NCBI GenBank assembly: GCA_016124845.1
Contig: WGMW01000035.1
Coordinates: forward strand, 1-61,825
From: Flavobacteriales bacterium
Lineage (GTDB): Bacteria; Bacteroidota; Bacteroidia; UBA10329
Direction of reading: 5' to 3'
Length of the DNA: 61,825 nucleotides
Position 1 is the stretch's first letter, and every line of letters starts with the position of its first letter. Both the position numbers and the translations under genes were made by a program. The notes under the pieces were generated by a model. The model was not told where the DNA came from. It searched no databases and saw nothing but the letters and a program-made list of their open reading frames with translations. Shown here piece after piece: positions 1-61,825 of this stretch.

Positions 1-569
1 CAGACGATGTTCACGTGGTGGCAAGTGGAATCGGTGCTGCAACTGTTGGTGACCGTCTGGCAGACGGTGTAGTTGCCCGTAGCCACATACGTGTGCTGCG
101 GTTCGGCCTGCGTACTGATGTTCCCATCTCCGAAATCCCAAAGCGTGCTTGTGGAAGTGGGCGAGACGGTCGCATCCGTGAAATCGACCGTGTAATCGGT
201 GATGGAGGTTGAGAAATCAGGTAGCGGGTCGGTGCAGGTGACGGTGATCGTCCCGGTCATGCCCAACCCAGCATGTGGATCACATTGGTAATTGTAGAAC
301 CCCGAGGTGTTGAAGGTGTGGGAGTACGTCCATGTTGCAGGAGCAACGCTATTACCGAAAGACTCTGGGTTTGAGGGAAAAACAGTTTGCGTTCCATCAA
401 CGTTGTGCGAACCCTGCGTGCAGTTCCATTCTACAATGTCGCCAATCTCGATCGTCAGATCGGCAGGCGTAAAAACATTACTTGTAACCGAAACCTGATG
501 GGTTGTCTGAGCCTGAAGTAGAGCTCCCGAACTAAGGACGGAAGCGATGATGGTAAAGAGCTTTTTCAT
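1..569 (-). CDS. Secreted blue-copper (plastocyanin-like) protein with PKD domain, 5' part
   Basis: This gene reads leftwards and runs off the window edge, so only the first 189 codons are seen. The start is the ATG at 569-567 and is followed by a signal peptide (MKKLFTIIASVLSS..., cleaved near LLQAQ). Residues about 22-110 form a cupredoxin domain with a full type I copper site: His in SHNVDG, then Cys, His and Met in the YQCDPHAGLGM loop. A PKD domain with the typical WDFGDG motif follows. Proteins of this build in Bacteroidota are normally exported by the T9SS and end in a sorting domain, but that end lies outside the window. The role is inferred to be electron transfer or copper binding at the cell surface. 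The copper-site call is firm; the substrate or partner is not known. Confidence 0.85.
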   Translation of the reverse strand, partial: MKKLFTIIASVLSSGALLQAQTTHQVSVTSNVFTPADLTIEIGDIVEWNCTQGSHNVDGTQTVFPSNPESFGNSVAPATWTYSHTFNTSGFYNYQCDPHAGLGMTGTITVTCTDPLPDFSTSITDYTVDFTDATVSPTSTSTLWDFGDGNISTQAEPQHTYVATGNYTVCQTVTNSCSTDSTCHHVNIV

Positions 570-641
570 GTTCCGAAGTTACATTTTGAAAGCATCTTCA
601 GAACAGGTTTCCGATTGACCGAATGTTCGAACAGTCGTGTT

Positions 642-1328
642 CTACTTGGGATCTACCAGATAATTGCCAGAGTCTCCACAATCTGTGGGGCAGGGAAGTT
701 GGCTTTTCAGGTAATCGGTTTCCAATTCAGTTATCTTGCCATTTTCCAGTTTCGCGGCCATGATCATCATGGTACTGCCACCTGAGATCTGTCCCGGAAT
801 AATGGTAATCCCCGTTGCTCCGCTCACTTTCAATTGATTCTGAAGAACAGATTTACTGAAGAACACCTTTTGGTAGTTGAGTTTTGAATTGGCAACGTTG
901 GATACACAGCCTGTGGCCTTGCTTTTGGATATTTTTTTGGCGCTGCATGAATTGTTCTCATCGTATGATTCTGCATGCAGGTACTTATTGGTCAGTGCCG
1001 GGCCGATCTCTTTGCCGTTGGCATCTACGGCAACGGTAATGATGTCGCAATTTGCCTGGTCTGAACTTTCCTTTGCGTTGTAGATACGAACCCCTACCGC
1101 AGCTGAAGGGGAAAGAAGGTTGGTCAGATCGTCTGATGAGATAAACGCACGATTATAACCGCAGGCATCACTTACCGATTCGGCCTCGGCTATTGCATCC
1201 GCCTTTTTAACGCTAATGGGTTCTGAGCCTCTCGGTTCGGGAGACGAATACATGGTCTGCGAAAATCCGTTCGAAGCGCATAACAGCATTAGTCCGAACG
1301 CAACGGAATGAAACAATTTTGTTTTCAT
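642..1328 (-). CDS. Secreted protein of unknown function, tandem paralogue A
   Basis: 228 residues from the ATG at 1328. That start was chosen because it gives a clean signal peptide (MKTKLFHSVAFGLMLLCASNGFSQ), whereas the longer frame adds 11 unlikely residues. It is the same length as the gene immediately upstream and shares its plan: a CGY/CGF motif near residue 55, a central VGVRIY/FY segment, a DANGKEIG-type turn and the C-terminal signature QLPCPxDCG. I do not recognise the family. The conserved cysteines suggest disulphides and therefore a periplasmic or surface location. It lies 33 bases downstream of its paralogue on the same strand, so the two are probably co-transcribed. Confidence 0.75.
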   Translation of the reverse strand: MKTKLFHSVAFGLMLLCASNGFSQTMYSSPEPRGSEPISVKKADAIAEAESVSDACGYNRAFISSDDLTNLLSPSAAVGVRIYNAKESSDQANCDIITVAVDANGKEIGPALTNKYLHAESYDENNSCSAKKISKSKATGCVSNVANSKLNYQKVFFSKSVLQNQLKVSGATGITIIPGQISGGSTMMIMAAKLENGKITELETDYLKSQLPCPTDCGDSGNYLVDPK

Positions 1329-1361
1329 AAGGGGGGTGGTTTTGGTGGATATCAAAGTCAA

Positions 1362-2048
1362 TTAACGATTCCAAAGCAGGTTAGTGTCCCCTCCACAATC
1401 AACAGGACAGGGCAGCTGGCTTTGCAGATATTTGCCACCGAGATCTTTTATCTCGTTGTTCTGATCGACCACTGCACCGAACGACATGGTCCGCAGCTGA
1501 CCTTTATCCGATTCGTACCCAGATGAAAAGATCCGGATTCCGGTTGCATTTGCAGTATTGAGCAGCGCATTCAGACTTTCATTTCCCAGAAACGTGGCAT
1601 AGGGTTTATAACCTGCAACACCATCTCTTAGGTTATACACACATTTTTTGGCAGTTGAGAGGTTCATTTTCTCAAACTCATCGGGATAGTGAGCATCCAA
1701 CGCTCTGGCCAAATGATATTTGCGCTCGAGAAAATCCCCGATCTCTTTTCCGTCAGCGTTTATCGCCACCGCTATCACATCGGAAAACCGTTGTTTGGGG
1801 TCTTCCATAGCGATATAAAACCGGATGCCCACACAATTTTTTACACTCATCAGGTCTCTGATGTCGCTTGTTTGAATGTAAACACTGCTGAATCCGCAGG
1901 ACGGAATGAGTGCCTTGGCCAGTTCCTCAACCTTTACCAGGTCCATTTTTATCGGGTTGTCCTTCGACTGAAACGTCTGAGAAAATGAGTAATTGATCGA
2001 GAAAAGGAGGCAGAAAAGGAAAGCTCCCAAGTTGGTCGGTCGGGTCAT
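1362..2048 (-). CDS. Secreted protein of unknown function, tandem paralogue B
   Basis: 228 residues from the ATG at 2048, beginning with a signal peptide (MTRPTNLGAFLFCLLFSINYSFSQ). An upstream in-frame start at 2129 would add a charged leader and is less likely. It has the same length as the following gene and shares its motifs (SCGFSSVYI, CVGIRFY, NADGKEIG and the terminal QLPCPVDCGG), so the pair arose by tandem duplication. The function is unknown. It is divergent from the adenylate cyclase gene at 2167, with about 118 bases between the two start codons that must hold both promoters. Confidence 0.75.
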   Translation of the reverse strand: MTRPTNLGAFLFCLLFSINYSFSQTFQSKDNPIKMDLVKVEELAKALIPSCGFSSVYIQTSDIRDLMSVKNCVGIRFYIAMEDPKQRFSDVIAVAINADGKEIGDFLERKYHLARALDAHYPDEFEKMNLSTAKKCVYNLRDGVAGYKPYATFLGNESLNALLNTANATGIRIFSSGYESDKGQLRTMSFGAVVDQNNEIKDLGGKYLQSQLPCPVDCGGDTNLLWNR

Positions 2049-2166
2049 AGTTGGTTGTTGGTTTCCGAAATGTAACAATTGTTTTCTTGGTATCGTTGAA
2101 TTTGTCTTTGATGTCGATGAAACTTTCATTTCGTCAGATTAAAAGAATGTCAACCTTTGTCGCATT

Positions 2167-3963
2167 ATGACCTCCAACCGCAACTCCGCCTGGTTCTCCG
2201 CAGTCGTGATCCTTCTGATGCTGACCAGCGATTTGTTCCTTGGTCTTGGAATGGTCCATGCTCAGCATAGTGTTGCAAAAGAAAATGCCGGTGTGCAGGT
2301 GGAGGCGCTTCTTCAAAAGGCCAAAGACCAAAAGAAATGCGGAGAATATGATAAGGCATTCGAGACCATTTCCCAAGCATTGGAGTTAAGTAAACGTTCA
2401 GACGATCAAAATTTGATTGCCCGTTCAATGAGCGACCTTGGCGTGATAAGAATGTACCAGGGACGTTATTCAGACGCCTTGGAGATGTTTCACGAAGCCG
2501 TAAGTATCTGCGAAGAACTGAAAGATTCTGTTTGCATGGCCGAAAACTACAACTACTTCGCTTCTGTGCATCATGCCCAAAAGGACTATGGCATTGCCAT
2601 CAAATATTACCTCAAAAGCCTTGAACTCAGGAAAGGGTTGGATGATTCTGTGGCGCTTGGCGTACTCTACAATAACCTCGGAACCTTGTATGCAGACCAG
2701 AACGATCTGAAACATGCGCTCGATTATCATGGTAGGAGCATGGCCATTTGGGAATCGTTGCACGATACTTCCTGGATCGCGGTTTCGCTTCGACATATCG
2801 GTTACTGCAGAGAGTTGCAAGGCAAAGTGGATGAGGCATTGGGCTCTTATTTGAAAAGCTACGAGCTGAGCATGAGAAAAGGTACCCGAATGAACGTGAT
2901 CCGTGCTTCCATGCCAGTAGGCAACCTCTACCTGAAAATGGGGGACCCGAAAAATGCCCTTGAATGGTGTAAACGCGCCTATCTGCTTTCCATGGAAGAG
3001 AGCAACCTGTACGGCATTCAGGAAAGTTGTTTGTGTCTGTCGCAGGTGTATGATGGGTTGCACCGTTCTGCAGAGGCGTTGGATTTCTACAGGCGCTCCA
3101 TCAAAGCACGCGATTCCATTTACGGACACGAACGGACCAAGGAACTGACCCGCCTGGAGATGAATTTCGTGTTTGAGCGGCAGCAGTTGGCCGATAGCCT
3201 GAAGTTCGTGAAGGCGCAAATCGTCAAAGAGAAGCAGATACAGAATGAACGTATCGGTTGGGCCTCAACAGGAATTGTCCTTCTTATGATCGGAGCTATG
3301 GCGTTGGTTATCTACCGCGGAAAGAGGAAGTCAGACCACCTGTTGCTCAATATCTTACCCAAAGAAATTGCGGAGGAATTGAAAGCCGAAGGCTCGGCCA
3401 AGCCCAAGCAATTGGACAATGTAACGGTCATCTTCACGGATTTCTGCGGTTTCACAGCGCTCTCGGAAAATATGACCCCGGAACAATTGGTGACCGAGAT
3501 CGATGAATGCTTCAGCCATTTCGATCGCATTATGGATGAGTTTGGAGTTGAAAAGATCAAGACCATTGGAGATGCGTACATGGCGGCTTCAGGCATTCCA
3601 TCTCCCAAAGCAACCCATGCATTAGATGCGGTAAAGGCCGCCTTGAAGATGCAGGATTTCATGGTAAAAAGGGAAGCCGAACTACAGGAAGAGAATCGGC
3701 CTTTTTTCAAAATGCGTGTCGGAATACACACAGGTTCGGTAGTGGCCGGAATTGTAGGCGAGAAGAAGTTTCAGTATGACATTTGGGGAGATGCCGTGAA
3801 CACGGCCGCTCGCATGGAGCAGAATGGCGAACCAAGTCGCATCAATGTTTCAAAAGAGACCTACGAATTGGTGAAGGATGAATTTGCGTTTACCTACCGC
3901 GGCAAGATAAAGGCCAAGGGAAAAGGCGAGATAGACATGTATTTCGTGGATGGATTGAAGTAG
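2167..3963 (+). CDS. TPR-containing membrane adenylate cyclase (class III)
   Basis: 598 residues. A signal peptide (1-33, ending GMVHAQ) is followed by about seven tetratricopeptide repeats (45-330), a coiled-coil stretch, one membrane helix (about 364-385), the linker LLLNILPKEIAEEL and a class III cyclase domain (419-598). Both metal-binding aspartates are present (FTDF and GDAYM). The residues that select adenine are Lys in KIKTIGD and Asp in YDIWGD, and the Asn and Arg of NTAARM are present, so it should make cAMP rather than cGMP. The TPRs face the periplasm, which suggests that cyclase activity is set by a protein partner outside the inner membrane. The architecture is known in Bacteroidota; the stimulus is not. 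It ends 3 bases from the convergent TonB receptor gene. Confidence 0.92.
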   Translation: MTSNRNSAWFSAVVILLMLTSDLFLGLGMVHAQHSVAKENAGVQVEALLQKAKDQKKCGEYDKAFETISQALELSKRSDDQNLIARSMSDLGVIRMYQGRYSDALEMFHEAVSICEELKDSVCMAENYNYFASVHHAQKDYGIAIKYYLKSLELRKGLDDSVALGVLYNNLGTLYADQNDLKHALDYHGRSMAIWESLHDTSWIAVSLRHIGYCRELQGKVDEALGSYLKSYELSMRKGTRMNVIRASMPVGNLYLKMGDPKNALEWCKRAYLLSMEESNLYGIQESCLCLSQVYDGLHRSAEALDFYRRSIKARDSIYGHERTKELTRLEMNFVFERQQLADSLKFVKAQIVKEKQIQNERIGWASTGIVLLMIGAMALVIYRGKRKSDHLLLNILPKEIAEELKAEGSAKPKQLDNVTVIFTDFCGFTALSENMTPEQLVTEIDECFSHFDRIMDEFGVEKIKTIGDAYMAASGIPSPKATHALDAVKAALKMQDFMVKREAELQEENRPFFKMRVGIHTGSVVAGIVGEKKFQYDIWGDAVNTAARMEQNGEPSRINVSKETYELVKDEFAFTYRGKIKAKGKGEIDMYFVDGLK

Positions 3964-3966
3964 CGA

Positions 3967-6306
3967 TCAGAACGTAACACCGATCTGCGCACTTACATTC
4001 CAACCAAGATCATCCGAGAAATAACGCTGGCGGTTCAAGTAATCGCGGTAGCGTGTGTTCAGCAGATTCTCACCCCGCAAGGAACAGCGCAACGTGGCCT
4101 TTTTCAGCTTGAACGAGGTTCCCAGATTCGCGCCAAGCAGGAAATAACCATTGGGAACAGGCATAATATCCTGATCGGCATTCAGGTGATTCTGCTTGAA
4201 AACGTACCGTCCGTTGATGGAAACCGAAGAGTTCTTCATCTTCTTCCCATCCTTGAACGTGTAAGCGAACGACCCGAAAAGATTATTGCTTGGCATGTAC
4301 ACCAACGGCTTGTGGTTGCGCACATCATCACCTTGCAGAAACGAATATTTCACCATTAGGCGGATGCTTTCTATCGGTTCATACGAGGCCAGCACGTCCG
4401 TTCCGATCAGCGTGGCATCGGTCTGATGGTAAGAATAGAGCGGAAACGCTCCGCGGATGGTCAGTCTGAACTCAGATTCGGGTTGCAGGTAGATGAAATC
4501 CTGCACATACTGGTAGTAGCCGAGCACCTGCACGAACAGTTTCTTGCGAACGTTCCAGTCGGCTGTCAGCACCACTTTGCTCGAACGTTCGCTCTTGAGG
4601 TTGGGATTGCCGAGTTCAATTCCGCTCACACCTTGGTGCAGTCCGTTGCTGTAAAGTTCATTCACCTGCGGTGATCGTAGCACATGGCCCATGTCCAGGT
4701 TCAGTTTGAGTTGCGGAAGCACTTGCCATCGCATTCCAGCCGACAGACTGTAATTATTGAAGACGTGATAGTGCCGTTCTATCTCTCGCGGAAGCGAGGA
4801 AGAAATGGCCACCACTTGCAGGTCGGTGAGGTCGTAGCGCGCGCCAAGTTCATACAGTACATGCCCTTTCTGTTCCTGAAAGATGGCAAATGCGCCTGCG
4901 CGATACGCGCGGTAATCGGGAATGAGCGGCAGAATGCCCGTTTCGGGATTGTTCGTGTTGTCGGTTATCCGAAGTTGAATTCCTGTTTTCAGTTTACGGT
5001 CATGTTCAAAAAAGTGGTCATAAACACTTTCCAAAAACTGATCCCACAGCAAAAGACTCAACGCAGGCGTATTGCTTCGGTCGCCCCTGCGGATGTCAAA
5101 CTCCTTACGGTTGTTCACCTGGGCCGCGTAGGTCAATCGCAGGGTCTGATGCTCGTTGAAGATGTGGCGGCTCTGCAACTTGGCCAAATGATGCTGCACC
5201 GTTTGGTGTGGCGCATTGATCTTGTACGAGAAGGTGTCTTTGGTAAAGAACGGAACATCTCTTCCGATGGCTTCCTGCAGGTCGGTGAGGTTGCCGATGT
5301 GCGAACCACGCAGAATGCCTATTTCCGTATTGAAAAGGCTGTAGTAGAACTTCATCTCCCACTTGGAGCTGATGTGTTTTTCGAGTTGCGCGGCCACGTC
5401 ATACTCGCGTTTGCCTGTGTTGGTGAGGTAATAATCGGGTGCGCTACGGTCGCCAAAAACCTTGGCCGTGGCCGAAACCCGCCAAGCAGCCCACTTGGCG
5501 TATTTCTCCAATCGCGCGTTGAGCGTATGTCCCAATCCGTTGGTCTGAAATACGTAGTTCACGTTTCCGTGCAGGTGCGGGTCGTTGGCAATTTCGCTTG
5601 GCTCGATCAGCACCACGCTACCCAGCGAATTGCCTGGATAGGCGAGGGCAGAGGCACCTTTTACCACAGAGATGTGCTCGGCCACGTACGGATCGATCTC
5701 GGGCGCATGGTCGTTTCCCCATTGCTGGCCGCTTTGGGCCACACCGTTGTTCAGAACCGCCACACGGTTGCCAGTAAGTCCGTGTACCACAGGTTTCGAA
5801 ACCCCCGCTCCCGTGCGCAGACTGCTGACACCCGTCATCTGTTGCAGCATTTCCGAAAGATCCTTGTTCGCTTCTTCCGTTATCGTTTCCTGGTTGATGG
5901 TGGTGCTGGCAGCCGTTTCCTGCTGCGAGTGATGGTCGTGTACCACCACCTCATCCACCAATTCGTTGTGGTGATGCATGCTGATGGCGATGGTCGTATC
6001 CTTCTTCAGGTCGATGAAAACCGTATGCGTTTCGCAACCGATATGATTGAAGCGCAAATGGTAGGAGCCTTTGCACAGGTTTGTGAGTCTGAAGTTACCG
6101 CTGCTGTCTGCCGCCACGCCCGATTGCAGTTCCTCCACGTAAACCGTTCCGTACGCCATGGGAATTCCCGTGCCTTCATCGGCCAGACTTCCCGAAATGG
6201 AAAGGGAACAGTTCTGCCCAAACCCTGAAAAGGGGAAAAGGAAAACGGAAAAAAGAAACCACCCCGTCCCTTTGGGACACCCCTCCTTAGTGAAGGAGGG
6301 GAGCAT
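3967..6306 (-). CDS. TonB-dependent outer-membrane receptor, probable metal uptake
   Basis: A 779-residue receptor if started at the ATG at 6306; a GTG at 6399, in frame, would give 810. Order: signal peptide, carboxypeptidase-regulatory-like domain (about 35-115), TonB plug (TITEEANKDLSEMLQQ onward, with the conserved HGLTGNRVAVLNNG) and a 22-strand-type barrel ending in Phe (QIGVTF). A His-rich stretch (HHHNELVDEVVVHDHHSQ) sits just before the plug. Together with the His/Cys-rich small gene upstream, this suggests zinc or copper uptake, which is inference. The region coding the N-terminus is interrupted by a 135-base palindromic repeat (6255-6389) that keeps the frame. The lipoprotein gene upstream stops only 6 bases before the GTG, so translation is probably coupled. 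Confidence 0.9.
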   Translation of the reverse strand: MLPSFTKEGCPKGTGWFLFSVFLFPFSGFGQNCSLSISGSLADEGTGIPMAYGTVYVEELQSGVAADSSGNFRLTNLCKGSYHLRFNHIGCETHTVFIDLKKDTTIAISMHHHNELVDEVVVHDHHSQQETAASTTINQETITEEANKDLSEMLQQMTGVSSLRTGAGVSKPVVHGLTGNRVAVLNNGVAQSGQQWGNDHAPEIDPYVAEHISVVKGASALAYPGNSLGSVVLIEPSEIANDPHLHGNVNYVFQTNGLGHTLNARLEKYAKWAAWRVSATAKVFGDRSAPDYYLTNTGKREYDVAAQLEKHISSKWEMKFYYSLFNTEIGILRGSHIGNLTDLQEAIGRDVPFFTKDTFSYKINAPHQTVQHHLAKLQSRHIFNEHQTLRLTYAAQVNNRKEFDIRRGDRSNTPALSLLLWDQFLESVYDHFFEHDRKLKTGIQLRITDNTNNPETGILPLIPDYRAYRAGAFAIFQEQKGHVLYELGARYDLTDLQVVAISSSLPREIERHYHVFNNYSLSAGMRWQVLPQLKLNLDMGHVLRSPQVNELYSNGLHQGVSGIELGNPNLKSERSSKVVLTADWNVRKKLFVQVLGYYQYVQDFIYLQPESEFRLTIRGAFPLYSYHQTDATLIGTDVLASYEPIESIRLMVKYSFLQGDDVRNHKPLVYMPSNNLFGSFAYTFKDGKKMKNSSVSINGRYVFKQNHLNADQDIMPVPNGYFLLGANLGTSFKLKKATLRCSLRGENLLNTRYRDYLNRQRYFSDDLGWNVSAQIGVTF

Positions 6307-6389
6307 CCCGCTGATCCAACGTTGGATCAACGTGACAGTTCTCCCCCAGGAAAGGGGGAGTGTCTGCCGTAGGCGGACGAGGGGGTTTC
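6255..6389. repeat. Palindromic repeat element inside the TonB receptor 5' end
   Basis: 135 bases with imperfect outer inverted ends (GAAACC...GGTTTC) and a run of nested palindromes: GTCCC/GGGAC, CCCTCCTT/AAGGAGGG, an 18-base perfect palindrome centred between 6320 and 6321, CTCCCCC/GGGGGAG and GTCTGCC/GGCGGAC. The style matches the two CTCACCCCC...GGGGGTGAG elements at 19242 and 54318. The length is exactly 45 codons and it contains no stop in the receptor frame. Confidence 0.8.
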
Positions 6390-6405
6390 TTCTATTCACG
6401 TTTGC

Positions 6406-6969
6406 TTATTGAATGGTCACATCAAACGTCACTTCAATATCGGTTTCACCACCCACGTTGGTGATGTCGCCAGAAGAAGCACCTGTTGCAAACTTGTCAG
6501 GTTGATGGCGCAACGTAATGGTCAGCGTTCCGCTAGAAGCTGCACCTGTTGCCATGGTGGATGCCAATCCGATCGGGTTTCCATTGGCATCTGCATCATC
6601 GTATGCAAACGTGGCGTTGATGCCAGATGGCTGGAAAAAGAACTGGTGATCCACGGCCTCATTGGCCACTTCATTGCTCGTGGTATCGACCGGATTTGTG
6701 GTCTCATTCAGCAGCAAAAGTGAACCCGAATAGGTGGTGTTGGATGCCAAATTTCCATTTGTGATGACGGGTGCGTTGCCGCCATCTCCGTCCACATCTT
6801 GGAACTGAAATATGACAGCCGAACCACCGCCATCAGGCGTCAGCGTGTATCTGAGGGTGGTAATAATTTCTTCCTGATTCGGAATGACGGGATCGTTCTT
6901 CTCGCAGGATGTGAGTAATGCGATTGCAAATAGGGGCAAAGCCCACAAAAGTTTCTTTGTGTTTTTCAT
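6406..6969 (-). CDS. Lipoprotein of the TonB receptor operon
   Basis: 187 residues with a lipoprotein signal peptide (MKNTKKLLWALPLFAIALLTSC, acylated Cys at about 22) and an acidic Asp/Asn-rich beta-type body (DVDGDGG, DDADANG). I do not recognise the family beyond a Bacteroidota lipoprotein. It lies between the His-rich gene and the TonB receptor on the same strand, with its stop 6 bases from the possible GTG start of the receptor. A surface or periplasmic substrate-capture partner of the receptor is the natural reading. The acidic loops could bind a divalent cation, but no specific site is proven. Confidence 0.7.
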   Translation of the reverse strand: MKNTKKLLWALPLFAIALLTSCEKNDPVIPNQEEIITTLRYTLTPDGGGSAVIFQFQDVDGDGGNAPVITNGNLASNTTYSGSLLLLNETTNPVDTTSNEVANEAVDHQFFFQPSGINATFAYDDADANGNPIGLASTMATGAASSGTLTITLRHQPDKFATGASSGDITNVGGETDIEVTFDVTIQ

Positions 6970-7019
6970 GATTCTTGAATTAAATGTGATCGGTCGGTGA
7001 CTACAGCCATCGACAGTTC

Positions 7020-7035
7020 ATGACCGAAAGGTCAT
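7020..7035. other. Short hairpin between operon genes
   Basis: ATGACC-GAAA-GGTCAT, a 6-base stem with a four-base loop, lies in the 80-base gap between the His-rich gene and the lipoprotein gene. It may be a weak terminator, processing site or attenuator. There is no following T-run on the transcribed strand. Confidence 0.3.
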
Positions 7036-7049
7036 TTATGAATGGGAGA

Positions 7050-7454
7050 TCATGAAAAAGCGGGCGGACCGCGGGGAGCGCAGAGCAGCGAGAAATCGTG
7101 ACCTACAACCTTGACGCAGGCAGCTTCATTGAAAACGGAATGCGAAGGCTTGGTATTGGTCTCTACGCTTGCTGAAGCAAAGTGAAAGCGAGAAACCGTG
7201 ACCTTGCACAGGTCGCAATGCGTCAGTTGCTTGGTAAGGTGGGTCTTATGATGACAGTCGTGCGAGAAATCGCCATGGTAAATGGCACGGTGACATGAAT
7301 CGGCCTCTGCTTCTGCCGTGTGCAGTTCAGCGTCTTGGTGCTGATGAACGAACTGGTGGAAACTCTCGAACGAAACGACATTCAGCAGGTAACTCAGCAG
7401 AAAGAGTACCGCCAACACATTCCACGATCGGTTATTTCTGTGCTTGTTTGTCAC
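7050..7454 (-). CDS. Small His/Cys-rich membrane-anchored protein, putative metal binding
   Basis: 134 residues. An N-terminal membrane helix or signal anchor (about 12-28) is followed by a histidine-rich body: 15 His and 6 Cys in total, including DCHHKTHL, HCDLC and a C-terminal APRGPPA. Small proteins with a CxxC, many His and an RGPP-like tail are often found beside TonB receptors for metals in Bacteroidota. I infer a periplasmic metal chaperone or sensor for zinc or copper. It is the first gene of a leftward run with the lipoprotein and the TonB receptor. No catalytic motif is visible. Confidence 0.7.
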   Translation of the reverse strand: MTNKHRNNRSWNVLAVLFLLSYLLNVVSFESFHQFVHQHQDAELHTAEAEADSCHRAIYHGDFSHDCHHKTHLTKQLTHCDLCKVTVSRFHFASASVETNTKPSHSVFNEAACVKVVGHDFSLLCAPRGPPAFS

Positions 7455-7487
7455 GTTCGCAAAATTGCTGATTTATCAGTTCCGTGC

Positions 7488-8174
7488 CTAATTTCCTGAA
7501 TAACGTTTCAAACGGTAACCATTGTTCAAAATGAACATGGGGTTGATGATGGTAACGGCTGCAGCCTCATACCACTTAAAACCATTGCGCGCCATTTTCA
7601 TGGTGCCGAAGTGGACGAGTTCGCCAAGCGCAATACCCGCAATGGGCGTGACGATGAGGTCCTGAATACTCGGCTGTTCCAATCCCGCCTCTATCACATA
7701 TTCCCACACGAAAACCTGACCTACACAAAAAAGGGCCGATTGCCAGCGATTGGCGTTCTGCGAACGGACGGCATTGTAAAACAGCGTTCCTTGGTAAGGA
7801 TGACCAACGTAATTGATGTACCATTTGTCGTGGTCGAAAACAGGCGGCTGCGTCCAAGCGCGTTTCATGTTGCTGCCATAATAATTGAAAACACCGGGTT
7901 TCCAACCGCTGATGTCTGAAGGAAGCGCGGCCAGCGTTCCATATCCGATCGCTTCAAAACCATGGACGAAAAGTCCGCCCCGCCACATTTTACGGGCAAA
8001 AGGTGCGTTTGTGTTCCTTGGGATGAATTCTCCGCTTGGTAGCAAATATGGCCGCAACGAGTCTTTGGGAAGTGATTGCGCGTGAGCGGAAATGGTCGCA
8101 AGTACAATTGTTAACGACAGCAAGAGACACATCTTGGGTCTATTGCCAAAATACGTTGAAATGGAGATTGACAT
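7488..8174 (-). CDS. DUF3943-family outer-membrane-associated protein
   Basis: 228 residues with a signal peptide ending SAHAQ. A second possible ATG at 8132 would shorten the leader by 14 residues. The body has the DUF3943 hallmarks: YVGHPYQGTLFYNAVRS, WEYVIEAGLEQPSIQDLI and a Gly-rich LGELVHF segment. The family is widespread in Bacteroidota and Proteobacteria and its role is unknown. It lies 33 bases upstream of the His-rich gene on the same strand, so it could be the first gene of the metal operon. Confidence 0.75.
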   Translation of the reverse strand: MSISISTYFGNRPKMCLLLSLTIVLATISAHAQSLPKDSLRPYLLPSGEFIPRNTNAPFARKMWRGGLFVHGFEAIGYGTLAALPSDISGWKPGVFNYYGSNMKRAWTQPPVFDHDKWYINYVGHPYQGTLFYNAVRSQNANRWQSALFCVGQVFVWEYVIEAGLEQPSIQDLIVTPIAGIALGELVHFGTMKMARNGFKWYEAAAVTIINPMFILNNGYRLKRYSGN

Positions 8175-8367
8175 GAACGTTAAACTGCTGCCTGAATTAG
8201 TTCCATCTTTAATAAAGGCTTCCCATTTTTCATAATGCCTCGAAAAAACATATCACTTCAAACACAGACTTTCACGTTGCAAAGCTGCCTATTTTGTACC
8301 GGTATAACGTGATATCGGTCGCTTTATACGATGGTTATTGTCAGATTCCGAAATGGGATGTGCATGG
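8175..8367. other. Intergenic region
   Basis: About 190 AT-rich bases between two leftward genes. I see no gene, tRNA or convincing terminator. It should hold the promoter of the DUF3943 gene. Confidence 0.4.
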
Positions 8368-10032
8368 TCAGTTTAGGATGAACTTGTTGATAGAGAACGT
8401 TTCACAACCTTGCAGCAACTGCACATAATAGATTCCCTTTGGTACGTCATGAAGGTCGAAGTTCAGTTCGGTTTGTCCTTTTGGGAGATTACAACTTCTG
8501 GTTTCAACGAGTTGTCCGAGGTTGCTGTAGACCTTTAGTGTGACCAAAAGATTTTCAGGTGCAGATACCTGAAGATTGAATTGACCGCTGTTCGGGTTAG
8601 GATACAAAGTGGTGTTCATAACCATGGATGTTTCTTCCTTCTTCTCACAAACATCCTGGTTGACAAGTTTCGAAATTCCATCGAGATTTGATTGCAAACT
8701 GCTATCGGCCAATGCTTTATGCAAAAAGATTGCAGTTGAATCATCCTCAAGTTTTGAGATGTTCTGTGTCAACGCGAACGAGTAAATATCATCCGATCCG
8801 AGACCACCGGAACGGTTGGAAGTGAAATATCCTGAGATCGAATCCAGAAAAATGATTCCGAAATCATCACCTTTTGAATTTAGGGGGAAGCCCAGGTTTG
8901 TTGGCTTTACCCAGCCGAGAATGCGTGGATCATTGGAAGGCACCACTTTGAATATGTCCAATCCTCCAAGCCCAGCTCTACCTGAAGATGAGAAATAGAG
9001 GTCACCGTTGGGTTGAATACTTGGAAACATTTCGTCACCCTCTGAATTGACAAATTGTCCCAGATTCTGCGGAGCATTCCATGAGTCGGTTTTTTCAGAA
9101 TAATAGGAAACGTAGATGTCCTTGCCACCGAACCCACCTGGCATATCAGATACAAAGAACAATGCTTTTAGGCTGTCAGAATAGGATGGATGTCCGAATG
9201 TAGCTCCAAATTCGGCCTGGTCGGCAAATCGGATAGGAAAGGATTCTCCGGCCATCTCTCCTTTCAGGAACGCATACCAAAGTCCGCATTTGTGGTGGTC
9301 GCATCGTGTAAAGAAGATGACGTTTCTGTGGTGATCAAAACTCACGGCTCCTTCAGCGCCATTCCTGTTCACAGAAGTGTCAAGTCTGGTCGGTGCGGTC
9401 CAATCGGCACCATTCTTTTTCGTTAGATAGACAGCGGTGCGGGAGGCAGCATCGGTTTCTCCATTTACAACATGACGGTTTGAACTGAACATCAGCACCC
9501 GATGTGTCTTATCCACGAACATGGGGGCGAATTCCATGGACGAAGAACTTAGCTGTCTATTGACACTCACGCTGAACGGTTCGGGATTTGCCAGCCAGGC
9601 TTCACTCATTTTCATGCCTGTAAGCAGAGCCTGTCCTTTCCCTCTCATTGGATGTTCCTTTGACTTTCTGATGTATCGTTTCACTGTGCGGGTGGCCTCC
9701 TTTATTCTATCAGATTCGCGGAGCATAATGGCCAACTCATAAATCGCCTCGAGATCGTAGCGGTCTTTGGCGATCGAACGTTTCAAATACTCCGTGGCAG
9801 ATTCCAGATTATTCATGGATCGGAAGCAATACGCCATACGGTAGTAGATGCGCGAGTCATCCCAACGGTCTTTGGAGTAGGAAAGAGATGTTGTGTATAG
9901 TTCCAAGGCCTTCTGATAGTTGGCATTATTGGCCTGCGTCTGTGCAAGGTCAATAAGAGAATCAACTTGATTTTGACCTTGGACAAGGCCTGAACAGAAG
10001 AGGAGGGAAATTAAGGTAAAGGTTCTAAGCAT
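8368..10032 (-). CDS. T9SS cargo with TPR and PD40 beta-propeller repeats
   Basis: 554 residues from the ATG at 10032, where the signal peptide starts (MLRTFTLISLLFCSGLVQGQ). Two or three TPRs (about 25-110) are followed by PD40/WD40-like propeller blades (about 150-420). The propeller carries motifs such as GGFGGKDIYVS and GRAGLGGLDIF seen in PorE/OmpA-like proteins of Bacteroidota. The end is a type IX sorting domain (LYPNPNSGQFNLQV... to FILN). It is expected on the cell surface or secreted. No OmpA peptidoglycan-binding domain is present, which separates it from PorE. Ligand or enzymatic role is unknown. Confidence 0.85.
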   Translation of the reverse strand: MLRTFTLISLLFCSGLVQGQNQVDSLIDLAQTQANNANYQKALELYTTSLSYSKDRWDDSRIYYRMAYCFRSMNNLESATEYLKRSIAKDRYDLEAIYELAIMLRESDRIKEATRTVKRYIRKSKEHPMRGKGQALLTGMKMSEAWLANPEPFSVSVNRQLSSSSMEFAPMFVDKTHRVLMFSSNRHVVNGETDAASRTAVYLTKKNGADWTAPTRLDTSVNRNGAEGAVSFDHHRNVIFFTRCDHHKCGLWYAFLKGEMAGESFPIRFADQAEFGATFGHPSYSDSLKALFFVSDMPGGFGGKDIYVSYYSEKTDSWNAPQNLGQFVNSEGDEMFPSIQPNGDLYFSSSGRAGLGGLDIFKVVPSNDPRILGWVKPTNLGFPLNSKGDDFGIIFLDSISGYFTSNRSGGLGSDDIYSFALTQNISKLEDDSTAIFLHKALADSSLQSNLDGISKLVNQDVCEKKEETSMVMNTTLYPNPNSGQFNLQVSAPENLLVTLKVYSNLGQLVETRSCNLPKGQTELNFDLHDVPKGIYYVQLLQGCETFSINKFILN

Positions 10033-10151
10033 GAGGTTGAATTTATTCTGCAACGAAAAAGATAAACGGAAATTACTTGGATGAATCAGCTAATCAGGAA
10101 ATAATGTTAGACATGTTGATCAGTAGTAGATTCATCTGATCGATTTCGGTG

Positions 10152-10616
10152 TCACTCTATTCGTTTTAGGATTATTTGCAAAGTGCCGCTGTTGTTGTCG
10201 AAGAAGCCTTTGGCATCGTTGGGGAAAAGGAACAGTTCGCCACTTCGTTTCATGGTTACGATTGTGGAGGTTCCGATCGGAAATTTCCAATTTCCCACCT
10301 TTCCGCAAAGCTTCATGTAAAATTGACCCGGCATGGGTTTCAGTAGCATCCCGAAGAACATGGGAGCCGTAAAACCCTTGAAGCCGTTGGCATCGGTTGC
10401 AGGGAAATTGGCATCTTGCCATTGGCCATCAACCGTTATCTCATAGCTTTCTCCTTTATGCACAATGATGGTCGTGGGTTGAAACAGCTTATCGGCAACC
10501 ACATTAACGTTGTGCTGTGGTGTTTGTCCCATCACCCAGCTTGGTAGTAGAAAAACAACGCAAGTGATAAGGTGAACCGGAAAACAAATCTCATCCCACT
10601 TCAATTCAATCTCCAT
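10152..10616 (-). CDS. Secreted LecA (PA-IL)-like lectin-fold protein
   Basis: 154 residues from the ATG at 10616; a GTG at 10622 overlaps the upstream stop as GTGA and adds two residues. A hydrophobic export signal (ICFPVHLITCVVFLLPSW) precedes a beta-sandwich domain. Similarity to the Pseudomonas lectin LecA is visible in VDGQWQDA and in the C-terminal PNDAKGFFDNNSGTL. There Asp134, Asn141 and Asn142 keep the D-x6-N-N spacing of the LecA calcium site; the Thr position is Phe. Calcium-dependent galactose binding is therefore possible but not certain. The leader is unusually acidic before the hydrophobic part, so the true start may be further in. It is the last gene of a five-gene leftward operon. 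Confidence 0.6.
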   Translation of the reverse strand: MEIELKWDEICFPVHLITCVVFLLPSWVMGQTPQHNVNVVADKLFQPTTIIVHKGESYEITVDGQWQDANFPATDANGFKGFTAPMFFGMLLKPMPGQFYMKLCGKVGNWKFPIGTSTIVTMKRSGELFLFPNDAKGFFDNNSGTLQIILKRIE

Positions 10617-10618
10617 CC

Positions 10619-11362
10619 TCACTCCGCAAAAAGCTCTTCCAACACATCCACCTCAATGGCAATGATGATGTCGAAGATGCGCAACTGATCGTCCGCAGAG
10701 AGTTCGTCAAAGAGCATATTGCCCTCCACAAGCATGTTCAGCCCCACTTCCAGCCCCGCAATTTCAGTAGCTGAATATCGGCCTCTCGATTTTTTCATTC
10801 TGGCAATGAGCTCTTGCGTGATCTGGATGACCTCTCTTACCAACGGCCGGTCGTAAAGCACCTCAAGCAGATCGCGCACGTTCTCAATAAAAGCATCAAT
10901 ATCCTTTCTTCTAAGCGCTTTGATGAACGAGTTGATATCGTCATTGGAGTAGGGAGGCAGTTTGCCGCTCTTCTTGGCCTTCCACACCAGTTTTGCTTCA
11001 AAATCGGTGGCCTGGCGGAAGGATTTGAAACCCTTTATCCCGGCTCCCATCAGTTTGGGAATGCTCCTGCCATGTCGCAGAACAATGGCTGCCGAATCAA
11101 ACAGAATACGAAGCAGTTTGTCGGGGTGAGTGAGGTAATTGTCCAAACTGTTGAAGGCCTCATTGAGTAAAGCCCTCTTTTCGGGGAGCGGGTACATCTG
11201 CTCCAGAAAAAAATCGCGGTAGCGTATCATTCTATCCTCATCGAACGATGCTGGAATGTCGTACTTGCTGCTGATCTTATCGTATTGATAACGGTCCTTT
11301 ACCAGATTGCGGAACCCGATGATCACCCCGTCCAATATTTCTTCGTCACTTGCTTTGCTCAT
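10619..11362 (-). CDS. Conserved hypothetical cytoplasmic helical protein
   Basis: 247 residues, no signal peptide and no clear membrane segment; almost entirely predicted helix with many charged residues. The family is not recognised. It lies 6 bases after the transglutaminase-like gene and its stop overlaps the GTG of the LecA-like gene, so it belongs to the same operon as the DUF350 and DUF1361 proteins. A cytoplasmic partner of those membrane proteins is a possible role, by context only. Confidence 0.65.
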   Translation of the reverse strand: MSKASDEEILDGVIIGFRNLVKDRYQYDKISSKYDIPASFDEDRMIRYRDFFLEQMYPLPEKRALLNEAFNSLDNYLTHPDKLLRILFDSAAIVLRHGRSIPKLMGAGIKGFKSFRQATDFEAKLVWKAKKSGKLPPYSNDDINSFIKALRRKDIDAFIENVRDLLEVLYDRPLVREVIQITQELIARMKKSRGRYSATEIAGLEVGLNMLVEGNMLFDELSADDQLRIFDIIIAIEVDVLEELFAE

Positions 11363-11368
11363 ATTCCA

Positions 11369-12220
11369 TTATCCGTTTGCCCCACCATTTCTGACGTACT
11401 TGGACGACACCTTCCACCTGTCTTTGTGGTGACTGCGCTCGCCTTCTATCTTCGGTACGTAAAAATACGTTCCATCAAACATGAAATCGGGATGATACCG
11501 TGGTTGAAGGATGGCCAGCGGATAATGCCCGTTTTTGGAAAGATTGCTCTTCTGTGTGGCTTCCAATATGTATTCCTTTCCATTCATGTAAAGCACTACC
11601 CAAGCATGTCCTTCCGTATCGTAGGTTCCGCAGGCAACCCGCGTTTCGTAACCTAAGGAATTCAGCCAGTCGCAAAGGATGATGCTATGGTCTTCGCAAT
11701 CGCCCCGTGTGTTGGCGTATGCCTCAACGGAGTATTGCCATACATCCATCTGCCCATCATATTGTTTCTCATCCAGCATGTACTGCTTGCGCATGGCCAA
11801 TGTTTTGAGCGGAATGCCGAGAAACTTGGTGGCAAAGGGCTGGTAGTTGCTCAAATAGCCCTGCACAAAATGTTGTCTAAGGTCGGTGCCCTTTGCGCTG
11901 GCTACATTACTGCCATCAACATTTGTCCAGTAAAGCACGTACCTGTCTGTTTTACCGTACATGGATGCCGTGGCCTTCGCAAACTCCTCGGCACTGAAGG
12001 AGTAGAGGCCGTCTGCCGAAGTGATACTACCACCGTTCTTTCCCCAATAGCTGCTGTCATTGAGTGTAACGGGAGGTAGTTCAGGAATATCCAACACGAT
12101 CCTCCTCTTGCTTTTTTCCTTCACCGTTGGTGGTTCCGGTTCGTTCAGAAGACCTGAAAGCACGAAAACCAACAGCACAATGATGCCGCACAGTCTCCAA
12201 AGTATCTTCCAAGAGTTCAC
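11369..12220 (-). CDS. Membrane-anchored transglutaminase-like protein
   Basis: 283 residues. One N-terminal membrane helix (about 8-25) is followed by a Pro-rich linker and a transglutaminase/papain-like domain. The catalytic set is visible: Cys175 in NTRGDCEDHS, His205 in DTEGHAWV and Glu220 in the third position (YILEA) where Asp is usual. The active domain faces the periplasm. Such domains cleave or form amide bonds, and here the target is probably in the envelope. It is 3 bases from the DUF350 gene upstream and 6 from the unknown gene downstream, so it is clearly co-transcribed. Confidence 0.8.
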   Translation of the reverse strand: MNSWKILWRLCGIIVLLVFVLSGLLNEPEPPTVKEKSKRRIVLDIPELPPVTLNDSSYWGKNGGSITSADGLYSFSAEEFAKATASMYGKTDRYVLYWTNVDGSNVASAKGTDLRQHFVQGYLSNYQPFATKFLGIPLKTLAMRKQYMLDEKQYDGQMDVWQYSVEAYANTRGDCEDHSIILCDWLNSLGYETRVACGTYDTEGHAWVVLYMNGKEYILEATQKSNLSKNGHYPLAILQPRYHPDFMFDGTYFYVPKIEGERSHHKDRWKVSSKYVRNGGANG

Positions 12221-12223
12221 TGA

Positions 12224-12454
12224 CTATCCTTTCAGTCCGAATGAGATGATGAGCGCCACAAACAATAGAATGGCCGATGCGGCAATGGCCACCGACACGT
12301 TATTGTTCTTCAGTTCTTCTTGAATGTCCACCTTGGTCAGCAGCACGCGGTCCACAAAACCGAGCGCCAGAATGGCCACCACCAGCGAAATGAAGGCGTA
12401 AACGATATTGATGGACAGGTTGAAGAGCGTGGCTTCGAAGAATTCCCAGTTCAT
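12224..12454 (-). CDS. DUF350-family small membrane protein
   Basis: 76 residues with two membrane helices and the DUF350 (YjfL-like) signature: ISLVVAILALGFVDRVLL, then ELKNNNVSVAIAASAILL. The family is found near transglutaminase-like and amide-ligase genes in other bacteria, and the pairing here with a transglutaminase-like gene 3 bases downstream fits that pattern. Biochemical function is unknown. Confidence 0.85.
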   Translation of the reverse strand: MNWEFFEATLFNLSINIVYAFISLVVAILALGFVDRVLLTKVDIQEELKNNNVSVAIAASAILLFVALIISFGLKG

Positions 12455-12483
12455 AGGTTACAGATTGATGCGAGCCTAAGTTA

Positions 12484-13137
12484 CTATCCGTTTTCGATTT
12501 CATGGCCACGGAGAGAATGCAGAGACGCATACAGCAGACTCAAGAACAATCCGAAAACGATGGTCATGCCCCACGAACGGGGATGAGTGAACGGGTCGAG
12601 CACATGTGAGGAAACCTCCATGAACAGCCCGGTGGGGTCGGTCAGCACATCCCAACTGTTGAAGCGCATGTAGCGGCCAATGTAAACTCCGAAGGCACTG
12701 ACGAACAGCATCAGGTACACAGACAATCTCGCGCTGAATGCTCCCATCATGGAACGCAATTTCTGTTCAATTCTTGCCAACCCCATATAACCGAAAAGGA
12801 TGCCTGTCCAAGCCAAGGTAAGGATCAGAAAAGTGTCGTACCAGATAATGCTGGAGCGTGAGAACTGCAGATGGAACAGGTCGGTGAAAATGTACGGTGC
12901 GTTCGGAAAGAAGAGAATCCACAAACCAATAACGGCCACGTTGTAGAAGCGATGCGGCCATGTTCGTTTGTCAGACAGTCCGAGGGCAAGCAGATAGGGA
13001 ATGGCCGCCAGAAACAGATTCCAAGTAAGGAACAGATACGTGATGCTATCGGTGTAAAAGATGCGTGCAGAGATAAGTGCCACACTTAGCGTGGAAAAGC
13101 TGATAAGCAGTCGGAGTTCGTTGGTGATGACTTTCAT
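12484..13137 (-). CDS. DUF1361-family membrane protein
   Basis: 217 residues with about six membrane helices and the DUF1361 signature (FLTWNLFLAAIPYLLAL, then FFPNAPYIFTDLFHL). Function unknown. It is the first gene of the leftward five-gene operon (DUF1361, DUF350, transglutaminase-like, unknown, LecA-like), 29 bases before DUF350. The start ATG at 13137 leaves about 230 bases of intergenic DNA to the divergent lipoprotein gene. Confidence 0.85.
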   Translation of the reverse strand: MKVITNELRLLISFSTLSVALISARIFYTDSITYLFLTWNLFLAAIPYLLALGLSDKRTWPHRFYNVAVIGLWILFFPNAPYIFTDLFHLQFSRSSIIWYDTFLILTLAWTGILFGYMGLARIEQKLRSMMGAFSARLSVYLMLFVSAFGVYIGRYMRFNSWDVLTDPTGLFMEVSSHVLDPFTHPRSWGMTIVFGLFLSLLYASLHSLRGHEIENG

Positions 13138-13313
13138 GGTAACGGGTTCATTTTCCTAACGATTCCGGTGGCTTGGCATTATATGAGTTTTGTTAAAAAT
13201 CCTGAAATGGATGTTTTTCTACATTCTTGTTACGTGTTGTAGGTACCATGCTCTCGTTTGGTGCTGATGTGTTTCAAGACATGGACTTAATTGATGGATT
13301 AATTGTTCATAAT

Positions 13314-13344
13314 GTTGTAGGTTGTATTTGTTTTGCTATAATTG
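13314..13344 (+). promoter_or_regulatory. Candidate Bacteroidota-type promoter
   Basis: A -7-like TATAATTG at 13337-13344 (consensus TAnnTTTG, one mismatch) lies 19 bases after a GTTG at 13314 that fits the -33 TTTG box. It ends 24 bases before the lipoprotein ATG at 13369. Confidence 0.35.
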
Positions 13345-13368
13345 CAGAAAAATAAACTTAAAATTATT

Positions 13369-13980
13369 ATGAAAAAGAAAAACTGGTTACTGATGATCGG
13401 AGTAATTTCTGTAGTTGGATTCTCAACTTCATGTAACAATGATAGTGAGGTTCCTCAAGACCCTACTCCGGCCAATGTGCTATGCGATGGAAACGGTTCC
13501 ACTTCCTTCTTTCCACTTGCGGCAGACAATGTTTGGACCTATAGCGGTGTCACAACGACCACCAAGACCGTTACCAACGTTGAAACGGTTGGCGGAGAGC
13601 AGCAGTTTACGGTTAACGTTCATGGGTTGAATACGTACACCGAGGTTTATAACGTAGGTGCAAATGGCGATGTATTTTTTCATTCGCCCGGAGATTCTGG
13701 ACTTGATTCCACTTATCTTTATGTACCTGCCAACCCAACACTGAATCAGGAGTGGAGCTACACCATCAGTTTTGATGGGCATATCAGAAGAAAGATCACC
13801 TCGCTAACGGCTACGATAACTACCTCTCATTGTACTTATGAAAACTGTGTCGAGGTGAAGTCTTATGATGGAACAGGAGATTACCTCTATGCTCATTACT
13901 ACAAAGAGGGAGTTGGCCTCGTAAAGATTGATTATGGGCTGACGACAGATAATGTATTGACCTCAGTTACACTCAATTGA
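13369..13980 (+). CDS. Lipoprotein of unknown function
   Basis: 203 residues from the ATG at 13369, giving a lipoprotein signal peptide (MKKKNWLLMIGVISVVGFSTSC). The body is beta-rich and Thr/Val-rich, with FFPLAADNVWTYSG, a segment common in Bacteroidota lipoproteins of unknown role, and a YYKEGVGLVKIDYG motif typical of that group. It stands alone, with its own promoter candidate and a strong terminator immediately downstream. Confidence 0.75.
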   Translation: MKKKNWLLMIGVISVVGFSTSCNNDSEVPQDPTPANVLCDGNGSTSFFPLAADNVWTYSGVTTTTKTVTNVETVGGEQQFTVNVHGLNTYTEVYNVGANGDVFFHSPGDSGLDSTYLYVPANPTLNQEWSYTISFDGHIRRKITSLTATITTSHCTYENCVEVKSYDGTGDYLYAHYYKEGVGLVKIDYGLTTDNVLTSVTLN

Positions 13981-14001
13981 TCGGTATCTGACCGTCATTT
14001 G

Positions 14002-14033
14002 CAACGGGTTTCACCATGCGGTGAAACCCGTTG
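14002..14033 (+). terminator. Strong terminator hairpin after the lipoprotein gene
   Basis: A perfect 14-base stem (CAACGGGTTTCACC paired with GGTGAAACCCGTTG) with a 4-base loop, 21 bases after the stop codon. The following T-run is short (TTCATTA), so the hairpin may act in part as an RNA stabiliser. Confidence 0.75.
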
Positions 14034-14067
14034 TTCATTAATAGCGGTTATTTCGGTTTCTGCATCC

Positions 14068-14130
14068 TCAAAACCCCGTTTCACACCTTCAAACCCCCGT
14101 TTCACACGCTCAAAACCCGGTTTCACAGAA
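14068..14130 (+). repeat. Three 21-base direct repeats
   Basis: Three contiguous copies of a TCAAAACCCCGTTTCACAC-type unit start at 14068, 14089 and 14110, exact period 21. They share the GTTTCAC core with the terminator stem just upstream. Confidence 0.85.
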
Positions 14131-14360
14131 TTGCGCGTTTTTGTAAGCATTGATTTTTGCAGCTTTGATAAGCGTTATACAACGTCAAGCAGACATTAAA
14201 GTATGTGTAATTGACGTTATGATAAGTAGAATGCTTTTTGAACGTTGTAACTGGTGCGTTAGACGATGTCAAACGCTTGATTGACGTAGAAACTTGGCCA
14301 TAAGGGCATGTAAAGTCTCCGTTTGACGGTGTTTAACGCAGCTTGAACAATGCAGAATGT
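14131..14360 (+). other. Intergenic region with degenerate periodic motifs
   Basis: No gene is visible. Short motifs of the type TGTnTAACG or its variants recur at about 14203, 14243, 14266, 14307, 14328 and 14371. The spacing is close to 21 or 42 bases, which continues the period of the repeats before it. It may be an array of protein-binding sites for the next gene. Confidence 0.4.
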
Positions 14361-14381
14361 CCGTTACATGATGTGTAACGG
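14361..14381 (+). promoter_or_regulatory. Inverted repeat upstream of the Fn3 gene
   Basis: CCGTTACA-TGATG-TGTAACGG, a perfect 8-base inverted repeat ending 29 bases before the ATG at 14411. It is well placed to be an operator or a leader hairpin. Confidence 0.45.
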
Positions 14382-14410
14382 AGGATTAACAGACCAACCT
14401 GAAATGGAAC

Positions 14411-15043
14411 ATGAAAACAGCTAAGCTGAAAATGGGGCTGAGAGGGCTCAGCGTCTCCAAATTCAACACCCGATGTGCGACCATTACAGATGCGGTGGAA
14501 GCAAACGCTGCCACGTTTCAAACGCCCCGCCCCACGATAGCCGTATTGCGTGATGCCATCCAATTGTTGGACGTCCGCCAGCAGGCGGTAGACCAGAAAT
14601 CGGGCAAAACTGCCACCTACCTGCGCAATGAGGCCAAAACCACGTTGCACAACCACATGCGTACCTTGGCCATCTATGTGGACGGTGTGGCCAAAGGCGA
14701 TGGCAAGATCATCCTGCTTTCAGGGTTCGACCTGATGAAGGATTCGGAAACGGTAGGGTTGTTGCCCCCGCCCGGTACGATCACGCCAGAGGCTGATAGG
14801 CTTGGGCTGGGCGTTATCCGCCTGTTCTGGAAAGGGGTGAACCCCAGTAAAGGCTACCTTGCAAGCATTGCACCCGTAAATGATGACGGGAGCATGGGCG
14901 AATGGTACACCACCAAGGCCAAACGGCTCAGTCACCTGTTCACCGGGTTGGAAAGCGGAAAGCTGTATGCCATGCGCGTGGCCACTCTCAGTGCCGCAGG
15001 CCAAGGAACTTGGAGCCACATAGTGACCTACAGACCGCAATAG
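14411..15043 (+). CDS. Small Fn3-domain protein of a Bacteroidota-specific family
   Basis: 210 residues without a signal peptide. The N-terminal half is helical (LSVSKFNTRCATITDAVEAN, TFQTPRPTIAVLRDAIQLL). The GILPPP-like hinge (VGLLPPPGTI) and a C-terminal fibronectin type III domain (about 120-208, LFWKGVNPSKGY, FTGLESGKLYAMRVA) match a family I have seen in many Bacteroidota. Function is unknown. Export, if any, is not by a standard signal peptide. The upstream region with periodic repeats and an inverted repeat suggests special regulation. Confidence 0.75.
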   Translation: MKTAKLKMGLRGLSVSKFNTRCATITDAVEANAATFQTPRPTIAVLRDAIQLLDVRQQAVDQKSGKTATYLRNEAKTTLHNHMRTLAIYVDGVAKGDGKIILLSGFDLMKDSETVGLLPPPGTITPEADRLGLGVIRLFWKGVNPSKGYLASIAPVNDDGSMGEWYTTKAKRLSHLFTGLESGKLYAMRVATLSAAGQGTWSHIVTYRPQ

Positions 15044-15182
15044 GGCACGGCTACCATTCATTCTCCATTTCCGCCATTCATCAACTCAAACCCACCATTT
15101 ATCAATTGGGGAAAGAAGGTTGTTGGATTATTGGTATGTTTGAGAGGCTGGAAATGGATAGCAATAAATTCAGAGTTTGAAT

Positions 15183-17591
15183 ATGGGAAAGAGTAAGATA
15201 ATATTCTTATCGCTCCTACTTTCGGTGGTGTGCTGTTTGCGTGTTAACGGCCAAACTCCGATTATTCTTACCGTTGGTGGAAATAATCCTGATTTTCAAA
15301 CCATTACTGATGCCATTAACTCCATTGCCGATAATCCTACTTCTCCCTATGTAATTAATGTCCGAGATGGGATTTACAATGAATCTATTGTTTTTAGCAT
15401 TGCGGGTACATCAACAGTTAATACAGTTACAGTTCAATCCGAATCTCAAGATTCGACAGCTGTCATTATTTCCCCAGTAACCCCTTCCGACCCGGCAGTT
15501 CAAATGGGGGCTCACAATATTATTCAACGTCTGAGCATCAATGGTTCCATTGAGTCCAATTGGCCACTTGATGTTAAATTTTTGAATAATGTGATTACTG
15601 GAAATATTAACTCAAGCGGACCAGAGGATTTAACATTTAGCGGGAATCTGATTATAGGAAATCTTGAGTTGATTGGACCTGCCACCGTAGTCAATAATGA
15701 TATTACGGGTAACATTGAACTAAGTGGGTTTTCCACGATAATTAATAATCACATAACCGGAAGTATTGATGCGGGCGGAGCCACAGCGATGAATAACGTA
15801 GTATTACAAGACTTGAATTTGGCATATGGTGAGCATTCTACGATTATTGGCAATCAAGTTTTAGGATATCTTGACATTAGCTACGCTTCATATTCTACCG
15901 TTGCTGACAATCAGGTTTCTTTAGACTCACGTATTCTATTTTCAACAAACACAGTAGTTTCTGGTAACCAGACAATTGGAAAGCTTACGTTAGTCTATAG
16001 TGATTCTTCTGTAGTGGTTGGCAATGAATTTCATGGTAATGTACAATTGTCGGAATCCCCTTATTTATCGGTAACAGAAAATAGGTTCTATGGGAAATTG
16101 TCGATCTCACATGGTGATTACTATTCAATAAGCAATAATTCGGCTTTTCAGTCTACAGATTTCTTTGATGCTGAGTTCAGTTATTTGGATAGTTCATCAT
16201 GGGTTGGGAATGCCTTTCACGGCAATACTGATATTTCATATTGTTCAAATGGGTTGGTTTGCAACAACAAATTTTATAAATGGGTCCATGTGAGTTCCTG
16301 TCCTGAAAGTATGTTGAAGTTCAATAACTTCTCAATTGACGGTTCTAATTCATCTTTAGGCATCGGTTACGATCCAGTAACCATAAGTTGCAATAATCTT
16401 CCAGCAGTTTTTTCGTTGATTAATCCAGGTCAGGTCACTTTACTTGGGAACAACTACGCCTCAGGCAATCCTTATAACGACCCAGCCCCGTTGTTCATAA
16501 ATCCGATGTATGATTCGGATTTGCGTTCCACAAACCCTCAGCTGATAGGAACTGGACAAACAGATACATTGGTGATTTACGACATAGATAGCGTTTGGCG
16601 GTCAAACCCGCCAACCGTAGGTGCTAATGAGGTATGTATATCGAATGATACGGTGAACATTTTTTGCGGTGATACTGTAGTTCTAGGTCTTTGTGCGTTG
16701 CCTGCTAATGGCGCTTATGCTTGGACTCCCGCTACAGGATTAGACTCGACATCGGTTCAGCGTCCAAAGGTTTCCACAATACAAAGTAGATGGTACAAAG
16801 TACATGATATGGTTTCGGGATTCAATGATTCTGTGTTTGTGAATGCGGTTCCGTTAATCGTTTCACCGATTTCGTCCCTTGATAGTTTGCTATGTGGTCA
16901 GCAAACCAGTCTGGTGGCGGGTTATCATGCGAATGCTACATACGGTTGGTATCCGCAATCAGGGCTTTCATCCACGACAACTCAAACGGTTATGGCATCA
17001 CCTGAAGTAACCACGACCTATTACGTTACTGCCCATGTTCCAGGCTGTGATACGTATATGGATTCCGTGACCATAGATGTCAATCCACTACCCACTGCCT
17101 ATGTTTACATCGATTCATCATCCCAGAATTTTTTTCAGTTTCTAAACGGTTCATATTGCGCAGACAGTTACTACTGGGAATTCGGGGACTCGACCTTTTC
17201 CTCAGATATAAATCCGGAACATTTCTTCCCTGATACGGGAGGTGTGTTTGGTATAACCTTGGTGGCATGTAACTCGTTTGGTTGTGACACATTTCAAGGT
17301 GCTATCAGTTTTGCGCCAGTTATTGGTGTTATCGAAAACCTTGAAAAGCGAGACTCTTTTATCATCTACCCGAATCCGACCAATGACGATGTGACTATTT
17401 CGTTTGATGGACAACCTCGCAAGGTTGAAATACGCCTATTTGATGTTTTGGGCAACTGTCTTCAGTCCGAGAACAGAATGACAAATGAAAAGATTTTAAT
17501 TGACCTTCCAGTCTTGCCTAATGGCCAATATTTCCTCAGCATTTTTGATGGAGAGTTGCATGAAGCTCAGAAACTGATTATTTACCGTTAG
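15183..17591 (+). CDS. T9SS cargo with parallel beta-helix, Ig/PKD-like domains
   Basis: 802 residues from the ATG at 15183, with a signal peptide (MGKSKIIFLSLLLSVVCCLRVNGQ). Residues about 30-430 carry irregular repeats of the NNxITGNI / IIGNQVLG / VVGNEFHGN type, which is a right-handed parallel beta-helix. Two Ig-like segments (PATGLDSTSVQRP and PQSGLSSTTTQTV) follow, then a PKD-like domain (YYWEFGDSTFSS) and a type IX sorting domain (IYPNPTNDDVTISF... to IIYR). Beta-helix cargo usually binds or cleaves polysaccharide, but no lyase active site is evident. The gene is clearly AT-richer than its neighbours. Confidence 0.85.
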   Translation: MGKSKIIFLSLLLSVVCCLRVNGQTPIILTVGGNNPDFQTITDAINSIADNPTSPYVINVRDGIYNESIVFSIAGTSTVNTVTVQSESQDSTAVIISPVTPSDPAVQMGAHNIIQRLSINGSIESNWPLDVKFLNNVITGNINSSGPEDLTFSGNLIIGNLELIGPATVVNNDITGNIELSGFSTIINNHITGSIDAGGATAMNNVVLQDLNLAYGEHSTIIGNQVLGYLDISYASYSTVADNQVSLDSRILFSTNTVVSGNQTIGKLTLVYSDSSVVVGNEFHGNVQLSESPYLSVTENRFYGKLSISHGDYYSISNNSAFQSTDFFDAEFSYLDSSSWVGNAFHGNTDISYCSNGLVCNNKFYKWVHVSSCPESMLKFNNFSIDGSNSSLGIGYDPVTISCNNLPAVFSLINPGQVTLLGNNYASGNPYNDPAPLFINPMYDSDLRSTNPQLIGTGQTDTLVIYDIDSVWRSNPPTVGANEVCISNDTVNIFCGDTVVLGLCALPANGAYAWTPATGLDSTSVQRPKVSTIQSRWYKVHDMVSGFNDSVFVNAVPLIVSPISSLDSLLCGQQTSLVAGYHANATYGWYPQSGLSSTTTQTVMASPEVTTTYYVTAHVPGCDTYMDSVTIDVNPLPTAYVYIDSSSQNFFQFLNGSYCADSYYWEFGDSTFSSDINPEHFFPDTGGVFGITLVACNSFGCDTFQGAISFAPVIGVIENLEKRDSFIIYPNPTNDDVTISFDGQPRKVEIRLFDVLGNCLQSENRMTNEKILIDLPVLPNGQYFLSIFDGELHEAQKLIIYR

Positions 17592-17593
17592 CT

Positions 17594-18862
17594 CTAAGTT
17601 CTCAAACCTGCGCTCAACTCCCGTAACCGCCCGCTCTCCGGCCAAATACGTTTGCAGGCCTCCACAGCCGATTCGATGGCGTTCTCGTGCGAACCGATGT
17701 CGCGGGTATAATCGCCTCCGAAGTAGATGTTCTGCGTACCCTGCACCTTTTCCAGTTCCTTCTGTGCGCGGAAGAAATCGGGCGTTTCGCACGGTAGCCA
17801 CCATTGCGATGTGTAATGCACATGCTTCGGGTCATCGCCCTCGTTGATGTAACTGTCAAACACATCCTGATCGGTGTTCCAGCCGTCCCAGATGGTGGCA
17901 TCGGCATGCTTGCCCTTGTGCAATACGTTCACCACACTCCAATCTTTTCGGTTGGGCGGCATAAAGCGCGTATCGCTGTGGGTGCATACCGTGGCCAAGT
18001 AATACTCGAACCGTGATAGCACCTTTTTCATCTCATCGATGTGCTGCGTGTCCTTCAAAATCAGCTGTGCATCGCGCGCGCCAGCGGTAATAATGAGTTT
18101 GTCGAACTCAAACGTCTTTCCACTCTCAGAGGTCACCGACACCTTTCCCGTTTCGGGGTTGGGTTGCACATGCTTTACGCCATCGTTCACCAGTATCTGC
18201 GTGTTCTTCAGGCTGTCGGCCATCAGTTGGATGTAATTCCGCGTGCCGCCTTTCATCACCTTCCACTCAAAGCCGCTCAGTCCGCTGGGTTTGTGGTACA
18301 CGAGGTACTTCATCAGCGGGTAGATGGCGAAATCCTCCGTCTGGTCGAACGGACTTCCCCAAACGCCCGACAACAGCGGCTTCAGAAACCCGTTGCGTTG
18401 CTTTTCGCTCAGGTTCAGTTTGTCCATGAACTCGCCCAAGGTCATATCGGTCTCGTGGTTCTCCACGATCTTGGTGGAAGCATTGATGGCCTTGTTCATC
18501 AGCAGCAGTTCGGGCAGCCGATGTGCTTTCGTGAACATCTGCATGAAACGTCTGGGCGTGGAAGGAGGCATGCAGTTCACCTGTCCGGTCAGCGTGTTGT
18601 AGTAGGTCATGTTCATCGGCACCCACTCAAACGGTATCTGCTGCAGTTCAAGCAGGCGATTAAAGAGCGGGTAGATCTTTGGCGAGAACCAGTTGGCACC
18701 GTCATCCACGTAGTGCATGATGCCGTTTACTTCCACCTCAACAGTGTGGGTGTTGCCGCCCAAGTAGTCCTTCTTCTCAAACAGGGTCAGTTCGTGACCT
18801 TCGTCCAGCAGCCAAGCGGTGCACATGCCCGCGCCTCCCGAGCCAATGATTCCTATCTTCAA
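17594..18862 (-). CDS. FAD-dependent amine-oxidase-like oxidoreductase
   Basis: 422 residues. An N-terminal Rossmann dinucleotide site (MKIGIIGSGGAGMCTAWLL, with GxGxxG) is followed by FEKKDYLGGNTHTVEV, which matches the flavin-containing amine oxidase and desaturase superfamily. A C-terminal FAD motif (NIYFGGDYTRDIGSHENAIESA) closes the fold. It is cytoplasmic. Relatives are often called FAD-dependent amine oxidase and sit near lipid-modifying genes; the substrate is unknown. A 67-residue Fe-S protein is encoded 3 bases upstream, so that protein is a likely electron partner. Confidence 0.85.
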   Translation of the reverse strand: MKIGIIGSGGAGMCTAWLLDEGHELTLFEKKDYLGGNTHTVEVEVNGIMHYVDDGANWFSPKIYPLFNRLLELQQIPFEWVPMNMTYYNTLTGQVNCMPPSTPRRFMQMFTKAHRLPELLLMNKAINASTKIVENHETDMTLGEFMDKLNLSEKQRNGFLKPLLSGVWGSPFDQTEDFAIYPLMKYLVYHKPSGLSGFEWKVMKGGTRNYIQLMADSLKNTQILVNDGVKHVQPNPETGKVSVTSESGKTFEFDKLIITAGARDAQLILKDTQHIDEMKKVLSRFEYYLATVCTHSDTRFMPPNRKDWSVVNVLHKGKHADATIWDGWNTDQDVFDSYINEGDDPKHVHYTSQWWLPCETPDFFRAQKELEKVQGTQNIYFGGDYTRDIGSHENAIESAVEACKRIWPESGRLRELSAGLRT

Positions 18863-18865
18863 ATC

Positions 18866-19069
18866 TTAATCTTTGAGAGAGAGTGCGCCTGACGGACACT
18901 TGTTTACCTGTGCTGCAATGGCCTCTGAACTGGCGTTCTCCATTTGGATCCAAGGTTTTTCGCGTGGTTTGAAAACTTCGGGCAGCCCTTTGGCGCAGTT
19001 GCCGCAATGGATGCATTTCTCGGATTGCCACACAACTGTGATCTCTCCGTTGGTGTATTCTTTCTTCAT
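18866..19069 (-). CDS. YjdI-like mono-cluster 4Fe-4S protein
   Basis: 67 residues. The cysteines of CIHCGNC and the later KCPSGAL form one 4Fe-4S ferredoxin-type site, as in the YjdI (divergent mono-cluster) family. The start ATG at 19069 gives the full family length. It is followed after 3 bases by the flavin oxidoreductase gene, so the two are likely translated together and may exchange electrons. Confidence 0.85.
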   Translation of the reverse strand: MKKEYTNGEITVVWQSEKCIHCGNCAKGLPEVFKPREKPWIQMENASSEAIAAQVNKCPSGALSLKD

Positions 19070-19241
19070 GCCACCAAAATAAACCTTTTAGATCTTCAAG
19101 GTTTCCCTCCCGGCTCCAGACCTTCAAGGTTTTAAAACAAGGGTGTCCGAAAAGACAATACTGTCTTGGTTTAAGTTCAATGTTCCATTGATGATGGTTG
19201 CGGTCGAAATTTCTGATAGACCAAGATCAACGTATTTATAA

Positions 19242-19323
19242 CTCACCCCCGTTCAGCAAGCTGAACTACCCCCTCTCTTTTTTGAAGAGAGGGGGTGTCC
19301 CGACTTGTCGGGGCGGGGGTGAG
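19242..19323. repeat. CTCACCCCC palindromic repeat, copy 2
   Basis: 82 bases with outer ends CTCACCCCC and GGGGGTGAG. Inside are GTTCAG/CTGAAC, CCCCCTCTC/GAGAGGGGG and CCCGAC/GTCGGG. The same element lies at 54318-54397, and a related form interrupts the TonB receptor at 6255. Confidence 0.85.
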
Positions 19324-19374
19324 TTGAACATAAAAATTCGTGAAAAATGACATTTTGGACACCCCTGTCTTCAA

Positions 19375-19433
19375 AACCGTTAAAACGGTTGGTGGCCTGC
19401 CGTCAATCAAAGCCCACGATTTAAATCGTGGGC
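19375..19433. repeat. REP-like pair of palindromes
   Basis: Two palindromes lie 22 bases apart: AACCGT-TAAA-ACGGTT (19375-19390) and a perfect 22-base palindrome GCCCACGATTT/AAATCGTGGGC (19412-19433). Paired hairpins of this type are typical of REP/BIME sequences moved by IS200-like (RAYT) transposases. No transposase lies next to them. Confidence 0.7.
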
Positions 19434-19498
19434 CATGAAGGCCTTACGTAATGCGAAGGTCTGTTCCAACGAACGTATATTCGCCTCAAATTATCGGG

Positions 19499-20671
19499 AT
19501 GAGAAAGAAGATTCTGCTCCTCGGAAGCGGGGAATTGGGTAAGGAACTGGTCATTGCGTTGCAGCGTTACGGACAGTACGTGGTGGCGGTGGACAGCTAC
19601 GCGGGAGCTCCCGCCATGCAGGTGGCGCACGAGTTTGAGGTCATCAACATGTTGGATGGTACGGCATTGGATGCACTGGTGGAGAAGCACCGACCCGATC
19701 TGGTCGTACCTGAAATTGAGGCCATCCGCACCGAGCGTTTCTACGATTACGAGCAGCAGGGAATTCAGGTGGTACCAAGTGCGAAAGCGGCCAATTTCAC
19801 CATGAACCGCAAGGCCATCCGCGACCTTGCCGCCAAGGAATTGGGGCTGAAAACGGCCAATTACCGCTACGCCACATCATCAGGAGAATTGAAAGCAGCA
19901 GTTGCCGAAGTAGGAATTCCCTGTGTGGTGAAACCGTTGATGTCGTCTTCCGGAAAAGGACAGTCTTCCATCAAAAGCGAGAAGGAGATTCTGAAGGCAT
20001 GGGAATATGCCGTTTCGGGTTCACGGGGCGATCTGGTGGAGGTGATCGTGGAAGAGTTCATTCCGTTCGAGTCGGAGATCACGCTGCTGACCGTTTCGCA
20101 GAAGAACGGACCGACACTTTTCTGTCCGCCCATTGGCCACCGACAGGAGCGGGGCGATTATCAGGAAAGTTGGCAGCCCGCCACATTGAGCGATGTGGCT
20201 TTGAAAACCGCTCAGGACATGGCCGATAAGGTCACGGCCGCATTGACAGGTGCTGGCATTTGGGGTGTGGAGTTCTTTATTTCGGGAGATACCGTCTGGT
20301 TCTCCGAACTGTCGCCACGTCCGCACGATACTGGAATGGTAACGCTTGCCGGCTCACAGAACTTCACGGAATTTGAGTTGCATGCACGCGCCATTCTTGG
20401 TCTGCCTATTCCAGAGATCACATTGGAGCGTGTGGCCGCGAGTGCGGTTGTGTTGGCTGAATCTGAGGGTTCGGATTACCCAAGTATCACCGGACTGGAT
20501 GAGGCATCGGCCATTGCTCAAACCAATTTCCGAGTGTTCGGGAAGCCCACTACGCGCAAGTACAGAAGAATGGCCGTTGGTCTGGCGTATGAACCGTTGG
20601 GAAGTTCAACCGATTCGGTGCGGAAAGTGGCCAAGCAGGTGGCCGATCTCATTCAAGTGAATCAAGCGTAG
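19499..20671 (+). CDS. purT: Formate-dependent phosphoribosylglycinamide formyltransferase
   Basis: 390 residues from the ATG at 19499, the usual PurT length. It is an ATP-grasp enzyme that makes formyl-GAR from GAR, formate and ATP in de novo purine synthesis. Visible marks are the N-terminal [37 protein letters not shown], the ATP-grasp lysine region [43 protein letters not shown] and the C-terminal [16 protein letters not shown]. It is cytoplasmic. The methyltransferase gene begins 5 bases after its stop, so the two are probably co-transcribed. The assignment is firm. Confidence 0.96.
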
Positions 20672-20676
20672 TTTCG

Positions 20677-21468
20677 GTGAACTACAAACTCATCTTTCCT
20701 ACGTTCCGCAGGCGGTTTCATTTCGTTCGGGATGAACTGCAAAAAATCGGTACCGTCAACGGAACGGCCATCAATATCGGCACAGGCGAAGGTGATTACG
20801 ACCATGTCATTGCGCAGCACGTTACGGAGTTGGTTTCCACGGACATCAACGAGGATGATATTGCCTTTGCCAAGTTCTCCAATGCCGATGTTTCGAATGT
20901 GCGCTACGAGATTCAGGACGCCACGGCACTGACCTATGCTGACAATTCCTTTGACCTTGCGGTCTGTTTGGAGGTCATTGAGCATGTGGATGATTCCGAA
21001 AAACTGTTGGCCGAATGCGCCCGCGTGCTGAAACCAGGTGGAATGGCCATTTTCACATTCCCTTCCCTCAATTTCCCTTTCACCTACGATCCCATCAACT
21101 GGTTGCTGAAACCGTTCGGGAAGCATGTTCCGATCGGAGCGTATGGTTACGGCCACTTCAAACTCATCGACCCGAAGAAGTTTGTTTCTTGGGCAGAAAG
21201 TGCTGGTTTTGAGGTGGTTGAAGAGGCTTTTCTCACGCAACATTTCACCGCCATTTTTGAGTTGTACTACCCAAGCATCATCCAATCCATCCTGAAACCG
21301 AATTCGGGCAATACCGAATCGGGTAAGAAGAAGCGGTTTCAAGTGCGGCCTTCACGCGAGGATTCCGTTTTCGGTAAGATCACGGATGTATTGATGTGGA
21401 TTGACCGAAAGCTGTTCGGGTGGAGCCGCGTTTCCTTCAACGGAGGCTACGTGCTTCGGAAAAAGTGA
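20677..21468 (+). CDS. Class I SAM-dependent methyltransferase
   Basis: 263 residues from a GTG start at 20677. SAM-binding motifs are AINIGTGEGDY (motif I), VSTDINEDDI, IQDATALTYADNSFDLAVCLEVIEHV and LKPGGMAIFTFPS, typical of the Methyltransf_11 family. The C-terminus is basic and has an amphipathic helix (ELYYPSIIQSILKP), which suggests a lipid or glycolipid substrate. It follows purT by 5 bases. The convergent pair downstream encodes a GNAT protein and a polysaccharide deacetylase, so a surface-glycan role is plausible but not shown. Confidence 0.85.
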   Translation: MNYKLIFPTFRRRFHFVRDELQKIGTVNGTAINIGTGEGDYDHVIAQHVTELVSTDINEDDIAFAKFSNADVSNVRYEIQDATALTYADNSFDLAVCLEVIEHVDDSEKLLAECARVLKPGGMAIFTFPSLNFPFTYDPINWLLKPFGKHVPIGAYGYGHFKLIDPKKFVSWAESAGFEVVEEAFLTQHFTAIFELYYPSIIQSILKPNSGNTESGKKKRFQVRPSREDSVFGKITDVLMWIDRKLFGWSRVSFNGGYVLRKK

Positions 21469-21542
21469 TTTGCACAGAGGAATGATTGAGAAAAAGAGAC
21501 TCACAGAGTTTCGATTCTCTGTGTAATTGTTTCTTCCGACAA

Positions 21543-22631
21543 TCAGAAAACGTCCCAATCGCCAAGGGTCAGCAGCCAGTTGCTTTCCTGTAGCAGCGGT
21601 TTTTCGTCCAAGTTGCTTGAGGTGCGGGCAAGAAGGTTCAGAATACGTGGATTGATCTTGGCTGGAATCTGGTAGAACCCGATTTTGGACAAAGCGGGTA
21701 GGAGAGGAGTGATGGCGGAGATGAAGAGCAGATTGAACTCAAATCCTGTCAGTTTTGAATCCTTTCGAACCTGATCGATCAAGAAAAGCAATGAATTTTC
21801 ATTTCCGTTCAGAAAGACGAAATCCATGATGAGCAGCGCAGGGTTTCCGAGCATTTCGTCTTCCTTCACCACCAGTACAGCCGTCAGTTTTCCCGCTTCG
21901 CGCAGCCCAAGAATGTGATGCTTGCCACGCACTGATTTCAAGTAGCGCCAATTGAGCCACACTTTATCGCGTACCAGATGATTTCTGAAAGAGGTGCCAT
22001 ATTCTGTGAAAACGGCCTCCACTTCATCTGTGATCTCTGTGATCCGTTCAACGTTGGCATCGGAGATCTTCTCGCTCTTCGAGAACAGATTCACGAAACC
22101 ATCGGCAAAGAATCCGATCAGTTTTTCGATTCCAAGCAGATTGATCTTGCTGCGCAGGATCTTTCCTGAGTTTACTGGCCGCAAGTAGGTTGGAACGGCA
22201 CTCACGGTGCTGAACTTGTTGTATTTCAAGAACGTTCGGATGCTTTTGTCGTTCGGGAATGTGTAGATAAGATCGACCTCGGTCTTGTCAATATCCGCGT
22301 TGGCAAACTCGGCCAGTTTTCGGAACAGACCCGCGCCTCGGTAATTCGGGTTCACGGCTACATCCTGAATGTTACCAATGAACTTTTCCTCGCCAGCAAT
22401 AATGCAGCGGTAAACAGGAATGTGGTAGTAACCGATGATCCTATCACCATCCCAAGCGGCATACACATAACTTTTGCCCGTTGGCAATTGCTTGTACTGC
22501 CAATCCCAATACGTCTGATTGTAAATATCAACGTTATGCGCCCCGACCTCGGTCAGAATATTGTGGATCTCCTCAAGCAGCTGCGACTGCTGTTCGGGCT
22601 CAATCCTTGAGAATCTCAATGCTGTACTCAT
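21543..22631 (-). CDS. GNAT-family N-acetyltransferase
   Basis: 362 residues. The N-terminal half is a GNAT domain: YAAWDGDRIIGYYHIP, then IGNIQDVAVNPNYRGAGLFRKL, which contains the acetyl-CoA-binding R-G-x-G/A loop. The second half (about 200-350) has a further mixed domain, as in the two-domain GNAT proteins of exopolysaccharide loci. Its first 32 bases overlap the 3' end of the deacetylase gene, so translation is coupled. The acceptor is probably an amino sugar or peptide of the cell surface, by context. Confidence 0.8.
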   Translation of the reverse strand: MSTALRFSRIEPEQQSQLLEEIHNILTEVGAHNVDIYNQTYWDWQYKQLPTGKSYVYAAWDGDRIIGYYHIPVYRCIIAGEEKFIGNIQDVAVNPNYRGAGLFRKLAEFANADIDKTEVDLIYTFPNDKSIRTFLKYNKFSTVSAVPTYLRPVNSGKILRSKINLLGIEKLIGFFADGFVNLFSKSEKISDANVERITEITDEVEAVFTEYGTSFRNHLVRDKVWLNWRYLKSVRGKHHILGLREAGKLTAVLVVKEDEMLGNPALLIMDFVFLNGNENSLLFLIDQVRKDSKLTGFEFNLLFISAITPLLPALSKIGFYQIPAKINPRILNLLARTSSNLDEKPLLQESNWLLTLGDWDVF

Positions 22632-23451
22632 TGACGGCTCGTTCTGCTTTGTACTGCTTTACCACGTTGCTCACCGTATCGAATTTGAACTGACCGAGGA
22701 GTTTGTCTGTGAACGGAATGGTCTTGTTCAACCGCGTGTAGTGCGTGATCTTGGCCTTGCGCTCCATCTCCACCACAGGGTGATGCGGATCGTATTCCCA
22801 CGGGTGGATGTAGAACATGTTCACCTTGCCCTCCTTGGCGCGTTGCTTCAGTCCGTTGCTTGTAAGCATGTATGGGAACAGGCGGAAATACGCACCACCG
22901 ATACCCAAATTCTTGGTCAGCAGTTTGAACGTGGAAACGGGAAATTCGGTCAGTCCGTTCTCCTTGATGGTGAAGATCTCATCGGGCGTGGTGGAAATCC
23001 CATAGCGCCACGTTTTCACGGGTGAAATGGAACAATCGATGGTGTAGCCTTCTTCTTTCAGAATATCCAACGCCCACAGGCTCTTATTCGTTACCGAAAA
23101 GAACGGAGCACGGAAAGCGACCACAGGCGTTCCCGAAATGTCCTCCAAGACCTTCTTGGTACGGCTTATTTCCTCTCGGAATGCGTCTGGAGAAAGATCG
23201 TACACCTTCTCATGCGAATAACCATGGCTTGCCATTTCATGCCCAGCATCGGTTATCTGTTTGATCAGATCGGGGTATTTCTCACCGATCCATCCCAAGG
23301 TGAAAAAGGTGGCTTTGGTGTTGTGTTTGGCCAACAGTTCGAGCAATGGGTCCAAGCCTTTTCGGATGCGCTCGGTGTGCTTGGTCCACGATTCGAATGG
23401 AAGCTCAATGCCTTGGTACCAGTCTTCCAGATCTACGCTGAATGCATTCAT
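22600..23451 (-). CDS. Polysaccharide deacetylase (NodB, XrtA/DUF3473 type)
   Basis: 283 residues. It starts with FSVDLEDWYQG, where the Asp pair of the NodB metal site lies. MASHGYSHEKV supplies the metal-binding His pair, and AFRAPFFSVT and MFYIHPWEYDP supply the remaining catalytic motifs. The C-terminal DUF3473 part (IPFTDKLLGQF) is typical of the deacetylases of exosortase/EPS loci. It removes N-acetyl groups from a surface polysaccharide. It is the first gene of the pair with the GNAT gene. No exosortase is encoded nearby. Confidence 0.9.
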   Translation of the reverse strand: MNAFSVDLEDWYQGIELPFESWTKHTERIRKGLDPLLELLAKHNTKATFFTLGWIGEKYPDLIKQITDAGHEMASHGYSHEKVYDLSPDAFREEISRTKKVLEDISGTPVVAFRAPFFSVTNKSLWALDILKEEGYTIDCSISPVKTWRYGISTTPDEIFTIKENGLTEFPVSTFKLLTKNLGIGGAYFRLFPYMLTSNGLKQRAKEGKVNMFYIHPWEYDPHHPVVEMERKAKITHYTRLNKTIPFTDKLLGQFKFDTVSNVVKQYKAERAVNEYSIEILKD

Positions 23452-23509
23452 GTGGGAAAGTTATGCAATTAGCCGACTTTGAAGAACGTTGAGTAGATTG
23501 TCAACGTCA

Positions 23510-25057
23510 ATGTTCAGGTTTCGAAATAAGGAATTCATAGAGCGCGCCAAAAGAGATAAGATACTCTTGGCGCAGTCCATACTGATCTTTCTGATAACAA
23601 GTCTGTCCTTCTATTTTTTCCTCTGGTGTTTTAGAGAGATCATGCGTTTCGGTTCCTATTGGTGGGTTGACCTGACGCCACGCGAATCGTACCTGTACAA
23701 TTGGCTTTTCGCTTCTATTTCTTCTGTTTGGGGCTTGCAGTCAGGTTTGACCCATTGGTTGCAACATGTGAGTTCAGTTTTTCATGACCCTTCCAAGAGA
23801 AGGTTGAGGCGTTCCATTAATGAACAGCGCATCGGCATTTGGTACTTCTTGCATTGGTTTGGAAAACTTGGCTCTTTGATATTGGTGCTTTTTACCTTTT
23901 CACAGTTTGGCTTTTACTATTCCCTTGCTAACGATCATTTGTATCTGATTTTTCTCATTCCACTGGTCTTATACCTGGGTTTATGGCCTCTGTTGAATGC
24001 TGCGCTTGGAAAATGGTCACAGCGATTGATGCTTGCAGGCTTGGTATTTGTGTTTGGTTTCAGTTCTGTTCTGGCTTCTTTTAACCTTGTTCAAACAGGA
24101 AGTTTTGCTGAGAACATGAGAATGCGGAATATTCATTACAAGTATGAGCTAACTGTTCCAGTTAGTAAGACCCACTCTCGTTTAGCTGAAAGATATGCTG
24201 AGGATGTCTATATATGCTTTAGGAAAGGAGACACTCTACGATTACCAAGAATTGTAATAGGACCACCGTATGACATTGCGAGGGAATATTCTCTAAGCGA
24301 GTTTCAAACTTATCTGAGAAGGATTCAAGATGGATGCAACCCAACTGGGAGATTTCAGCCTCACCCGATAATTTGCCTTCATATCGATAATGATGTTGAC
24401 ATGCGAAAATTGCGAGAGATTAAGGAGAAAATATCCTTATCGGATCTCTTAGAAGTGTTTTACAACACAAATCCTACAGAGTTGAACTTGCATTCTGAAG
24501 ATCCAGAGATGGCATACTACGGTATCCATTCTGTAATTCCACCGACCTACGAATTTGCCTTTTCAATTGACAGTATCTCTAAAATGAACTTTTCAAGTCC
24601 ATCGTCCCGTCCGTTGCCCCCACCACCTCCTGCACCAGGGTTTTTGTGTGGTTTTGATGAACCCTGTTTTTCCAGAGCATCAAAAAACATCATGGCCATA
24701 ACGTTGAAAGGAGATGATCTGCTTCTTAATGGTGAAAAGACGGATGTGACCTCATTTTCAGACGCTGTTCGAAAGCATTTTCTTTCAATGCCTGACAGTG
24801 CCATTTTTTGGCTTGACCTGCCTGATGATCGAACGTACGCTGAGTATATCAAATTGAAGGATATGATCTATTCCACGTTTTTGGAAATGAGGTCTGCATA
24901 TTCGTTAAGAACATACGGCTATCGGTTTGATTCGCCAGAATTAACGGAGGATGAAAAACGGAAAGTGAGAAAGAAGTTCTCCATGCGGGTTTGGGAAACT
25001 ACGGCTGGTGAGAATCGATTGCGTGCATATAAACGCGAACGGTTTGGGGTAGAGTGA
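23510..25057 (+). CDS. Membrane protein with ExbD-like periplasmic domain
   Basis: 515 residues from the ATG at 23510. Four membrane helices lie in the first about 200 residues, followed by a large periplasmic part. A Pro-rich hinge (RPLPPPPPAPG, about 365) precedes a C-terminal ExbD/TolR-like fold (AITLKGDDLLLNGEKTDV, then AEYIKLKDMIYSTFLEMRSAY). A weaker similar segment (ICLHIDNDVDMRKLREI) lies before it, so the domain may be duplicated. Ordinary ExbD proteins have one helix and about 140 residues, and no ExbB partner is present here. Function unknown. The gene is AT-richer than its neighbours. Confidence 0.6.
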   Translation: MFRFRNKEFIERAKRDKILLAQSILIFLITSLSFYFFLWCFREIMRFGSYWWVDLTPRESYLYNWLFASISSVWGLQSGLTHWLQHVSSVFHDPSKRRLRRSINEQRIGIWYFLHWFGKLGSLILVLFTFSQFGFYYSLANDHLYLIFLIPLVLYLGLWPLLNAALGKWSQRLMLAGLVFVFGFSSVLASFNLVQTGSFAENMRMRNIHYKYELTVPVSKTHSRLAERYAEDVYICFRKGDTLRLPRIVIGPPYDIAREYSLSEFQTYLRRIQDGCNPTGRFQPHPIICLHIDNDVDMRKLREIKEKISLSDLLEVFYNTNPTELNLHSEDPEMAYYGIHSVIPPTYEFAFSIDSISKMNFSSPSSRPLPPPPPAPGFLCGFDEPCFSRASKNIMAITLKGDDLLLNGEKTDVTSFSDAVRKHFLSMPDSAIFWLDLPDDRTYAEYIKLKDMIYSTFLEMRSAYSLRTYGYRFDSPELTEDEKRKVRKKFSMRVWETTAGENRLRAYKRERFGVE

Positions 25058-25101
25058 ATTGTAGAAGTTCTAAGGCGTTCACTTAGATTTGCCTTCCCCT
25101 G

Positions 25102-26070
25102 ATGCAAGCCCTTAAAGCCAAGATCCCTGGATTTGTTGCTGCTGCGTTGATCGCTGGCATTGCTGCGGTCGCTTCCAGTTACATTCCCATGCTGGGAACC
25201 ATTCTCTTGGCGCTCATTCTTGGGATCCTTCTCGGAAACATGGAATTTGAAACACAAGCACTCAATCCTGGATTGAAATTCACGGAGAAGAAGGTGCTGG
25301 AGTTGGCCATTGTCTTGATCGGTTTCGGGTTTGATGGGCAACATCTTTCCAATCTGAGTATGGAATTGGCCGGATCCATTGTGGTCATGGTGGCCGTTAC
25401 GGTACTGCTGTCAGCCGCCTTCGGTAAGCTCTTCGGTATGGAAGGAAACCTGAGTCTGCTACTTGGCGTTGGCAATGCCATCTGTGGCTCGGCCGCTATC
25501 GCTGCTACTGCGCCTGCACTGAATGCAGAAGAGAAGGAAGTGGGGCTTTCCTTGGGCGTGATCAACCTGTTGGGCATTGTCGGTCTGGTGACGTTGCCTG
25601 CGCTGTCATATCTGCTTGGGCTGTCCGATTACGATACGGGTTTCCTTATTGGCGGAACATTGCAGTCGGTTGGGCATGTGGCCGCTTCTTCCTTTGCCAT
25701 GAACGAACGGATAGGAGAGTGGGCCATGGTGGTGAAGATGGGGCGTGTATTCCTGCTGATTCCCATGTTGGTGGTTATGCACTTCATTGGCCGCAAACGG
25801 AATCCTGACACGGTCGGACGGTTTCCTTGGTTCATTCTGTTCTTTGCCGCTGCCGTGTATCTCGCTCAGACCGATGTTCTTTCACCATCGGTGATCGGAA
25901 CACTCGATTCTGCGGGAGAATTCATGTTGGCCATTGCCATGGCGGCCATTGGAATGGGCATCAAGATCAAACCGCTACTCAAACTCAGCGGAAAAGGACT
26001 GGCGTTGGGAGCCGTTCTTTTTGTGATTCAGATCTCCATGACGGTTGGTTTCATTCTGGTTCTTCTTTAA
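25102..26070 (+). CDS. YeiH/UPF0324-family putative sulfate exporter
   Basis: 322 residues with about ten membrane helices. The conserved motifs of the family are present: LALILGILLGNM, LIGFGFDG, LLLGVGNAICGSAAIAATAP and GFLIGGTLQSVGHVAASS. Family members are annotated as sulfate or sulfonate exporters from limited experimental data, so the substrate is uncertain. It is a stand-alone gene 44 bases after the ExbD-like gene and convergent with a lipoprotein gene. Confidence 0.9.
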   Translation: MQALKAKIPGFVAAALIAGIAAVASSYIPMLGTILLALILGILLGNMEFETQALNPGLKFTEKKVLELAIVLIGFGFDGQHLSNLSMELAGSIVVMVAVTVLLSAAFGKLFGMEGNLSLLLGVGNAICGSAAIAATAPALNAEEKEVGLSLGVINLLGIVGLVTLPALSYLLGLSDYDTGFLIGGTLQSVGHVAASSFAMNERIGEWAMVVKMGRVFLLIPMLVVMHFIGRKRNPDTVGRFPWFILFFAAAVYLAQTDVLSPSVIGTLDSAGEFMLAIAMAAIGMGIKIKPLLKLSGKGLALGAVLFVIQISMTVGFILVLL

Positions 26071-26084
26071 GAAGAATGAATCAA

Positions 26085-26747
26085 TCAATAGAAACAATGC
26101 AGTTCCAAGGTGTCATCAAGGGCAACCGTAACCGTGGTATCTCCATACATGGTGTAGTTCCACGGACTTGAGTTTTCCGAAAGAGGGATCGATATCTGTC
26201 CCGATGATATGGTGCCCAAGATCGTGTACCATCTCACTCTGCTGGGTCTGTTCGGATAGACATACCAATAGCGCGTGGTATCTGCCAATCTGCTATCAAA
26301 GGTGCCAAGCAACCTGTTGTACGGATAATCATAGTATTCCATACAATGATGCGTTACCCCAGTAGTGTCGAGAAACACAAGTTTGACAACACTTGACTTA
26401 ATGAAAGGAACTTCCACTGAAATGGTATCATTCTCGATCAAGGTGTTGCGATCAATGGTCTGCCGTGCAAAATATCTACCTGACCGACTGTGAATGACGG
26501 GATCCGACTCATACGGATAGATGCTGTCACATTCTCCAGAGTTGAATGACAGTACATAGTATGATGTGTCATTGCTGAAATCATGCTCGGTTAGCGGCAT
26601 ATTCGGTAATCGTTCCCCCGAGATCGAGTCATACGTAAATCCTTCGATGGCCGCATAGCATCTTGTCGGCATCGGAACATCATACGGATTCTGATTGCAC
26701 GAAATAATGCCTGTCCCAAGGATCAGTAGTGTAATTGCTCGATTCAT
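26085..26747 (-). CDS. Lipoprotein of unknown function
   Basis: 220 residues from the ATG at 26747, with a short lipoprotein signal peptide (MNRAITLLILGTGIISC). The body begins with a carboxypeptidase-regulatory-like segment (YAAIEGFTYDSISGERLPN) of Ig-like beta type, and has several Tyr-rich stretches. Its start lies 5 bases downstream of the response regulator stop, so it is transcribed with the two-component system and may be part of its sensory or output circuit. No known family. Confidence 0.7.
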   Translation of the reverse strand: MNRAITLLILGTGIISCNQNPYDVPMPTRCYAAIEGFTYDSISGERLPNMPLTEHDFSNDTSYYVLSFNSGECDSIYPYESDPVIHSRSGRYFARQTIDRNTLIENDTISVEVPFIKSSVVKLVFLDTTGVTHHCMEYYDYPYNRLLGTFDSRLADTTRYWYVYPNRPSRVRWYTILGTISSGQISIPLSENSSPWNYTMYGDTTVTVALDDTLELHCFY

Positions 26748-26752
26748 ACACA

Positions 26753-27451
26753 CTAAGATACCTTCAACCTAAAACCAACCCCATGCACATTCTCTATATG
26801 AATGCGTTCATCGGCTTTCAGGTATTTGCGGAGTTTGGAGATGAATACGTCCAAACTTCTGCCTGTGAAATAATCCGTGTTGCCCCATACAATGCTGAGG
26901 ATGAGGTCGCGCTTCACGGTCTCGCCCACGTTCTGGCAGAGCAGTTTCAGTACATCCGATTCCTTATTGGTAAGCTGCTTTTCTTCTGAACCGTTCTTCA
27001 GCAACAAGTTGTACGGGTCGAATAGGAATTTGCCGATCTCATACTCATTCTTCGCCTGACTGTCTGTGTTCGGGTAGCAACGGGCAAGCACAGCCTTGAC
27101 GCGAAGCAGAAATTCCTGATTGCTGAACGGTTTGGTGATGTAGTCGTCTGCTCCCGTTTGGAAACCTTTGATGCGGTCTGATTCCATGCCGCGTGCCGTA
27201 AGGAACATGATGGGCGACTGCGGAACGAGTTCCTTGATCTCCTCGCCAAGCGCATAACCGTCCTTTTTAGGTAGCATGATGTCCAAGATGCTCAGGTGCG
27301 GGTCGAACTCCTTGAAGGTCTGAAGTGCAGTAAGGCCATCTTTGCACCAACGTACGGTGTAGCCTTCCATTTCCAAGAGGTCGTTCACCACAAAGCCGAG
27401 ATTCGCATCGTCCTCGACCAATAAGATTCTATAAACTGATTCGTTCTTCAT
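26753..27451 (-). CDS. OmpR-family response regulator
   Basis: 232 residues. The receiver domain (1-120) has acidic residues 13-15 (VEDDAN), the phospho-acceptor Asp57 in LSILDIMLPKKDGY, the conserved Thr in FLTARG and Lys in ITKPFS. A winged-helix DNA-binding domain follows (about 135-230, TNKESDVLKLLCQN, IVWGNTDYFTGRSLDVFISKLRKYL). It is cytoplasmic and regulates transcription. The start overlaps the histidine kinase stop as ATGA, so the pair is translationally coupled. Confidence 0.95.
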   Translation of the reverse strand: MKNESVYRILLVEDDANLGFVVNDLLEMEGYTVRWCKDGLTALQTFKEFDPHLSILDIMLPKKDGYALGEEIKELVPQSPIMFLTARGMESDRIKGFQTGADDYITKPFSNQEFLLRVKAVLARCYPNTDSQAKNEYEIGKFLFDPYNLLLKNGSEEKQLTNKESDVLKLLCQNVGETVKRDLILSIVWGNTDYFTGRSLDVFISKLRKYLKADERIHIENVHGVGFRLKVS

Positions 27452-28713
27452 TTCAAGTAGGGTAGAAAGATAGTAAACGTGCTTCCGCTGCTGTCACTAT
27501 CAACCTTTACCGTACCGTGGTGCGCTTCTACCAACGATTTGACGTAGTAGAGCCCAAGACCGAATCCTTTTACGTTGTGCACGTTTCCGGTCGGAACGCG
27601 GTAGAACTTCTCGAACACTTGGTTCTTCTGCGTGCTACTGATCCCGATGCCGTTGTCTTTCACGGTAATGAAATTGCCGTGTTTTCCGGTAGAGGTTGAA
27701 ATAGTTATGAGTGGATCTTTTTGGCTGTATTTGATGGCGTTGTCGAGCAGGTTGCGGATAATGTTTGTGAAATGGAGTTCATCCACCTTCATTTCCGGTT
27801 TTGTTGCTTCCAGATGATACTCGATCCTTCCGTTTCGGTCATCAAGCAATATCTGCACGCTCGTTGCGGCCTTCTGTATCAGTTCGTGAATGTTGCAGTT
27901 GGTCAGGTTCAGGTTGATGTCATTCGTATCGAACTGCGCCATCTGCAACACCTTTTCCACCTGTAGTTTCAGCCGGTTGCTCTCATCCGCTATCATCTGA
28001 TAATACCGACTGCGTTTCTCCTTGTCGGCATCCAGGTTCCCGGTCCGCAGAAGTTCGGCCGAGGCCGTGATGGTAGAGATCGGTGTTTTGAACTCGTGCG
28101 TCATATTATTGATAAAATCGTTCTTGATCTCGGAGAGTTTCTTCTGTTTGAGGATGACCCAGAGCGTGTAAGCAAAGAAGACGATCACCACCAGTAGAAT
28201 GCCCGAACTGAACAGCCAAATGCTCATCTGACTGATGAGGTAACTGTCCTTATCGGGAAAGTAGATGGCGAAGTAATGGCTGTCGCGGTCCCACTTGGGG
28301 CGTATGGGGCGTTCGGTGGCCTTGGTCGGTTCTTCAGACAGGATGACCATGCCGCCATACACCAGACTATCGGTAAAGCAGTCGTAAATGCTGTATTCGA
28401 AATTGGTCTTGATGTTGCGGCTTCTGAACTCATCGTCCAGCAGTCGTTCAAGCAGAAACGGATGTAGCGTATCGTTGGTGCTTACAATGAAATAGTTGGA
28501 GGCCAACTGCCGTACGGGCGGAACATCGGACGAATCCTTGTTCAGAACCATGATCTCCTTGGCCACGTTGCGCAGTGCCAGACTCACGTGGTCGTTGAAT
28601 TCGCGCTCGCGCAGATCGAACGCCTTTTCCATCCAAAACAGTTGCGTGGCAAACAACCCGATAATGGAGATGGTTGCCAGCGTAATGACGGTCCGTATGG
28701 TTCTTCTGGTCAC
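27448..28713 (-). CDS. Membrane sensor histidine kinase
   Basis: 421 residues from a GTG start. Two membrane helices (about 7-27 and 166-188) enclose a periplasmic sensor of about 135 residues that does not match a named family to my eye. The dimerisation and phospho-acceptor domain has His206 in MTHEFKTPIST. The ATPase domain shows the N box (RNLLDNAIKYSQ), DNGIG and GFGLGLYYVK. It phosphorylates the OmpR-type regulator encoded directly after it. The signal is unknown. Confidence 0.95.
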   Translation of the reverse strand: MTRRTIRTVITLATISIIGLFATQLFWMEKAFDLREREFNDHVSLALRNVAKEIMVLNKDSSDVPPVRQLASNYFIVSTNDTLHPFLLERLLDDEFRSRNIKTNFEYSIYDCFTDSLVYGGMVILSEEPTKATERPIRPKWDRDSHYFAIYFPDKDSYLISQMSIWLFSSGILLVVIVFFAYTLWVILKQKKLSEIKNDFINNMTHEFKTPISTITASAELLRTGNLDADKEKRSRYYQMIADESNRLKLQVEKVLQMAQFDTNDINLNLTNCNIHELIQKAATSVQILLDDRNGRIEYHLEATKPEMKVDELHFTNIIRNLLDNAIKYSQKDPLITISTSTGKHGNFITVKDNGIGISSTQKNQVFEKFYRVPTGNVHNVKGFGLGLYYVKSLVEAHHGTVKVDSDSSGSTFTIFLPYLK

Positions 28714-28779
28714 GCTAAATTCACGTTTGTTTCACGCTTGGTTCTCAGGATGAAAGCACCAATGCAAATCCGACCTGCT

Positions 28780-29502
28780 CTATTCAAACAGCAGCATCTT
28801 TGTGTCCGTGGGACGATATTTCCCAACGCGCTCGCCACCTACGCTCGTAGCTTCCTGCATCTCGGGGCTGTATCGTTTCACCAAGATGGCATCGATCAGG
28901 TGTTGGGTCGTATCAATTTTGATCTTGGAAAGATCCAGCGAATCGATGGTGATGGTGGTGGCCAGCAGCGAATCGACCGAAAAATCTCGTCTGTCGGTGT
29001 TGCCCGTACCATCAAGGGTCAGTTTTACCGCTTCGAAGGAATCCAACGGCAGTCCTCCTGCCCACATGAAATAGGTGACGGAATCAGAATAGTGCAGCGT
29101 ATCCAATACCGCTGGGAAATCCACATCATGTATCTCCACGGTATTGGCAAACATGTTCCCATTCAGATCCACCCATGTGAATTCTCCCGAAGGCACAAAG
29201 CCGGTCAATTCCATCTGATAGAACGCAGAGTCGGCCAGCCAGTCTATCTCAGTTCCATCAAGCATCACGGTGCTTGGGTCGGAGAGTTCAAGCAACGTTC
29301 CTTTTCCGGTATTGAAACGGAATTTGGCCGTGGCGATGGTCTTGTCGGTGTTCTGATCGTACGATAATGCGAAGGATGCCCAGATCTTATCCTGATCGAT
29401 GTTCTTGGTCACTTCTTTCTTGCAGGAGCTGAACGTCAGAACTACAGCAGAAATAAAAAGAATACTGAGAAGCCTGTTAATTGGAAATACGGTATTGTTC
29501 AT
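28780..29502 (-). CDS. Lipoprotein of unknown function
   Basis: 240 residues from the ATG at 29502. The earlier in-frame start would place 49 charged residues before the signal. The lipoprotein signal is MNNTVFPINRLLSILFISAVVL followed by the acylated Cys in FSSCKK. The body is a beta-sandwich type with repeated short strands and many Asp/Thr. The family is not recognised. It lies 66 bases upstream of the histidine kinase on the same strand and divergent from the FG-GAP gene at 29671. Confidence 0.7.
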   Translation of the reverse strand: MNNTVFPINRLLSILFISAVVLTFSSCKKEVTKNIDQDKIWASFALSYDQNTDKTIATAKFRFNTGKGTLLELSDPSTVMLDGTEIDWLADSAFYQMELTGFVPSGEFTWVDLNGNMFANTVEIHDVDFPAVLDTLHYSDSVTYFMWAGGLPLDSFEAVKLTLDGTGNTDRRDFSVDSLLATTITIDSLDLSKIKIDTTQHLIDAILVKRYSPEMQEATSVGGERVGKYRPTDTKMLLFE

Positions 29503-29670
29503 CTTACCACAAAAGTGCCATTTTTTGGGTTTCAATCTCACCAAACGCATCATTCTGTTACTGTGGCCTTTGTAAGTTTCAATACCATTTGTCTGTTTAT
29601 TGGGCAATTGAAAGGTGGCGAGATCGTGCCGAAACGCTATTTTCATCACCTCTTACCTGAAATCCATAGC

Positions 29671-32547
29671 ATGAAAAGAAACGTATACCTCCTCACATTT
29701 ATGTCCCTGATCATTTCGTCAGGAACAACCTTTGCCCAAATTTCCTTTACCAACCACGCTTCTGACCTTACAGGCACGTACCATAGTGGCGTGGCCGTTA
29801 CGGTGAATGATGCCGACCGGGACGGACTGGACGACATTGTGATCTTGGACAACGCCAAGGACCTGAAGATCGAGTTTCAGAAAATGGATGGCGTCTGGGT
29901 CGGATTCGATTCGGGACAGGAAATGGACAATGGCGAAGCGTGGGGCATGGCCGTGGGCGATGCCTCCAACAATGGCCACAGCGATGTGTTCTCCGGCCTT
30001 TTTGGAGGATTGCCCGATTATGCGAAGTCGAACGCGGCCGGAACGGCCTACACCATTTCAGAACTTCCAACCTACGGATTGGCCACGCAGTGCGTCAACT
30101 TGGCGGATATGGATACCGATGGCGACCTCGATTTCTTCTCCTGTGGCGATACCGGGCCGAGCGGCATCTGGGAGAACGATGGCAGCGGCAACTTCACCTA
30201 TTCCGGAGACAACATCATCCCAATGACCCCCACGGATAACCCTGGCTGGGGATCTTGGGACGGCTCTGGGAATTACGGCTCTACATTTACGGATTACGAC
30301 CTTGACGGTGACCTTGACCTCTACATCACGCATTGCCGCCAAGGAGTAGGGAATTCCAGCGACCCGAGACGCATCAACCAGATGTTCATCAACGATGGCA
30401 ACGGAAACTATGCAGAGGATTTTACCAATGCCAACCAGTTGCGTATCGGTGCTCAATCTTGGACAACCGATTTTCAGGATTTTGACAACGATGGCGATTT
30501 CGATGCCTTCATTACCAACCACGATGTGAACAACATGCTGCTGAGAAACGACAATGGCGTATTCAACGATATTTTCTCAGGAAGCGGATTGGACATGACT
30601 GTTGGGACACCGATAGAAGGGCTGATGCGCGATTTCGACAACGACATGTATGTTGATATCATCGTTACAGGATCGGACAATATGGAAACCTATGCCCTTT
30701 ACCACAACAATGGAGACAACACTTTTACCAAGGTCAATGGAGCGTTGGGCGGGTCGGGTCTATACAGTTTGGCCGTTGGCGATCTGAACCATGATGGCTT
30801 TCTCGATATCTACGGGAGTTACGCCACCATCTATACAAGCCCATCAAGCACACCGGATGCTGTTTGGATCAACGATGGCAACGATAACAATTGGCTTGCG
30901 GTCGATCTGGAAGGAACCATTTCCAACCGAAGTGCCGTGGGTTCTGTGGTAAAGATGTATGGACCTTGGGGCATGCAGGTGCGCGAGGTGAGAAGCGGTG
31001 AGAGCTATGGCATCTGCAATTCGCTCATCTCTTATTTCGGGTTGGCGCAGAACACGCAGATAGACAGTGTGGTGGTCGATTGGCCGTCATCAGGAATTCA
31101 TCAAGTGGTGGAAAATCCTTCTCCGAACCAGTTCCTTAAAATTGTGGAGAATGAATGCGTTGCACCCGAAGCGTTTATCACCACACAAGGCGAAACAGTT
31201 CTGTGCCAAGGTCAGACCTTGGATCTGATGGCACCGACCGGAATGAACCTTGGCTACGAATGGTCAACAGGGGAAACAGGGCAGTCGATCACCATAAGTA
31301 GTGCCGGCACATACATGGTACGGATCACCGATCTGGATGCCAGCAACAGCGGCTGTTCATCCGTTTCGGCAGCAGTTACGGTAGAGGTTTCTCCAGATGA
31401 GACACCGGAGGTTTCCGTGTCCGGAGAACTGACCTTCTGTGAGGGCGGAAGTGTGACGCTCACCTCCACATCGGCTGCTGCCTATCAGTGGTCCAACGGG
31501 CTGGGCACCACGCAGAGCGTAGAAGTTACCGAGGCCGGAAACTATTCGGTCACCATTACCGGGGTCTGCGATGACTTTACTTCCGATGCCGTATCCGTGG
31601 AGGTTTTGGCAGCACCTGCACCGACAGCCAACGACACCATGATCCCTGTTGCCGGAACCGTTGATCTTACAGCAAGCGGAATTGGCAGCGATTTCAACTG
31701 GTATGATCAGCAGACAAGTGGCAATCTGTTGGGTTCAGGAGCAAGCTTCACTACGCCAGTTGTCAGTTCCACCACATCCTTTTGGGTAGAAGAAGTGGTC
31801 GATTATCCGGGACAGACCTACTACGGTGCCAAAACGGACAGGACCATGACAGGCGGCCAATACCATAATTCAACGGGTTTCTATCTGATCTTCGATGTGT
31901 TGGAGAACATGACCTTGGAGTCGGTGAAAGTTTACACGGATTCCGAAGGAGATAGGACGGTTCTTGTTGAAGACGCAAACGGAAGTACCATCTATTCTCA
32001 GACCTTCACCGTGCCTTCCGGTGAGTCGAGGATCAATTTTACCAATTGGGATTTCACTCCCGGAACGGGCTATCGATTCAGGGTTCAAGGAGCAAACCAC
32101 GGGTTTTGGCGGGACAATAGCGCATCGGGTGTCAATTATCCGTACAATGCTGGAGGATTGGCGGTGGTCACAGGCACCAATGCCAATCCGCCACAGTACT
32201 ACTATTACTACTACGATTGGGAAGTAAAGGCGCAGGATTTCCAATGTGTGAGCGAAAGGACCGAAGTGGTCGTTTCCATTGGAACCGTTGGAATTGAAGA
32301 AGGCGAACTGGCGAATGTTGAAGTTTATCCGAATCCGGCATCGAATTACCTCACCGTAAAGGTTCCAGCGGAAATAGACGGGACGATCGATCTGCAGCTC
32401 TTGGATGTGGCTGGAAATCTGGTTGAGAGCCGCACCATTGCAGCCGGCATCACCTCCTTGAACGTCTCATCACTTTCAAGTGGAGTTTATGTGCTGCAGA
32501 TGCGTTCTGAGAAAGGCATTTACAACCGCAGATTGGTGGTGGAGTAG
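29671..32547 (+). CDS. T9SS cargo with FG-GAP/VCBS repeats and ASPIC/UnbV domain
   Basis: 958 residues from the ATG at 29671 with a signal peptide (MKRNVYLLTFMSLIISSGTT). Residues about 25-420 form an integrin-like propeller with six DxDxDG calcium loops (DADRDGLDD, DMDTDGDLD, DYDLDGDLD, DFDNDGDFD, DFDNDMYVD, DLNHDGFLD). An ASPIC/UnbV domain follows (about 425-490, VDLEGTISNRSAVGSVVKMY, DSVVVDWPSSG), then two Ig-like domains and a type IX sorting domain. This is the CRTAC1-like architecture of secreted adhesins. Surface location and calcium dependence are inferred from the family. Confidence 0.9.
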   Translation: MKRNVYLLTFMSLIISSGTTFAQISFTNHASDLTGTYHSGVAVTVNDADRDGLDDIVILDNAKDLKIEFQKMDGVWVGFDSGQEMDNGEAWGMAVGDASNNGHSDVFSGLFGGLPDYAKSNAAGTAYTISELPTYGLATQCVNLADMDTDGDLDFFSCGDTGPSGIWENDGSGNFTYSGDNIIPMTPTDNPGWGSWDGSGNYGSTFTDYDLDGDLDLYITHCRQGVGNSSDPRRINQMFINDGNGNYAEDFTNANQLRIGAQSWTTDFQDFDNDGDFDAFITNHDVNNMLLRNDNGVFNDIFSGSGLDMTVGTPIEGLMRDFDNDMYVDIIVTGSDNMETYALYHNNGDNTFTKVNGALGGSGLYSLAVGDLNHDGFLDIYGSYATIYTSPSSTPDAVWINDGNDNNWLAVDLEGTISNRSAVGSVVKMYGPWGMQVREVRSGESYGICNSLISYFGLAQNTQIDSVVVDWPSSGIHQVVENPSPNQFLKIVENECVAPEAFITTQGETVLCQGQTLDLMAPTGMNLGYEWSTGETGQSITISSAGTYMVRITDLDASNSGCSSVSAAVTVEVSPDETPEVSVSGELTFCEGGSVTLTSTSAAAYQWSNGLGTTQSVEVTEAGNYSVTITGVCDDFTSDAVSVEVLAAPAPTANDTMIPVAGTVDLTASGIGSDFNWYDQQTSGNLLGSGASFTTPVVSSTTSFWVEEVVDYPGQTYYGAKTDRTMTGGQYHNSTGFYLIFDVLENMTLESVKVYTDSEGDRTVLVEDANGSTIYSQTFTVPSGESRINFTNWDFTPGTGYRFRVQGANHGFWRDNSASGVNYPYNAGGLAVVTGTNANPPQYYYYYYDWEVKAQDFQCVSERTEVVVSIGTVGIEEGELANVEVYPNPASNYLTVKVPAEIDGTIDLQLLDVAGNLVESRTIAAGITSLNVSSLSSGVYVLQMRSEKGIYNRRLVVE

Positions 32548-32566
32548 CACTTTCCAAGAAACATTC

Positions 32567-32601
32567 AAAGCCCCGTTTGATCGTTCAGACGGGGCTTTTT
32601 T
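32567..32601 (+). terminator. Rho-independent terminator
   Basis: AAAGCCCCGT paired with ACGGGGCTTT (32567-32576 and 32589-32598), followed by T residues, 20 bases after the FG-GAP gene stop. It may serve both strands. Confidence 0.85.
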
Positions 32602-32617
32602 CGTTTCAGCATCAGAG

Positions 32618-33319
32618 CTATTTCCGCTTGTTGTTGTACTCCACCAGTTGGTTGAGGTAATCCAACTGCAGGTCCTGAATTTCAAGCAATCGTTTGTTCT
32701 GATGAATGATCATGTGATCGATCTTCTCGTTCAGCAAACGAATTTCGAGTTCTGCTTTCAGGTTCACTTTGAAGTCGTGTTCGCTGCGCATGCGGTCTTT
32801 CTGTTCCTGCCGGTTCTGGCTCATCATAATAATAGGCGCCTGTATGGCCGCAAGGCACGAAAGGATGAGGTTGAGCAGAATGAACGGATATGGGTCGAAC
32901 GCCTTGGAGGCGAGGAATAACACATTGATTATCATCCAAAGGATGAGGAAACTGAAAAACGTGATGATGAACGTCCAACTTCCACCGAACTCAGCGATCC
33001 TGTCGGCAATCCGCTGCCCCAGCGTCAGTTCGCTCTCCAGTTCCGGTTCTATGTTCTCAGAAAGGATCTGATTTTCGTTGATGGCCTTCACCACCTGATT
33101 CTCCAATTTGTTCAGTTCCCGTTTCTCTTTGGTAATGATGAGTGCCAAATAGCGTTTCCGGTAGTTGTTCAGTTCAGAATTTGAGATGAAATGACCGGAT
33201 TCGAAATCGGGATGGTCTTTCCGGATAAGCGCGATGATCGGCTTTTTGATCATATCGAATGCCGTGACATCTTCCACCGGAAGTGCCTTCTTAGAAACGT
33301 GGCAGGTTTCTTTTTCCAT
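32618..33319 (-). CDS. DUF1003-family membrane protein
   Basis: 233 residues. Two membrane helices (about 115-135 and 148-168, FIITFFSFLILWMIINVLF and then FILLNLILSCLAAIQAPIIM) are followed by MSQNRQEQKDRMRSEHDFKVN, the DUF1003 signature. Long charged helices flank them. Function unknown; the family is predicted to be inner-membrane. It is the last gene of the cyclase operon, 11 bases after the small protein gene. Confidence 0.9.
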   Translation of the reverse strand: MEKETCHVSKKALPVEDVTAFDMIKKPIIALIRKDHPDFESGHFISNSELNNYRKRYLALIITKEKRELNKLENQVVKAINENQILSENIEPELESELTLGQRIADRIAEFGGSWTFIITFFSFLILWMIINVLFLASKAFDPYPFILLNLILSCLAAIQAPIIMMSQNRQEQKDRMRSEHDFKVNLKAELEIRLLNEKIDHMIIHQNKRLLEIQDLQLDYLNQLVEYNNKRK

Positions 33320-33330
33320 GAGCTGGATGA

Positions 33331-33609
33331 TTACGTGAGTGCGATGATAACGCCAACGGTGATAAGCAGAAGGGTCACGATAGCAATGATCAGATTCTTC
33401 AGCCTATCTTTCTTTGCCTTTTGCCGGATCTCCTGTTTTATCTGTTGGAGTTCCTCTTCAGACACTTCTTTGAACTTCAATGGTCCGTGTTCGTGAATGA
33501 AGGTTTCCTGATGTTCTTTAAACCGTCCTTGGTGGGATTTTCGGAGCGAGCGGTTCGATTTGCTCCTGTTCATGGCATCTCTCGAAAATCCTCCTCCTCC
33601 TCCTGCCAT
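33331..33609 (-). CDS. Small C-tail-anchored protein
   Basis: 92 residues. A Gly-rich, basic N-terminus (MAGGGGGFSRDAMNRSKSNR) precedes a charged helix (EEELQQIKQEIRQKAKKDRL) and one C-terminal membrane helix (about 72-91). It is not recognised. It lies 12 bases after the propeller cyclase gene and 11 before the DUF1003 gene, so it is the middle gene of a three-gene operon. Confidence 0.7.
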   Translation of the reverse strand: MAGGGGGFSRDAMNRSKSNRSLRKSHQGRFKEHQETFIHEHGPLKFKEVSEEELQQIKQEIRQKAKKDRLKNLIIAIVTLLLITVGVIIALT

Positions 33610-33621
33610 TGTGCGGTCCGT

Positions 33622-36600
33622 TCAGCTTATCAGTTCCAGTAATGCGCCATTCGGTGTCATTCCGTCTCCACCTTCCGAGAATTCGGGTTTGATGGCGTTG
33701 ACGAAATACATGTCAACGGCACCTTTGCCTTTGGCATCGCGCTTACCACGGTATTCGCAGTCAAAGTACTTCTTTATCATTTCGTGCGTAGTGCCGGATA
33801 CGTTTACGCGTCCGGGTTCTGACGATGATTCCATGCGGCTTGCGGTATTCACCGTATCGCCCCAAATATCGTAGGCGAATTTCTTCATACCCACCACACC
33901 GGCCGTGAGTGGCCCCGTGTGAATGCCGATGCGTATCTCCAAAAACTCCTCATTGCGCGATTGTTTTTCCGCAGCCACCTGCTTCATGTACTCACGGATC
34001 TCCAATGCGGCCAGCGTAATGGCAATGGCATTGCTGTTGTTGCGGATGGGAACGCCACCTGCACACATGTAGGCATCGCCAATGGTCTTTATCTTCTCCA
34101 GATAGTATTTACCGATGATCTCATCGAACTTTACGAAATAGCGGTGCAGTTCGCTTACAAGATCCTCGGGTTTGGTCTTCTCTGCAAAGGCAGTAAATCC
34201 TTTAAAATCGGTGAACAGCACCGAAACCTGATTGTAATGCCGTGCTGTTGCCTTGCCGTTCTTCTGTAGTTCATCGGCCGTGTCCTTCGGTAGAATGTTC
34301 AGCAGCAACTCCTCGGTCTTCACTTTTTCCTCTTCCAGTTCAGCGGTGCGTTCGGCCACCTTTGCTTCCAGAATGCGCTGCGTTTCTTTCAGGCTGCGCT
34401 CGCGTATTTTGATGATGGTGAAAATGAGCAGCGTGAGAATGGCCACGTACAACACCAGAAAGTACCAGCGCAAGTACAGCGGCCTCGGTACTTTAAAGGC
34501 CAGCGTTTTTATCTCACTCATTTCTCCCAGAATGTTCCTTGCCCGAACTTCAAGGACATAATCTCCCGGTGGAATAATACCCGGATGGATCTCAGGGTCT
34601 TCAAGCCATTGACTCCAATTGTTGTACGGTCCCTTTATTCGGAACTGATATTTGGTCCCTTCCTTTTTAAGGTAAAAAGGGGCAGAAACATTGAAAACGA
34701 GTGCGTTGCCGTCCGTTTCGATCTTTGTGCTTTCCAACGAGAATGACTGGCCATTGGCATCCACCACCTGACGGATGTAAATGTTGAACTTATAGGCTGA
34801 TGAGATGTTGGAGTTCTCTACGGAATAAATATCCGAGCTCTTATCGATAACGTAGATGTTACCGTCCTTGTCGGTACTGAGGTTGCGGATGTCTTCAAAC
34901 AGTTCGAGGTAGGGCAGAAGCGGAATGAATCTTTCTCCATTGAGCACATGCCAACCCAAATTGGAGCGCACCCAAATGATGTCATGGTCGCCCAGAAGAT
35001 ATTCCAATCGGTCCGCCTGTGGAATTTCCGGTAGCGTGGCCGGAAGCACCGTGTCTGCATCGGACACATAATGGAACAGGGCAGAGGGCAACAGGAAATG
35101 GATCTTGCCATACGCATTGGTCACAAGTACCCGCTCGTTCAGTACATCAGGAAGTTTGACAAGTTTGGTTTCATTCGGTAGGTAATGATAGGCCCCGTTG
35201 TCTGTTCCTGCCCAAACAGAGCCTTCGGTATCTTCAATTACATTGTAGGCCACAAACCGAACAGAATCATTCAGCGCGTGCGATACCCACTTTCCACCTT
35301 CATTCTGTTTCAGCTCGTACACCCCGTTCAGCGAAGCGATCAATAGCCGCTTTTCGTCTGCTGATGCTGTGACGTAATTGATGTACATGCCCGGGGCCAG
35401 GTTGCTCGAACTCTCTCCTGTAATGTGATACAGCCCATTATTGGTGGCGGCAAATACCTGATCCTGAATGCTGATGAGCTGACGGCACTTGACATCAATG
35501 CCTTTCACTTTCTTGAAGAGATAGGAATTGCGCAACGTTTTCAGTTTCTGCTCCTGTGCGGCCACTTTCTTTGCCTGCGATTCCTGTTGCAGCACCTGCG
35601 GTTTGTTCCGCTGTCCGCCCGCACTACCCGGAGGCGCGGTCATGCCGCTTCCGGCCGGGCCTGTGGTCGGATTGGGGATCAATGACCTCATCGGATCCGG
35701 GCCGCTCTGTTTCTTCGGTTCAGGTTCGGAATCACTGCCGTTCGTGAAAATGTCTTCAATGATCTCTCCGGGAGTCATGTTCTTGCGCTCTTCCCTGCGC
35801 TGTTTCCGAATCTCTCGCTTCAGTTCACGGATCTCCTTACGGCTCAGTTCTTCCTTCACTTCAGAAGGATTTTCTTTGAAACGCTCAATGAGTTCGGCCG
35901 CTTCTTTCTCTTCGGTGTTCGAAACCTGAGATTCAGGTGGTACATAATTGGAAGCCTGATCCTCTTTCGCCTCCTGCTTCTTGCGCATCATTTCCTCCAT
36001 CATGCGCTCTATTTCGGCTTGGCTTGTGGCCTGCTTCAGCACAAACACCCCATTTCCCGTGCCTACGTGCAAATGTCCGTTCACAAACAGGCTTGCTGTC
36101 AGGTTTCCTTCCAGTCCGGGATAGCCGCTGAAATTCTTTACGGGTTGCGCCAGGTCCACACGGCTCAGACCCGCTTCGTATGCCATCCAAAGTCCTTCAT
36201 CCCGGTCTTTGCCAAGGCAGAAGATCTCATTGTCACGTGCGCCTGTGGTATAGTCGAACCGATACTTGATGTCGTTGGTGTTGATGTTGGCCACTATTGC
36301 GCCTCCCGCAAGCGTGGATATCGCCATCAGCGAATCGTTCAGCAGAAGCCCATCAGAAAGGAAATTATCTGAAACATATTTCCTCAAATGTTCCTTTACC
36401 GCGTGGAAAACTCCATCGGAGAAACGGTAGATCACATCACTGTCAAAACCGACATACGTTCCAACTGACGCTTCGAAACTGAAGAGCATCTGATCTTCCG
36501 CAACGCGTGTGTAATCACCGATCGGGTTGAGTTTCCCATCCTGCCATTCAAAAAGACCTTCCTGAAAGAAAAGGATGTACAGCTTGCTGTTGCTGATGAA

Positions 36601-37095
36601 GGCGCCACTGATCAGCTTTTCGGCAAACACGTACGTTTTGGCATTCTCCTTCTGTAGCGGACTGTACTGGTGTATCTCACTTTCTCCTACAAAGTAGATG
36701 TCATTGTCGGTGGCAATAATGTGCTGGATGGGCTGCTTTGAATTCAGTCCTTGGATGGACCTGACCTCATACGTTCCCGAATCCGAACGGATGATCTCCA
36801 TGGCCCCGCTCTTGAGGCCAACGAAGGTCCGGTTGGAAAGCTCGTGCTGGAATATGCGGAGAACGGGCGAGGGTGTGGCGATGCGTTCCCACGTGGCACC
36901 ATCATAACGCAGCACACCACGCGAAGTGGAGAAGAACATGGCCTCTTCGCTTTCCTGAATGATGCTACCGATCCGTGAATCGCTGTACTGCCGAGAAAGT
37001 TCCACTTCGGTCATGAAGGGAAGTCCATCCTGCCCGAAAGCAGTTTGTACAATTGCGAAAAACACAATACACAGAAGGGAAGCTGACCCGCGCAT
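33622..37095 (-). CDS. Two-component-regulator-type propeller adenylate cyclase
   Basis: 1157 residues from the ATG at 37095, where the signal peptide begins (MRGSASLLCIVFFAIVQTAF). A longer frame to 37182 overlaps the divergent gene. Propeller repeats (about 30-345) continue after a charged insert (about 348-530). A Y_Y_Y domain (about 800-865) and a membrane helix (about 870-890) follow. A coiled coil with LLLNILPKDTADEL joins the class III cyclase (about 955-1140). Metal Asp residues (FTDF, GDAYM) and the adenine-selecting Lys (KIKTIG) and Asp (YDIWGD) are all present, so it should make cAMP. The sensor part is the one used by hybrid two-component regulators, here with a cyclase output. 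Confidence 0.92.
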   Translation of the reverse strand: MRGSASLLCIVFFAIVQTAFGQDGLPFMTEVELSRQYSDSRIGSIIQESEEAMFFSTSRGVLRYDGATWERIATPSPVLRIFQHELSNRTFVGLKSGAMEIIRSDSGTYEVRSIQGLNSKQPIQHIIATDNDIYFVGESEIHQYSPLQKENAKTYVFAEKLISGAFISNSKLYILFFQEGLFEWQDGKLNPIGDYTRVAEDQMLFSFEASVGTYVGFDSDVIYRFSDGVFHAVKEHLRKYVSDNFLSDGLLLNDSLMAISTLAGGAIVANINTNDIKYRFDYTTGARDNEIFCLGKDRDEGLWMAYEAGLSRVDLAQPVKNFSGYPGLEGNLTASLFVNGHLHVGTGNGVFVLKQATSQAEIERMMEEMMRKKQEAKEDQASNYVPPESQVSNTEEKEAAELIERFKENPSEVKEELSRKEIRELKREIRKQRREERKNMTPGEIIEDIFTNGSDSEPEPKKQSGPDPMRSLIPNPTTGPAGSGMTAPPGSAGGQRNKPQVLQQESQAKKVAAQEQKLKTLRNSYLFKKVKGIDVKCRQLISIQDQVFAATNNGLYHITGESSSNLAPGMYINYVTASADEKRLLIASLNGVYELKQNEGGKWVSHALNDSVRFVAYNVIEDTEGSVWAGTDNGAYHYLPNETKLVKLPDVLNERVLVTNAYGKIHFLLPSALFHYVSDADTVLPATLPEIPQADRLEYLLGDHDIIWVRSNLGWHVLNGERFIPLLPYLELFEDIRNLSTDKDGNIYVIDKSSDIYSVENSNISSAYKFNIYIRQVVDANGQSFSLESTKIETDGNALVFNVSAPFYLKKEGTKYQFRIKGPYNNWSQWLEDPEIHPGIIPPGDYVLEVRARNILGEMSEIKTLAFKVPRPLYLRWYFLVLYVAILTLLIFTIIKIRERSLKETQRILEAKVAERTAELEEEKVKTEELLLNILPKDTADELQKNGKATARHYNQVSVLFTDFKGFTAFAEKTKPEDLVSELHRYFVKFDEIIGKYYLEKIKTIGDAYMCAGGVPIRNNSNAIAITLAALEIREYMKQVAAEKQSRNEEFLEIRIGIHTGPLTAGVVGMKKFAYDIWGDTVNTASRMESSSEPGRVNVSGTTHEMIKKYFDCEYRGKRDAKGKGAVDMYFVNAIKPEFSEGGDGMTPNGALLELIS

Positions 37096-37173
37096 CGCCT
37101 CAAAAATAGCCAATGCTTTTGCATGGCCTGCGAATGTGCCAACTAATATCCTTCGGGCTATATTTGGGACGCG

Positions 37174-37947
37174 ATGAAGCAAACGGTGCGTTTGGAATTC
37201 TTAGGAACAGGAACATCTCAAGGTGTGCCTGTGCTGGGCTGTCAATGTCCCGTCTGTACATCAGACGACCCGCGCGACCAACGGTTACGGTCGTCCGTCA
37301 TTGTTTCGATAAACGGAATCAAGATTGTGATCGATACCGGACCGGATTTCCGTCAGCAGATGTTGCGTTCGGGCAATGTGGATTGCGATGCCGTGCTTTT
37401 TACCCACGAACACATGGACCATGTGGCAGGTTTGGACGACATCCGCGCCATCAATTTTCTGCAACGAAAGAACATGCCCTTGTATGGTTCCGAAGGCGTG
37501 GAAGAGGCGTTGCATCGCATCTATCATTACGCATTTGCCACCAATCCATATCCGGGTGCGCCCATCATACAGTTCAATCGAATTGGAGATGAGCCGTTTG
37601 ACGTGCTTGGTGTGAATGTGATCCCCATTCGGGTGAAGCACGGGAAAATGCCAGTTTACGGTTTCCGTTTAGGTGATCTCACTTACATCACCGATGCCAA
37701 GTTTATAGATGAGGAGGAACGGGAAAAGATCCGTGGTTCGAAGATCGTGGTGGTGAATGCGCTGCGCATCAAGGAACATCATTCGCACATGAACTTGGAA
37801 CAGGCCTTGGAGTTCATGGAAGACCTGAAACCCGAACACGGTTACTTCACGCACATCAGTCATCTGTTGGGAAATCATGCAATCATTGAGCAGGAATTGC
37901 CCGATAACATCCGTTTGGCCTACGATGGTCTGATCGTTGAGACCTGA
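37174..37947 (+). CDS. MBL-fold metal-dependent hydrolase (PhnP-like)
   Basis: 257 residues. The metallo-beta-lactamase fold shows FLGTGTSQGVP, the HxHxDH motif (THEHMDHVAGLDD) and later Asp and His ligands (YITDAKF, HISHLLGNH). A Cys pair (GCQCPVCTSDDP) is typical of PhnP-type cyclic phosphodiesterases, which cleave small phosphodiesters. No phosphonate genes lie nearby, so a general phosphodiesterase role is more likely. It is divergent from the propeller cyclase with about 78 bases between starts. Confidence 0.88.
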   Translation: MKQTVRLEFLGTGTSQGVPVLGCQCPVCTSDDPRDQRLRSSVIVSINGIKIVIDTGPDFRQQMLRSGNVDCDAVLFTHEHMDHVAGLDDIRAINFLQRKNMPLYGSEGVEEALHRIYHYAFATNPYPGAPIIQFNRIGDEPFDVLGVNVIPIRVKHGKMPVYGFRLGDLTYITDAKFIDEEEREKIRGSKIVVVNALRIKEHHSHMNLEQALEFMEDLKPEHGYFTHISHLLGNHAIIEQELPDNIRLAYDGLIVET

Positions 37948-38013
37948 AGAAACGGTTCCTCACTTCATCTGTTCACGACCTCACAACCATTCTTCTATCT
38001 TCGCGGCCTCGTT

Positions 38014-39594
38014 ATGACGCACAAGCAGGAAGTAGAAAGAAGGCGCACATTCGCCATTATCAGTCACCCGGATGCGGGTAAGACCACATTGACCGAAAAG
38101 TTGCTGTTGTTCGGTGGTGCCATTCAGGTGGCGGGAGCCGTAAAGAGCAACAAGATCAAGAAAACCGCTACGTCCGACTTCTTGGAGATAGAGAAGCAGC
38201 GGGGTATCTCGGTGGCCACATCTGTTATGGGTTTCGAGTACAGAGACAAGAAGGTCAATATTCTTGATACGCCCGGACACCAGGATTTTGCAGAGGACAC
38301 GTACCGCACGCTCACGGCTGTTGACAGCGTTATTGTGGTTATTGATGTGGCGAAAGGAGTTGAGGCACAGACGGAGAAATTGGCCGAGGTGTGCCGTATG
38401 CGAAATACGCCAGTCATCGTGTTCATCAACAAACTCGATAGAGAAGGAAAAGATGCTTTTGAGCTGCTTGATGAGGTGGAAGACAAGCTACAGATAAAGG
38501 TGCGCCCGATGAGTTGGCCTATTGGCATGGGGCAGCGTTTCAAAGGCGTGTACAACCTGTACGAGAACAATCTTTCGCTTTTCAGCGGAACGGACAAGCA
38601 GCGCAAAGAGGACACCGTTGATATCAAAGACCTTGATGATCCGTTGGTAGATAAGATGGTCGGGGAGGACGCGGCCAACACGCTTCGCGATGAGGTTGAA
38701 CTGGTAGAAGGCGTTTACGAACCGCTCAATCTTCAAGATTACTTGGATGCAAAAGTTGCTCCTGTGTTCTTCGGTAGCGCGTTGAACATGTTCGGGGTGC
38801 GCGAGATGTTGGACTGCTTCATCGATATTGCGCCATCGCCACGCGGCATGGAAACCGAAGAACGTCATATCGACCCGTTGGATGAGAAGTTCACAGGCTT
38901 CGTGTTCAAGATCCATGCGAACATCGATCCGAATCACCGCAACCGAATTGCTTTCTTGCGTATTACATCAGGAACATTCGAACGCAACAAACCTTACACG
39001 CATGTGCGTTTGGGCAAGCCGTTGCGTTTCAGCAACCCGACCTCGTTCATGGCGCAGAAGAAAGAAGTGATCGATGAGGCATTTCCTGGTGATATTGTCG
39101 GTCTTCACGATCCAGGAAACTTCAAAATCGGAGATGCGCTTTCAGAAGGCGAGCCATTGCATTTCCTTGGTATTCCGAGCTTCTCGCCAGAGATGTTCCG
39201 CTACGTGGAGAATGCCGATCCGATGAAAACCAAGCAGTTTGCCAAAGGACTGGACATGCTGATGGACGAAGGCGTGGCGCAGCTGTTCACGCGCAAAACC
39301 AACAATCGTAAGATCATCGGTTGCGTGGGTGCGCTTCAGTTTGAGGTTATTGAGCATCGTTTGGAACACGAATACGGAGCCAAGTGCCGTTATGAGGCCG
39401 TCAGTCTGTACAAAGCCTGTTGGATCAGTTCTGATGATGAAAAGGAACTTGATAAATTCATTGACATGAAGATGAACGCGTTGGCCGAGGACAAGGACGG
39501 AAAACTGGTTTTCTTGGCAGACAGTGCTTGGGCATTGCAGATGGCGCAGGAGCAATATCCCAATATCGAGTTTCACTTCAAGAGCGAGTTTTGA
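38014..39594 (+). CDS. prfC: Peptide chain release factor 3
   Basis: 526 residues, the normal RF3 length. The GTPase has [14 protein letters not shown] (P loop), the switch region [27 protein letters not shown] and [12 protein letters not shown]. The later domains are collinear with RF3, not EF-G ([34 protein letters not shown]). It recycles RF1 and RF2 from the ribosome after termination. The stop is directly adjacent to the convergent gene at 39595. Confidence 0.97.
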
Positions 39595-40146
39595 TCATTC
39601 CAACTCTTTGGCTTTGATGGTCTTGTAACCAAAAACGCCATCGCAGAGCGTGAGTTTCAGAACTGCGGTACGTCTTCTTACGGGCGAACCTTCCAAATTT
39701 CGAATTCGCCAGAAGTCTTTGTAAGCATCATCTTTCAGGCGAACCGTGTAGCCCTTTCCTTCAGCAGTAAATCCGATCACTTCATGGGTTTCCGTGTAAC
39801 TATCGGTGCAGGTAGATGAATTGATGACGAAGAACAGCGCGGTAATGATCGGAGCCACCATGAAAACGTTGTAGTATAGGCCATCCAGCACGCTTAGCCC
39901 AAACCGTTGGCGTATAAGATAGGTGATCAAAAAACCGATCAGCCCGAACTCGATAAACAACTGACTGGCCTTCAGTAATGAGATTAACGTTATCTGAATG
40001 TAGAATACGATGGCAAATGCCGAAATGAAGAACAGCACCACCATCAGCATGTGCTGCGCCTCCGAAACCACATGAAACTGGAACGCATCCATCTTTTTGA
40101 TGGAAACAGGCTTATTCTGTTTTTCGGTTGAGGGGAGGTTGGCCAT
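39595..40146 (-). CDS. Conserved hypothetical membrane protein
   Basis: 183 residues from the ATG at 40146. Three membrane helices (about 33-56, 62-83, 93-115) precede a soluble C-terminal domain with a conserved-looking RLKDDAYKDFWRIRN and FGYKTIKAKEL. The family is not recognised. It is divergent from the SCO1 gene at 40219 with 72 bases between starts and convergent with prfC. Confidence 0.65.
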   Translation of the reverse strand: MANLPSTEKQNKPVSIKKMDAFQFHVVSEAQHMLMVVLFFISAFAIVFYIQITLISLLKASQLFIEFGLIGFLITYLIRQRFGLSVLDGLYYNVFMVAPIITALFFVINSSTCTDSYTETHEVIGFTAEGKGYTVRLKDDAYKDFWRIRNLEGSPVRRRTAVLKLTLCDGVFGYKTIKAKELE

Positions 40147-40218
40147 TCGAATTTCCAACGCCTAAAGTAATGTGATATTGAACTCATTCGTTCTGTTTAA
40201 AAGTGCCAAATTTGCGGC

Positions 40219-40878
40219 ATGACCAAGTACAAGTGGATATTGCTGGCTTTTGCTGCCATCTGGATAGGTGGGATGGTGGTGGTGTATCCGATGCTGAAAA
40301 AACAGCAGCGGCTCAAGGTGTTCCAACCAGCGGATGTCAATCCAAATTTGGTTGATACCGATATGCAGCGCACGGCAAGAGCGCACCGTATTGGCGAATT
40401 CAAGTTGATAGATCAAACGGGAGACACCGTTACCAATGCTGACTTTGATGGTCATATTTACGTAGCTGATTTCTTCTTTACCACGTGTCCGAGCATCTGT
40501 CCGAAGATGACGGCCAACCTCACCGAACTGGCCGAATTCTATAAAAATGACACGGACATCATGTTCCTGTCACATTCGGTAACGCCTCAAATTGATAGCG
40601 TGCCTGTGTTGGCAGCTTATGGAGAGGAACATGGTGCCGACCCCGCCAAGTGGAAGCTGACAACAGGCCTTAAAAAGCATATTTATGAGTTGGCGCGCAG
40701 AAGCTATTTTGCTGTGACCACTGAAGGCGATGGAGGCGAGGACGATTTCATCCACACGGAGAACTTCATTCTGGTGGATAAGGAGAGGAAGATCCGTGGA
40801 TTTTATGATGGAACCTCCAAAGACGACATGGAACGCCTTAAAAAGGACGTGGAAATTCTGCGCTACGAATACGAGTAA
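40219..40878 (+). CDS. SCO1/SenC-family copper chaperone
   Basis: 219 residues. An N-terminal membrane anchor (about 6-24) leads to a thioredoxin-like domain. The copper site is Cys90 and Cys94 in FFTTCPSICPKM and His179 in DDFIHTENF, as in SCO1. It delivers copper to the CuA site of cytochrome c oxidase or keeps the site reduced. No oxidase genes are near. It is a single gene, convergent with the glycosyltransferase-MORN gene. Confidence 0.92.
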   Translation: MTKYKWILLAFAAIWIGGMVVVYPMLKKQQRLKVFQPADVNPNLVDTDMQRTARAHRIGEFKLIDQTGDTVTNADFDGHIYVADFFFTTCPSICPKMTANLTELAEFYKNDTDIMFLSHSVTPQIDSVPVLAAYGEEHGADPAKWKLTTGLKKHIYELARRSYFAVTTEGDGGEDDFIHTENFILVDKERKIRGFYDGTSKDDMERLKKDVEILRYEYE

Positions 40879-40890
40879 ACTGTAGACCAA

Positions 40891-40913
40891 CAGCTGAAAA
40901 CCCGGATCAGCTG
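40891..40913. terminator. Possible bidirectional terminator
   Basis: CAGCTGA paired with TCAGCTG around a 9-base loop, lying between two convergent stop codons. The stem is short and T-runs are weak. Confidence 0.4.
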
Positions 40914-40914
40914 C

Positions 40915-42930
40915 TCAATTGACTTTCTTGTTGTCTTTAAAGACTCCGGTTTCCTTCAAGGAACCATCGGGATTGTAAACCTTCACCGTGCCATTCAACA
41001 TGTCATTGGTCCACGTTGCTTCCAGCCATGAACCATCTGGATTGGTGAGTTTCCCAGGGCCATTTCGCTTATCGTTCTTCCACTCACCTTCAAATACCTG
41101 TTTGTTCGGCCATGTGAACTTACCGAAACCGTTACGTTGGTTATTCTCCCAAGCACCTTCGTACATCATGCCATTGGTCCATTTGTAAGTTCCCTGTCCG
41201 TGTTTCTTCTCATCCTTCCATTCGCCTGTGTAGCCCATGTCGTAATGGAACTCCATGATGTAGGTATCAGGGTTCTTCAATTGCTGAATGACCTTGAATT
41301 TGCCAGGATATTTTTTGATGGCAGGGTAGAGGTAGCGCGAAGTGGAGGCGTAGCCCAATTGGTCAAGCACCACGTGTGTTACTTCTTTCTCTCGCAGATT
41401 CTCTATCAGTTCTTCCTTGTCCAACGTGTTCTTGAAACCGGTCACCCAACGGTCGGCATAGAGGTAGAACAACTGCCCTTTACGGCAAGATACCACAGCA
41501 TCTCTCGGAATGTTCTTATTGGCCCACGTGGCAATATCAAAGTAGTTTTTGAACTTGCTGATATAGACGCCTTTGGCCCGATTTTCAAGTTCCACCACAC
41601 GTTTTTCGTACGAACTGTGCAGCCAGAAAAAGACCAGGTAGGGTAGAATGACGGATAGGATCCAGATCGGTTTTTTCTTCAGTCTGTCAGTGATCACGAT
41701 CGGTATCTGAACAAGTCCGTTCAATGCCAGCATAATGAGTATCGGCACCAATGGCAGCATGAACCGGATACCGAACCACGCTTCGGGCCACAGGAACAGA
41801 ATACCAAAGGTTCCGGCCAGGTAGAGGCCGATCAATATCCAATAGCCTTTGAGGCGTGCCAAGCCAAAGGCCATCAACAATAGGAGCAAGATGGTATAGA
41901 TGTAGTCTTGCGTGGTTATTTCCACTTTCGAACACGCCATGCCTCTTTGCGCAGCCGACTTTTCCTTTTCCTCCAATGTCAGTTCGCTGAACTGCTTGGC
42001 GGTCTTGGTAGTATCCGTCTGCAAGGTTCCGGCCTCCATTTTCAATTGGGCCACGCATTGCTTGTAATCGATATTCTCAAACGGAAGCACGCCATTGTAT
42101 ATCTCCAAAGCGAAATAGCGCTTGGCATTCATAATAAAACGTTCTGGCCAGTCTTTCACTTCCATCGGTCCCATTTCTGGCCGATACGGGTTTTTCATCA
42201 GAAGCTGGTTCACGTATGAATTTCCTCCCAAGGAGTGGCTTCTGATCTGCCAAGGCGATACCAGCAGTATGAATCCGAGAACCAGCGCAGCCGCAAATTT
42301 CCAATGCTTCTGAAAAAGAAAGATGAGCGTAAAGGAGATGACCAGCGAGATGCCCATTGTGCGGATGTAAAAGGCGAACACCAACAATAGCACGAAGAGT
42401 ATGAATTTCCAGTTCTTATAGAATGGAACCTCAAAATCGGTGTGAATGAACAGCAAGAGGCTGAGCGCGGAGAACAGCACGAACGGAATCTCACTCATCA
42501 TAATGGTGCTGTACTCCAGCATATGGAAATTGAAGGATGCCAGCAGACAGGCAATGAACGAAAGGTGGATGTTTCTGGTAAGCGCCTTGAACAGGAAGAA
42601 CAGCACGATCAGCGCAGCCCACATATAAAACCCGTTGGCCGATTTGATGGTGGTGATCTTTCCTGAAAAGGTTTTCATCACCACCGCTATGAGTGCAGGA
42701 TAACCGGGAGGAAAGTGGTTGGCCTTTACACGGTTCTTGGTATGAATGGCCCGATAACCTTCTCCCTTGGCGATGGATTTTCCGTAGATGTAATAGCCGG
42801 CATTGTCGCCTCCCAGATGCACCTTCTTATCGAAGATGCGATCGTATGTGCCATGAAAAACAACGGTGAGAATGATCAGGTAAAGAAATACCACCGCGCG
42901 GTGGTTCAGATACTCCTTCAGTTTTTCCAT
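40915..42930 (-). CDS. GT-C glycosyltransferase (GT39/ArnT-like) fused to MORN repeats
   Basis: 671 residues. The first about 430 are a GT-C polyprenyl-phosphate-sugar transferase with ten or more helices and an early acidic motif (HLGGDNAGYYIYGKSIAKGEGY). A periplasmic region follows (about 435-560, WANKNIPRDAVVSCRKGQL). The last about 105 residues are four or five MORN repeats (YTGEWKDEKKHGQGTYKW, YEGAWENNQRNGFGKFTW, FEGEWKNDKRNGPGKLTN, and TWTNDMLNGTVKV). Transfer of a sugar to a surface molecule is inferred from the family. The MORN fusion is unusual. The gene ends a leftward run. Confidence 0.85.
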   Translation of the reverse strand: MEKLKEYLNHRAVVFLYLIILTVVFHGTYDRIFDKKVHLGGDNAGYYIYGKSIAKGEGYRAIHTKNRVKANHFPPGYPALIAVVMKTFSGKITTIKSANGFYMWAALIVLFFLFKALTRNIHLSFIACLLASFNFHMLEYSTIMMSEIPFVLFSALSLLLFIHTDFEVPFYKNWKFILFVLLLVFAFYIRTMGISLVISFTLIFLFQKHWKFAAALVLGFILLVSPWQIRSHSLGGNSYVNQLLMKNPYRPEMGPMEVKDWPERFIMNAKRYFALEIYNGVLPFENIDYKQCVAQLKMEAGTLQTDTTKTAKQFSELTLEEKEKSAAQRGMACSKVEITTQDYIYTILLLLLMAFGLARLKGYWILIGLYLAGTFGILFLWPEAWFGIRFMLPLVPILIMLALNGLVQIPIVITDRLKKKPIWILSVILPYLVFFWLHSSYEKRVVELENRAKGVYISKFKNYFDIATWANKNIPRDAVVSCRKGQLFYLYADRWVTGFKNTLDKEELIENLREKEVTHVVLDQLGYASTSRYLYPAIKKYPGKFKVIQQLKNPDTYIMEFHYDMGYTGEWKDEKKHGQGTYKWTNGMMYEGAWENNQRNGFGKFTWPNKQVFEGEWKNDKRNGPGKLTNPDGSWLEATWTNDMLNGTVKVYNPDGSLKETGVFKDNKKVN

Positions 42931-42978
42931 CGGACGCTAAGATACATTCTCAAAGAATACCTGTTCAGCCGAGGCGAT

Positions 42979-43854
42979 CTACCAAATTGGTTTTATTGGC
43001 ACCTGAAGCCAGAAGCGCGAAGCAATGAGCAACAAGAGCAAAATGGCCAATGCAGTTCTGTTGATAGGTCGAAGACCTCCTTTGACAATGGTAATATGCT
43101 TTGATTTGAACAGGGAAAGCCCAAGAACCATGACGATGAAGATGGGTAGAAAGGAGAACATTCTGATCAACTGGTAACCCAGAGCCATCGGGAAGGTGGT
43201 AAGACCGACCAACAAACAACCGATAAAGAATGGTACTGCCACAACATTCAAAAAAATGACCGACTTTCCATTTGGCTTGGTTGCAAGCATTCTGGAGTAG
43301 TTCTGTTTCAGAACGGGCTTGGAATAGATCAGCCCAAATGGCATGGAGACGATCAACTGCATTACAAGAAGAAGGTAGATAGGTCCTTTCTCAAGATCCA
43401 ACCAACTGTAGAAACCGACAAATCCGGTGAACAGGATGGAGCCATAATCCTGCCCAGAGAAAATGCCTGTCATTATGTAAGAAAAGTAGAGGAGGAAACC
43501 GTTCAATGACAGCCAAAATAGAAAAGTACGAAGATGGGTCTGCTTGGAGTCCACGAGCCTGAAAGCCGAAATCGCTACAATGGCTACCAGCAATCCCCAA
43601 AGCGGAGGGGCAAGGTAAACCCAGCCGATCCGTGCGGTTGTCCATCCTCCAGAACCCGCAAGGCTCTCCATGCAATCGTAGCTGAAAGTTGGTCGATACC
43701 CTAAGGTCCAGGCGTTATTCGTACTCCAAAAGTGGCCGGTATAAGAAACCAGAATAAAGGCTATGGCAAAATAGATGCCTGATAGTAACAGCTTGGCAAG
43801 ATGCTCATTCCGATTCTCTACGCCCGTAAAGAATCTCGGAAACGAGTTGAACAT
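42979..43854 (-). CDS. Polytopic membrane protein, unknown
   Basis: 291 residues with about seven membrane helices and a periplasmic loop containing YRPTFSYDCMESLAGSGGW. I looked for exosortase Cys/Arg/His motifs and did not find them. It is 8 bases downstream of the small PID-CTERM-like gene and 48 upstream of the glycosyltransferase gene. It is probably part of a surface-assembly operon. Confidence 0.65.
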   Translation of the reverse strand: MFNSFPRFFTGVENRNEHLAKLLLSGIYFAIAFILVSYTGHFWSTNNAWTLGYRPTFSYDCMESLAGSGGWTTARIGWVYLAPPLWGLLVAIVAISAFRLVDSKQTHLRTFLFWLSLNGFLLYFSYIMTGIFSGQDYGSILFTGFVGFYSWLDLEKGPIYLLLVMQLIVSMPFGLIYSKPVLKQNYSRMLATKPNGKSVIFLNVVAVPFFIGCLLVGLTTFPMALGYQLIRMFSFLPIFIVMVLGLSLFKSKHITIVKGGLRPINRTALAILLLLLIASRFWLQVPIKPIW

Positions 43855-43862
43855 GAAACGAC

Positions 43863-44051
43863 TTATTTAGATGCGCTGTTCTTAAAGCGAACCCCTCCGT
43901 ATATAACGCCTGCCGTAAGTAGAAGCCCAGCAAGAATATCCAATGGAGCTTCAGAAGCAGGGCTACTTGGTGGCGGTGTCTGTGCAAAGATCGGACTGAC
44001 CCAAAAAGACAGGAGAACAATAATGATGGTAAGTTTGACGACTGTGCGCAT
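43863..44051 (-). CDS. Small PID-CTERM-like protein
   Basis: 62 residues. A signal peptide (MRTVVKLTIIIVLLSFWVSP, ending IFAQ) is followed by a Pro/Ser linker (TPPPSSPASEAP). A C-terminal segment LDILAGLLLTAGVIYGGVRF resembles the PID-CTERM anchor (Pro-Ile-Asp, Leu-rich helix, basic tail), here with Leu in place of Ile. Such small proteins sit next to T9SS cargo in many Bacteroidota. Function unknown. Confidence 0.6.
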   Translation of the reverse strand: MRTVVKLTIIIVLLSFWVSPIFAQTPPPSSPASEAPLDILAGLLLTAGVIYGGVRFKNSASK

Positions 44052-44058
44052 GTGCTTC

Positions 44059-45642
44059 TTATTTCCAGATCTTTTGGTTTACATAACCATTTGATGTAAG
44101 TACCCTCACGAGATATACTCCGGTTACAAGGCCGTCCAAAGGTACGGTAGAAGTTCCATTGAACATGGACAACCTTGCATCTTGGTAAACTTTTCTTCCT
44201 TCAACATCAAAGATCTCAAGTCCTACATGATCGGCTGTAAGGTCCTGATCGCGCACGTAGAGCATGCCTTCACTGGCATAGATGGACATCTCCTGATTGC
44301 TTACCCTTGGCACATCGACCGAACTGCTCGGATAGAAATTAAGGTAGAATCGGTTCTCGTAGAGCCCCTGGTTCAGGTTGATGGGAATTTCCGTTCCTTC
44401 TTCCAACTGAACACTTAATGAGGAAGCGGCATCTACAAAATAGACGTTATCATAATCGAAATTCTCCATTACCTGCGCCTTGAAAGTATGAACACCACCT
44501 TCTGCTACAAGGACCGTCAATGGAATCGACTTTTCTGCGGATGGCGGAGGAAAGGCCAGAATGGCGTACTCGCGCCCATTGTCCTGTGCCGCCAATGTGA
44601 TATTGGTATTGCCGCGGATCTTTACCGCATCATACAGACGATCTTCATTATCGGTAGCATCTTCAAGCACTCCAATGAGTATCTGGTTGAACTGATCATT
44701 CCCTTCAATGCTGAACCACAGTCTTGAGTCATCGCCATTGGCCTTAAAAAACTGCGTGTTGTAGTGTCCTACCCGCATCGTGTTGTTGAAGTTCAGAACG
44801 GAGCTGCCGTTCAGGCTTCTGATCATAAATCCCTGTCCTGTAGAGATGTAGCCGTTCGGAACACCAGCTGAACCCGAACCCGTACCAAGGGACCCCGTTC
44901 CGTTCCAAACCGCATAGTCGCTGGAGGCATAGCCTGAACCACCACTGAGGTCATCATCCCAGAAGTAGATGGAACCGTTCACATCCGGATTGGCACTTAC
45001 CAAAGCAGCACAGCTGATGGCGGATGGGTAAGGATTGCCGCAGAGGTTGAACGGAGTACCGGGTGAGGTATTCCCTGGAGCATAAGGATAGTATACCATT
45101 GGAAATGAGATGTTTCCGTTATTTACATCTCCATGAAAAGTGTAAAGACCAGCACCTCGACCAATGTACCCCTTTCCGGGAACCATGTTCCCTGAGAAGG
45201 ATACCCAACCCGGATCGGCAGGTTGGTCATCCGTAAACGTCTGGGTACTTAGATCAGAGTCGTATTGGTAAGGATTATTACCTGGAACAGCCGCGTAACT
45301 GGTCATGGGCGAACTCCAATAATTATAGACCGAACTGTTGGTGCTGCCCTGTCTTCTTACATGGTAAGTTCCGCTTCCGGTGCCATCACTTCCTGTGCTT
45401 CCTCTCAGCAACGAAGCGCTGTTGTCGAAGGTCATACTTCCATTGTTCACCAAGGTGCCGTCTACATAGAGAAGGCCATCTTCACCCGTAGTGAAATTAC
45501 CGGTAGAGGCATTGGTCATGTTCTCGTAAACATATACATCCGTTCCGGGACGGACATATACCTGAACCTCATTGGTTACCTGCGAAAAGCAATATTCTGA
45601 GAAGCCAATTGCTAAAAATGCGAGTAGGAGGAATCGTTGCAT
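44059..45642 (-). CDS. T9SS type A sorting domain protein, unknown
   Basis: 527 residues from the ATG at 45642 (signal MQRFLLLAFLAIGFSEYCFSQ). The N-terminal part is a beta-type domain with SSVYNYWSSPM and GNPYPSAI motifs, found in many large Bacteroidota surface proteins. The C-terminal part has a type IX sorting domain (LEIFDVEGRKVYQD... to NQKIWK). It is followed after 7 bases by the small PID-CTERM-like gene. Surface or secreted role inferred; no enzyme motif is evident. Confidence 0.85.
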   Translation of the reverse strand: MQRFLLLAFLAIGFSEYCFSQVTNEVQVYVRPGTDVYVYENMTNASTGNFTTGEDGLLYVDGTLVNNGSMTFDNSASLLRGSTGSDGTGSGTYHVRRQGSTNSSVYNYWSSPMTSYAAVPGNNPYQYDSDLSTQTFTDDQPADPGWVSFSGNMVPGKGYIGRGAGLYTFHGDVNNGNISFPMVYYPYAPGNTSPGTPFNLCGNPYPSAISCAALVSANPDVNGSIYFWDDDLSGGSGYASSDYAVWNGTGSLGTGSGSAGVPNGYISTGQGFMIRSLNGSSVLNFNNTMRVGHYNTQFFKANGDDSRLWFSIEGNDQFNQILIGVLEDATDNEDRLYDAVKIRGNTNITLAAQDNGREYAILAFPPPSAEKSIPLTVLVAEGGVHTFKAQVMENFDYDNVYFVDAASSLSVQLEEGTEIPINLNQGLYENRFYLNFYPSSSVDVPRVSNQEMSIYASEGMLYVRDQDLTADHVGLEIFDVEGRKVYQDARLSMFNGTSTVPLDGLVTGVYLVRVLTSNGYVNQKIWK

Positions 45643-45718
45643 GATGGTGGTTCTTGGTCTGCGATTCAAATTTGAGTACCTAAAAGTAAGCATTGATTAT
45701 CTTATGATAATTTTTTGC

Positions 45719-48262
45719 TCACTTGTTAGACTGTTGTTGATAGTTGGTCCATTGCTTCAGTTGCTCGATCTCTTTGGCCATGGCGTTGAACTCATTTACT
45801 GATGATCGGAGCTCTGAATTCTCATCCTGTAGTTTCTTGATCATTCGGTAGAGTTCCTGGGTGGCAGAAACATTGAGCATGGCAATGGCCTCATAGTCTA
45901 CCGTATGGAAGTCATCCACTTCGCGTCCGTAAACGAAAACATCCTCGGTTATCTTTCGGTCAATAAAAAAGCCTTCCTCAGAAACTTTCGTGACAGTTAC
46001 CATTTCGTTGCCCGACTCACGAATGAGCTTGATTCGGTCTCCCGCTTTTACATTGGCAGAAATATCTATGAAACCGTCATTGGCTGAAGCAACCGTGTAT
46101 ATATCAGGAATGACCTCCGTAATGGTTGACACGGCCTGTGGGTACACCTCTTCAACCTGTTGAGCGATTACCTTTTTAAATGGCTTTACGTCCTTCATCT
46201 TGTCTATCATGCGGTAATCGGTGATTTCAATGGATGCGAGTGTTTCAAGATCTTTCTTTGATTCAGAAATTCCGATCACATTTTTTATCCGGGCATCCGA
46301 GAAGGCATCGAATTCAGAGGCCATGACACGACCGCTTGCATGGATAGAGACCCCGTTAACTGTTCCACCGCAACAGGATCCAGTGCCGGCATTTGTCTCA
46401 AATGCATAGTAGGTGAAGTTGCCATAGCTGGGGTTTGCTTGCGATTCAACGTGAAGCGGAGCAATAGGTGAACTTGTTCCAATTCCCACTCTGCTTCCGG
46501 TAACGATCAATGCATCACCACCGGTAACCGTATTCAAGATCACATTATTGTTTCCAGTAAGCTTTGCGCCATCAAACGAACCGCCAATATAGGATAGGTA
46601 ATGGTTACCATCCGAACCGCCTCTCAATCTCAATTGATTGTCATTCAATGCCCCAGTGCCATTAATGTCCAATTTGGCAGCAGGAGAAGTGGTTCCAATA
46701 CCGATATTTCCAGCTGCTGTAATGCGAAGTCGTTCCGTTGCTGCCGAGCTGCCTGGAACGTTGTTTTTGGTAAGGAACAGAATGTTACCCCCTTTGTTGC
46801 TGTTTCCCTGTGTGCCCGATGCTGTTGACCGGATAACGGCTGCTGCATCCAATGTGGAAACCGTTGTATTGCTCGTGTTATCGAATAGGATTTCTCCCAT
46901 CACTTCACCGTCAGTGGTGTTGGCATCACCTCGGGACAGCATGATACTGCTACCTGAGCTTTGCTGGATATGAAGTTTGGCCGATGGGGCAGACACACCG
47001 ATACCAACATTGCCAGCCACGGTGGAATATTGATTGCTGCCATTGATGGTCCAATCTCCATCTGCAGATACCAGGCTATTGGGGTCGACCCATGTGGCCA
47101 ATCCGTTGGCATCCGAGCGTAGAACTTTATCTATGCCTGGTGTTCCTCCGGTGATCTTCACCTGCCCTGCAACCTCAAGGTCAGTAGTAGGTGAGATGGT
47201 ACCAATACCTACATTTCCACTTGAACTCAAATACATGTGGGTGGTATTGCCAATACTGAACAAGATAGGCTGTCCCGAAGCACTGTTCAGCGTGGTTTTG
47301 CCTACATTTGACTGTAGTAATGCAAAGTTGCTCTGCGCGGGCTGGGTGAGTGCCTGATTGCCGAAATAAGCAAAGTTTGAACCCCAGTGTCCTACCTCGG
47401 CCTTTCCGATTCTGGCAGATGCCTGAACATCCAGTTGGTACCCAGGTGCAATTGTACCTATTCCCACGTTTCCACTTGAATTCATATACATGTAAGGGGT
47501 ATTGCCAATATTGAAAGAAATTGACTGTCCTGAAGCACCGTTCAGAGTAGTTTTACCTACGGAAGACTGCAATAATGCAAAGTTTGTCTGTCCGGGCTGG
47601 GTGAGTGCCTGGTTTCCGAAATAGGCAAAGTTGGAACCCCAGTCTCCCGTCTCGGCCTTTCCTATTCTGGCAGATGTCTGAACGTCCAGTTGGTATGTAG
47701 GTGAGATGACACCGATCCCCACATTGCCGCCTGGTTCCATATACATGTGGGGGGTGTTTCCAATACTGAAATAGATGGACTGTCCTGAAGCACTGTTCAG
47801 AATAGTTCTACCGGAAGAAGACTGCAACAGTGCAAAATTTGTCTGTGCGGGATGGGTGAGTGCCTGATTGCCGAAATAAGCAAAGTTGGATCCCCAGTCT
47901 CCCACTTCTGCCTTTCCAATTCTGGCAGATGTCTGAACGTCTAATTTATAGGCAGGCGAGGTCACACCAATTCCCACGTTACCTGTAACGGCCGAATATT
48001 GATTGACACCGCTTACCGTCCAATCAGCATCGGCTCCTCCTTGGCTGTCCAGATTCACCCACTGTGAGCCATCATAGCCCTGAAAGTTGGTGCCGTTCCA
48101 GCGGATCGTGCCGGCATTACTTGTGGATGTGGTGCCGATCTTGATCGCACCCGTTACATCAAGTTTTTCCTGAGGGTTGGTATTGCCAATACCCATTCCG
48201 GTCTGGCCGAAGACCGATGAGGAAAAAACTACGGCAAAAACAATAGTAAGTGTCTTTTTCAT
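45719..48262 (-). CDS. Tail-fibre-like adhesin with S74 intramolecular chaperone domain
   Basis: 847 residues. A signal peptide (1-20, VFSSSVFGQ) precedes GIGNTNPQEKLDVTGAIKIG, the collar motif of Bacteroidota tail-fibre-like proteins. GNVGIG-LDV segments recur through the body. Residues 94-348 are three copies of an 85-residue unit. The C-terminal S74 chaperone begins FDAFSDARIKNVIG (about 650), where the Ser-Asp pair drives self-cleavage in phage homologues, and includes AQQVEEVYPQAV. A terminal coiled coil (about 805-845) supports a trimer. Phage ancestry of the fold is known; here it is a surface or secreted fibre. Confidence 0.9.
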   Translation of the reverse strand: MKKTLTIVFAVVFSSSVFGQTGMGIGNTNPQEKLDVTGAIKIGTTSTSNAGTIRWNGTNFQGYDGSQWVNLDSQGGADADWTVSGVNQYSAVTGNVGIGVTSPAYKLDVQTSARIGKAEVGDWGSNFAYFGNQALTHPAQTNFALLQSSSGRTILNSASGQSIYFSIGNTPHMYMEPGGNVGIGVISPTYQLDVQTSARIGKAETGDWGSNFAYFGNQALTQPGQTNFALLQSSVGKTTLNGASGQSISFNIGNTPYMYMNSSGNVGIGTIAPGYQLDVQASARIGKAEVGHWGSNFAYFGNQALTQPAQSNFALLQSNVGKTTLNSASGQPILFSIGNTTHMYLSSSGNVGIGTISPTTDLEVAGQVKITGGTPGIDKVLRSDANGLATWVDPNSLVSADGDWTINGSNQYSTVAGNVGIGVSAPSAKLHIQQSSGSSIMLSRGDANTTDGEVMGEILFDNTSNTTVSTLDAAAVIRSTASGTQGNSNKGGNILFLTKNNVPGSSAATERLRITAAGNIGIGTTSPAAKLDINGTGALNDNQLRLRGGSDGNHYLSYIGGSFDGAKLTGNNNVILNTVTGGDALIVTGSRVGIGTSSPIAPLHVESQANPSYGNFTYYAFETNAGTGSCCGGTVNGVSIHASGRVMASEFDAFSDARIKNVIGISESKKDLETLASIEITDYRMIDKMKDVKPFKKVIAQQVEEVYPQAVSTITEVIPDIYTVASANDGFIDISANVKAGDRIKLIRESGNEMVTVTKVSEEGFFIDRKITEDVFVYGREVDDFHTVDYEAIAMLNVSATQELYRMIKKLQDENSELRSSVNEFNAMAKEIEQLKQWTNYQQQSNK
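47219..47983 (-). repeat. Three tandem 255-base coding repeats
   Basis: The repeated unit encodes 85 residues from GNVGIG through ARIGKAExGxWGSNFAYFGN to HMYM. An identical anchor in the DNA recurs at 47381, 47636 and 47891, which is exactly 255 bases apart. The copies differ at few positions. Confidence 0.92.
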
Positions 48263-48458
48263 GGTAAGAATTTGTAACGCAATTTATAAATTTTCACATA
48301 CCGATTACGTGAGTCGCGTAGTTGGATGTTTTCCATAGAAAACCATGCAACAGTAGGTCTCTGGCATCCATCCCGGTGAGGTGTTTCAGACAAGTGTTGC
48401 CTTAAGGACCATTTTCGCAAGGCCAGATCAGTTATTATTGTAGTCCAAACCAAATTAT

Positions 48459-51419
48459 ATGAAGCATATATTACCACTGTTTCTGGCAGTTTTTGCCGTG
48501 TCAACAGTTACCGCCAATGATGTACATGGCACCAAAGATCCGAATGAGGTGCGTCTTGTCACAGTTCAGAAACGCACCTTCAACGAGGCCTATCAGTACC
48601 AGCTGAGAAATCAGCCCAATTGGCGAAACTTTCTTCTCGATAATGGCACATGGTATGTACATTTCAACGAAACCAATGCCAAACCTCATAACGCGTTCGG
48701 TAAACCGATAACCGTTCCAGGTACTGACTTTACAGCCAAGGCGCAGTACTTCATCGAGCATCATTTGCAGGGTTTTGGCATTCCTGTGGATGAATTGGAG
48801 TTGGCCACCGAAACGGAGAATGCGCACCTTCATCAAGTGTTCTTTACCCAGCGCCACAATGGTAAGGATGTACTGCTTTCAAGACTCTCGGTCAAGTTCT
48901 CATTGGATGGCCGGGTGGTAGGTTTCTGTGCCGATGTGTTTGACCATATTGGACTGGATGAGGCGGTGCTTTCTCCAACAGAGGCCACCAATGCTGCCAT
49001 GGCCGAACTGGCGGGTTCTGTTCAAAATGTACAGGCCGCTTCAGATGTGAAGATTCTTCCCGTGCCGAACTACGAAAGGAAGATGGCCACTTTTCGCCCG
49101 GTATATGTGGTCACGGTATATACAATGGATGAAAACCGCATTCCTGCCAATTATCTGACCTATGTTGATGCGGTGGACGGCAAGATCTGGATGAGGAAGG
49201 ATCTGGTGGATCATTGCGTAGCGGAGCCGCCCGCAGTTGCTTCCGTAACAGTTACCGATGATGTAAGTCTCACACAACCTTATGACCCAGAGGTCAACTC
49301 CGTGTTGGCCAACATGGAGGTGAAACAAGGGGGAAATACCTTTTACACGGATGCCAATGGCGAAGTGGTCGGACTGAATGAGGGAACGGTCAACTTGGCG
49401 CTGCGCGGTCTTTGGTCAGAGGTGTTCACCAACGGAGTAACACCTACGGCTACAACAGTTTTGGGGACAGGTTCCAACGCCTTCGATTGGGGAACAGTGG
49501 CCAATTCAAAAGAATCTTCCGCTTACTATCATGTCAATATCATTCACGATTACATGAAGAGCAAGTTCCCAACGTTCACCGACATGGACAGTCCGCTTGC
49601 AACCAATATTGATGTGGCGGGAAGCTGCAATGCCTTCTATGATGGTACATCCATCAATTTCTATCAGTCCGGTGCCGGTTGCAATTCATTTGCGTTGGTA
49701 GGTGATGTGGTGTATCATGAATACGGCCATGGCATCAATAACACGTATTATGCATCGCTTAGCGGATGGTTTCAGAATGGGGCCATGGACGAAGGCTATG
49801 CAGATGTGTGGGCTCTTGGCGTTACTGACAACCCTGTTCTCGGTATTGGAAACAGCCAAAGCCTTCCGAACGATTATATCAGACGGTACGATATCGACCC
49901 GAAAGTTTATCCGCAGGATATTGTGGGCGAAGTGCACTCTGATGGGGAGATCATTGCCGGGGCATGGTGGGATCTGGGTCAGAACTTCGGAGACCTACAA
50001 CAAATGATGGACCTTTACTCAGCCACCTTCGATGGGCTGGTGACCGGACCCGATGGTGACGAAGGTCAGGTATATGTGGATGTTCTTGTGGAAGCGCTTC
50101 TGATAGATGATTCCCCGGCCAATGGCGGTGACAATGACATCACCAATGGTACACCGAACGATCTCGACATCATCAATGCATTCGATATTCATGGAATCAC
50201 CTTGCTTTCCAATGCCACACTTGCACACACACCTATCTTGGAACACGATGACCAAGGTATTGACATTACCATGACCGTGCAGGCCGATTATCCTTGGGCC
50301 TTGACAGATGCTATTGTAGCTTACCGTGTGAATGATGGTACCACTTGGTCAACCGTGAGTCTGTCCAATACAACCGGTAACAATTATGCGGGTACCATCC
50401 CAGCGCAGCCGATAGGTACAGTTGTGGCCTACTATGTGGCGCTTCAGAACCTGAACGGAACATTGGCAAATGTGCAGCCATTTGCGGCCGATCTTGATGA
50501 TCCTAACGTTCCTTACTACATAATGGTCGGGTTCACACAGAACCGAATTGAGGACTTTGACAATTTTCAGGACGCTGGATGGGTTGAAGGACTACCGACA
50601 GATAACAACTCCACTGGTACATGGACCATTGATGCACCGGTTGGTTCTTTCTCTGATGCGGGGGTCATGGTGCAGACCGATCAGGACCATACACCGGGTG
50701 CTGGTAATATTGCTTGCGCGATAACGGGCAATTCTACCAGCGCAAGTGCTGGCATTGGTGATAATGACGTGGATGACGGTTCAACCACACTGCTCAGTCC
50801 CATCTTCGATGTTTCGGAGTTTACCAACCCGGCCATCTCATACTGGAGATATTATACGAACAGCCCTCCTACAGGTGCCAATCCCGGAGCCGACTGGTGG
50901 CAGGTTCTGGTAACGGATAATGGAACGGACTGGGTGTTTGTGGAGAACTCAAAAGTTTCCGATCCAAGTTTCAGAAGGGTGGCATTCCGCGTGGCCGATT
51001 ATGTGCAACTGACCGATCAGGTGCGTGTAAAGTTCATTGCTTCAGACAGTACCCATCTTGGTCAGAATCTGGATGGTGGAAGTCTGGTGGAAGGTGCCAT
51101 GGATGACCTTCAACTTTGGGAAGAGGAAGGTGGTGCCATGAGCGGTATCAATGAGTCGGAGATCACAACGTTGAGCGTGTATCCCAATCCTACTTCTGGT
51201 GTGGTCAGTCTGAACATGCAGTTGGAGTCAGCTTCATCCGTCAGCGTTGAGTTGTTCAATGTGGTCGGTGCCATGGTTGCCAAGCGAACCTTGGGAGAAC
51301 TTCCGGCCGGCAAATTCACCAAGCAATTGGATCTTAGCGAGGTTCATTCCGGCATCTACCAGCTACGCATCTCATCCAAGAAAGGACAAGTGGTGAAGCG
51401 GTTGGAGATCATGCGATAG
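48459..51419 (+). CDS. M36 fungalysin-type metallopeptidase, T9SS cargo
   Basis: 986 residues. A signal peptide (MKHILPLFLAVFAVSTVTA) precedes an FTP/PepSY propeptide (about 30-250). The zinc site is His420, Glu421 and His424 in YHEYGHGIN with Glu445 as third ligand in MDEGYADVWAL, as in the M36/M4 clan. Beta-sandwich domains (about 610-880, with a jelly-roll DWWQVLVTDNGTDWVFVEN) and a type IX sorting domain (VYPNPTSGVVSLNM... to LEIMR) follow. It is a secreted protease that self-activates by loss of the propeptide, by family knowledge. Confidence 0.92.
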   Translation: MKHILPLFLAVFAVSTVTANDVHGTKDPNEVRLVTVQKRTFNEAYQYQLRNQPNWRNFLLDNGTWYVHFNETNAKPHNAFGKPITVPGTDFTAKAQYFIEHHLQGFGIPVDELELATETENAHLHQVFFTQRHNGKDVLLSRLSVKFSLDGRVVGFCADVFDHIGLDEAVLSPTEATNAAMAELAGSVQNVQAASDVKILPVPNYERKMATFRPVYVVTVYTMDENRIPANYLTYVDAVDGKIWMRKDLVDHCVAEPPAVASVTVTDDVSLTQPYDPEVNSVLANMEVKQGGNTFYTDANGEVVGLNEGTVNLALRGLWSEVFTNGVTPTATTVLGTGSNAFDWGTVANSKESSAYYHVNIIHDYMKSKFPTFTDMDSPLATNIDVAGSCNAFYDGTSINFYQSGAGCNSFALVGDVVYHEYGHGINNTYYASLSGWFQNGAMDEGYADVWALGVTDNPVLGIGNSQSLPNDYIRRYDIDPKVYPQDIVGEVHSDGEIIAGAWWDLGQNFGDLQQMMDLYSATFDGLVTGPDGDEGQVYVDVLVEALLIDDSPANGGDNDITNGTPNDLDIINAFDIHGITLLSNATLAHTPILEHDDQGIDITMTVQADYPWALTDAIVAYRVNDGTTWSTVSLSNTTGNNYAGTIPAQPIGTVVAYYVALQNLNGTLANVQPFAADLDDPNVPYYIMVGFTQNRIEDFDNFQDAGWVEGLPTDNNSTGTWTIDAPVGSFSDAGVMVQTDQDHTPGAGNIACAITGNSTSASAGIGDNDVDDGSTTLLSPIFDVSEFTNPAISYWRYYTNSPPTGANPGADWWQVLVTDNGTDWVFVENSKVSDPSFRRVAFRVADYVQLTDQVRVKFIASDSTHLGQNLDGGSLVEGAMDDLQLWEEEGGAMSGINESEITTLSVYPNPTSGVVSLNMQLESASSVSVELFNVVGAMVAKRTLGELPAGKFTKQLDLSEVHSGIYQLRISSKKGQVVKRLEIMR

Positions 51420-51453
51420 GGAATTTCAAATGATCGGTTGGTCGTATAAATAG

Positions 51454-52170
51454 TTGAAGGTTCTGACCGTAATCCTGATTTTATTTTTCTGTTCATGTCA
51501 GCAGCAACAAATGCTGTCGGATGATGAGGGATTGCAAGAAATCTTTACAAAACGGGAAATTGCTGAATTACAAGCAGTTCTTGCTGAGTTTGACACTTTA
51601 GTACTAACCAATACTAAATCACTTGATATCTCCGAGGGTTATCGGAGATTGTCTGAGCAATTGACTTACGATCCCGATAACACAAGTTGGAAAAGTCTTG
51701 ATAATGCGATTACGGAATTTGCTCAGGAGACAATAAATGATCTGCGAAGTGATTCTCTCTTCGATGAGCTATGGGAATCTCATCCGTTGATCAACCTCCA
51801 AACGCAAGACTCTCTTATTCTTGCGGGGCCTAAGACTTTCGACAGTAAGTTTTCAAGCTTTATGGCCTATTGTGTGCGTAAAGATGAGAGATTGAAACCC
51901 TACGAAGAAAGCATACAGGCCTGTGGAGGAATTGGGCCAACGCTGTTTTACGGGTTTCCTCGTTTTATCACCAAATTGGACATGGCCGATCCGTGCATTC
52001 GTTTGTTCGCGGCCATTCATTTTATTAACGCCAGAAACGAGCAGAAGTACAACCCAAGAGTCCATGGGGCAGGGGTTGAATTTCCGAAGATCGAGAAAAG
52101 CAACAGCTCAGGCATTTATGACCAGCTATTCAATGACTCCACGATAATTGAGGCGATTGAGGAATATTAA
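51454..52170 (+). CDS. Lipoprotein of unknown function
   Basis: 238 residues from a TTG start at 51454; a stop lies just upstream, so no earlier start is possible. The lipoprotein signal is MKVLTVILILFFCSC, followed by helices. The C-terminal part has a conserved-looking GPTLFYGFPRFITKLDMADPCIR. No known family. It lies 34 bases after the M36 gene and is AT-richer than it. Confidence 0.7.
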   Translation: MKVLTVILILFFCSCQQQQMLSDDEGLQEIFTKREIAELQAVLAEFDTLVLTNTKSLDISEGYRRLSEQLTYDPDNTSWKSLDNAITEFAQETINDLRSDSLFDELWESHPLINLQTQDSLILAGPKTFDSKFSSFMAYCVRKDERLKPYEESIQACGGIGPTLFYGFPRFITKLDMADPCIRLFAAIHFINARNEQKYNPRVHGAGVEFPKIEKSNSSGIYDQLFNDSTIIEAIEEY

Positions 52171-52322
52171 ACTCGAAAGTCACCAAAACGGGATAGATGA
52201 TCAAGATTCCAATTTGAGTCAGACGCTTTCTGTTATTCATTACATATCATCAGAACTAATTGACCCAATCGGCAACGTTACCGCTTTGATAGCCATACCT
52301 TAGCCGAACCATTCTGCCTGAT

Positions 52323-54236
52323 TTGAAACGACTTCTTTCGCTCTACATATTCGTTGCGGTTCCGTTTTGGGTGCTGTCGCAAACGCAGGGCAATTTCACC
52401 AGTCAAGGGCGGTTTGAACTGAGCAAAGGCCGTTACGCTTCAGCCATCGACCTCTTCAACAAGGCCATTCAAATAAGCCGTTTCAACTCAGAGGCTTATT
52501 TCCTGCGAGGTGTGGCCAAGTACGAGTTGGAGGACAACATCGGGGCGGAGCGCGACTTCGGCAAGGCGCTGGAACTCAATCCCAAGAACCATGAGGCCTA
52601 TCTCTACCGGGGCGTGGTGCGCAGTCAGTTGTTGCGTTACCGCGATGCATTTGAGGATTTCAATCAGGCGTTGCGGATCAATAATGACGATTGGCGCATC
52701 TATTCCAACCGTGCGTTGGCCAACCTGCGGCTGGACCGCTACGTGGATGCCATTGCCGACTGCAACCGCATCATCGACCTGAAAAAGGACAACAGCGAAA
52801 CCTATCTGCTGCGTGGCGAGGCCAAGGCCGGACTGGAAATGTACAAGGTGGCCGTGGCCGATTTTGAAATGGCCATGAAGAAGGATTCCACCAGCATGCA
52901 GCCCGTGCTACGCAGAGGAATTGCCCGCACCAAGCTGGAAGAATATGATGGCGCCATCGAAGACCTGAACCGCGCCATGGAGCTTGATACGGCCAGCGCG
53001 CTGCCCATCTTTTACCGTGGCGTGGTGTATGCCGAAATGAACAAGCAGCAACTGGCGTTGGACGATTTCAACCGTGTGTTGAAGCTGCATCCTGAGAACG
53101 CGGTGGTGCTCTTCAATCGCGCCATGGTCTATTCAGATATGGGAAAGACCAAGGAGGCCATGGCCGATTATGACATGGTCACGCGGCTCAACCCGAACAA
53201 CATTCTGGGCTATTACAATCGCGCCATTCTCAATTTCAACTCCAAGCATTACACCGATGCGCTTGCCGATCTGAACAAGGCCATTGAACTGTTCCCCGAA
53301 TTCTTGGAAGCGCATGAGAACAGGCTGGAAGCCTTGAGGCACGTAGGTACCAAACAACAGTACGACAAAGCCGTTGAGGAACTGGAAAAGGTACGCGCCA
53401 CGCTGATGATGAGCGATGAGGATGCCAAGTACGATCAGCAGGTGAAACTGATGAAGGCCACCGACCTGAAAGGAGATTTTGAACCCGTTAGGAAGGAAGT
53501 GGGGAAGGTGCAGTACAAGCGCGTGGATGTAAAGCTGTTGCCATTTTACCGTATCTCACCATTCCCTGAAACGGACAAGGACATTACGGCCTACGATGGC
53601 TTTAACCGACCATACTACAACACAGGCGTTATTGCCCTCATTTCTTCGGATGATGCCGTGAGGAAGGACGCGTTGGAGAAATTGAGTACCCAGAGGCGGT
53701 CGGAACATGGCAATACCATGAACCCGATCCGGATCTCTGTTGCGGAGGCGTTTTTGGGAAGGTTCAAAGATGCCTATGCCTTGGTGAACAGATGTGTGGA
53801 AGACAATGACAAGCACGCGGCCTGTCTGTTTGCGCGTGCCGTTATCCGTCAGATGGAATTGGAGGCGCACTTGGCGGCCTATGACAGCATCTATGGCGAA
53901 CTGAATGTGCAGGATACGGTCTTCCAGGCGAAGACGGAGCAATTGATAAGCCTGGCGGAAAAGGATTACCGTCAAGTGCTGGAACTGGACAAAGAGATGC
54001 GCTTCGCGTATTTCAACCTCGGTTATCTGCTTGCCACGGCCGAACGCTACGAAGAGGCGGAGATCCAGTTCGGGTTGGCTGCTTCATCCGGTGGCAATTT
54101 CATTGAGGCCAACTACAATCGTGGCCTTATCCGCATACTTCTTGGAAAGTTGGATAAAGGCTGCGAGGACATGAGCCTTGCCGGAGAACTCGGTCTGCTC
54201 GATTCGTACAGCATCATCAAGCGATTCTGTGAATAG
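52323..54236 (+). CDS. Secreted TPR-repeat protein
   Basis: 637 residues from a TTG start at 52323, beginning with a signal peptide (LSLYIFVAVPFWVLSQ). About nine tandem TPRs occupy residues 25-340 (AYLYRGVVRSQLLRYRDAF, AVVLFNRAMVYSDMGKTKEA and others), then a linker and two further TPRs near 470-630. It is a periplasmic or surface scaffold; partner unknown. Confidence 0.85.
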   Translation: MKRLLSLYIFVAVPFWVLSQTQGNFTSQGRFELSKGRYASAIDLFNKAIQISRFNSEAYFLRGVAKYELEDNIGAERDFGKALELNPKNHEAYLYRGVVRSQLLRYRDAFEDFNQALRINNDDWRIYSNRALANLRLDRYVDAIADCNRIIDLKKDNSETYLLRGEAKAGLEMYKVAVADFEMAMKKDSTSMQPVLRRGIARTKLEEYDGAIEDLNRAMELDTASALPIFYRGVVYAEMNKQQLALDDFNRVLKLHPENAVVLFNRAMVYSDMGKTKEAMADYDMVTRLNPNNILGYYNRAILNFNSKHYTDALADLNKAIELFPEFLEAHENRLEALRHVGTKQQYDKAVEELEKVRATLMMSDEDAKYDQQVKLMKATDLKGDFEPVRKEVGKVQYKRVDVKLLPFYRISPFPETDKDITAYDGFNRPYYNTGVIALISSDDAVRKDALEKLSTQRRSEHGNTMNPIRISVAEAFLGRFKDAYALVNRCVEDNDKHAACLFARAVIRQMELEAHLAAYDSIYGELNVQDTVFQAKTEQLISLAEKDYRQVLELDKEMRFAYFNLGYLLATAERYEEAEIQFGLAASSGGNFIEANYNRGLIRILLGKLDKGCEDMSLAGELGLLDSYSIIKRFCE

Positions 54237-54591
54237 GTGACCAGTTAATTCGTTGAATAGTTAAAATGATACTCCGCAAAGTTATCTTGAGTGAGTATTC
54301 CTGTTGTCAATTGCCAACTCACCCCCGTCCCGACAGGTCGGGACACCCCCTCTCCTGCAAGAGAGGGGGAAGCTCCGCTTGCGGAGCAGGGGGTGAGTTC
54401 GATATGGTTTGGGGGCGAATTGCGGATAATCTTTTAGTTAATCAGATGATCAGTTGGATGATGGGCGAATCATCTGTAATGGTTTGATTTCCAGTTATCT
54501 GATCAGCTGATATCCTGATTTCCCGATTACTCAAAAAAAGACTGGCACACCCTTTGGGTTTAGGCCATCCAACACCTAAAAATCAAAGATC
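54237..54591. other. Gene-free interval
   Basis: About 355 bases without a gene; it contains the repeat element at 54318-54397. I see no further structure apart from short inverted GATCAGTTGGATGAT-like stretches. Confidence 0.5.
54318..54397. repeat. CTCACCCCC palindromic repeat, copy 3
   Basis: 80 bases with ends CTCACCCCC and GGGGGTGAG; internal hairpins GTCCCGAC/GTCGGGAC, CCCCCTCTC/GAGAGGGGG and GCTCCGC/GCGGAGC. Same family as the element at 19242. Confidence 0.85.
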
Positions 54592-55134
54592 ATGAAAAGC
54601 CATTTGACCTCATTCATTGTCCTTTTGATAGGATTGTCAATTTCACTTTCGAGCTGTGTATTTGTAGTGGACCCCGTGCCCGGACCGGACGGTCCTCCGG
54701 GAAACGCCTACTTCGGTGTGGATTACGATTATGCCATGCCATACAGCTATTGGGACAACAACAGCAGCATACCCACCAATCCGATTCTCGGTCAGTATTA
54801 CCCTTCCGGAACAGGCGTGTTCGACTTTGAATACTTCATCAACCGCTATGAGTACTGGTATGGGACCTACCGCATTTTCCGAAATGCAGGCGGACCCGGT
54901 GGTACCAACGGCCAGCCCGGTGCGCCCGGTGCAGACACGTACCTGCTGCTTATCTGCAACCCAGATGGATTTTACGAAGAACGTGGCAACTACAAGATGA
55001 GCGCGGAGATGGGAGATACCATCCGCATAGAACAGCAGTTGGGCAATGACCGCATCGAGATCGTGATGACCAAAACGACCACGGACCTGCGACCTTCCAC
55101 CAACGAACCGAAGTTCCTTAACGAACAGTTTTAG
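54592..55134 (+). CDS. Lipoprotein with collagen-like Gly-X-Y patches
   Basis: 180 residues. Lipoprotein signal MKSHLTSFIVLLIGLSISLSSC. Short collagen-like stretches lie at about 29-38 (GPDGPPGNA) and about 101-116 (GGPGGTNGQPGAPGAD), flanking a Tyr-rich region (YGTYRIFRNA). The collagen segments are too short for a stable triple helix. Function unknown. Terminator downstream. Confidence 0.75.
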   Translation: MKSHLTSFIVLLIGLSISLSSCVFVVDPVPGPDGPPGNAYFGVDYDYAMPYSYWDNNSSIPTNPILGQYYPSGTGVFDFEYFINRYEYWYGTYRIFRNAGGPGGTNGQPGAPGADTYLLLICNPDGFYEERGNYKMSAEMGDTIRIEQQLGNDRIEIVMTKTTTDLRPSTNEPKFLNEQF

Positions 55135-55159
55135 CCTCGATTATATATTCCCTGTGAGT

Positions 55160-55193
55160 GCGCCCTTGCCAAGAGATTGGCGGGGCGTTTTTG
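55160..55193 (+). terminator. Rho-independent terminator
   Basis: GCGCCC...GGGCG outer stem and GCCAA/TTGGC inner stem, followed by GTTTTTG, 26 bases after the lipoprotein stop. Confidence 0.8.
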
Positions 55194-55267
55194 TTTGCAA
55201 ACCATGTACTTATCAACTAATCACAGGTTCAACCGTTGTCTCTACAGCGATCTATTACCTTTGCCGC

Positions 55268-55924
55268 ATGGCCGATAAGCGTCTGTTCGTATCCAACCGG
55301 AATGAGTCTCCCAAGATGTTCGAGAATCCGATTCTCGATTTCTTCTCAAGGATCCATGTCTCTTCAGTACCTATTCTGTTCGTTCCTATTTCCAGTTACT
55401 TCATGTATCGGGCCGTGGCCGATTTTGGCGTGAACTGGATGGTGGCAGCAGGGCTGTTCTTTGCAGGCTATGCGTTCTGGACACTGATGGAATACTGCAT
55501 CCATCGGTTCTTCTTCCATCGTGAGTTCACCGGTAAAATAGGGAAGAGGATCCATTACATCGCCCATGGCATCCATCACGATTTCCCGAACGATTCGCTG
55601 CGGTTGGTGATGCCACCGGCCATCAATCTTTCGCTGGCGGTCATCTTTTATTGGAGTTTCTATCTGGTAATTGGAGATAAAGGCTTGACGGCTGCCTATT
55701 TCTCAGGCTTCACATTTGGCTACATGGTGTATGACCTGATGCATTTTGCAACGCACTTCTTCAATTTCAAATGGAAGCCGTTCCAATTCCTCAAGCGCAG
55801 TCATCTGTTGCATCATTACCGCGAGCCGAACAGTGGTTTCGGGTTGAGCACCGTTTTCTGGGACCGTGTCTTTGGCACCTTGCATCCACCGGAGGTGATG
55901 AAAAAGGTGAAAATGGACAGCTAA
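55268..55924 (+). CDS. Fatty-acid/sphingolipid hydroxylase family membrane enzyme
   Basis: 218 residues from the ATG at 55268. Four membrane helices and the His boxes of the di-iron superfamily: HRFFFH, HGIHHD, HFATHFF and HLLHHYREP. It is of the FA2H/sterol desaturase family (PF04116) and probably introduces a hydroxyl on the acyl chain of a lipid. Bacteroidota make sphingolipids and sulfonolipids, so these are plausible substrates. It overlaps the convergent hypothetical gene by four bases. Confidence 0.9.
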   Translation: MADKRLFVSNRNESPKMFENPILDFFSRIHVSSVPILFVPISSYFMYRAVADFGVNWMVAAGLFFAGYAFWTLMEYCIHRFFFHREFTGKIGKRIHYIAHGIHHDFPNDSLRLVMPPAINLSLAVIFYWSFYLVIGDKGLTAAYFSGFTFGYMVYDLMHFATHFFNFKWKPFQFLKRSHLLHHYREPNSGFGLSTVFWDRVFGTLHPPEVMKKVKMDS

Positions 55925-56181
55925 GCGAAGGCTTTGAACTCATGGGACGGGGCCAAGGTGCGGTCAATTACTTTGACGTCTTTCATGCCTCCCAATATCG
56001 TTTTCAGTTGTTCGATGCTTGCATGTACCTGAAGCGTGACGATGACATCCGTACCTGAATCGGACCATCTCCTAAAATCAGCATCGAAGAGCAGTAGGTC
56101 GGGGATGTGCGCTAAAAAGCGCTCCGCCTGTTTGTGACTCCAAGCCCTGAACTTGAACTCATTTGGTACAGCATTTTCCAT
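55921..56181 (-). CDS. Small hypothetical protein
   Basis: 86 residues from the ATG at 56181. Mixed alpha-beta, no signal peptide, with a DVIVTLQVHASIEQLKTIL segment that recalls an ACT-type fold. No family recognised. Convergent with the hydroxylase gene; its upstream region is shared with the TlpA-like gene. Confidence 0.55.
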   Translation of the reverse strand: MENAVPNEFKFRAWSHKQAERFLAHIPDLLLFDADFRRWSDSGTDVIVTLQVHASIEQLKTILGGMKDVKVIDRTLAPSHEFKAFA

Positions 56182-56312
56182 GATACAGTTCCTTAATTCC
56201 ACTATGAAGATACGACCGAGGATGATCGGCCTTGCCAACTTTTGGACGAATCGATGAACGATGCTTACCATTGCGCAACTTTCACCTATCAGGTGTGTTT
56301 GTGTTTACTGAG

Positions 56313-56783
56313 ATGAGAAAGCTACTTTGGTTTTTGGCAATAATGGCGTTTGTCGGCTGTGGCGGCACGAATTCCACGGCACCTGATTTTGAGACCCGGT
56401 TGATCGATGGAACCCCGTTCAAACTTTCTGAATTGAAGGGGCAGTATATTGTGATCGATTTCTGGGCATCGTGGTGCGGGCCGTGCATCCATGAAATGCC
56501 GCAACTTATTGCTTTGCACAACAAGTATGGAGACAAGGTGGCCTTTGTGACCATTGCACTGGAGAAAAATGACCGTACTTGGAGAAAAGTGACCGAACGG
56601 TTCGGGTTCTCGTGGAAGTATCAGGTCGTGGAGGAGGTTCCCTTTGTACTCTCCTCATCCATTGCGCGTGCGTTTGGCGTAACGGAAATCCCCACCAAGT
56701 TCATCATCACTCCCGAAGGAAAACTCATCTCAGGAATGGACTACCAACAGATGGATGAGTTCTTAGGCCATTCCGCCCTCTAA
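56313..56783 (+). CDS. TlpA/ResA-like thioredoxin lipoprotein
   Basis: 156 residues from the ATG at 56313. Lipoprotein signal (LAIMAFVGC, Cys16) and a thioredoxin fold with the active-site WASWCGPC (Cys55, Cys58) and cis-Pro in VTEIPTKFII. It reduces disulphides in the periplasm, as for cytochrome c maturation or other partners. Its 3' end overlaps the convergent gene by 21 bases. Confidence 0.92.
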   Translation: MRKLLWFLAIMAFVGCGGTNSTAPDFETRLIDGTPFKLSELKGQYIVIDFWASWCGPCIHEMPQLIALHNKYGDKVAFVTIALEKNDRTWRKVTERFGFSWKYQVVEEVPFVLSSSIARAFGVTEIPTKFIITPEGKLISGMDYQQMDEFLGHSAL

Positions 56784-57386
56784 GAAATCTCCCGAAGTAT
56801 TGCTGCCTTCGTAATCGGCTTTCACATCTTGGTAAAACTTTACCATGGTAACTTGGGCGAACGGAACGAACCACAACAAGGCAATGCCAAGGGTAAGCAT
56901 GCAAAGAAGCGCCAACCCGAAGAACATGAGTCCCAATCCAAGCAGTTTCATTTTGTAACCCTTCATCATTTGCCAACTCTTCTGTAGCGCATCGTAAGCA
57001 CCGATCTCGTTGTCATCTGAAATAATATACATGCTCAGTGCAAGGCCAAGGGAAATAATGATCCCCGGTATGATCAAGAGGATGAAACCGACCATTCCTG
57101 CAACCGCAGCAAGCAAGTAGGTGGCCAATGAAGTACCGAAATGTTTGAACCCATCAAATATCTGTTCAAGTTTCGGGTCGGTGTCGTTGGCAATGTTCTT
57201 AGCAAAGATGATGAGACCCAGCGCAAAAGGACCTCCAATGAACAGCCCGACAATTGTTCCCAGATACGGAATGACCTGAAGCACAAGGGTAAGCAGCATG
57301 TAAACAAGGAAGGTTCCAATGGCAAGACCCCACTTTCCGCGCAGGGAATCGGTAGCTTGGCTCATCAACTCAGTATTCGGTGTCAT
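56763..57386 (-). CDS. DUF975-like membrane protein
   Basis: 207 residues with about five helices and the DUF975 hallmarks (LRGKWGLAIGTFLVYMLL, FIGGPFALGL, LLIIPGIIISLGLALSMYIISDD, ALQKSWQMMKGYK). Function unknown. Overlaps the TlpA-like gene. Confidence 0.85.
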   Translation of the reverse strand: MTPNTELMSQATDSLRGKWGLAIGTFLVYMLLTLVLQVIPYLGTIVGLFIGGPFALGLIIFAKNIANDTDPKLEQIFDGFKHFGTSLATYLLAAVAGMVGFILLIIPGIIISLGLALSMYIISDDNEIGAYDALQKSWQMMKGYKMKLLGLGLMFFGLALLCMLTLGIALLWFVPFAQVTMVKFYQDVKADYEGSNTSGDFLEGGMA

Positions 57387-57455
57387 AGTAGGTTGGTTAA
57401 AGGTTTACCGAATATACATTTTTCCAATACTCCCAACGGGGAGCGGTAAAAAAAC

Positions 57456-58415
57456 CTATTGAACAGCCCCCATCGCGCTACGGGTTTCTTCACTGTTGTC
57501 GAGGTCTTCAACCCAATCGGCCGTTGGTCGGTCTTCAGGTAGCACAACGGGGTTGCCGAGGTAATCGACCCGTTTGCCGGGCCAGATGAGCGTTTGCCAC
57601 AGGTAAACGGAAAGGTGTTTCCGGTTGAGGTTGGGGTGTACGAAAGGTGCCAGATTCTCCTCATGGTATTTGGGATAGAGGCTCCAATGCAATCCCGGTT
57701 TCATGTGGTGTGCTCCATGAAAGCCGTTGTTGAAAACCATCCAGTTGAAGAGTTTTCCCGTAAAGTTGCGCGAGTGATTGTAGGGGTGTGTCTCATCGCA
57801 ACCATCGTGTTGCCAGAAATTAGTACCGAAAAGCCCCCAGATGCCATACAGTCCGGGAACGATGATGAGCACCAATGCCCGTTGCCAATCAATGAGCAAT
57901 AGTGTGAGTTTGATGCCTTTGACCAGAAGCGCTTCAATAAAATACTGTCTGTACCAGTCGGGTTGAGTTTCCTTCATCTTGGCCTTGAACTTCTGTTCCA
58001 TCTTGATAATATCGAACGCCATGAAGAAGAAGAACAGCGATTGGTTGAGAAAATTCCATTCGAAACGGGCGCGTGTAGTGCGTGAAGTGTCTTTGGGCGT
58101 TTGCAGATGCATGTGGTGGCTCAGGTTATGCCCCGGTACAAACCCGCTTACCTGATTGCCGCACAGCATCGTGAGGTAGTATTGAAATGCCTTGTTCCAC
58201 TTCTTCTTGCGGAAAATAGGAGAGTGGATGGTATTGTGAATGATGCAGAACAGAACGAACTGAACGTTGCAATGCACCACAAACAGCATTACTTTCCAAA
58301 ACGTGGACACATGCGGATAGATGAACCAGCTTGCAATAGTGTAAATACCGTAGCCGAAAACGGTTGCAAGTGTTCTGTAATCGGCTTTGTAGCGTACAAT
58401 GCGCGATCGGGTCAT
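57456..58415 (-). CDS. Fatty-acid desaturase family membrane protein
   Basis: 319 residues. The three His boxes of the FA_desaturase family are present: HNTIH, HNLSHH and HGAHHMKPGLHW. Four or more helices. It is an O2-dependent, di-iron acyl desaturase or beta-carotene-type hydroxylase; the exact substrate cannot be read. Stands alone, 69 bases downstream of the DUF975-like gene. Confidence 0.88.
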   Translation of the reverse strand: MTRSRIVRYKADYRTLATVFGYGIYTIASWFIYPHVSTFWKVMLFVVHCNVQFVLFCIIHNTIHSPIFRKKKWNKAFQYYLTMLCGNQVSGFVPGHNLSHHMHLQTPKDTSRTTRARFEWNFLNQSLFFFFMAFDIIKMEQKFKAKMKETQPDWYRQYFIEALLVKGIKLTLLLIDWQRALVLIIVPGLYGIWGLFGTNFWQHDGCDETHPYNHSRNFTGKLFNWMVFNNGFHGAHHMKPGLHWSLYPKYHEENLAPFVHPNLNRKHLSVYLWQTLIWPGKRVDYLGNPVVLPEDRPTADWVEDLDNSEETRSAMGAVQ

Positions 58416-58519
58416 GGGGTTGAGGTTGACGGAATGACATAGTTAGCGATTCCTCAAAGATCCTCAATTGACAAATGTTATTTCTACGATGAATTACTTG
58501 AAATGAGGGAAGGATATGC

Positions 58520-58960
58520 GAAGGGTTCGCTACCCTCACGGATGGTTCTCGCAAAGACGCAAAGACGCAAAGCAGTGTGCGGGTCATCCTGAGGGATTTT
58601 CCTTTTTCGGGAAAATTGTATCGAAGGATTTTACACAGAGAAGGGTTGAGTAGGAGAGATGCACAGAGGGTTCGCTACGCTCATGGTGGCTTCACGCAGA
58701 GCCACAGAGAAGCAGAGGGTGTTCGCTGCGCTCACAGTTAGTTCTCGCAAAGACGCCAAGGCGCAAAGTGCTTTTTACACAGAGGAGAATAGAGAAGGAG
58801 AGATGCACAGAGAGTGTTCACTCCGCTCACGGTTTTTCGCACAGAGCCGCAGAGGCACAGAGGATGTTCGCTCCGTTCACGGATGGTCCTCGCAAAGACA
58901 CCAGGGCGCAAAGGATTCCGTATTTCGCCAATGGCCAATAGCTACGTTCATACTGAGCCG
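58520..58960. repeat. Cluster of degenerate CGCAAAGACGC / ACACAGAG repeats
   Basis: Several short imperfect repeats: CTCGCAAAGACGC near 58549, 58744 and 58889; TTCGCT(A/G/C)CGCTCA(C/T)GG near 58526, 58670, 58720, 58822 and 58866; and two copies of TTACACAGAG...GAGATGCACAGAG (58631 and 58775). Such GCAAAGACGC stretches are a known kind of Bacteroidota intergenic repeat. No protein-coding gene is supported from 58416 to 59110. Confidence 0.7.
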
Positions 58961-59110
58961 CAGAGAAGGCGGTTCCTTCCGTCCAAGGCGGATGACGAAG
59001 ACGGAGGATTTTTTGTTCACTTCGCTAACTGTTGGTTCTCTCAAAGGTTCTCCGGCCCCACTTCGCTAATCTGCTAATTCCCAAGTCATCTCATCATCAA
59101 ATCAACCACG

Positions 59111-61261
59111 TTACTGTCCCACAGGCCTTGCACCGGCCACCGGATGATACACCTCAGAGGCACTCTTGTAGACCTCATCCTTTTCCAGACTCATTTTCTT
59201 GAACTCATGGCTCACGAACTTGTGCATCTGATCGGTGTAGTGCTTTGCACCGGGCTTGTTGCTGGCACCGTAGGGGCTGATGCTCTCGATCTGCGGCCCG
59301 TCTTTGGTGAACTTGACCAATTGCACCAGACCATCACCGATGAACATGCTGAGCTTTCCGTCCTCGCGCTCCTTGCAATAGACCGCACGGATGGCATCAG
59401 GGCCACCGTCAATGGCCAGGTCGATGCCCGCACGTGAGAGCACCTGCACTTTCCCCAATGGGATGTCCAACGTACCGAAATGATCGAGCAATCGCTTCTT
59501 GGTCGACCGCAGATTCTTGAGGAAGAACTCGTGGCGGATGCTGTCGTTCTCGCGGACCTGCTCCACAGAATACGTGTTATCGTTATACATCTCATACATC
59601 ATGGTAAGGATGCAGGCAGCCTCCATGTTGGTGGTGTCGCCACGGAAATTCCAATCCTGAAACTTCTGTAGAATGTCGGCCAGGTCAGGGTAATCGGACG
59701 GCTTCATTCGGAACAGTTCCATAATGGGGTAGTTCTTCAGAAAGACGATGCTGTCTGGGAACTGAATGTCGAATTTCAACCGCTTCACACCCTCATAATC
59801 GATGTGCGAAAGTCCTTCCAGTATCTCCTTGCTGCGGTTGCCTCGGTTGGTGCGCTGCAAAGGGTCGTAACCGATGCTTTCAGGAAAGAGGGAAGGATTG
59901 CAATTGTGGTCCTCGCAGGTATTATTGAAGATGGAGTTGTTGTTGTTGAACACGTAGCCGCATGCGGGATTCAGGTTCTGCGCCAGCTCGTCCTCGCGCA
60001 GATATTCCGTCCAAAGCGTGGCCGAGGTGTCTCCTGGCAGCACCTTGCTCCAATCATAGTTCGGGTTCCGTCTCGGAACCTTACCGTTGGCAATAAAGAA
60101 GATGGTGTCGTTCTTATCCGCATAGGTGATGTTCTGCATGCAGATGCCCTGTATGTCCAGACACTTGCGGAATTCGGTGAAGTTCCTGGCCTTGTTCATA
60201 CGGTACCATTGCTCGCCTGTTTTCAGTTCGAAAATGGTGGGCATGCGGAACGAGAATGTGCCATGCTTGGTAATGAGCGTGGGGCCATAAACGCTCCACC
60301 AGTACTTTTTGCCAATGGTGATCCGGAACTTTTTCTTTTTGCCCAGACCGACACGCAGTTTGGCGCGGTGCGTTTCCAGTTTTTTCCACTCACCATCAAA
60401 CCAATACCACTTCTTTTTGTGCGGATGCATTTTCAGTTGGTACGTGTCATGGAGGTCCAGATCCCCTGTGGTGTGTGCCCAGCTCAGATTCTCGTTGGTA
60501 CCATGGAAAATGGAAACACTGCCGTGGAAGGTACCTCCGGTAATGTTCCAACCTTCTTCGCTGTGCAGATGTGCCTCATACCACGAGAGCAGCCCTTCGA
60601 TGGGCTGATGCGAATTGATGACATGGTACGTGTTGCCATGGTCGGTAAGCACCGAATTGAACGCGTAGGCATTGGAACCGATGCCATCGTCATTGATCTC
60701 TTTCGGTATCTGCTTCAGCACATTCCCGTTCAGAATGTCATTGATGGTGCCGTCCACCCCTGCCATGAGGCTTTGCCCCAGCATATACCCGATAACGATC
60801 TCCTGTGGCGTAACAGGAAAGGCCTTTTTATACCAGACCTCTTCGGGATGGGCCGCAGCATAGGCATTGGCCCCTTGGGCGGCTCCTTCCAGCACGCGCT
60901 TGAACTCTTCGCTGATCTCGGTCTCGTACTTCTCGGCCACCAGGTCGTGCAATCCCATCAGTTGCACCGCAAAGTCGATCTGCGCGCCCTCCACGCCCAA
61001 ATGATAGCCCATGTAGCATTTGGCGGCCATCAACAGAAACTGCATGGTCTCAAAATCGTCTTCGGCCGTGGCCCATTCCAGTCCGTAGGCCACTTCGGCA
61101 TCGGTTTTGGCAAAGATGTGCGGCACGCCAAACTGGTCGCGGACAATATCGATCTTGCTTGGGTCGATGATGACCTTGGGGTTGAAGTCGAATGTGCGTA
61201 CCTGCGCGTTGGTCAATAGCGAACAGGCGAGGAGGAGGATGGTGAGGAGGGTTTGGCGCAT
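59111..61261 (-). CDS. Penicillin acylase (S45) family amidohydrolase
   Basis: 716 residues. A signal peptide (ending SLLTNAQ) precedes a beta-lactam-acylase-type precursor. The chain starts with IDIVRDQFGVPHIFAKT. The autocleavage point is Ser196 in DDGIGSNAYAF, which becomes the N-terminal nucleophile of the beta chain. Later marks include HGSVSIFHGTNENLSWAHTTG. It is exported and cleaves amide bonds of acylated amines, possibly acyl-homoserine lactones; substrate not readable. It stands alone. Confidence 0.9.
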   Translation of the reverse strand: MRQTLLTILLLACSLLTNAQVRTFDFNPKVIIDPSKIDIVRDQFGVPHIFAKTDAEVAYGLEWATAEDDFETMQFLLMAAKCYMGYHLGVEGAQIDFAVQLMGLHDLVAEKYETEISEEFKRVLEGAAQGANAYAAAHPEEVWYKKAFPVTPQEIVIGYMLGQSLMAGVDGTINDILNGNVLKQIPKEINDDGIGSNAYAFNSVLTDHGNTYHVINSHQPIEGLLSWYEAHLHSEEGWNITGGTFHGSVSIFHGTNENLSWAHTTGDLDLHDTYQLKMHPHKKKWYWFDGEWKKLETHRAKLRVGLGKKKKFRITIGKKYWWSVYGPTLITKHGTFSFRMPTIFELKTGEQWYRMNKARNFTEFRKCLDIQGICMQNITYADKNDTIFFIANGKVPRRNPNYDWSKVLPGDTSATLWTEYLREDELAQNLNPACGYVFNNNNSIFNNTCEDHNCNPSLFPESIGYDPLQRTNRGNRSKEILEGLSHIDYEGVKRLKFDIQFPDSIVFLKNYPIMELFRMKPSDYPDLADILQKFQDWNFRGDTTNMEAACILTMMYEMYNDNTYSVEQVRENDSIRHEFFLKNLRSTKKRLLDHFGTLDIPLGKVQVLSRAGIDLAIDGGPDAIRAVYCKEREDGKLSMFIGDGLVQLVKFTKDGPQIESISPYGASNKPGAKHYTDQMHKFVSHEFKKMSLEKDEVYKSASEVYHPVAGARPVGQ

Positions 61262-61385
61262 AGGGTGAATCAGTTGACCGGTGAATCAGTCGATTAGTAT
61301 TTGGTCGCCCGAAGATGCAAATTGTAGATGGAAAATTGATTTATGTCAATTGTTAATGTCTCATACGGGAATGGGAGAAAATCCC

Positions 61386-61399
61386 TCGCCTTCAGGCGA
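61386..61399 (+). other. IS200/IS605-type left-end hairpin
   Basis: TCGCC-TTCA-GGCGA sits 28 bases before the transposase start, in the region where IS200/IS605 elements carry the subterminal hairpin bound by TnpA. Confidence 0.6.
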
Positions 61400-61426
61400 A
61401 GACTTCAGTTCGACTAATTTAGCGAT

Positions 61427-61804
61427 GTGGAGAATCATCGCAGGACGCGTCACAGTGTCCATGACCTGAAATATCATATCGTATGGATTACGAGATACCG
61501 GAAGAAAGTGATGGTCGGAGATGTTGCTGTGCGGTGCAGGGAACTTCTGCGAACGATATGCAAGGCAAATGACGTGGAGGTCATCCGAGGGCACATCAGC
61601 CGGGACCATGTCCATATGTTCGTGTCGGTGCCGCCTCATCTGTCAGTGAGCAAGTTGGTTCAGATGCTTCAGGGGAAGAGTTCCCGTAAACCGCTGTCGG
61701 AATCGAAGATGCTGTCAAAGCAGTTCTGTGGCCGACATCTGTGGGGAAGGGGCTATTTTGTAGCGAGTTCGGGCAATGTGACCGATGAGGTGATCATGCA
61801 TTAA
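61427..61804 (+). pseudogene. tnpA: IS200/IS605 TnpA, stopped at the catalytic tyrosine codon
   Basis: 125 codons from a GTG start. The Y1 transposase fold is clear: DLKYHIVWITRYRKKV, the HUH pair His61 and His63 in DHVHMF and the C-terminal RGYFVASSGNVTDEVIMH. In TnpA the next residue is the catalytic Tyr (Y127 in IS608, in QYIENQ). Here codon 126 is TAA, and the downstream bases still read IENQDVE to the window edge. A TAT or TAC to TAA change has therefore removed the nucleophile exactly. The remainder lies outside the window. A sequencing error cannot be excluded. Confidence 0.85.
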
Positions 61805-61825
61805 ATTGAGAATCAGGATGTGGAG

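Follow-up and report, generated by a model that had tools for sequence, protein, structure and literature searches.

The stretch of DNA that we analyzed (61,825 nucleotides, referred to here as the window, and the entire contig C35 of an assembly of 4.36 Mb in 65 contigs) ends inside the transposase gene, tnpA, of an IS200-group insertion sequence that is complete when joined to contig C25; in this gene TAA stands in place of the codon for the catalytic tyrosine, Tyr126. We consider it most likely that this copy was inactivated by the Tyr126 to TAA change in the course of recent neutral decay, the catalytic position of the stop being a coincidence. The mechanism would require a single substitution in the tyrosine codon (TAT or TAC in relatives). 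The sequence, the alignment, the completeness of the element once the contigs are joined and the lack of this stop in the relatives sampled are directly shown; that the cell really carries the stop, that the change is recent and neutral, and that activity has been lost are inferences. The loss is judged recent because the tail encoded downstream of the TAA has kept its frame and resembles that of the family. The stop is carried by only one sequence, near the ends of two contigs, and the evidence for its neutrality and recency is therefore indirect. The coordinates of the features in the window are given in Table 1.

Table 1. Features of the IS200-group element within the window
Feature	Position	Strand	Evidence or comment
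TTAAT, putative target and left cleavage pentanucleotide flanking the element	61353..61357	+	Shared start in two solo LE-RE elements
Left end (LE) of the IS200-like element, with hairpin TCGCC-TTCA-GGCGA at 61386-61399	61358..61426	+	Matches other left ends
tnpA, IS200/IS605 transposase, TAA-ended at codon 126	61427..61804	+	Pfam and NCBIfam profiles, HUH motif, predicted core
TAA stop at the catalytic tyrosine codon	61802..61804	+	PDB and family alignments
In-frame tail IENQDVE, ending at the window end	61805..61825	+	Continues into contig C25

The tnpA frame opens with a GTG and runs for 125 codons before the TAA, and the bases that follow (ATT GAG AAT CAG GAT GTG GAG) remain in frame to the end of the window. 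The encoded protein matches the Pfam Y1_Tnp profile over its full length (positions 1-121 of 121; E value 2.8e-37), scores 137 bits against the NCBIfam model NF033573 for IS200/IS605 transposases (cut-off 55), and has its HUH motif as HVH at residues 61-63. When the protein is aligned with solved TnpA structures from the PDB, the stop falls in the column of the nucleophilic tyrosine; the pairing of this tyrosine with a glutamine four residues further along helix alphaD is absent from the protein, the tyrosine being TAA and the glutamine being encoded only after the stop. The observation in the earlier note that codon 126 is a stop exactly at the nucleophile, with IENQ following it, is thus borne out by the frame, by the structural alignment and by the relatives described below. 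Among the single substitutions that would create a nonsense codon in codons 1-126 of tnpA, 2 of 47 (4.3%, or about 1 in 23) lie at the tyrosine codon. We also considered an alternative code in which TAA is read as sense, and found nothing in the window to suggest it: all three stop codons serve as terminators among its long open reading frames, TAA in 7 of 35.

We compared this gene with 114 related loci obtained from scans of the same genome, its class, its phylum and viral sequences, a non-random sample, such that the counts given here are not rates. The column of the nucleophile holds a tyrosine codon (TAT or TAC) in 100 of these loci, which speaks against a TnpA subgroup with its nucleophile elsewhere, the circumstance that the earlier note had named as contrary to its reading. 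Three loci have cysteine in this column. A stop at the tyrosine codon, for which recurrence elsewhere had been proposed as a check, occurs in none of the 114. Earlier stops are found in 10 of the loci and are scattered along the protein (residues 8, 20, 43, 43, 47, 59, 71, 89 and 96, 106, 125); breakage of such IS copies is common and scattered. The nearest relatives found are about 73-76% identical at the protein level. The exact DNA spanning the stop was found in none of the viral contigs, with no phage match, and eight genomes of the same genus yielded no match at an E value of 1e-20. The window copy departs from its relatives at six of 48 near-invariant sites (Y4H, K23R, I52V, K82Q, W101C and the stop), most relatives having 0-3 such departures; a distant relative (L055) likewise has six, and some of these differences may reflect divergence of the lineage. 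Two loci in the sample can be mentioned individually. One, in another genome of the class (L119; G176:C1:893808-894227), has a TAG one codon before the tyrosine, and the other, a 67% relative with its tyrosine intact (L026; G098:C4:3776-4126, minus strand), has an in-frame TAG near the N terminus, just before the residues YDIKYH.

Contig C35 ends 21 bases past the TAA. Its last 53 bases also open contig C25, letter for letter, when the latter is reverse-complemented, and this sequence has no other occurrence in the genome. The TAA is present in both contig ends, which, given the 53-bp overlap, are not fully independent evidence for it. Joining the two contigs yields a complete IS200-group element of 569 bp, consisting of the TTAAT target, the left end, tnpA and the right end, with tnpA as its only gene (tnpB is absent). 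After the join the tail of tnpA runs on in C25 as DGQESEFRIDGE and then reaches its native stop; the frame as continued by the join reads IENQDVEDGQESEFRIDGE, a tail of the type seen in relatives L040 and L042. The right end, which lies in C25 and therefore outside the window, contains two strong hairpins (z -6.2, DNA fold), has the terminus GTAGTTTAAT, and closely resembles the right end of relative L035. The left end matches left ends on four other contigs of this genome (C3, C2, C54 and C57) and those of relatives L035, L036 and L073; its hairpin is recovered by the DNA fold, with a z of only -1.1 that is statistically weak. The joined element thus has the subterminal hairpins at both ends and the TTAAT on the left that are features of the IS200 group. 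We regard TTAAT as the putative target because the solo elements on C2 and C54 have sequence in common starting at the GTC that immediately follows TTAAT or TTGAT, and cleavage would be expected after the TTAAT; TTGAT is the target of ISDra2, in the same position (PMC2806898). To check the C35-C25 join, an empty site or a conserved gene order was sought in the same genus; the gene to the left and the TraB-like gene were adjacent in none of the relatives sampled.

The remainder of the genome holds further pieces of this type. A sister copy with TAT or TAC at the affected codon, suggested earlier as a means of verifying the change, was sought here and no near-identical one was found, the element being single-copy. 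The nearest TnpA in this genome (C3/C28, 67% identity) does have TAC in the tyrosine column, together with other damage (W20R and loss of the native stop). A 5' fragment of tnpA lies in C57, and two ends-only elements of 186 bp each, consisting of a left and a right end, occur at C2:20678-20863 (minus strand) and C54:71249-71434 (L031 and L032) in different flanking sequence; they are about 95% identical (nine mismatches counted in the alignment), start and finish at bases corresponding to those of the window element, and are preceded by TTAAT and TTGAT. A related TnpA acting in trans probably mobilized these PATE-like elements. Only five left-hairpin sites (with up to three mismatches) are present in the genome. 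A second IS200-like type, with the left end GGTCACAGAAAGAGTTAAAACTATGCACTTTAAGTGCATG, is found at the end of C47, the start of C34 and the end of C54 (L033, L034 and L032) and in C25 (L027), the last being a left-end-like piece about 380 bases past the right end of the window element. Contigs C47 and C34 have an identical 141-bp end in common, and therefore copies of this second type break the assembly. The picture is one of an IS family decaying in this genome.

The consequences of the stop for the protein can be predicted by analogy with IS608, in which helix alphaD is given to the active site of the partner subunit and bears both the nucleophile, Tyr127, and Gln131, a metal ligand that transposition requires (PMC6006769, PMC5934647). 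In a structural model of the 125 residues, the pLDDT exceeds 90 for the blocks covering residues 21-100 and is poor for residues 111-125, and alphaD is a five-residue stub. By this comparison the truncation removes the nucleophile, the third Mg2+ ligand (the glutamine at Tyr+4) and the greater part of the swapped helix. Such a protein should neither cleave single-stranded DNA nor rejoin it, and the element would then be immobile unless another TnpA acted on its ends. A truncated TnpA that still binds hairpins is not favoured, because the same glutamine and most of alphaD are lost. For the related E. coli protein TnpA-REP, two deletions at the C terminus are severely detrimental to cleavage and also to binding (PMC8266576). 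The earlier suggestion that the change abolishes only the chemistry and leaves the DNA-binding, dimer and HUH parts is in this respect too generous.

The principal alternative to decay is an error of sequencing or assembly, in which the true codon is TAT or TAC and a wrong base was called near a contig end within a mobile element. The stop does lie close to the end of C35, several IS200-type copies sit at contig ends in this genome, and the overlap between C35 and C25 is 53 bp as compared with 138 and 141 bp at two other breaks, which may reflect thin coverage. We nevertheless consider an error unlikely: the two contigs agree across all 53 bases, the genome has no close sister copy from which reads could have been mixed in, and other conserved residues, further from the contig end, are altered as well.

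Two further readings accept the stop as real and give the gene a continuing role. The earlier note had set neutral decay beside a tamed transposase, and of these decay gains support from the single complete copy, the unshared stop, the other changes and the broken kin, whereas the tamed transposase gains none. A truncated TnpA retained as a non-cutting hairpin binder would have an intact HUH core, predicted to fold, and possible binding sites in the two ends-only elements and the other left ends. The stop is private to one copy among the relatives sampled, however, no clade of proteins devoid of the tyrosine was seen, W101 and other conserved residues have changed, most of alphaD is gone (with the effect on binding described for TnpA-REP), and the proposed REP-like hairpins do not form a large family in this genome, the five left-hairpin matches being all that we found; we therefore regard such retention as very improbable. 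The more specific proposal, that the truncated protein is expressed and kept because, though unable to cleave, it binds IS200 hairpins and represses in trans the mobility of the remaining related elements, is more improbable again. Equally hard to credit is the view that the RNA rather than the protein matters, the tnpA transcript being a small RNA to which the stop is harmless. Its precedent is Salmonella IS200, where the 5' end of the tnpA transcript gives rise to a gene-regulating small RNA (PMC12594629); against it, Rfam gives no match above the gathering score, and the fold of the left end is weak (by DNA parameters).

The element can be placed among known systems. It shares with the IS200 group (TnpA structures 2ec2, 2f4f, 2xm3 and ISHp608 2a6m) the full Y1_Tnp profile, the HUH motif, the position of the Tyr-x(3)-Gln motif, the subterminal hairpins, the left-flank pentanucleotide and the absence of tnpB, and differs in that its tyrosine codon is a stop; it is a member of the IS200 group by descent, and its transposase is predicted to be inactive. 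The IS200/IS605 elements of Halanaerobium hydrogeniformans (PMC7290912) offer a parallel, with broken copies and ends-only (PATE-like) derivatives in one genome, although in the window the nonsense change falls on the nucleophile codon. The resemblance to TnpA-REP (RAYT), the domesticated Y1 transposase of REP sequences, extends to the HUH-Y1 core and to hairpin binding as a family trait; unlike those proteins, the window TnpA scores 24.9 bits against an NCBIfam RAYT cut-off of 80, has the Y---Q motif of the IS200 class (IENQ) rather than Y---NP (classes as in PMC6006769), and belongs to an element with IS ends of its own.

A truncated protein that did function would represent a naturally occurring Y1 transposase devoid of cleavage activity, but nothing here points to this. 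Taken alone the inactivated copy has little significance; it provides a clear case of IS200 decay, and an IS200-group element mapped together with its ends, its target and its ends-only derivatives.
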